Below are positions 1 to 27,885 of a stretch of 27,885 nt of DNA, in pieces. Position numbers and translations under genes: made by a program. This stretch comes from a virus: the IMG/VR virus record IMGVR_UViG_3300025117_000936, positions 1-27,885 of that record, one strand, 5' to 3'. The notes below the pieces were generated by a model, which was not told the origin of the DNA, did not search any database, and was given only the letters and a program-made list of their open reading frames with translations. The first letter of the stretch is position 1, and each line of letters opens with the position of its first letter.

Positions 1-213
1 GCCCCCGACATCGCGGGCAAGGGCGTCGCCAATCCATGCGCGCTGTTGCTGGGCGCGGCCCAGATGCTGGACCACCTGGGCCAGCCGGAGAAGGCCGAGC
101 GCCTGCGCGCGGCCATCATCGCCACGCTGGAAGCCAAGGATTCACTGACCCCGGACCTGGGCGGCGAAGGCACCACCATGTCGTTCGCCAAGGCGATCGC
201 CAGCCGCGTGTGA
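1..213 (+). CDS. Isocitrate dehydrogenase (NAD-type), C-terminal fragment
   Basis: This is the last 70 codons of a gene that begins before the window. The open frame starts at base 1 and ends in TGA at 211-213. The peptide begins APDIAGKGVANPCALLLGAA, which is the conserved C-terminal region of the isocitrate/isopropylmalate dehydrogenase family, where the sequence after the active site reads APDIAGKG/NPxA. The ending, with a Gly-Gly-x-Gly-Thr-Thr stretch followed by a short helix, fits the NAD-dependent isocitrate dehydrogenases of Xanthomonadaceae (isocitrate to 2-oxoglutarate, TCA cycle). Isopropylmalate dehydrogenase is the main alternative, because the two families share this region and the substrate-specifying N-terminal half is not present. 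An intrinsic terminator lies 35 bases downstream. Confidence 0.8.
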   Translation, partial: APDIAGKGVANPCALLLGAAQMLDHLGQPEKAERLRAAIIATLEAKDSLTPDLGGEGTTMSFAKAIASRV

Positions 214-247
214 AGCCAGGCCTGGGCCTGCACTGCGGTATGCACGG

Positions 248-272
248 ACGGGACGCTCAGCGTCCCGTTTTT
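248..272 (+). terminator. Rho-independent terminator after the dehydrogenase gene
   Basis: A perfect 9-bp stem (ACGGGACGC at 248-256 with GCGTCCCGT at 260-268) has a 3-base loop, TCA, and runs straight into five Ts at 268-272. It lies between the dehydrogenase stop and the antiporter start, and so separates the two transcription units. Confidence 0.9.
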
Positions 273-353
273 GTTGGCCTGTGTCCCACCCACGGGCTTT
301 GACGCTAGGCTGGCGACACGCACAATCCGCGGCCCCACGCAGAAGGCCCTGCC

Positions 354-1661
354 ATGTCCGTCCGTCCCAGCGCGCTTGCGCTGACTCCGCTGCTGCTGTT
401 CCTGGCGCTGTTCTTCGGCGCCGGGCTGTACTACACGGCACAGGGCGAGGCGATGGGGTTCTACCAGTTGCGCGCGCCGGTGGCCATCCTGCCGGCCCTG
501 GCGCTGGGGGTCTGGCTGGCGCGCAGGCGCGGCGTGCCCGCGCAGCAGACCCTGCTGCAGGGCATGGGCGATGGCAACGTCATGCTGATGTGCCTGATCT
601 TCCTGCTGGCGGGGGCGTTCGCCACGGTGTCGAAGGCCATCGGTGCCGTCGATGCGGTGGTCGCGCTGGGCCTGGGCGCATTGCCGGCCGGCCTGATCCT
701 GCCGGGCCTGTTCCTGGTGGCCGCGTTCGTGTCGCTGTCCATCGGCACGTCGATGGGAACCCTGGCGGCGGTGGTGCCGATCGCGCTGGGGGTGGCCGAT
801 GCCGCGGGCCTGGACCGTGTGCTGGTGACGTCGGCCGTGCTGGGTGGCGCGATGTTCGGCGACAACCTGTCCATCATTTCCGACACCACCATTGCGGCCA
901 CGCGCAGCCAGGGCGCGGAGATGCGCGACAAGTTCCGCGAGAACTTCCGGATCGCGCTGCCCGCCGCCATCGCCACGATCGTCCTGCTCGCCACCCTGGG
1001 CGACGCCGCGCCGGTGGAAGCCCCCGACGCCGCTTCGCCCTGGCTGGTGCTGCCCTACGTGGTAGTGCTGGGCCTGGCGCTGGCCGGCCTGGACGTGGTG
1101 CTGGTGCTGGGCATCGGCCTGGTGGTTTCCGGCGTGTTCGGCTTCGTGCTGGCACAGGAGTACGACCTGGTCTCGTTCGCGGGCGACATCTACCTGGGGT
1201 TCGAGAGCATGGTGGAGATCACCCTGCTGTCCATCCTCATCGGCGGCCTGGCGGCGCTGATCAAGGCGACCGGCGGCCTGGCCTGGCTGGCGCAGGTCAT
1301 CGCGGCGTTCGCGCGCGGTCATACCGGGCGCAGGTCGGGCGAGATCAGCATCGCGGCGCTGGCGGCGGGTTCGGATGCGCTCACCGCCAACAATACGGTC
1401 GCCATCCTGGTGACCGGCAGCCTGGCCAAGGACATCGCGCAGCGCCATGGCATCAGTCCGCGTCGTGCGGCCAGCGTGCTCGACATCTTCGCGTGCGTGG
1501 TGCAGGGCGTCCTGCCGTACGGGGCCCAGATCCTGCTGGCGGCGTCCCTGGCGGCCGTGTCGCCGCTCGCGCTGGCGGGCAACGTGTACTACTGCTGGTT
1601 GTTGGCGCTGTCCGCGCTGGCCTTCATGGTGTGGCCCCGTCGCGCAACCGCACCGCACTAG
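354..1661 (+). CDS. NhaC-family Na+/H+ antiporter
   Basis: This 435-residue integral membrane protein has about ten hydrophobic segments and very few long polar stretches. The conserved signature is GGAMFGDNLSIISDTT at about residues 163-178. It is followed by a charged loop with ARDKFRENF-like character and a second polar motif containing SDALTANNT near residue 341. Both are typical of NhaC and related antiporters that exchange cytoplasmic sodium for protons in the inner membrane. The length fits the family. The start at 354 has an AGAAGG ribosome binding site 7 bases upstream. The gene is monocistronic: a terminator lies on each side, and the downstream gene is convergent. The ion specificity (sodium, or another substrate such as an amino acid, as in some relatives) cannot be read from the sequence. 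Confidence 0.85.
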   Translation: MSVRPSALALTPLLLFLALFFGAGLYYTAQGEAMGFYQLRAPVAILPALALGVWLARRRGVPAQQTLLQGMGDGNVMLMCLIFLLAGAFATVSKAIGAVDAVVALGLGALPAGLILPGLFLVAAFVSLSIGTSMGTLAAVVPIALGVADAAGLDRVLVTSAVLGGAMFGDNLSIISDTTIAATRSQGAEMRDKFRENFRIALPAAIATIVLLATLGDAAPVEAPDAASPWLVLPYVVVLGLALAGLDVVLVLGIGLVVSGVFGFVLAQEYDLVSFAGDIYLGFESMVEITLLSILIGGLAALIKATGGLAWLAQVIAAFARGHTGRRSGEISIAALAAGSDALTANNTVAILVTGSLAKDIAQRHGISPRRAASVLDIFACVVQGVLPYGAQILLAASLAAVSPLALAGNVYYCWLLALSALAFMVWPRRATAPH

Positions 1662-1685
1662 CGCCTGCCGAGGGCCGGAATGGAA

Positions 1686-1712
1686 CGGGGCGCCATGGGC
1701 GCCCCGTCCTGT
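1686..1712 (+). terminator. Terminator between convergent genes
   Basis: A perfect 9-bp stem, CGGGGCGCC at 1686-1694 with GGCGCCCCG at 1698-1706, closes a 3-base ATG loop. It is followed by a weak T-rich tail (TCCTGTTT). It sits between the stops of the antiporter gene (+) and the Bax-inhibitor gene (-) and probably serves both directions. The tail on the minus strand is poor. Confidence 0.7.
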
Positions 1713-1733
1713 TTCGGCACAACCCGCGCGCGC

Positions 1734-2510
1734 TCAGTCGCGCGATTGCAGCTTGGCCAGCAGGCGCAGGAATTCGATGTACAGCCACACCAGCGTGACC
1801 ATCAGTCCGAACGCGCCGTACCACTCCATGTACTTCGGCGCGCCGGCTTCCACGCCGGACTCGATGAAGTCGAAATCCAGCACCAGGTTCAGCGCCGCGA
1901 TCACCACCACGAACAGGCTGAAGCCGATGCCGACCAGGCCGGATTCGTGGATCAGCGGGATGTCCTTGCCGAACAGGCGCAGGCCCATCGACACCAGGTA
2001 GACCAGGGCGATGCCACCGGTCGCCGCCACCACGCCCAGCTTGAAGTTTTCCGTGGCGCGGATCAGGCCACTGCGGTAGGCCGCCAGCAGGGCGCCCAGC
2101 GTACCGAAGGTCAGCACCACGGCCTGGAACACGATGCCGGGGTACTTGAGTTCGAACACGGCCGAGATCGCGCCCAGGAAGAAGCCTTCGACCAGCGCGT
2201 ACAGCGGCGCGGTGACGGGCGACCAGGTCTTCTTGAACACCGTGACCATGGCGAGGATGAAGCCACCGATGGCGCCACCCAACGCGTAGATCGTGACGCC
2301 CGGTGCCACCATGGCCGTGCCGTCCGGGCCGGTGACCACCGATTGCGTCCACGCGAAGGCGGCCGTCAGCACCGACAGCAGCAACAGGATGCCGGTCTTG
2401 TTGACGGTGCCGTTCAGCGTCATCGCCCCGGCGTCGCGCGAGACGACGGTGCCGCTGCCCAGGTCGAGGAAAGTCGATTCCTTCAGTGCCGGATTGCCGC
2501 TGCGTATCAT
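1734..2510 (-). CDS. Bax inhibitor-1/YccA-family membrane protein
   Basis: The protein has 258 residues with a roughly 50-residue polar N-terminus (beginning MIRSGNPALKESTFLDL) and then seven hydrophobic segments, the last ending near the C-terminus. This layout and the N-terminal motif match the bacterial BaxI_1 branch of the Bax inhibitor-1 superfamily, inner-membrane proteins of uncertain biochemical role; a calcium leak has been shown for the bacterial relative BsYetJ. The frame is open 23 codons further upstream, but the start at 2510 is preferred because it has GAGGG just upstream and begins the family-typical N-terminus. It is transcribed away from the tRNA operon and converges on the antiporter gene. 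Confidence 0.85.
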   Translation of the reverse strand: MIRSGNPALKESTFLDLGSGTVVSRDAGAMTLNGTVNKTGILLLLSVLTAAFAWTQSVVTGPDGTAMVAPGVTIYALGGAIGGFILAMVTVFKKTWSPVTAPLYALVEGFFLGAISAVFELKYPGIVFQAVVLTFGTLGALLAAYRSGLIRATENFKLGVVAATGGIALVYLVSMGLRLFGKDIPLIHESGLVGIGFSLFVVVIAALNLVLDFDFIESGVEAGAPKYMEWYGAFGLMVTLVWLYIEFLRLLAKLQSRD

Positions 2511-2586
2511 GGTGCCCTCATGTGTTTGCCGGACGTCTGTCCCCAGTGGATGAGCATAGCGTACGCGGTGGTCGCTCACGTTTCGT

Positions 2587-2615
2587 TTGACAGGCGGGCC
2601 GCAGGTTCCGACAAT
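2587..2615 (+). promoter_or_regulatory. Sigma70 promoter of the tRNA operon
   Basis: A perfect -35 box, TTGACA at 2587-2592, is followed after 17 bases by GACAAT at 2610-2615. The discriminator after it is GC-rich (GTGCGACC), as is usual for stable RNA promoters under stringent control. The expected start is near 2622, about 37 bases before the first tRNA. Confidence 0.75.
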
Positions 2616-2658
2616 GTGCGACCTCGTTGGCGTCCAGACGCCACGCCGGGACCCTCGT

Positions 2659-2735
2659 CGGGGTATAGCGCAGTCTGGTAGCGCATCTGCTTTGGGAGCA
2701 GAGGGTCGGGGGTTCGAATCCCTCTACCCCGACCA
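2659..2735 (+). tRNA. tRNA-Pro (anticodon TGG)
   Basis: This is a complete 77-base cloverleaf. The acceptor arm CGGGGTA (2659-2665) pairs with TACCCCG (2725-2731). The anticodon stem TCTGC/GCAGA closes the loop TTTGGGA, with anticodon TGG at 2693-2695. The T-loop motif GTTCGAATC is present. The discriminator A is at 2732 and CCA is encoded at 2733-2735. Confidence 0.98.
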
Positions 2736-2793
2736 GTCTGATGTACTGCCCGGGTGTGTGTCGGCAGGGCGGGGATGCGACAATCCGGTCCGG

Positions 2794-2870
2794 GCGCCCG
2801 TAGCTCAACCGGATAGAGCACCGGCCTTCTAAGCCGGCGGTTACAGGTTCGAGTCCTGTCGGGCGCGCCA
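2794..2870 (+). tRNA. tRNA-Arg (anticodon TCT)
   Basis: The acceptor GCGCCCG (2794-2800) pairs with CGGGCGC (2860-2866). The anticodon stem CCGGC/GCCGG closes the loop CTTCTAA, with anticodon TCT at 2828-2830. The T-loop GTTCGAGTC is present. Discriminator G is at 2867 and CCA is encoded at 2868-2870. It lies 58 bases after tRNA-Pro in the same operon. Confidence 0.98.
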
Positions 2871-2904
2871 CTTCCGGCGCAACCGGGAGGAAGCAGGTTT
2901 CAGT

Positions 2905-2982
2905 GGTGGCTGTAGCTCAGTTGGTTAGAGTACTGGATTGTGATTCCAGATGTCGGGGGTTCGAGTCCCCTCAGCCACCCCA
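2905..2982 (+). tRNA. tRNA-His (anticodon GTG), prophage insertion target
   Basis: The acceptor GTGGCTG (2906-2912) pairs with CAGCCAC (2972-2978). G at 2905 is the extra G(-1) typical of histidine tRNA and faces C73 at 2979. The anticodon stem CTGGA/TCCAG closes TTGTGAT, with anticodon GTG at 2940-2942. CCA is encoded at 2980-2982 and a short T run follows. The tRNA is intact, although prophage DNA begins at its 3' end. Confidence 0.98.
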
Positions 2983-2990
2983 TTTTTCTC
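2960..2990. other. Probable left prophage junction (attL) in the tRNA-His 3' end
   Basis: Host-type DNA (the tRNA operon) runs up to here, and a phage recombinase gene starts its 3' end at 2971, inside the tRNA. The junction must therefore lie in or just after the T-arm/acceptor 3' half. The exact core cannot be fixed, because the matching right junction is outside the window. Confidence 0.6.
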
Positions 2991-4542
2991 TTCTATGAAC
3001 CACGGTTCCAGCCCCAGCCACCGCGACGATCGCGCTGGGGATGTAGTCGATAGCCGCTGAATCCCCGCGGACGACGATCCCCCCGATAAACGACTGGTAG
3101 AAGGACCGAAGGCGCGACGCACTGCCGCTTTCGGTGAACAGGCTGCGCATCTCTGCTGCCAGCGCGTCCAGGTCGCCGGTATCGACCGCCTGAGCGGGAG
3201 CCTCTTCAGCGTCCAGGGCGGCAATCTGGCTTTCCAAGCTCTTCGCCTGGGCGTTGTTCTCGCGCAGGCGTTCGGTCAGGTCGCCGAGGTTCGGGGCGTC
3301 GCGGCCCATTTCTTCCAGGACATCGTACAGGCGGCCGTTGCGGCGCTTCACGTCGGTCAGCTGCGTGACCAGGGCCTGCCGGCGCTGGCGCTGCTCGCGC
3401 TGCCACTCCCCGGCCGTCTCGACCAGGTTGCGGGCCATCTCGGCGAGGGATTCACGGTCCAGGATGCGCTTGAAGACGACATCCGTCAGGAAGGCGTCCA
3501 GGTGGTCCGCTGGCCACCGGCGCTTCTCGCAGGCATCGTTCTGGCGGCCACGGCGGCACGTGTAGTAGCTGTACGTGCCACCGTTCCCGCGGCCGATCTC
3601 AACCACCAGCGACCCGCCGCACTTCTCACAGCGCAGCAGGCCCGAAAATACGTGGGTGCTGCGGCTGGTGCCGCGGGCGCTCTTGCTCTCGGCAGTGGCG
3701 TCCAGCAGGCCCTGCACTTCGTCCCACAGGGCGCGATCGATGATCGGTTCGTGTGCCGCGACAATGATCCATTCATCCTTCGGGCGCTCCACGCCAGCAC
3801 GCCGGTCGAAGCGGTTGAACACCGTCTGGCCCAGGCACACCGGATTGCGCAGCATGTGCAGGACGTTGTCTTTCTTCCACAGCTTGCCGCGGTATCGGAT
3901 GCCGAGATCGTTCAGTTTTAGCGCGATCGACTTGCCGCCCAGCCCCGCCTTGCTCATTTCGAACACGCGCCGCACGTTCACGGCTTCTTCCGGGAGTGGC
4001 ACCAGCTTGCGCCGCTTCGGGTTATCGGGAGCGGGCACCGACACGTAGCCGTAGGGCGAAATTCCGCCGGAGTGATAGCCCTGTTCGGCATTGCGCAGCA
4101 GCGATCGCTTCGTGTCCATGGCGGTCTGCCTGGACTTCATTTCATCGAACAGTTCCAGCACGCCGTCCATCATCCAGCCGGCGTCGGTGGTGCGGTCCAC
4201 TGCCATATCCAGGTAGACCAGGCCGACACCGGCACGGTCAAGCTGACCCTTGAACAGGATGGCTTCGAACCGGTTGCGAGCGAAGCGAGCGCTTGACCAG
4301 GTGATGAAGTAGTCGACACCCATCGTCACCGCGTATTCAACAGCAGCTTCGAACGCTGGCCGGTTGCCGGCCTTGAACGCGCTGCGGCCTTCGTCCTGGA
4401 AGATGCGATCGATTGTCGCGCCGAGATCCTCAGCGCGGCGGCGTGCGGCGTCGATCTGCGCAGGAATGGAAACCTCAGCCTCCGCCTGCTTTTTGTCACT
4501 CACACGCGCGTAGACCACCGCGCGCTTCTTCGTCTCCATCAT
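2971..4542 (-). CDS. Large serine recombinase (phage integrase)
   Basis: This is a 523-residue site-specific recombinase of the resolvase/invertase superfamily. The N-terminal catalytic domain begins VVYARVSDKKQ, with the nucleophile Ser15. The family arginines are in the segment TWSSARFARNR around residues 81-91. The recombinase (DNA-binding) domain follows at about 155-275, with SGGISPYGY at its start. A zinc ribbon has Cys305, Cys308, Cys329 and Cys338. A long charged coiled coil spans about 380-445, as in phiC31/Bxb1-type integrases. Its start overlaps the stop of the upstream gene by 4 bp (ATGA). Its last codons (Trp-Gly-Gly-stop) lie inside the tRNA-His 3' end in antisense. It is very probably an integrase of the element. 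Whether it or the nearby tyrosine recombinase carried out this insertion is not known. Confidence 0.95.
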   Translation of the reverse strand: MMETKKRAVVYARVSDKKQAEAEVSIPAQIDAARRRAEDLGATIDRIFQDEGRSAFKAGNRPAFEAAVEYAVTMGVDYFITWSSARFARNRFEAILFKGQLDRAGVGLVYLDMAVDRTTDAGWMMDGVLELFDEMKSRQTAMDTKRSLLRNAEQGYHSGGISPYGYVSVPAPDNPKRRKLVPLPEEAVNVRRVFEMSKAGLGGKSIALKLNDLGIRYRGKLWKKDNVLHMLRNPVCLGQTVFNRFDRRAGVERPKDEWIIVAAHEPIIDRALWDEVQGLLDATAESKSARGTSRSTHVFSGLLRCEKCGGSLVVEIGRGNGGTYSYYTCRRGRQNDACEKRRWPADHLDAFLTDVVFKRILDRESLAEMARNLVETAGEWQREQRQRRQALVTQLTDVKRRNGRLYDVLEEMGRDAPNLGDLTERLRENNAQAKSLESQIAALDAEEAPAQAVDTGDLDALAAEMRSLFTESGSASRLRSFYQSFIGGIVVRGDSAAIDYIPSAIVAVAGAGTVVHRREKWGG

Positions 4543-5105
4543 GCTGAAACGCCCCTGATGATGTGTTCAATCTGATGATCGGTCAGGGCCAAGCCGGTCA
4601 GCCGGGCCACTTCGTTGAAGATCTGTTTCTTACTGAGCCCGCGCGCCGCCAGCGACCGCACCAGCTGATTGCGTTGGTACCGGTACAGCAGCGAAATATC
4701 CGGGATCGTCGTGCGGTTGCGGCCATCCATGAAGTCGCGGTTGGACGACATCACCGCCCACGCCGTCAGGAAGCTTTCGTAGCCGATGGCGTCAGCCACG
4801 CGCACCCACACGGCGCCCAGGCCGATCTGTCGCAGTTCTTCCACGCGCGGGTCGCGCTCGCCGGGCGCCACTGGCGCCGGCGCCGACGGCGCCCTAAGGG
4901 CGCCAGCAAAAGCACTGCAACTGCCTGGAGACCCACCCCCCCCTGCGTCCAGGGGCAGCGAGCCCTGCCGAGCCCCCACCCCCTGGTCACCTGCAGGACT
5001 GAGACCCGGGGCGGGGTCGCCCTGGGTGGTGGACCTGGTCATTCCCGGATTCGAACTGCGGTTTTCGATGGACATCGGAGCGGCAACCCCTTGGCACACC
5101 GACAT
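4539..5105 (-). CDS. Small protein with possible helix-turn-helix, coupled to the recombinase
   Basis: The frame allows 188 residues. The first half is low-complexity and rich in Gly, Pro and Ala. The second half (from about residue 85) is ordered and ends in a pair of helices that could form a helix-turn-helix (LSKKQIFNEVARLTG then ALTDHQIEHIIRG). The layout recalls the Mor/C activator family of Mu-like phages, but I would not assign it to that family on sight. The stop overlaps the serine recombinase start by 4 bp, so the two are co-translated. The start is uncertain: ATGs occur at 5105, 5075 and 5042, and the 5075 one has AAGGGG about 11 bases upstream. From context it could be a regulator or a directionality factor for the recombinase; that is inference. 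Confidence 0.6.
   Translation of the reverse strand: MSVCQGVAAPMSIENRSSNPGMTRSTTQGDPAPGLSPAGDQGVGARQGSLPLDAGGGGSPGSCSAFAGALRAPSAPAPVAPGERDPRVEELRQIGLGAVWVRVADAIGYESFLTAWAVMSSNRDFMDGRNRTTIPDISLLYRYQRNQLVRSLAARGLSKKQIFNEVARLTGLALTDHQIEHIIRGVSA
4888..4904. repeat. Short perfect hairpin in a GGCGCC-rich patch
   Basis: GGCGCCC at 4888-4894 pairs with GGGCGCC at 4898-4904 around TAA. It lies in a run of four GGCGCC-type motifs between 4863 and 4904, within the low-complexity half of the small gene. No T tract follows on either strand. Confidence 0.5.
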
Positions 5106-5126
5106 TCTGGCGCAGGCGGGACGGTC

Positions 5127-5159
5127 TGAATTGCGGGTTCCTACAGACCCCGCAGTTCA
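5127..5159. promoter_or_regulatory. 11-bp inverted repeat between the tyrosine recombinase and the serine recombinase unit
   Basis: Bases 5127-5137 pair with 5149-5159 (TGAATTGCGGG with CCCGCAGTTCA, one G-T pair) around an 11-base loop. A third copy of the half-site (GAACTGCGG) occurs at 5053-5061. The position, in the 0.2-kb gap upstream of the recombinase unit, suits an operator or a recombinase/accessory binding site. There is no T run for a terminator. The rest of 5160-5319 shows nothing I can name. Confidence 0.45.
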
Positions 5160-5319
5160 ACAAGGGGGCAGGGGACCGCCAGGCAGTCAGGATAGTTTGC
5201 CCGCTTTCAAGGCTGTTTCCGGGCACCTGCACACCCTCCCGACAACACTAGCTTTCGGAGAGATCACGGGCGCGCGGTCTCGGATTTCTACACGCCGGTG
5301 CGTGGACGTGCACGTGCGT

Positions 5320-6387
5320 TCACGCCTTCACCGCGCGATCTAGCGAGCGCAGGGAATCCAGCAGCGGGCCCTTCATCTTGGCCAAGGGGTTGGCGCGATC
5401 GACTTCACGCCGCAACTTGCGGGCCGCGATGTGGGCGTAGATCTCCGTGCTGTCTGCAGACGCGTGGCCCATCAGGGTCTGGTGCGTCACCTGGCTCACG
5501 TCGTCCTCCGCAAGCTCAGCACCGAAGAGGTGACGCAGGGCGTGCGGGTGCGCCACGTCGACGGGCACGCCAGCTTCGGCGCATCGCTCTTTCACCATCT
5601 GCTGGATGTACGTGGCGCTGATGCGCCTGGCCTCGCCGTAGTAGTCCGCCGGCGACACCCTGTTGTTGTTCTGAGTGACGAACAGCACCCGATCGCCGTC
5701 AGGCAACGTGCGCGGGATGGCGCGCATCTCTTCGTGGCCAAGGTAAGCGCGCAGCAGCATGGCCGCTTCCCTGGGAACAGGCTGCAGGCGTTCGCGGTTT
5801 CCCTTCTCGACCACACGGATGGCCAGGGCTTCGCGGCGCTTGTCGTCGGTGTGCCAGACCAGGGCCGATTCATTGAGCGATCGCAGGCCGCTGAGGCGGA
5901 AGCCGCAGCCCATGAACAGCATCAGGATGCAGCTATCGCGCACACCCAGCCACGTGCTGATGTCGGGCGTCATCAGCAGCTTTTCCGCATGGTGCAGCTG
6001 CATGGCTTTCGGCAACGGTCGACCAGCACGGGGTTGCACCAGGGCGGCCGCGGCGTTGGCCACGCCTGGCTGCGTGGAGCTCGCCCAGGCGAAGAAGCCG
6101 CGCAGTGCGGACACCAGCGGGCGGCGCGCGCGCGGCGTCAGCTTCAGCGAATGCGAGTAAAGGCCGGCGAACAGTTCCAGGTCGGCCAGCGTTGGCCGCA
6201 TCGGATCCACGGTGTCTTCCGGGGCCAGCTTCGGATCCTTCGGCGGCTCGATGACCCACGCGGCGTATCGCTCGAGGAAACAGCGGTACTTCGTGACGGT
6301 GGCTTTCGACCGGCCGTTGTTCATCTGCAGCCAGGTGCACCAGCGGTCCAGGGCTTCGTTGAACGCTTTCAGGGAGGGGTCAGGCAT
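5320..6387 (-). CDS. Tyrosine recombinase (XerC/D-like integrase)
   Basis: This 355-residue protein has the two-domain layout of phage integrases. An N-terminal SAM-like core-binding domain covers about residues 5-115 and a catalytic domain about 125-325. All the catalytic residues are visible: Arg164 (in GCGFRLSGL), Lys195 (EKGNRER), His282-x-x-Arg285 (PHALRH), His308 (LMGHAS) and the nucleophile Tyr317 (TEIYAHI). It should therefore be active in strand exchange by a 3'-phosphotyrosine mechanism. The start at 6387 retains the first helix of the core-binding domain. It has no clear ribosome binding site, and two tandem GCGTGGGA repeats lie 5-20 bases upstream, where a bound protein could block expression. 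It has no coupled neighbour. Besides integration, possible roles are dimer resolution or excision of a separate unit. Confidence 0.93.
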   Translation of the reverse strand: MPDPSLKAFNEALDRWCTWLQMNNGRSKATVTKYRCFLERYAAWVIEPPKDPKLAPEDTVDPMRPTLADLELFAGLYSHSLKLTPRARRPLVSALRGFFAWASSTQPGVANAAAALVQPRAGRPLPKAMQLHHAEKLLMTPDISTWLGVRDSCILMLFMGCGFRLSGLRSLNESALVWHTDDKRREALAIRVVEKGNRERLQPVPREAAMLLRAYLGHEEMRAIPRTLPDGDRVLFVTQNNNRVSPADYYGEARRISATYIQQMVKERCAEAGVPVDVAHPHALRHLFGAELAEDDVSQVTHQTLMGHASADSTEIYAHIAARKLRREVDRANPLAKMKGPLLDSLRSLDRAVKA

Positions 6388-6510
6388 TTCTGGCGTGGGA
6401 GCGTGGGAGGTTGCGGATTGTGATCAGAAGGTGAAGGCAATCAGCAACTTACCGCCCCACGTTCCCCCACGTTTACGGGTTTGCCGCAATTCAAAACGTG
6501 GGACGCGTTT

Positions 6511-6526
6511 TCAAACAACCGTTTGA
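6511..6526. promoter_or_regulatory. Inverted repeat, operator-like
   Basis: TCAAAC at 6511-6516 and GTTTGA at 6521-6526 form a perfect 6-bp inverted repeat around AACC. It sits between two copies of the CGTGGG motif, and AAAACG/CGTTTT just upstream (6493-6511) is a second inverted repeat. This spacing suits a dimeric repressor or recombinase site. Confidence 0.5.
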
Positions 6527-6570
6527 TTCGTGGGGATTCGCCGCGCCGACGTGTGACCGCATCCCGCGCC

Positions 6571-6617
6571 CCTTCTTCTCTCTCTCTCTCTCAAATTGAA
6601 GAAGAAGAGAGAGATAT
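6571..6617. repeat. Polypyrimidine tract followed by polypurine tract
   Basis: About 21 consecutive pyrimidines, mostly CT dinucleotides (6571-6592), are followed after AAATT by about 17 purines (6598-6614: GAA triplets then GA dinucleotides). The TCTCTCTC part can pair with GAGAGAGA to form a hairpin. Such tracts can also unwind or form triplex DNA. The dinucleotide run makes it prone to length variation. Confidence 0.7.
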
Positions 6618-6693
6618 ACAGGGCCCGGCGCAAATTTCGCAGGGTGGGAGTTTTGACGGGAAACGTGGGGCTTTTAGGTTGCGCCGTGTGACC

Positions 6694-6712
6694 TTGATTC
6701 GTTCGGAATCAA
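6694..6712. promoter_or_regulatory. Perfect 7-bp inverted repeat
   Basis: TTGATTC at 6694-6700 pairs with GAATCAA at 6706-6712 around GTTCG. GTGTGACC directly upstream (6686-6693) also occurs at 6551-6558. No T tract is present, so a protein-binding site is more likely than a terminator. Confidence 0.5.
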
Positions 6713-6892
6713 TCAGATAGGCGGATTCTATCGCTTCGCCCCACGCTGCTGCGCCGCCCCTCCCCCTTCCGGCGCGCTTTTCGGACGGTGCCGGCGGCTT
6801 TCTCGCGATGGGGTCCGGGGCCGTCGCCGGACGAAGGTCGGGCCCGTGCCCGGGGTGACCAGGTGGGCCGGAAGCGGCGGGTGCCCGTGTTT

Positions 6893-6911
6893 TTGTATGT
6901 GCCTATACAAT
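6893..6911 (+). promoter_or_regulatory. Operator palindrome over a -10 element, upstream of the small divergent gene
   Basis: TTGTAT (6893-6898) and ATACAA (6905-6910) form an inverted repeat with a 6-base spacer. The right half lies in TATACAAT (6904-6911), a reasonable -10 box. Transcription would begin near 6918, which favours the ATG at 6946 over that at 6910. Binding there would block the promoter, so autoregulation is plausible. No convincing -35 is seen. Confidence 0.5.
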
Positions 6912-6945
6912 GCGGGGAACCGCACACCTGGATCCCGACGCCGCC

Positions 6946-7185
6946 ATGACCGAACCCGCAAGCCGCGGACGCCCGCGCATCCATCCGGCGGGCCTGTCGC
7001 CCAGCGATCGCACGGACTTGTGGCAGCAGGATCTGAAGCGCAGCGGCGGCCACAGGCTCGCCGTGAACCTCAATCGCAGCGCGTGGCGCGCTCTGCAGCG
7101 GATGGCGGCGCCCGGCGATCGCGGGCCGCTGCTGGAACGCCTGGTGCTCGAGGAAGCCCGCCGCCGGCGTCTGCCGGCGGACTAG
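6946..7185 (+). CDS. Small DNA-binding protein, AT-hook-like motif plus ribbon-helix-helix-like domain
   Basis: The protein is 79 residues from the preferred ATG at 6946, or 91 from 6910. Near the N-terminus RGRPRIHP resembles an AT-hook (GRP core). The C-terminal 45 residues, with a short strand (HRLAVNLN), a helix (RSAWRALQRMA) and a second helix (GPLLERLVLEEARRRR), match the ribbon-helix-helix (Arc/MetJ) pattern. It is the only phage gene in the window on the plus strand and converges on the outer spanin with 3 bases between stops. The upstream palindrome and the repeat cluster are natural candidate binding sites. I cannot name the family. Confidence 0.6.
   Translation: MTEPASRGRPRIHPAGLSPSDRTDLWQQDLKRSGGHRLAVNLNRSAWRALQRMAAPGDRGPLLERLVLEEARRRRLPAD
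7161..7180. terminator. Hairpin between the convergent small gene and late operon
   Basis: CCGCCGGC (7161-7168) pairs with GCCGGCGG (7173-7180) around GTCT. It lies in the last codons of the plus-strand gene and just beyond the outer spanin stop on the minus strand. It lacks a U tract on either strand, so any termination role is uncertain. Confidence 0.35.
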
Positions 7186-7188
7186 CCG

Positions 7189-7497
7189 TCAACGGATGCG
7201 GCCGGCCGCGCGCTCGCGGTCGAGGCAGTCGGCCACTTCCCCGCGCTTTGTGACCTCGATCGTGGCCACGCCGGCCCAGCGACGCGCATAGGCGGCCCAG
7301 CGGCGTGCATACGCGCGCCAGGCGCGCCAGTCGGTCGTGGTGGGCTCCTGCAGGCCGCGCGCAGCTGGCGCGGGCTCAGCGGCCGCGCGCTCGCTGCAGT
7401 CGATCCGCGGCGGCTCGATAGCCGCCTTCGGCGTCCTCCAGCTCGCGCACGACGTCGTCACCAGCACCAGGCTGATCGTCAGCAGGATGGCTCGCAT
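7189..7497 (-). CDS. Outer-membrane spanin (Rz1-like lipoprotein)
   Basis: This 102-residue protein has a short signal peptide and a lipobox (LVTTSCAS), with Cys17 as the predicted lipidation site. After processing, the mature part would be anchored in the outer membrane and project into the periplasm to meet the inner spanin. It starts inside the inner spanin gene in a different frame, with 122 bases of overlap, the classic Rz/Rz1 arrangement. It is the last gene of the late operon. Its C-terminal half has two copies of an ARRWA-containing motif (YARRWAAYARRWAG) in place of the proline-rich region usual in Rz1. Confidence 0.85.
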   Translation of the reverse strand: MRAILLTISLVLVTTSCASWRTPKAAIEPPRIDCSERAAAEPAPAARGLQEPTTTDWRAWRAYARRWAAYARRWAGVATIEVTKRGEVADCLDRERAAGRIR

Positions 7498-7792
7498 GTT
7501 CGATTCTCCCGGCGGCGGCTTCGGTGGTCACGCGTAGGTCGATGGTTGCCGAATCCATCGAAGCGCGGGTGGTGGTGGCGTTGGCGGCGCCGACGTCGCC
7601 GCTGGCGGCGTTTGCCTGGGCGGTCTTGGCCGCGGCGATCGCGTCCGCCGCCTGGCCAGCGCGCCAGTGCAGATATGCGGCGTAGCCCAGGGCGATCAGG
7701 AAGATAAGCACCAGCAGGCCCCACAACACGGTGCGCGCGATCGCCTTGGCGGCGTCGATCGGGTTCGGGGGTACGGGGACAGGAATCGTCAC
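7376..7792 (-). CDS. Inner-membrane spanin (Rz-like)
   Basis: The protein has 138 residues, starting at a GTG at 7790-7792 that overlaps the stop of the upstream holin-like gene by 4 bp (GTGA). A single N-terminal transmembrane segment (about residues 20-42, WGLLVLIFLIALGYAAYLHW) is followed by an Ala-rich and charged periplasmic region. That is the layout of an inner spanin, which with the outer spanin fuses the two membranes at the last step of lysis. The frame is open upstream to 8440, but that part overlaps two other genes and is not coding. It shares 122 bases with the outer spanin gene. Confidence 0.8.
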   Translation of the reverse strand: MTIPVPVPPNPIDAAKAIARTVLWGLLVLIFLIALGYAAYLHWRAGQAADAIAAAKTAQANAASGDVGAANATTTRASMDSATIDLRVTTEAAAGRIEHASHPADDQPGAGDDVVRELEDAEGGYRAAADRLQRARGR

Positions 7793-8112
7793 GGCGTGGG
7801 GTCCTCCACGGCTTGCTGTTCGGCCTGGCGTTCCGCTTCGCGTTGCCGGCGGATCTCCGAATGGGCGCGCAGCGCCATGACCACAGCCAGCGATACCGCC
7901 AGCAGCGCCAGTTCCGGGTCCGCCGTCAGCTGCTGGCGGCTGAGGATGCGCGCGATCATGAAGAGGCCGCCCGCGACCATGCCGGCCCTGGCCAGGCGCC
8001 GAATGTGCCAGCGCAGTTCGGTGGGGCGGCCGCGCAGCAGATCCGCAGCGACGGTGGCGCAGATGGTGACGAACAGGCCGGCAAGCGCCAGCAGTGCGAA
8101 GGTCAGGGACAT
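7789..8112 (-). CDS. Holin-like membrane protein, three segments
   Basis: The protein has 107 residues. Hydrophobic stretches lie at about residues 3-24, 44-58 and 68-83, followed by a charged, Gln/Glu/Arg-rich tail of about 24 residues. Small size, membrane segments and the charged C-terminus are those of class I holins. It sits between another membrane protein and the spanins, downstream of the endolysin. Holins set the time of lysis by forming lesions in the inner membrane. Which of the two membrane proteins is the holin, and whether the other is an antiholin, cannot be told here. Confidence 0.65.
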   Translation of the reverse strand: MSLTFALLALAGLFVTICATVAADLLRGRPTELRWHIRRLARAGMVAGGLFMIARILSRQQLTADPELALLAVSLAVVMALRAHSEIRRQREAERQAEQQAVEDPTP

Positions 8113-8114
8113 GG

Positions 8115-8501
8115 TCAGCGGGCTCCGTCAGTTCGCTTCCACCCCGAAGCGATGCGTTTCCCCTGTTCCCATAGGAAGCGGATGCTGAGCCCCAGGACGG
8201 CGGCACGCGCCCACAGTTCGATGTTGCCGGTCCACTGCAGCAGTGGAATGTGCGGCACGACGGCGGCGACGACGGCCGCTGCGAAACCCATGGCCAGGAT
8301 CCCGTAGATGACCTTGCGGACTTCCTTCGGCTGTTTTTCCGGTTCGAAGTAGAAGGACATGGCTGCACCGGCCAGCGCGGCCGCCCACGCCCAGGGGGAG
8401 AACGTGTAGGCGGCGGCGCTGACGCCGGCGGTGGCCACACCCTTGCTGATGGTCGACGGCGCGTTGGCCAGCAGCACGCCCAGGAGGGTTTCGAACTTCA
8501 T
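8115..8501 (-). CDS. Holin-like membrane protein
   Basis: This 128-residue protein has three hydrophobic segments (about residues 31-51, 66-88 and 96-110), separated by a charged loop (FEPEKQPKEVRK). Its start shares one base with the endolysin stop (TGATG), and the next gene begins 2 bases after its stop, so both are coupled. Size, membrane profile and location support a holin or antiholin. I do not recognise a named family. Confidence 0.6.
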   Translation of the reverse strand: MKFETLLGVLLANAPSTISKGVATAGVSAAAYTFSPWAWAAALAGAAMSFYFEPEKQPKEVRKVIYGILAMGFAAAVVAAVVPHIPLLQWTGNIELWARAAVLGLSIRFLWEQGKRIASGWKRTDGAR

Positions 8502-8938
8502 CAGACCAGGCCCGGCTTGTAGGTGGTGACGCCGCGAACTTTCACGGCCGTCAAGATCTCGCGCCGATGTCGCGGCCCGTAGCTGACATGCACCCAGCTG
8601 CCGAACTCATCGATCACCTGATCGAAGGGAAGGCCTAGCGCCACGATTCGCTTGGCAACCTGGCGCGAGCTCACACCACTCACGACGATGTCAGCGGCTT
8701 GGCCAAGGCGATGCTGCGACGTCGGCGCACCGCCAACGCGACGGTTCACCGCCTGCGCGCGGAATGCGCTGTTGATGGTGATGGGCTTACCCAAAGAGTC
8801 GCGCAGCGGCTGCAGGATGTTGATCGCCAGCGCACGCAAGCAGGCCACCTCGGCGTCGGTGGGAACGTTCGGAAGGCCCGTGGTTGTCACGGTCATTTCC
8901 AGAAGGCTGAAGTTGCGGGTGAAGGCGATATCGCGCAT
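8501..8938 (-). CDS. Endolysin, M15-family peptidase
   Basis: The 145-residue protein starts MRDIAFTRNFSLLEMT, like the M15_3 (D-Ala-D-Ala carboxypeptidase-like) endolysins. The zinc site is visible: SQHRLGQAADI supplies the first His and Asp, and SWVHVSY the second His. A conserved SAFRA motif precedes them (about residue 48). It would cleave the peptide side chains of peptidoglycan at lysis. It has no signal peptide, so it depends on a holin. Neither start has a good ribosome binding site. A GTG at 8989 is in frame, overlaps the stop of the upstream gene by 4 bp (GTGA) and would add 17 residues, so that start is a real alternative. Confidence 0.88.
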   Translation of the reverse strand: MRDIAFTRNFSLLEMTVTTTGLPNVPTDAEVACLRALAINILQPLRDSLGKPITINSAFRAQAVNRRVGGAPTSQHRLGQAADIVVSGVSSRQVAKRIVALGLPFDQVIDEFGSWVHVSYGPRHRREILTAVKVRGVTTYKPGLV

Positions 8939-8985
8939 GTGGCCACGATCGCCGACGCCGGCGACGCGCAGCCACGGGATGCAGA

Positions 8986-9765
8986 TCACGGCGCCGGCGG
9001 GATCTCGCGGAACGCCGGCGACCAGCGCCACCAGGGGCCGCGCACCTGCTCGATGTCGCCCAGCACGTCGCTGTAGCCGTACAGCGCGGATTCGTGCAGT
9101 TTCGCCGCGTCCACCACGCCACTACCGGCGGCGGTCTCCCAGCGCGGGATGGCCACGCAACGCGCGGCGCGCGTCAGCGCGTAACGCAAGCGCGCCCAAT
9201 CCATGCCGTTGGCCAGGCCGCCTGCGCGCACACGGGCTTCGGTGTCCATGCTGAGGGTCACAGGGAGGCGGCGATACGGACGACGTTCGTCAGCGAAGAT
9301 CTGCATGCCCACGGTTTCGGACACCACGGTGGGATCCACCAGGGAGATCTTCCAGCCCGCATCGATGCGCACGGACACCGCCGGCATCACCACCAGTTCG
9401 CCGATCTCGATCACGCCCTGCGTCGTCGTGATCACCACGCTGACGCTGGCCGTCGCCGCGGCTGCAGGTACTACCAGCCAGCAGGCCACGGATCCGTCCT
9501 GCAGGCGGCGCGTGACGCCGCTGGCGCCGGCGGCCGCCACGGTGACGCCCTCGGGAAGGTTCAGGCCCAGCAGCGCGATCACGCGCACCACGATCGCGCT
9601 GGCCAGCGTGATGTTGATCGTCGGGCTGCCGCTGGTGCGCTGGATTCGCGTGGCGCGGGCAGGCTTGCCGTCGAACAGGGCTGCGCCGTTGTCGCTGGTC
9701 AGCCAGGAAGCGCCGGCGGCGAGGGATACGGCGTTTACCGCCGGCATGCTGTAACCGATCAACAT
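8986..9765 (-). CDS. Phage tail protein of unknown function
   Basis: The protein has 259 residues, mostly predicted beta strands. An N-terminal half rich in Ala, Val and Thr is followed by a segment beginning around residue 150 and a Trp-rich C-terminus (RGPWWRWSPAF). There is no signal peptide, membrane segment or catalytic motif. It starts 4 bases after the stop of the 659-residue tail gene and immediately precedes the endolysin, which makes a distal tail or host-contact role likely. I do not recognise the family. Large tail-tip partner proteins often occupy this position. Confidence 0.6.
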   Translation of the reverse strand: MLIGYSMPAVNAVSLAAGASWLTSDNGAALFDGKPARATRIQRTSGSPTINITLASAIVVRVIALLGLNLPEGVTVAAAGASGVTRRLQDGSVACWLVVPAAAATASVSVVITTTQGVIEIGELVVMPAVSVRIDAGWKISLVDPTVVSETVGMQIFADERRPYRRLPVTLSMDTEARVRAGGLANGMDWARLRYALTRAARCVAIPRWETAAGSGVVDAAKLHESALYGYSDVLGDIEQVRGPWWRWSPAFREIPPAP

Positions 9766-9769
9766 TCGC

Positions 9770-11749
9770 TTATCCCCACAGGATCAGGGTGGTGTCGCCG
9801 TTCGCCGGGTTGCGCAGACGGCTGCGCACCAGCACCTTCTTGCCGCCGGCCAAGCCGTAGCGCGGATGCGTGATGCGGCCGACTTGGCCAGGCTTTGGAT
9901 TGAAGTCGGATCCGCCTTTCAGGCGCAGCACCATCGTGAAGCGCGGCGTGCCGTACATGGCCACCACGCGATCGATTTCGGCCTGCGCGTCCTGGGCACG
10001 CCAGAAAAGGGACACGATCGGTTCGGCAGAGTCGGCGTGCTGATAGCGCCGCGGCAGTGGGCCACCGCCATACACCTGGCCACGCCACAGTCCCATCAAT
10101 TCGTCACGCCGCGGCTGTGGCAGGTCGATCATGTCGGTGACCAGTTCGCCGGCACCCAGCGCCTGGGCGTTAGGCCGGTAGGCCATGCGGCGCGTCAGAC
10201 CGGGCGCCAGGTCTGGCGTGCAGATCAGATCGCTTTCGAGATCCGCGCGCGTCAGATCGAAGGCGAGCGTGCCCCCGTAGGTGTCGGGCGCGATGATGCG
10301 GGAGAAGCGCAGCACGCCGTCATCGTCCTGCCACCACCAGGCGCCCCAGCTGGGCAACGCTCGCGCCAGTGCCGCGCGCGCCCAGCCGCCCTCGCCGGAT
10401 TCCCTGGTGTAGTAGCCGATGCCGGCGTAGCCGGTCGCGGTGTCAATCGCGCTGGCGTCCGCGCTGGACCAGGCCGACTTCCGGACGCGGCCGAACACGC
10501 CCTGCAGGAACTGCAGCAGCGTGGCCGGCTGCATGCCGGCGCCGATGCTGGACACGTCGCAGACCACGGGGCCCACCGGCGGGCTGGTCATGGCCAGCTG
10601 CTGCGCATCGGGCGTCACGGTGTACGTGCCGGCCTCCATGATGTCGCCGCGGTCCATCACCGTGGCCACGTGCGCCAGCGGCGCGTCCGCCATGTACAGC
10701 ACGGTGCCGTCGCTGTTGGCCGGGAGCGCGGGCACGCTTGCCACGGCGCCAATGACTACCGGCTGCGGCGTCCACGCCAGGGCGGGCAGGTTGCCCAGGA
10801 AGACGCCGCGGGCCAGGGACTGGTCCAGATCATCGTGCGCGTCGCTCAGCATCAGCTTCTTGCTGCTGTCGCTCTGGAGCTCGATGCGCTCCACCACGTA
10901 ACGGCCGACCGTGACGGCGCCGGCGACGCTGCCGCCACGGTCTGCCAGGCGGATGGCCACCGGCGTGCCGCGAAGATCTTCCAGCGCCATGCTGTCCAGC
11001 AGGCCGTCCGGATCCACGATGTCCGCCGTCGCGCTGCCGCCGCGGGTCGGTGGATCTCCCGACCAGGGCCAGAAGCCGATCTCCGCGGCGGTGGTGACGC
11101 CCGACAACAGCAGGCCTTCGTAGCGCGCATGCGCGGGCGCGTCGCCGGCGGCGCTCAGGAAGTCCCAATCGGCCAGCCTGGCGCTGGCGCTGGCGGCGGC
11201 AACGGCTGGCCAGCCTGCAGCTGCAGCAGGCCCTGCAGCAGGCCACTGGCCAGCGTTCACGGCGCACACCAGGCCGCCGGCGGTGGGCGGTGCGATCGAC
11301 ACAGCGAAATGCCAGGTTGTGCCCGCCGGCAGGTTGCGGGCGTGCACCAGCGTCGCGCCCTTGTAGAAGGCGATCGTGGGCGTCGCGCTGACCAGGTCGA
11401 TGGCAACGCCGACGATGTCCCCCTTGGCGATCGCCGGCAGCCCTGCGGCCACCTGCACACCGTTCACCCACACCTGGCCATCGTGAAGAGCCCAGGCCAC
11501 GCCGGCGTTTCCCACGGCGCTGTTGTAGGCAGCGCCTGCCGGCACGACGCCGATATCACCGAAAACGGCTGCATCGCCCCACAGGGTGAATTCGGCACCG
11601 CGCACGCCGGTGGAATGCCCCACGTCGCTGCGCGCGTTGCGTGATCCGTTGATTCCATCCGCGGTGGTGACCACCGTCTGGCCACCGTCACGGGCCGCCA
11701 TCGCCGGGCCGATCGGTGCCGCGGCGAAGCGCGCATAGGCCTGCGGCAT
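9770..11749 (-). CDS. Tail tip/hub protein with N-terminal SPRY-like domain
   Basis: The protein has 659 residues. From about 45 to 175 the sequence follows the SPRY (B30.2) pattern: a strand with GVAWALHDGQVWVNG, then KGDIVGVAIDL, then IAFYKGATLVHAR, and finally a Trp-His-Phe strand. SPRY is a binding fold in the concanavalin-like class. The remainder (about 200-659) has tail-hub features, including WWWQDDDGVLRFSR and a C-terminal stretch ending in strands with GQVGRITHPRYG, as in baseplate/tail hub proteins of siphophages. Its start shares one base with the preceding stop (TGATG). The SPRY assignment is by eye. Binding to a host surface ligand is inferred. Confidence 0.65.
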   Translation of the reverse strand: MPQAYARFAAAPIGPAMAARDGGQTVVTTADGINGSRNARSDVGHSTGVRGAEFTLWGDAAVFGDIGVVPAGAAYNSAVGNAGVAWALHDGQVWVNGVQVAAGLPAIAKGDIVGVAIDLVSATPTIAFYKGATLVHARNLPAGTTWHFAVSIAPPTAGGLVCAVNAGQWPAAGPAAAAGWPAVAAASASARLADWDFLSAAGDAPAHARYEGLLLSGVTTAAEIGFWPWSGDPPTRGGSATADIVDPDGLLDSMALEDLRGTPVAIRLADRGGSVAGAVTVGRYVVERIELQSDSSKKLMLSDAHDDLDQSLARGVFLGNLPALAWTPQPVVIGAVASVPALPANSDGTVLYMADAPLAHVATVMDRGDIMEAGTYTVTPDAQQLAMTSPPVGPVVCDVSSIGAGMQPATLLQFLQGVFGRVRKSAWSSADASAIDTATGYAGIGYYTRESGEGGWARAALARALPSWGAWWWQDDDGVLRFSRIIAPDTYGGTLAFDLTRADLESDLICTPDLAPGLTRRMAYRPNAQALGAGELVTDMIDLPQPRRDELMGLWRGQVYGGGPLPRRYQHADSAEPIVSLFWRAQDAQAEIDRVVAMYGTPRFTMVLRLKGGSDFNPKPGQVGRITHPRYGLAGGKKVLVRSRLRNPANGDTTLILWG

Positions 11750-12051
11750 CAGGCCACCGGAAGCGGTTCGCGGCTCAGCTGCACGCGCTCGCTGGCGGCG
11801 CGGGCCAGATAGTTGGCAGCCACCGGATCAATCAGGCCTTCGAACCGCTGCCATAGCACGCCGTCCACACGCTCATAGTGGCGCGAGGCGCGCAACACGA
11901 AGCCAGCGCCATCCAGGCGGGCAATGCGCTGGAACATCGCTTCGGCCTCGCTGCCGTCTTCGAAACTGATGGTCTGGCCCTGCGACAGCAGGTTCATCAC
12001 ACGGATGTCTTCCGGCTCGGCGTTGGTCAGGAAATCTTCGTAGCTGATCAT
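11749..12051 (-). CDS. Small phage protein of unknown function
   Basis: The protein has 100 residues, is acidic in its first half and has no membrane segment or signal. It lies between the small membrane gene (13-base gap) and the 659-residue tail gene, whose start overlaps its stop. Its length and position suggest a tail-associated or assembly protein. No domain is recognised. Confidence 0.6.
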   Translation of the reverse strand: MISYEDFLTNAEPEDIRVMNLLSQGQTISFEDGSEAEAMFQRIARLDGAGFVLRASRHYERVDGVLWQRFEGLIDPVAANYLARAASERVQLSREPLPVA

Positions 12052-12064
12052 GGCTGTGGGGCTC

Positions 12065-12262
12065 CTATCGTGATTCGGCTTCGCGCTGCTTGCGCAGGCG
12101 TTCGTCGCGCTCGAGCGCCATCAGTCGCGTCTCCACACTGGTGGGTGTCGGCGCGGAGGGGCGCGGGATCTGCAGGCGCTTTTCCAGGCGCTGGACGCGG
12201 CGCCACAGCAGCACGACAAATCCGACCGCCACCACGGCGATCAGCACGCACGCGGCGCTCAT
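12065..12262 (-). CDS. Small single-pass membrane protein
   Basis: The protein has 65 residues. The N-terminus (MSAACVLIAVVAVGFVVLLW) is one strong transmembrane segment, followed by a basic helix (RRVQRLEKRLQ) and a charged tail. The start at 12262 overlaps the stop of the upstream gene by 4 bp (ATGA), which decides it over the longer open frame to 12361. Small membrane proteins of this sort occur among phage tail genes, but the role is unknown. Confidence 0.6.
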   Translation of the reverse strand: MSAACVLIAVVAVGFVVLLWRRVQRLEKRLQIPRPSAPTPTSVETRLMALERDERLRKQREAESR

Positions 12263-12906
12263 GCTTTGATCTCCATCGCGTCCGCCGATGGATCCCGCAA
12301 CGATGTGGGCAGCGTAGGCGCAGCCGGCGGCAGCGTCAGGTCGGCGGGCTTCTCCGCCCACTGCGGTTCCTCCTTCTTACGGAAGGCGAAGCCGGAACGC
12401 AGGTCGCTTGTGTTCAGGACGCGCAGGAGGTTTTCGACCTTCGCGCGTGCCGTTCCGTCTGCGAAACCTTCTTGCCAGCGCCAAGCCTGGCCAGCGCCAT
12501 TTTGCGCGGTCGGGTCCCACACCAGATCGCCGTAGCGCTCGCCCTTCCAGTTCGGGCGGCCATCGAAGCGGGGCATCGTCATCAGATCGTCTGCGGTGAC
12601 GTCGCTGGTATGACGCACCCATGCGTCATCCATCTCGATCGTGTCGCCAATGCTGTCCTGGTGAACCGTGTGCGTTGTGGTGTTGCTCCGGCTGGCGTAG
12701 CCGTTCGGCGCCTGCTTGAACGTGCCGTCATCGTTCATCTGCCACGCCTGCGCAGTCATGTGGAAATGGTCCGCTTTCACGCTCAGATCGACTTCCATCA
12801 CCACGCGCATGTACACGCCACTCTCCTGTTCGTGGAAGTCGCGCACCTCGACGTTCTCCGGCAGGCCGGTGGGATAGCCAGGAAGTTGGATCTGCACAAG
12901 GTTCAC
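12259..12906 (-). CDS. Phage protein of unknown function between fibre and tail-tip genes
   Basis: The protein has 215 residues. The N-terminal half appears rich in beta strands with many charged and aromatic residues. The C-terminus (from about 175) is Pro-rich and disordered, with repeated PxxP-type stretches. It starts 10 bases after the fibre gene stop. No signal, membrane segment or catalytic motif is seen. Synteny suggests a tail-fibre-associated protein, and the family is not recognised. Confidence 0.6.
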   Translation of the reverse strand: MNLVQIQLPGYPTGLPENVEVRDFHEQESGVYMRVVMEVDLSVKADHFHMTAQAWQMNDDGTFKQAPNGYASRSNTTTHTVHQDSIGDTIEMDDAWVRHTSDVTADDLMTMPRFDGRPNWKGERYGDLVWDPTAQNGAGQAWRWQEGFADGTARAKVENLLRVLNTSDLRSGFAFRKKEEPQWAEKPADLTLPPAAPTLPTSLRDPSADAMEIKA

Positions 12907-12916
12907 TGCGAATTCC

Positions 12917-15900
12917 TCACGGTTTGTACTGCGCGTTGTGGGTGGCGATTGCGACGCCGGCGACTTCGCCGGCCAGGAACATGCGATTGCCCAGGTCGAC
13001 TTTCACCACCTTCCGGGGCCCGACGAACTGCAGATCGCAGACCAGTTCCAGGTTCAGGTGATCGCCGCGCTGCACCAGCACCTTCTGGCCGAGCATCTGA
13101 GGGGTATGTTTCACACGCCCGTCCGGCAAATCCATGGGTGTCGATGCGCTCTGCACGATGCTGGCGCCCGACGTTGTCACCATGCGATAGCAGTCCTCGG
13201 CGCCGATCGTGATGGCGCGCACTGCATGCTCTTCGACTCGCGCGCCTGGCGTCCGCACGTCTATGCACGGGACCATGTCGCCGTGCTGCAGTTCGCGCAC
13301 CAGGCGGCCGTCAGGCAGGAAGGTGTCGAAGTCCACGCACCAGTCGCCGGGGTTCCCCGTGCCGGGTCCGCCGCCGGTACCGGTGCCGCTAGTGGGGATA
13401 GTGACGTTACCGATGATGATCGCGCCTTCGCCAGCCTGCTGGGCATTCAGGACGTTGGTCTGCGCGTAGTAGGTGCGGGTGCCACCATCAAGGAACGGAT
13501 CCAGCGTGAAGATGATGTAGGTCACGCCTTGGGTCAGACCCGTGACCGCGTTCGTGACCGCGTTGTAGGTGACCGACTCGCCACTTATGTTCGTCGTATG
13601 TGCGTTGACGGTGACTTGTCCGGAGCTATTGGCCGAAAGCGCTGTGGCGTTGCGAACGGACGCGATGCCGGCCACCAGCGACGCGCGGCTGTTGCGGGCG
13701 CCTGCAAGCATGATGCGACTGCCGCGCACGTTCAGGCCGATGCGACGCACGCCGCCATCCATGGCCAAGTCGACGTTGCCTGTGCGACCGTAGGTCGTGC
13801 CGTCCGTGATGACGTTCTGGTCCAGCGTGGTCTGACGGCGGATGTTGCACTGGCGGAATCGTGCGTGGTGCGTCGCCCAGGGCATTGCCACGTTCGCACC
13901 GGTGGTGTTGTTCCATTGCACACCAACGATGGGTCGAACGTAGGCGGTACCGGCGGGGATCTCCACAAGGTTTTCAGCCAGCCAGTAGCCCGCGTGGTTG
14001 ATCGCCTGCCGGCCCCCATAGCCGATGTCGGCGCCATCCTTGTTGTAGAAATTCAGGCCAACGTAGGTGAAGATGTCGATGCCGGCCGGCCGCGGCGTGC
14101 CGATGTCCACGACACCTTCCGATCGCACGATGAATTTCTCGCCAGGCTCCACGGCGAAGCGATCGCCGGTACGGACATAAACCTGGTTGGATCCTGGGCT
14201 GGCCACGCCGCCGGCGTCGCCGATGAACAGCTGCATCTGATTGCCAGACGCGAAGGCCTCGAGACCTACCTCAACACTGACGGTGTAGGCGCCGCCCACA
14301 CTGTCATTCATCCATCCATCCGCCACGAACTCGCCTTGGACGGGCTGATATGTCGCGATCGGATACTGGCCCTTGTTCTGGCCGAAGTTGCCGTTGGGAA
14401 CGAAGCTTTCGCCACTACCTACGGCACGCGGCTGGTCATCGTTGAAGGCCAAACGGATGTTGTCGAAAACCCAGAAGCCGGACGTGCAACCTGTGACGAT
14501 CAGGTTCGCGTTCGCCTTCACGGCGCCGTATGGCACCGTGATCTTTCCGGTGACGGTCCTCCAGTAGGCGTCCGCCTTCTGCCCAGTGGACGGGGCCGTG
14601 GACCAGGCGATGTTCTTTTCGCCGATGAACGTGCCGTCTTTGTTGTAGAAGACCAGGCCGATGGCGCCTTCGCCGTTGGCGATGTTCTGCCACCTGCCGA
14701 CACAGCCAATGACGGACAGCACTTGGCCGGGCCGCACCTGGATCGACTTGGCGTTGACGCACCGCGCATTCGGGATTCCGAAGCTCGCACTGAACACCAT
14801 CAGCTGCGAACCGCTCAGTGCAGCCGGGTTCGTCTCGGTGTACATGCCTCCGTCTTTGTTCCAGTACAGGTCGGCTTGTTCGAAGCTGGGGTTGAACACC
14901 AGGGAGTCGGTCGCCGATGCGAATTCATCAGCGTTCTTCGACCAGCCCGTACCGTTCCAGTAGAAGGTTTCCCGGTAGCTCGGGCGGTACCACATATCGC
15001 CGACGATGTAGGAGCCGCCGGCCGGCGCCGCATCCTGGACGAACAGGCGGATGCGCGCGTTCGCGGTGGTCTGCGCCGTGTTGGCCGCGCTCTGCGCCGC
15101 CGCTGCGTCGATTACCGCCTGTGGCAGGCGATTGTCTGGCGACTCCACCCAGGACGATCCGTTGCAGTACCACCAGCGGCCGTCATCGCTGTCCTGCCAG
15201 TAGTCGCCTAGCTTGGCGCCGGCGCCTCCGATCGCCGGCGCGTTCGGCTGGCGATAGATATCGATCTGCCCATCAGCAGTGGCCTGGGCGTTCTGCGCGG
15301 CGATAAGCGCCGCCAGGGAAATACCGTTGGCCGTGCCGCGGGCGTAGGTCGACGCCTGCACCAGGTTGCCGTCCATCGGCTCCACCATGATGCCGTCGAG
15401 GTCGATGCTGTCGCCCAGCGTCGTGGTGTCGAAATCGATGCGGAACATCATCGAAGGGGATGTGTATGACGTGGGATCCACCACGGCCACGGTGCGCCGC
15501 CATGTGCCATCGGCAACGCATGTCCAGCCTGCGCCGACATGCCCGCTCACACCATCCCACACGAACAGATCGTGTGCCTTGGCGAAACTCGCGGCGCTGG
15601 TCCTGTACCAGAATGAAAGCAGGTACTTCTTGCCCGGGGTACGGGGCACGTTCAAGCCGTTGCCCAGGTACAGATAGCCTTCGGTGGATCCCCCGCCGCT
15701 GCGGGTCAGCCGCCATGCGCCACCTGACCCGACCTTGGTATTCCCGGCGCCGGTGATGCGCGAAATCGTCAGGCCGAAGCTGTTGGTGACGGGCAAAACG
15801 CTGCTTTCCAGCGTGCTGTACTGGTCAGGCAGCAGGTTCACGCCGCTGCCGCCGACGTAGTTCAGCGGATCATCCGGCGACTGCGCGACCCAGGCCGACC

Positions 15901-16243
15901 AGGTGCCGACCAGGCCGCGCACCTTCACGCGCACACGCCAGTGCGTGCGCGCCGATTCGTTGCTGTTGTAGACCAGGTCCGTGCCGCTGTAGACCACCTT
16001 GGACGTGCCGGGGCTGCCGGCGACGTCGGGCGCGCGCTCCACTTCGTAGATGGCGCGCGGCTCGCTGCTGGCGTTCCAGCTTGCCTTCACACCGCCCAGC
16101 TGCGCCGTTACCGCGAAGCCACCAGGTGCGGCCGGTGGCGGCGCCTGGTAGGGGATCGGCATCCATGTGCCGCCCGGCGCGGTGGTGGGCGTCAGCGCAG
16201 GCAGGTCGCCGGCGCCGATCTCCAGCAGCAGGACCTTGCCCAT
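12917..16243 (-). CDS. Tail fibre/tip protein with fibronectin III-like domain and C-terminal Hint domain
   Basis: The protein has 1108 residues. After a short N-terminus and a Pro-rich linker, a fibronectin III-like domain covers about residues 38-125 (WNASSEPRAIYEVER, then THWRVRVKVRG). Two jelly-roll-like modules with the pattern of carbohydrate-binding domains follow, at about 170-290 and 430-590, separated by a WNG/W-type repeat stretch (GDYWQDSDDGRWWY, GDMWYRPSYRETFYWNGTGW) and an Ala/Gln/Thr-rich helix typical of phage fibre stalks. A third module lies near 600-790. The last 140 residues are a Hint-like domain (own entry). The start shares one base with the tape measure stop. It is the likely receptor-contact protein of the tail. 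Confidence 0.85.
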   Translation of the reverse strand: MGKVLLLEIGAGDLPALTPTTAPGGTWMPIPYQAPPPAAPGGFAVTAQLGGVKASWNASSEPRAIYEVERAPDVAGSPGTSKVVYSGTDLVYNSNESARTHWRVRVKVRGLVGTWSAWVAQSPDDPLNYVGGSGVNLLPDQYSTLESSVLPVTNSFGLTISRITGAGNTKVGSGGAWRLTRSGGGSTEGYLYLGNGLNVPRTPGKKYLLSFWYRTSAASFAKAHDLFVWDGVSGHVGAGWTCVADGTWRRTVAVVDPTSYTSPSMMFRIDFDTTTLGDSIDLDGIMVEPMDGNLVQASTYARGTANGISLAALIAAQNAQATADGQIDIYRQPNAPAIGGAGAKLGDYWQDSDDGRWWYCNGSSWVESPDNRLPQAVIDAAAAQSAANTAQTTANARIRLFVQDAAPAGGSYIVGDMWYRPSYRETFYWNGTGWSKNADEFASATDSLVFNPSFEQADLYWNKDGGMYTETNPAALSGSQLMVFSASFGIPNARCVNAKSIQVRPGQVLSVIGCVGRWQNIANGEGAIGLVFYNKDGTFIGEKNIAWSTAPSTGQKADAYWRTVTGKITVPYGAVKANANLIVTGCTSGFWVFDNIRLAFNDDQPRAVGSGESFVPNGNFGQNKGQYPIATYQPVQGEFVADGWMNDSVGGAYTVSVEVGLEAFASGNQMQLFIGDAGGVASPGSNQVYVRTGDRFAVEPGEKFIVRSEGVVDIGTPRPAGIDIFTYVGLNFYNKDGADIGYGGRQAINHAGYWLAENLVEIPAGTAYVRPIVGVQWNNTTGANVAMPWATHHARFRQCNIRRQTTLDQNVITDGTTYGRTGNVDLAMDGGVRRIGLNVRGSRIMLAGARNSRASLVAGIASVRNATALSANSSGQVTVNAHTTNISGESVTYNAVTNAVTGLTQGVTYIIFTLDPFLDGGTRTYYAQTNVLNAQQAGEGAIIIGNVTIPTSGTGTGGGPGTGNPGDWCVDFDTFLPDGRLVRELQHGDMVPCIDVRTPGARVEEHAVRAITIGAEDCYRMVTTSGASIVQSASTPMDLPDGRVKHTPQMLGQKVLVQRGDHLNLELVCDLQFVGPRKVVKVDLGNRMFLAGEVAGVAIATHNAQYKP
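12920..13339 (-). other. Hint (intein/Hedgehog-type autoprocessing) domain of the tail fibre
   Basis: Residues 969-1108 of the fibre follow a Gly/Thr/Pro-rich linker. They begin with Cys969 (DWCVDFDTFLPDG), then a Gly-Asp (LQHGDMV) as in Hint block A. A strand (TTSGASIVQSASTP) aligns with block B, where the usual His is replaced. LGQKVLVQRGD and MFLAGEVAGVAI follow, and the domain ends in THN (1101-1103), the terminal His-Asn of inteins. Only AQYKP follows, so no extein lies downstream and splicing is not possible. Cleavage at Cys969, as in Hedgehog-type proteins, is. Whether it is active is unknown, because block B lacks its His. Confidence 0.7.
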
Positions 16244-19200
16244 CAGCGCAGCATCTCCAGCAGGCCCAATTCGTTGCGCGTCAGCCCGCCGCCCAGGCGA
16301 TCGCGGATGTCGCGCAGCAGGTCGTTGGTGACCGTGTTGGTGCCACCGTTGCCCGCGTTCGGGTTCCCTGTGGTGTTGGACACAGGCGCGTTGCCACCAG
16401 TCGGCGGCGCCGGTGCCACGGGGTTGTAAAGCAGGGCGAACAGCGCGGCAGCGATGCCGTCAGGAAGGGCGCGCAGTTCGTCCGCCAGGTCGCCCATGGT
16501 GGTGCCGTCGTCCATGTCCAGTTCGGGCACGCCCATGCCTTCGATCAGGCCGGTGACCTGGCTGTAGAGCGCGTTGTAGTCGGCGCCACTCGCGTACAGG
16601 TTGCGGCCCAGGCCCAGCGCGGTCTGCGACAGGGACGACACCTTGGACATATCGCCGGCGGCGGCCGCGGCCTGCAGCTGCTGCATCGCCTCCTGCAGCT
16701 TTTCGGCGTCGGTCATCGGGGAGTACTGGCTCAGCGACAGGTCGCCCAGCAGGCTGTTGCGCTCTTCCTCCATCTGCCGCTGCAGGCCGGCCATGTTCAT
16801 CGCGCGCAGCTGTTCGATCTTGGCCAGGTCTTCGGCACGGGCGCCCGACAGGCCCAGAGCCCGGGCGTAGTCGTTGGCCGCCTTGATCTGATCGCGGTAG
16901 GTCACTTCGATGTCCAACGCAGCGCGCTGCCAGTTGTTCAAGCCGGACGTGCGCAGTTCGGTTTCGACGCCCGACATCAGCCCGGCGTAGTTGCCCAGAA
17001 GCGTGGTGACGCGCTCGATCTCGCTGCCCAGGCTGGTGCCGTTCTCCGCGGCCAGCTTCTTGAAGTACTCCACCGCGCGGGCCACGTTCTCCATTTCCCA
17101 GCCCCGCAGGGAACGGCCCAATTCCTCAGCGCTGCCGGTCACCAGCGTGATGGCCGCAGACAGCGCGGTCATGATGTCGCTGGCCTTGTTTTCGTTGTCC
17201 AACAGCCTGCCGAAGCCCAGGGCGCGCACCGAAGACGCGGATAGGCTTTCCACCATCTTGGCGATCTCGGCTTCGATCTGCTGCTGAGCCTTCTCCGGAT
17301 CCGCGTCCAGCTTGATCTTGCCGATGTTCACGCGCACGCCGGCCAGCTGCTTGCTGATGTCTACACCCAGCTGCTTGGCAACCGACAGCGCGCCACCCTT
17401 CACCGCGCGCACGGCACCGTCGAAGGCGCGATCCACTTCGTTGTCCAGTCCGGCGTATTCGGTCCAGTACTTCGAAGAGCGGAACAGTCCGCCCTTTTGC
17501 TTGATATCCGCGTAGGCCTGGCCTTCGAAGCCGTCGAAGCCGTAGCTGCCGGTGATCCCTTGGGCCTGGATCTGCGGCTTCTTCCGGCCGAACAGCTTGG
17601 CGTGAATGGACGAACCCGAAAGGATGGACGAAATCTTGTCGCTGAAGCCCAGGCTGCGGAACAGCTTATCCGCGTTGCCGACGGCGCCCAGCGTGGCCAC
17701 CTTGCCCGCCCAGCTTTCGCCGTTGTTGATATCCCAGCCCTGATCGAACAGTTCCGCGTTCTTCATCATGCCGGCGATGATCCAGCCGATGATCGGGATG
17801 GCCGACGCCATGCCGCTGGCGCCGCCGGCGGCCGCACCGCTGGCTCCGCTGACGCCCGTGGAAGCGTTCGCCATACCGACCAGGCCGCCCCAAGTTCCGC
17901 CCGCCGTGCTGGCGGCGCTGGCAGCGCCGGATCCGCCGAACAGGCTGCCGATGGCCGACATCCAGTTGCCGCCACCTTGGGCGCTGCCACCACCGAACAG
18001 GCTGCCGATGTTCGACATCCAGTTGCCTTGTCCGCCGGCGGAAAAACCGTTGCCGCCGAACATGCCCATGATCGACTGCAGCATGTTGCCGCCGCCCTGG
18101 TTACCGCCGCCGAACATGCCCATGATCGACTGCAGGAAGCCACCGCTGCCGCTGTTCCCGTTGGCGAAGGCCTGCGAGACCTGCGCCTGGATGGGGATCA
18201 CGATCTTCTGCTGCAGGAAGGTGCGGACCAGGTCACCCACCAGCTGCTTGGCGATGTTCTTCAGCGACGCGCCCAGCGACTTGAAGTCGCGCATGCCGGA
18301 CATGATGAAGTCGGTGAAGGCATCAGCCACCGATTCGATCGACCGCAGCCACGCGTTGCGGTATTCGTCGGAAATGTCCTTCTGCAGCTCCAGCCAGTTG
18401 CGCGCGTCGACCGCCGAGCCGTAGAGCTCGCGCAGCTGGGCGCGCTCCTGTTCGGTCAGGTCGATGGTGTCGCGCAGGCCCTGGGCGTGGAGCTCCCGGG
18501 CCCGGGTCTCGGCTTTCAGCATGCCTTCGGCGATCGCGCGTTCGCGCGCGCTCAGGCCCACGGCGCGCGTCTCGCGCTGGTATTCCTCGACCAGGGAACC
18601 CACCACGTCCACGTTGCGATCGATGGTCGCCTGCTCGCGCTGCGCCATCTCCAGGCGCCGTTCGTGCGCCACCTTCGCTTCCTCGCGCGCCGCCTGCAGC
18701 TGCCGCTGGGCGTCTGCGTCTAGGCGGTGGTGCTTGATCAGATCCGCCTGGACCTTGTCGATGCGCTCCAGGGCGGCGGCGTATTCGTTGGCCGCCTTCT
18801 GGACCGGGCCGGCATAGACCGCCTGCTGGTCGCGCACCAGGTCATTCAGGGCGCGTGTGGCCTGCGCGGCCGCGGCGTCGTCGCGGGTCTTCTCGCGCGT
18901 CGTCCTGGCCGCGTCGCGCACCGCGCCGGTCTCCTGCTTGCGGGCTTCGGCGGCCGCTTCGCGCGCCTTGGCCAGCTGTTTCATCACTTCGATCTCGGCC
19001 TGCATCGCGCGGCCGATCTCGGCCAGCTGCTGCTGGTCGAACGGCTTGCCGGTGGCGGCCTGGTTGGTGATCTGATAGCCGACGCGGCGGCGGATGGCGG
19101 CTTCCTCGCCGCCCTGCACGCCGGCCAGCTGGATGTAGGCGTTCTGGATGTTCTTCGTAGCCTGGTCGACCAGCTTGGCCGATTCGGCCGCAGACGCGCC

Positions 19201-20961
19201 GACTTCGCGGATGCTGCTGGCGGCCACGCGCGCGGCGACTTCGGCGCCGTAGAACCGTTCGATGATCGACTGCCACTGCGGGATCGCGTCGACCAGCAGG
19301 ATGCGGCCTTCGCTCAGCTGCTGGGACACCCCCGTCAGTTCGGCGCGCAGTTCCGGGGATGCGGCCGTAAGGTCGGCGCTGGCCAGCACCAGCCCGGTGA
19401 CGTTCTTCGCGGCCAGGTCACTGCCCAGCTGCAGTTCGGTCAGCTGGCGGTTGTAGCTCTCGATCGCGGACGCGTTGCGTGCCACTTCCGCGGCGATGGA
19501 CGGATCCGCGAAGCCGAAGCGCGCAACGGAACGCATGCTGCGGTCTGACAGGTCCTGCTGCGCGTCGGCGAGCTCGGCCAGCTTGGCTTTGATTCCATCG
19601 ATCGCTTCGCCCACCTTGGCTTCCGACAGCGACAGGGCCGCATCGATGGACGGGGCGCGGTTGAACTCCTCGAGGGACCGGCGCGCCTCGCTGAAGCCCT
19701 GGCGCAGCGCATCCGTGGCAGCCTTTGCGGCGTCCTCGCTCTGCCACAGCCAGGCCACCAGCAGCGTCACCGCCGACACCAGCAGCAGGATGGGGTTGGC
19801 GGACAGGAAGGTGAGGGCGGCGGCCAGGCCACGCGATGCGATCGCAGCAGCGGTCTGCGCGACGGTCAGGCGGGTTGTGGCGCCCTGCAGGCCCACGACG
19901 CTGATCATGGCCGTGTTCACAACGGTGCTTTGCGCGATCCAAAGCGCCTGCAGGAACTTCAGCCCCGCCTGCAGCTTGCCGCCCACGTAGAAGACGGCGG
20001 CGACGGCGGCGAACTTCACCACCAGGCCGATGACCGTGCCCAGGTTTTCAGCCAGGGTGCCCAGGGAGACGGCGATCAGGCGCGACGCGCCGGCGGCCTG
20101 GTCGGCTTCGCCCACGTACACCATCAGGTTGTTGCGCAGCACCTGCCAGGCGCGGCTGATCGTCAGCGGGACCTGGGAAGCTTCGTCGGCGATGCGGCGG
20201 GCGTTGTCGCCGGTCCACGCGCGCAGCAGCACGTCGGTGGTCAGGGCGCCTTCCTCGGCCAGCTTCTTCAGTTCGCCACGTGGCACGCCGATGGACTCGG
20301 CCAGTGCCTTCATCAGCCGCGGCGCGGCTTCGTTCACGGCGTTGAACTCTTCGCCCCGCAGCGCGCCGGCGCCCAACGCCTGGGACAGCTGCAGGACCGC
20401 GCTGGCGCTCTCCGCGGTGGTCGCACGGGACACCAGCAGGCCCTGGTTGATGGTGCGGGTCAGTTCCGCCACCTTGGCCTGGCTGACGCCGTAGCGCTCC
20501 AGGGCCGCATAGCCGCGGTTGTACAACGTCACCGTGGCGTCCAGGTTCTGGTAGGTCTGGTTGGAGATCTGCAGCAGCTGCTGGCCGACACGGCGCTGTT
20601 CGTCCAGGCCCTGCGTGACCTGGCTGATCTTGCCGCGGATGTCGGTGTAGGTATCGGCCATGCGGCCGAGCTCACGCACCGAAAGGGTGATGCCCAGGCC
20701 GGCCAGGGTGGCGCGCAGGCCACCCATGGACCGGTCCATGCCTTCGGTTTCGCGTTTCGCCCGGCCCGCGGCGCGGGCGTATTCGTCGACGTCACCGCCG
20801 GCCTTGCGCGTGCGCTGGCCCGTCTCTGTCGCCTGCTTTCCCGTGCGGTCCAGCGCGTCGCCGAACTTGCGGACGTTGCCGGCGCCCGTGGTCAGCGTAC
20901 CGGTCAGGCCCGTGCCGTCCGCCTTCAGGACGATGGTCAGGGTTTCGGTCGCGTTGGCCAC
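16243..20961 (-). CDS. Tail tape measure protein
   Basis: This 1572-residue protein is the largest of the window, directly downstream of the tail assembly chaperones as in lambda-type phages. Residues about 80-290 match the tape-measure N-terminal domain (the segment GEEFNAVNEAAPRLMKALAESIGVPRGELKKLAEEGALTTDVL). Two hydrophobic segments lie at about 308-330 and 381-406. Much of 430-900 is helical coiled coil. A Gly-rich block with four near-identical hydrophobic repeats occupies 938-1009. Its length suggests a tail of roughly 230 nm at the usual 0.15 nm per residue. The start lies 3 bases after the GT product stop. It acts as a ruler and probably helps DNA passage into the cell. Confidence 0.93.
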   Translation of the reverse strand: MANATETLTIVLKADGTGLTGTLTTGAGNVRKFGDALDRTGKQATETGQRTRKAGGDVDEYARAAGRAKRETEGMDRSMGGLRATLAGLGITLSVRELGRMADTYTDIRGKISQVTQGLDEQRRVGQQLLQISNQTYQNLDATVTLYNRGYAALERYGVSQAKVAELTRTINQGLLVSRATTAESASAVLQLSQALGAGALRGEEFNAVNEAAPRLMKALAESIGVPRGELKKLAEEGALTTDVLLRAWTGDNARRIADEASQVPLTISRAWQVLRNNLMVYVGEADQAAGASRLIAVSLGTLAENLGTVIGLVVKFAAVAAVFYVGGKLQAGLKFLQALWIAQSTVVNTAMISVVGLQGATTRLTVAQTAAAIASRGLAAALTFLSANPILLLVSAVTLLVAWLWQSEDAAKAATDALRQGFSEARRSLEEFNRAPSIDAALSLSEAKVGEAIDGIKAKLAELADAQQDLSDRSMRSVARFGFADPSIAAEVARNASAIESYNRQLTELQLGSDLAAKNVTGLVLASADLTAASPELRAELTGVSQQLSEGRILLVDAIPQWQSIIERFYGAEVAARVAASSIREVGASAAESAKLVDQATKNIQNAYIQLAGVQGGEEAAIRRRVGYQITNQAATGKPFDQQQLAEIGRAMQAEIEVMKQLAKAREAAAEARKQETGAVRDAARTTREKTRDDAAAAQATRALNDLVRDQQAVYAGPVQKAANEYAAALERIDKVQADLIKHHRLDADAQRQLQAAREEAKVAHERRLEMAQREQATIDRNVDVVGSLVEEYQRETRAVGLSARERAIAEGMLKAETRARELHAQGLRDTIDLTEQERAQLRELYGSAVDARNWLELQKDISDEYRNAWLRSIESVADAFTDFIMSGMRDFKSLGASLKNIAKQLVGDLVRTFLQQKIVIPIQAQVSQAFANGNSGSGGFLQSIMGMFGGGNQGGGNMLQSIMGMFGGNGFSAGGQGNWMSNIGSLFGGGSAQGGGNWMSAIGSLFGGSGAASAASTAGGTWGGLVGMANASTGVSGASGAAAGGASGMASAIPIIGWIIAGMMKNAELFDQGWDINNGESWAGKVATLGAVGNADKLFRSLGFSDKISSILSGSSIHAKLFGRKKPQIQAQGITGSYGFDGFEGQAYADIKQKGGLFRSSKYWTEYAGLDNEVDRAFDGAVRAVKGGALSVAKQLGVDISKQLAGVRVNIGKIKLDADPEKAQQQIEAEIAKMVESLSASSVRALGFGRLLDNENKASDIMTALSAAITLVTGSAEELGRSLRGWEMENVARAVEYFKKLAAENGTSLGSEIERVTTLLGNYAGLMSGVETELRTSGLNNWQRAALDIEVTYRDQIKAANDYARALGLSGARAEDLAKIEQLRAMNMAGLQRQMEEERNSLLGDLSLSQYSPMTDAEKLQEAMQQLQAAAAAGDMSKVSSLSQTALGLGRNLYASGADYNALYSQVTGLIEGMGVPELDMDDGTTMGDLADELRALPDGIAAALFALLYNPVAPAPPTGGNAPVSNTTGNPNAGNGGTNTVTNDLLRDIRDRLGGGLTRNELGLLEMLR
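17935..18150 (-). repeat. Tandem hydrophobic Gly-rich repeats in the tape measure
   Basis: Two exact 30-base copies (18052-18081 and 18106-18135) encode LQSIMGMFGG, and two further, diverged copies around 17940 and 17995 encode MSxIGSLFGG. Each 10-residue hydrophobic core is separated from the next by 8-12 Gly, Asn and Gln residues. They lie at residues 938-1009 of the tape measure. Confidence 0.85.
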
Positions 20962-20964
20962 GGG

Positions 20965-21707
20965 CTACTCCATTCGGCGGTTAAAGACGGGTGCGGCGAC
21001 TTCCTCCATGACGCGGACGCCCCAAAGCACGTCCGGACGCAGCTTCATGTCGATGCCCAGCAGGTCGCACACGCTGGCGATCTCCGCGGCATCGATGCCT
21101 TCGTAGATCCGCACCGCGCCGGCGGCGCCCGCGACCATCTGCGTGCGCCATCGGCAGTGGGTAAAGACGCTGTAGGCGGGAACGTTCTCCTTCCACAGCG
21201 TCACCACACGTTCGCCGTCGTTGCCGTTGACCTGGTCGGCCAGGTCGCGCGCGTCATCGATCGCGTCCTGGCTTACACCCATCTCCGCCAGTTCGTCGGC
21301 GAACTCGTCATCGCTGCCTTCGTCAGGCAGCGCGTCTAGCCACGCGAGCGCTGCCGACGCGAGGTTTTCTCGTCGTAGCGCTCGGGACGAAAAGCCTTTA
21401 AAAAAGCGACCGCCCCCGCCGCCACGCACTCGGGCGACTTCTTCACCCATGCCAGCTGTTCGGCAGCATCCAGTTCCTGGTTACCGCCCTTGCCGATGCC
21501 GCGGACGCTCTCCAGGTACTTGTCCAGCAGTTCGCCGTTGCTGTAGTCGTTTTCCGGATCCAGCAGATCCGTCAGTTCGTCCTGCGTGGGACGCTTGAAC
21601 TTGCCGAAGAAGGAACCCTGCACCTTCGTGCCGCGGGTCGTGCCGAAAGACACCAGCACTTCGATTTCCACGCTCTCTTCGTACTGCTCGATGTTGATGC
21701 CGCCCAT
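20965..21707 (-). CDS. Tail assembly chaperone GT (frameshift product)
   Basis: A -1 shift at 21399-21405 joins the first 103 codons of the chaperone gene to the frame that continues to 20965, giving 247 residues. The downstream frame has no start of its own in the region shared with the upstream gene. Its visible protein continues FKGFSSRALRRENLASAALAWLDALP..., ending MEEVAAPVFNRRME. Lambda-type gpG/gpGT chaperones bind the tape measure and recruit tail tube subunits. Position, length and overlap fit exactly: tail tube, then G and GT, then tape measure. Confidence 0.85.
21336..21707 (-). CDS. Tail assembly chaperone G (unshifted product)
   Basis: This 123-residue protein is the normal reading of the first chaperone frame, ending in TAG at 21336. 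It starts at 21707 with AAGGAG about 9 bases upstream. The N-terminus has mixed strands (EIEVLVSFGTTRGTKVQGSFFGKFKRP) and the C-terminus is helical. It would be made in large excess over GT. Confidence 0.85.
   Translation of the reverse strand: MGGINIEQYEESVEIEVLVSFGTTRGTKVQGSFFGKFKRPTQDELTDLLDPENDYSNGELLDKYLESVRGIGKGGNQELDAAEQLAWVKKSPECVAAGAVAFLKAFRPERYDEKTSRRQRSRG
21399..21405 (-). promoter_or_regulatory. Programmed -1 ribosomal frameshift slippery site
   Basis: In the frame of the first chaperone the sequence reads GCT TTT TTA AAG. T TTT TTA is an X XXY YYZ heptamer. A -1 slip continues AAA GGC TTT, which is the frame of the longer product. Both frames are open through the 115-base overlap. 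Confidence 0.88.
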
Positions 21708-21792
21708 CTGCTTCGTCTCCTTGCCGTTGGCGCTGTGGCCTTGGCGTTGGCGTTAGAGCGGCCGACCGCGGGCAGCGGCCGGCCGCGGGGGA

Positions 21793-22725
21793 TCAGCGCA
21801 CGATCACGCTGTATTCGGGGCCGCTGCCGTCCTGCACGAACGGGCCCTGCAGCTGCAGGGCGGCGATGTTCTGCACCTCCTGGCGCTGGGGCGACAGCAG
21901 CTGCGTCTTCGGCGCGGTGATCTCCACGATGTTGCCGGGGACCGTACCGTGGATGTAGCTGAAGGCCATCAGGGTTTCGGCGTTCACGTCGTTGTAGAAG
22001 TTGTGCGTGCCCACGTCGGGCTCTTCCACCGTGCCCTGCCAGGTCGCCATGCGGTCGACCTGCTGCACCTGCTCTTCTTCCGAATGTTCGTAGAACTCGA
22101 CGCGCTGGCCGAAGTCCACGGACAGTTCGTGCAGGCCGGCCAGGTAGCTGCCCACTTCGAACTCCACCGTTTCGGCACGGAAGGGCTGAGGCTTGACGAA
22201 CGCCGACAGCACAGTACCCAGGGCGGTGGGCTGGTCGACCACCGGGCCGAACAAGCCGGTGAATTCGAACTGCAGCCACGGGTATTCCCGCTTCCGGCTG
22301 CTCATCTTCACCGTGCCGCGTGCGCCGGTGACCTTGTGCAGCGTGCGACCGACCAGCACCCACATGGTCAGACTGTTGGTGTCCTGGTCCTTGGGTTCGT
22401 AGGTCACGCTGGTGTCGGCCACGATGGTTTCGGTGTGGCCACAGCCCAGCATCAGCACACCCCAGGCAGGGGCCACGCCCAGGTCGCCACTGCCGGCCAG
22501 CGCGACTTCGCCGGTGATCTTCACGTGCTTGCCGACCATCGTGGCGGCCTTTGCGCCGAACAGTTCGGTGTCTACGTCGAATTCCAGCTGGTCGCCTTCC
22601 AGCGGGGAGATGGAAAGGTTCCGGGTCTGGATTGCGTTCAGCGCGCCGGTGGGCCCGGCGTCGACGCCATAGGTGGCTTCGATCTTCGCCAGTAGCGCCT
22701 TCTTCTTGAAAAACAGCTTGGCCAT
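21793..22725 (-). CDS. Major tail tube protein
   Basis: The protein has 310 residues, acidic and beta-rich. Its N-terminus is MAKLFFKKKALLAKIEATYG, with the LxKxExTYG pattern seen in phage tail tube proteins. A middle region (about 75-170) contains the long loop strands WGVLMLGCGHT and WLQFEFTGLFGPVVD. It starts with a GGAG ribosome binding site. It lies between the small gene after the tail terminator and the chaperones, which is the canonical place for the tail tube. The 85-base gap to the chaperone start contains the chaperone's ribosome binding site and a GC-rich hairpin without a T run. Confidence 0.85.
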   Translation of the reverse strand: MAKLFFKKKALLAKIEATYGVDAGPTGALNAIQTRNLSISPLEGDQLEFDVDTELFGAKAATMVGKHVKITGEVALAGSGDLGVAPAWGVLMLGCGHTETIVADTSVTYEPKDQDTNSLTMWVLVGRTLHKVTGARGTVKMSSRKREYPWLQFEFTGLFGPVVDQPTALGTVLSAFVKPQPFRAETVEFEVGSYLAGLHELSVDFGQRVEFYEHSEEEQVQQVDRMATWQGTVEEPDVGTHNFYNDVNAETLMAFSYIHGTVPGNIVEITAPKTQLLSPQRQEVQNIAALQLQGPFVQDGSGPEYSVIVR

Positions 22726-22802
22726 GTCGGTCTCCTAGTGCCCCGGCCTGAGACCGTCGTGGGGCGTTTTCAATCGGGGTGTGTAGCCGCGCGCACGCGC
22801 GA

Positions 22803-22988
22803 TTACTTCTGCTCTTTTCGCTTGAACCGCGTCGCGTCGAAACGGGTTTCGGTGTTCGCCTGCTTGATGCGGTCTTCGCGGATCGCCTGCACCGCAGCAT
22901 CGGATTTCTTCGCCTGCGCAGCAGCGGGCGGCGCAGTGGTGGTTTCGCCGGCGGCGCCGGCAGTGGTGGGGGTGGGCTTCTGGTTCAT
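22803..22988 (-). CDS. Small basic phage protein
   Basis: The protein has 61 residues. An Ala/Thr/Pro-rich N-terminal half is followed by a charged helix (AVQAIREDRIKQANTETRFDATRFKRKEQK). It lies 11 bases after the tail terminator stop and 77 bases before the tail tube start. No family is recognised. It could be a tail assembly accessory protein. Confidence 0.55.
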   Translation of the reverse strand: MNQKPTPTTAGAAGETTTAPPAAAQAKKSDAAVQAIREDRIKQANTETRFDATRFKRKEQK

Positions 22989-22999
22989 TGCGGGCTCCG

Positions 23000-23455
23000 T
23001 CAGTTGACTTCGAACACTTCCCAGGTGCTGACCACCCAGGCATAGGGGGTTTCGATCTGCTGGCTGTTGACTACCGACTGCAGCACCAGCGCCTGCAGGG
23101 GTTCGGTGGCCATGGCTTCATCGGCCAGTTGTTCCAGTTCGTGGATCAGCACGAATTCGGCTTCCTCGACGTCCAGGCCGGTGGCGCCTGCGTCCAGCAG
23201 TACCTGGCCCACGATGCTGATGCGCACGCGGCCGTTCTCCGACGCGCGCAGTACGTCGGTATCCATGCCGTTGTCGCTGGTTTCGTAGGGATAGCGGGTG
23301 ATGCCGCCGAACAGGACCATCCAGACGCCGCGACGCAGGTCGGGATCCTGGCGCAGGGCGAAGTCCTTCCATTCGCGCGTCACCAGGCGGTCCGGGTTGA
23401 TCTCGCCCAGGCGTTCGGTGATGGCCTGCAGGATGGGCAGGTAACGGGTACTCAT
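23000..23455 (-). CDS. Tail terminator-like protein
   Basis: The protein has 151 residues, with an N-terminal helix (ILQAITERLGEI), a Trp-rich strand (GVWMVLFGGITRYPYE) and a C-terminal strand ending in YAWVVSTWEVFEV. Size and place, after the HK97 gp10-like neck gene and before the tail tube, are those of lambda gpU-type tail terminators, which cap the tail and join it to the head. Its start overlaps the previous gene by 4 bp (23452-23455). The family match is by position and profile. Confidence 0.65.
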   Translation of the reverse strand: MSTRYLPILQAITERLGEINPDRLVTREWKDFALRQDPDLRRGVWMVLFGGITRYPYETSDNGMDTDVLRASENGRVRISIVGQVLLDAGATGLDVEEAEFVLIHELEQLADEAMATEPLQALVLQSVVNSQQIETPYAWVVSTWEVFEVN

Positions 23456-23946
23456 GCGGATCCGCCTTGTGCCAGACCTTCACCGACTGCAGCGCGGATC
23501 AGGGCATTGATGCGATCGCGCTTCGCCTCCAGCGCAGGTTCGGCGAACGGCTGCGCCGGCACGCCACGCTGGGCGATCCTTCGGCGGAGAAGATGCGCCA
23601 GCTGCAGGCGCGTCATGCCGGGGGTGCGGGGGGTGATGCCCTTCATGCGGATCCAGTCGACCATTTCCGCCAGCGGCGGCCGGCCACCGGGGCCGGTGCC
23701 TTTCTCCTGGTAGTAGGCGTGTCGTTTCGGGAACGTGATGTGCTGTTCCAGGGGCGCCGGGTGGCTGACCCCCACCGATGTCACGATTTCGCTGCGGAAC
23801 TTCGGGGCGCGCTGCTTGGCTTCGTTCGACGTCTCCAGGGCGCCGCGCCACAGTGCGCTGCCCACGCGCTGCAGCACCGCGCGATCGCGGCCCAGGATCG
23901 CAGCGGCGATCGCCTGGGCGTTGTGGCTGATGCGCAGTTCCATCAC
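23452..23946 (-). CDS. Tail completion/neck protein (HK97 gp10-like)
   Basis: This 164-residue protein starts with two Met codons and the basic helix RDRAVLQRVGSALWRGALETSNEAKQRAPK. A conserved-looking YYQEKGTGPGGRPP loop follows, and a C-terminal helix ends in PALEAKRDRINALIR. The pattern of helix, strand and the FAEPALEAKRDRI ending resembles HK97 gp10/minor tail-neck proteins. It overlaps its upstream and downstream neighbours by 4 bp each. Confidence 0.65.
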   Translation of the reverse strand: MMELRISHNAQAIAAAILGRDRAVLQRVGSALWRGALETSNEAKQRAPKFRSEIVTSVGVSHPAPLEQHITFPKRHAYYQEKGTGPGGRPPLAEMVDWIRMKGITPRTPGMTRLQLAHLLRRRIAQRGVPAQPFAEPALEAKRDRINALIRAAVGEGLAQGGSA

Positions 23947-24575
23947 TCGGCCTTGTTGAATTCGTCCAGAAATGCCTGGTAGAGCGCGGCCGCGGTCATG
24001 TTCTTGGGCTGGCTTTCGCCGCCCTGGCCAGCGCGCAGGGTGATGGGCTTGCTGTGGTTGCGAATGGTCAGTTCGCGCATGGCTTCGGCTTTCGCGCGCA
24101 ACAGCACCAGGTCCAGCTCGATGTCCGTCACGCTGGTGGCCTCGCCGGGGTTATCCGGAAGGGTGTGCGCGGCGAAGTAGTAGAACGGGAAGACAGCACC
24201 GAAGGCACCGATCTGCGCTGCGTTCGGCGGCGGGGACAGATGCAGTTCTTGGGCGGTACCGGCGGCCACCAGGCGCAGCGTGGGCAACGGACCGCGCGGC
24301 ATGTTCCAGGGCGCCGTCTGCAGTTCCTGGACGCCCCAGGGCGAGCCCTTCACCTGGATCAGATCCGCCGGCGCCGGATAGGCCACCTGGCCGGCTTCCA
24401 GTTGCAGCTGGCCCGCATGCGTCCGGGGACGCTTGCGCACGCCCACCGCGCGACCAGCGATGCGCAGGTGCCGCAGGAAGTCCGCATCGTTGGGCGCGAC
24501 GAAAAGCCCCGCTGAATCCATCAGCGAGGCCTTGTGCTGGGCGATCAGTTCCGCGGTGGTGTACGGGACGCCCAC
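23943..24575 (-). CDS. Head-tail connector (adaptor-like) protein
   Basis: The 210-residue protein begins with a helical segment (TTAELIAQHKASLMDS), and a beta-rich middle (about 60-135) is followed by a C-terminal helix (TAAALYQAFLDEF). The location between the capsid-associated genes and the neck protein, with 4-bp overlap to the latter, suits an adaptor or head-completion protein. No signature is strong enough for a family name. Confidence 0.55.
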   Translation of the reverse strand: MGVPYTTAELIAQHKASLMDSAGLFVAPNDADFLRHLRIAGRAVGVRKRPRTHAGQLQLEAGQVAYPAPADLIQVKGSPWGVQELQTAPWNMPRGPLPTLRLVAAGTAQELHLSPPPNAAQIGAFGAVFPFYYFAAHTLPDNPGEATSVTDIELDLVLLRAKAEAMRELTIRNHSKPITLRAGQGGESQPKNMTAAALYQAFLDEFNKAE

Positions 24576-24583
24576 GGCCGCGG

Positions 24584-25153
24584 TTACTCCTTCGCGCCTT
24601 CGGCCAGGATGGCTTCCGCTTCCTGCGCCGCCTTTTCGAACGCCGCGATGACCGCTTCGCGGTTCTGGTTCTCGCGCTCCACCTCGATGCCCAGGCGGTA
24701 GCTGGCCAGGATCCGTTCCAGGTCCTCGCGCGGGGTCTCGCTGTGGTCGACGTTCGACAAGTTCGCCAGCAGCGTGGCTTCGTCAAGATCCGCCAGCTGT
24801 TCCTTCGCACGCGCGCGGTCGCGCTCGGCTTCGGTGGCCTGGTCCAGGCGGTCCAGTCGCTCGAGCTCCAGCGCCTGGATCAGCGTGCTGCGCGCCTTGT
24901 CGCCGCGGCCGCGCTCGGCTTCCAGCAGCTGGTCGATCTCTTCCGCCGGCCGATCCTTCAGCGATTCGACCACCTTGGCCACGCTGGTCTTTTCAAGGTA
25001 GCCCACCAGGTCGACGGTCACGATCGCTTCTTCTTCGGCCGGCGGCGCCGGGATCAGCGTCGGATCCACCGGGCGTGTCTCGCCGGGCTTGATGTACGTG
25101 CCGCCGATGTACACGCCGGTCTTGCCGGTGTTCGTGTAGGGGATGCGTTGCAT
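24584..25153 (-). CDS. Phage protein with long charged helix, capsid-adjacent
   Basis: The protein has 189 residues. The N-terminal part (TGKTGVYIGGTYIKPGETRPVDP) forms a small beta domain, and residues about 65-189 are a long highly charged helix, almost certainly a coiled coil. The start at 25153 has GGAG upstream; a longer frame starts at 25183 but crosses the terminator hairpin. It lies between the capsid gene and the connector. Capsid decoration, stabilisation and head-completion roles are all possible. Confidence 0.55.
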   Translation of the reverse strand: MQRIPYTNTGKTGVYIGGTYIKPGETRPVDPTLIPAPPAEEEAIVTVDLVGYLEKTSVAKVVESLKDRPAEEIDQLLEAERGRGDKARSTLIQALELERLDRLDQATEAERDRARAKEQLADLDEATLLANLSNVDHSETPREDLERILASYRLGIEVERENQNREAVIAAFEKAAQEAEAILAEGAKE

Positions 25154-25167
25154 GGGGTTCACTCCAG

Positions 25168-25195
25168 AAAGGGGCGGGCCCATTGCGGGCCCGCC
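25168..25195 (-). terminator. Hairpin after the capsid gene
   Basis: A perfect 9-bp stem joins 25173-25181 and 25187-25195 around a 5-base loop. On the minus strand it is followed by CC and TTTCT, a weak tail. It lies between the capsid stop (25217) and the next start. It may partially terminate, giving excess capsid mRNA over downstream genes. Confidence 0.6.
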
Positions 25196-25216
25196 TTGCT
25201 CTGACTGCGGGGAGGG

Positions 25217-27703
25217 TTAGGCAGCGCGGCCGGTGGCGCTGTAAGCCACCACGCTGGTGAAGCGGGCGCGGTACTCCGCCGGCACGTGGATGCTGCTGAA
25301 CTCTTCGCCGTAGGACAGCTTGCGGCCGGTCGGGCGACCGTTCGGGCCCACCGCTTCGAACGGCGCACCGAAGCCGAACGGCTTGGCAATGGTGTACGCG
25401 GTCGCGCCACGCTGGCCCATGATGATCCGCTCTTCGCCCAGGTCGATGCCCGGCGCGTTGGTGGACCAGCAGCCCACGCCCTTGATGTCGGCCAGGTCAC
25501 CACTGACCGTCACGGACGAATCGGCGCGCTTGCCGGCGGCGGTGTACTGCTCGGCGTTGGTCGCTTCGTCATTGAGGGTGTAAGCCATCAGGGCGAAGTC
25601 GGGCTGCACGAAGCGATCCTGCGCCAGACGCGCCTTGCGATCGCCGAAGGCCTGGATCAGGCCATTCAGGTGCTTGACCTTCTCCACACCGTTCGGCACG
25701 TCCAGGTCGAACAGCACGATGTTCGTTTCCTGGTAGAAGTCGGCGGTGATGGTCAGGCCCGGCTGCGGCACGCCCGCCTGGTTGACGATCTGCACCAGGC
25801 CCAGGTTGTAGTTCACCACCCGGTAGTAGTTGCCGGCGGCCTGCGTGCCGCTGCCGTCGTAGCGCGGACGCGCGGTGCCGCCGACGCGGACCACCATCGG
25901 CTGCTGTTCGCTGCCGATCGCCGTGCCCTTCAGGTCGCGCGGCTGCCACGGACGGACGATCGGGAAGCGATCGGCCGGCACGCGGTAGGTGCCCGGGTTG
26001 CCCGCCGATTCGGTCAACGCCACAGCGTTGCGGACCACGGCGCCGTAGGCGGCGGACTCGCGCTGCATGTGGTTGGCGATGCGACGGCCGACGTTCTCGC
26101 GCATCACGCGCGAGTTGCTGACCAGGGCACGCGCCCACGCGTCGTAGTTGATCAGGCTGTTGCGCAGGCTGAAATACGCCGCTTCGTTGGTCACGTCCAG
26201 GCTGATCTTCATCGGGACGATATAGGCGTAGTCGTTTTCGATCGACACGCCGCCCGGCGGGATCTCCTGGCCTTCGTACACCACGCCATCGTTGCGCAGG
26301 GCGCTGATGTCGCGCTTCTCGTAGGGGATGGAGTGGGTCGGGGCGGCGGTCAGGTCGACGTTGGTGGCAACCAGGTCCAGCACCCGGTTGTCGGACGTGG
26401 CTTCCAGCAGCACGGCGCGCTGGTAGCTGGCCGGCAGGCTCAGGTCGCCAGACTCGACCGGGCCACCGGCCAGGCGCTTGCTTTCGTCGTGCAGGCGCTG
26501 GGCGTTGGCTTCATCGAAGGCGGCCAGCAGCTTCTTCTGGAACGGCGTCTGCTTGTCTTCGTCCGGCAGGCGCAGCTGGTGGCCCAGCATGGTGCTGCGC
26601 AGGCCGTTGTGCACCGCCTGGGCCAGCGACTTGATGGTGTTGCTGTCGTCCACGCTGATGCGCGGCGAGCCGCCGGCGGAGTAGCCCATCTGCGCCAGCT
26701 TGCGGTTGGCCTCCATCTGCTCGCCGATGGCGATCTGCTTGGCGGCCAGTTCGCGCACCTGGTCGTCGGTCCACGCGCCAGTGATCACCGGCAGGACGCC
26801 CGACAGCTGCGTGCGGGTCTGCTCGCTCAGGGTGGTGGCGGCTGCCAGGGTGTCGGTGAACAGCTTCTGCCGGGCGCTGGTGTTGGTGGCGGCCTGCTGC
26901 GCGGCGGTGGCCTGTTCGGCCAGGGCCTTCTGCACGGCGGCGGCGATCGCTTCCGGCGTGGCCTGTTCGACCGGGTTGGTCACGGACAGCTGCACGACGG
27001 CGTTGCTGCCGGCGGCGGCCAGGGCCTTGGCGATGCCTTCCCACTGCGTGAGGAACGCCGCATCGTCTGCGTCGTCGGCCAGGGCGCGCGCGCCCATGTT
27101 GAAGGATTCTTTGATGCCGGCCAGCTGGGCTTCCGACAGCACGATGCCGCGGGCCTTCAGGTGGGCGAGGAATTTTTCCCAACGGTTCATAGCGATTGTC
27201 TCCAGGGATTCGGTGAGTTGGCGCGCGAGCCCCGGATGAACAAACACAGGGCCGGAAGTGGATGCGGTGACGGACAGGGTCACGGGGTCCAGGCGCTTGA
27301 TGACGGGGCGGATCGTCAGACCCGCGCCCAGCAGTACGCACCCGTGTTCGTTGCCCTGTTCGTTGTCGCGGAAGGCTTCGTGAAACTCGGCCGACAGGTA
27401 GCGGAACCCGCGCTTGCGCACGGCATCGGTTCCGAAGTCGGTCCATTCAACCTGTGCGCGCAGGCGGCCGTTGTCGACCTTGAGCGCCAGGATCTTGGCC
27501 GCGGCGCCGTCGCCGGGCTTGTGGTCCACGTCCAGGAAGATGTCCTGGCCCAGCACGCGCGCGTCGAAGTTGCGCACCATCTGCGCCAGCATCGTGGGCG
27601 TGATTTCGAAACGGCCGTAGCGCGGATCCGTGAAGCTACCGGTGCGCGTGATCGTCACCCAGGAGCGCTCGACGCCTTCCGCCAGTTCGACCGTGTTGGA
27701 CAT
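25217..27703 (-). CDS. Protease-scaffold-major capsid protein fusion
   Basis: A single open frame reaches from the stop at 25217 to 27820 (867 residues). I prefer the Met at 27703 (828 residues, MSNTVELAEG...), because the ATG at 27820 directly follows the T run of a strong terminator and has no ribosome binding site. The 27703 start also lacks a clear one, so this is unsettled. Numbering from 27820: residues about 45-190 are a Mu gpI-like prohead protease (SWVTITRTGSF, DIFLDVDH, FRYLSAEF). Residues 211-430 are a helical, Ala/Gln-rich scaffold-like region. About 450-867 is the major capsid protein, with the beta-rich body and a C-terminal domain typical of HK97-fold capsids. An in-frame ATG at 27190 has GGAGA upstream (own entry). 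Confidence 0.8.
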   Translation of the reverse strand: MSNTVELAEGVERSWVTITRTGSFTDPRYGRFEITPTMLAQMVRNFDARVLGQDIFLDVDHKPGDGAAAKILALKVDNGRLRAQVEWTDFGTDAVRKRGFRYLSAEFHEAFRDNEQGNEHGCVLLGAGLTIRPVIKRLDPVTLSVTASTSGPVFVHPGLARQLTESLETIAMNRWEKFLAHLKARGIVLSEAQLAGIKESFNMGARALADDADDAAFLTQWEGIAKALAAAGSNAVVQLSVTNPVEQATPEAIAAAVQKALAEQATAAQQAATNTSARQKLFTDTLAAATTLSEQTRTQLSGVLPVITGAWTDDQVRELAAKQIAIGEQMEANRKLAQMGYSAGGSPRISVDDSNTIKSLAQAVHNGLRSTMLGHQLRLPDEDKQTPFQKKLLAAFDEANAQRLHDESKRLAGGPVESGDLSLPASYQRAVLLEATSDNRVLDLVATNVDLTAAPTHSIPYEKRDISALRNDGVVYEGQEIPPGGVSIENDYAYIVPMKISLDVTNEAAYFSLRNSLINYDAWARALVSNSRVMRENVGRRIANHMQRESAAYGAVVRNAVALTESAGNPGTYRVPADRFPIVRPWQPRDLKGTAIGSEQQPMVVRVGGTARPRYDGSGTQAAGNYYRVVNYNLGLVQIVNQAGVPQPGLTITADFYQETNIVLFDLDVPNGVEKVKHLNGLIQAFGDRKARLAQDRFVQPDFALMAYTLNDEATNAEQYTAAGKRADSSVTVSGDLADIKGVGCWSTNAPGIDLGEERIIMGQRGATAYTIAKPFGFGAPFEAVGPNGRPTGRKLSYGEEFSSIHVPAEYRARFTSVVAYSATGRAA
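27188..27203 (-). promoter_or_regulatory. Internal ribosome binding site and start for the scaffold-capsid part
   Basis: GGAGA (minus strand, 27203-27199) lies 9 bases from the AGGAG-type core to ATG at 27190-27188, followed by AACCGTTGGG (MNRWEKFL). This is in frame with the whole fusion and marks the change from protease to helical scaffold sequence, so the capsid could be made alone. Confidence 0.65.
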
Positions 27704-27820
27704 GCAGCGGCGGGTGCCGGCGAGATCGTCATCTTCGTGCAGGAAGAGGATGCGAGCGCCCACCATGCTGGCGAACTTGGCCGATGCGGGTGCAATGCCG
27801 GTTGCGTGGATTCGCTGCAT

Positions 27821-27858
27821 AAAAAAAGCCGGGCCCGTTCTTAACGGATGCCCGGCTT
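27821..27858 (-). terminator. Strong intrinsic terminator in front of the capsid gene
   Basis: On the minus strand, a 7-bp GC stem (27850-27856 with 27828-27834), then a 5-bp stem (CCGTT/AACGG) with a two-base bulge and a 3-base loop, is followed by seven Ts at 27827-27821. It ends transcripts coming from upstream head genes beyond the window, and its T tract abuts the ATG at 27820. No clear promoter was seen between it and 27703. Confidence 0.9.
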
Positions 27859-27885
27859 AGTGCCTTGTGGGATGCGACGAAACTA

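Follow-up and report, generated by a model that had tools for sequence, protein, structure and literature searches.

The fibre-like protein encoded in the window, a 27,885-nucleotide stretch of DNA from a 27.9-kb virus record, carries at its C-terminus a domain which by its modelled fold is a member of the Hint superfamily (residues 969-1108). The domain is part of a so far unannotated family of virion Hint domains. We favour the explanation, with a probability of about 0.6, that this is a new, catalytically variant Hint family resembling the A-type BIL domains, in which a thioester at Cys969 would release or transfer the fibre end and Asn1103 would cut off the short tail behind it. The purpose of such a reaction may be maturation of the fibre tip or its covalent attachment.

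The original prediction had described an open reading frame with a Cys following a Gly-rich linker and a Thr-His-Asn close to the end with five more residues, it had noted Ala instead of Cys, Ser or Thr at the +1 position and had noted that the block B His appeared to be missing. All of these features were recovered at their positions (Table 1), and the last two hold for nearly all relatives and for the entire family, respectively (see below). Cys969 directly follows the stretch SGTGTGGGPGTGNPGDW, which ends NPGDW and thus places Asp-Trp between the Gly run and Cys. Residues 953-967 of the linker were disordered in a longer AlphaFold model (pLDDT <50). The protein terminates with IATHN-AQYKP-stop.

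Table 1. Features of the fibre gene, its C-terminal domain and the adjoining gene (positions in the window)
Feature	Position	Strand	Remarks
Fibre-like virion protein, open reading frame	12917-16243	-	ATG start; 1108 aa = 968-aa body + Hint
Flexible Gly-rich linker, residues 951-968 (SGTGTGGGPGTGNPGDW and one residue before)	13340-13393	-	Sequence
Hint domain with C-terminal tail, residues 969-1108	12920-13339	-	AlphaFold2, Foldseek, profile match
Cys969 = Hint residue 1, predicted thioester nucleophile	13337-13339	-	Cys in 30/30 relatives
Cys1018 = Hint residue 50, second conserved Cys	13190-13192	-	26/30 relatives
Block B equivalent S-A-S-T-P, residues 1032-1036	13136-13150	-	Thr1035 in place of the canonical His
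His1102-Asn1103, C-terminal His-Asn (Asn cyclisation)	12935-12940	-	Kept in 30/30 relatives
Five-residue tail AQYKP with Lys1107	12920-12934	-	Lys in 26/26 distinct tails
Downstream gene, 215 aa	12259-12906	-	Start 10 nt past the fibre stop, other frame

The fibre gene directly follows a tape-measure gene (PF20155). Because the 968-residue fibre body is 84% identical to its counterpart in a prophage of a Pseudoxanthomonas metagenome-assembled genome (L018), the host of the virus is probably a member of the Lysobacteraceae. Comparison with this prophage demonstrated strong purifying selection at the codon level on the Hint domain with a dN/dS of about 0.14 (0.161/1.16), while that of the fibre body was about 0.11. 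The 215-residue gene adjoins the fibre gene in the prophage, too. Judged from the sequence its product is a separate protein and not a C-extein; it had no relative among the reference phages. A fibre chaperone or cap is one possible function of this protein (12259-12906). Elsewhere in the window three consecutive tRNA genes (Pro, Arg, His) are located at 2659-2982 on the plus strand, opposite to the tail genes, and a 659-residue protein encoded at 9770-11749 belongs to phrog_8917 (unknown function) with a weak SPRY-like match at its N-terminus.

The original prediction had claimed a Hint fold and proposed structure prediction as a check. A Hint fold was indeed obtained from an AlphaFold2 model of the domain built from nine natural relatives (pLDDT 92.3, pTM 0.87). 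In a Foldseek search against the PDB every match at E≤1e-3 was an intein, a BIL domain or a Hedgehog Hint. The best matches were the class 3 mycobacterial DnaB inteins MchDnaB1 and MsmDnaB1; others were Ssp DnaB (1mi8; TM 0.78, rmsd 2.4 Å), Hedgehog (1at0; TM 0.72), a Clostridium BIL domain (2lwy; TM 0.70) and BIL2 of Tetrahymena. By sequence, a profile of 18 relatives found the gp41-1 intein with E=0.0023. The domain of the window was covered by no model at all in Pfam, NCBIfam or PHROG, and no Hint or BIL family of these collections matched any of 18 members. In the profile alignment with the inteins gp41-1 and M. smegmatis DnaB1, Thr67 of the domain fell opposite their block B His, and Cys50 opposite Cys48 of the latter.

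Reference phages, IMG/VR and bacterial genomes were searched for relatives with tblastn, patterns and profiles, and 30 domains with a median pairwise identity of 30% were aligned. The relatives found by tblastn (E of 1e-14 and 9e-8) aligned exactly from Cys to His-Asn and a few residues beyond. Since these relatives reside in unrelated phage proteins, chance is excluded. The original prediction had named a lack of conservation of Cys969 among homologues as part of what could refute it. Cys1 was present in 30 of 30 domains as was the terminal His-Asn; since conserved stretches served as seeds for the searches and the start of a few domains was placed by Cys, conservation is somewhat favoured by ascertainment. 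The first position of block B was Ser in all 30 relatives, and the position of its His was occupied by Thr in 28, by Ala in two and by His in none. Thus the loss of the block B His is not a local lesion. The resulting Ser-x-x-Thr replaces Thr-x-x-His, which is a typical, not a defining feature of Hint domains; some active inteins are known to have a substitution here (PMC7664689). The usual block F His is apparently absent as well, and no Cys was seen at the block F position in the profile alignment with inteins. The columns of lowest entropy were Cys1, Ser64, His134, Asn135, Thr67/Pro68 and structural Gly and Val residues; with Cys1, Ser64, His134 and Asn135 among them this fits the expectation of a retained chemistry.

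The domains comprise 133-149 residues, which is in the range of mini-inteins, and contain no endonuclease. In all 30 relatives the domain was C-terminal and no other domain followed it. The +1 residue was almost never Cys, Ser or Thr, but mostly Ala, Val, Gln and others. A bacterial genome (G518) had six matches (L026 and L028-L032), which are several prophage fibre ends and truncated fragments of a CVAAGTWL...ITHNQRHKP subtype. Another genome (G023; L023/L027) contained a divergent member starting with CPQVDEP, with S-E-S-A-P as block B, a shortened block G and the end SHHN-MKPAK; its sequence suggests a second subfamily. Phage DLP6 (L024, KU682439 1-4000) had a second, unannotated Hint copy at 1221-1658, at the end of a reading frame that is already open where the record begins and probably continues across the record ends.

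Behind His-Asn, all relatives had 4 to 8 residues and then a stop codon. A Lys was found in each of the 26 distinct tails, usually at +3 to +5, while the other tail residues varied. In 56 ordinary phage C-termini of matched lengths Lys occurred in 29-45%. The product of the corresponding probabilities, 4.6e-12, overstates the significance because the tails are related; calculated by clusters it was about 4e-7 to 1e-5 at 50% identity (14 clusters) and 6e-4 to 4e-3 at 40% identity (7 clusters). The strictly kept Lys is a new feature, which would be explained by capture of a thioester by an amine; alternatively, a structural role is possible.

BLAST searches with the protein bodies minus the domain yielded six unrelated carrier groups, all of them virion-protein families: siphophage fibres as in the window, N-halves of podophage tail nozzles (L004, L007), jumbo-phage proteins of about 310 residues (LucasX, PhiXhv, IMG/VR), ORF231 of XacN1, VlrC-type proteins of large phages (DLP6 and relatives) and a second DLP6-type protein. 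In most of them a Gly-rich linker immediately precedes Cys. Thus, on the basis of these sequences, the domain is not peculiar to the fibre of the window and ends at least six unrelated virion-protein families. The main text of a proteomic study of XacN1 virions (PMC5852040) does not name ORF231. No match to the domain was found on plasmids.

In phylogenetic trees the nozzle domains were located within the fibre clade and one fibre domain within the jumbo-phage clade. AU tests rejected a single clade of fibre carriers (p=1.7e-6), a single clade of jumbo-phage carriers (p=4e-4) and a clade of window-type fibres plus L021 without the nozzle domains (p=0.007); a narrower test with three fibres only was not significant (p 0.2). 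As monophyly of the domains by carrier family is rejected in these trees and tests, the phylogeny shows that the domain was transferred between unrelated carrier genes. The stretch CAGTACAAGCCGTAGGAGGCACCCATG, which comprises the domain end, stop codon, ribosome site and ATG, was identical in the fibre gene of L018 and the nozzle gene of L004. Proteins of the VlrC family occurred in 927 phage records, where only DLP6 itself matched over at least 80% of the length with the Hint included. Among 399 order-level genomes there were three fibre matches, all with the domain, and no fibre homologue without it; hence the evidence for modularity comes from the nozzle and VlrC families. The domain behaves as a portable module with which phages equip the ends of various virion proteins.

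The nozzle protein is undivided in epsilon15 (gp12), whereas in L004 and L007 its N-half terminates with the domain; the C-half begins 9 nt past the stop and has its own ribosome site. The CP2-like Xanthomonas podophages (NC_020205, ORF19/20) have their nozzle split at the same loop, yet without a Hint, the N-half of CP2 ending in a Gly-rich tail. Because of this, the domain in L004 and L007, as far as gene comparison goes, sits at an exposed loop end where extensions are tolerated. The split nozzles span 293-3396 in L016 (NC_020205) and 4888-8061 in L004; L007 is likewise split inside the loop that is uninterrupted in epsilon15 gp12. Stop codon and next ATG are in frame in L004 and L007, while the CP2 split is out of frame. 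Joining of the two halves by read-through of the stop was rejected because each half has its own ribosome site and the genes are out of frame in CP2 and at the window fibre.

In the favoured mechanism Cys969 would attack the carbonyl of Trp968 to form a thioester, with Ser1032, Thr1035 and Cys1018 replacing the usual Thr-x-x-His. Resolution by water or an amine would free the fibre or transfer its flexible Gly-rich end to another group, and Asn1103, aided by His1102, would cyclise and cut off the AQYKP tail. The first step is less assured because the block B His, the usual assistant there, is absent family-wide. Loss of this residue is compensated in some active inteins, and BIL domains mainly cleave (PMC7664689). 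By analogy the Thr, the Ser and the conserved Cys50 are candidates for such a compensation. In the M. smegmatis DnaB1 intein mutation of Cys48 abolishes splicing (PMC6195587). The same Cys48 forms an intramolecular disulfide under oxidative stress, and redox control via the aligned Cys50 of the phage domain is possible. As a separate reading, which we consider unlikely, the domain may ligate: the Cys thioester on the Gly tether would be captured by an amine and cross-link or anchor fibre ends and other virion proteins, and the variant active site, with Thr instead of His and with Cys50, would be tuned for this reaction. The amine may then belong to the tail Lys, to an adjacent virion subunit or to the surface of the host.

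As the main rival reading, the domain could be a catalytically silent Hint fold, a knob on a Gly tether that has a structural or receptor-binding role at exposed ends of virion proteins. The family-wide loss of the block B His, the lack of Cys, Ser or Thr at +1 in nearly all relatives and the exposed C-terminal site on flexible linkers agree with such a role, and in principle the conserved Cys and Asn could be structural only. Yet both reaction ends, Cys1 and His-Asn, were retained without exception while most of the domain diverges, and a knob has no need for a short tail with a fixed Lys past Asn, so that we rate a silent domain as rather doubtful. A selfish or passively mobile mini-Hint, spreading between the 3' ends of genes where it is harmless and of no benefit to the phage, would account for the transfer between unrelated carriers, the several copies and fragments in the bacterial genome G518, the two copies in DLP6 and the stretch shared identically by a fibre and a nozzle gene. 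The mini-intein size without an endonuclease, the invariable location at C-termini of virion proteins rather than in random genes and the strong purifying selection all speak against it, and it appears the least probable of the readings.

Splicing had been excluded in the original prediction, which was too strong because A-type BIL domains without a +1 nucleophile can splice by another route (PMC5874633; Aranko et al. 2013, by its title as cited in PMC7664689). In the fibre, cyclisation of Asn would free the tail and the amine of the tail would attack the Cys969 thioester to give a mature fibre ending in GDW-AQYKP with the Hint domain lost. A tail that is short and yet constrained to contain Lys is compatible with this. 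On the other hand, tail length and the residues other than Lys vary freely and an exchange of 140 residues for five has no obvious gain, which makes BIL-style splicing very unlikely. A true cis-splicing intein was rejected, as the C-extein would consist of five residues only and the following gene starts on its own in a different frame.

Reports of Hint domains in phages usually concern inteins of replication and packaging genes; the literature covered contained inteins of terminase, helicase and nucleotide-reductase genes and HINTs of toxins only, and no Hint domain of a virion protein. The domains described here are a separate family at virion-protein ends and allow a name to be given to the ends of many structural phage proteins so far called hypothetical. 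If they are active, they would constitute a new post-translational step in the maturation or attachment of tail fibres and other virion parts. In addition, they would provide a minimal Hint active site of natural origin that lacks the canonical His and would be useful for protein ligation.

In fold and catalytic residues the intramolecular chaperone/autocleavage domains of tailspikes (ICA, Peptidase_S74) are not known to be related to Hint. As C-terminal self-cleaving domains on phage fibres (PMC8326128, PMC10579305) they are a precedent for a maturation step of this kind. The PT-HINT domains of polymorphic toxins, which autoprocess and lie towards the end of long filament proteins that are exported (PMC3482391), resemble the phage domain, but a PT-HINT was rejected because no toxin domain follows in any of the 30 relatives and the tail in the window has five residues. 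The Hog domain of Hedgehog (1at0), which passes its N-terminal protein to a nucleophile, shares the C-terminal location of the Hint, Cys1 and the fold at TM 0.72. Unlike it the phage domain has a His-Asn end, no sterol-recognition region and no block B His; with the stop codon five residues past Asn there is no room for a sterol-recognition region, and a Hog domain was thus rejected.

Among inteins, class 1 was rejected on account of the +1 Ala, the stop after five residues and the separate, out-of-frame downstream gene. The class 3 DnaB inteins MchDnaB1 and MsmDnaB1 are similar to the phage domain as the best structural matches and in the correspondence of Cys48 of MsmDnaB1 with Cys50. Yet class 3 inteins lack Cys1, use a block F Cys and have a WCT motif, whereas in the phage domain Cys1 is the presumed nucleophile and there is no C-extein protein. 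With Cys1 in 30 of 30 relatives and no block F Cys in the alignment, class 3 was rejected as well. The A-type BIL domains, whose main activity is cleavage with occasional splicing (PMC7664689, PMC5874633, PMC7765530), have a Hint fold without endonuclease (fold match 2lwy), Cys1, a terminal His-Asn and no nucleophilic +1 residue, and sit in variable proteins (PMC7765530, PMC5874633), all of which is also seen with the phage domain. The latter differs by the Thr for the block B His throughout, the lack of a detectable sequence-family match and its site at the extreme C-terminus of phage virion proteins with a Lys-bearing tail of 4-8 residues. By this comparison the phage domains form a new family of their own, a variant within the Hint superfamily, which most likely works in the manner of A-type BIL domains.
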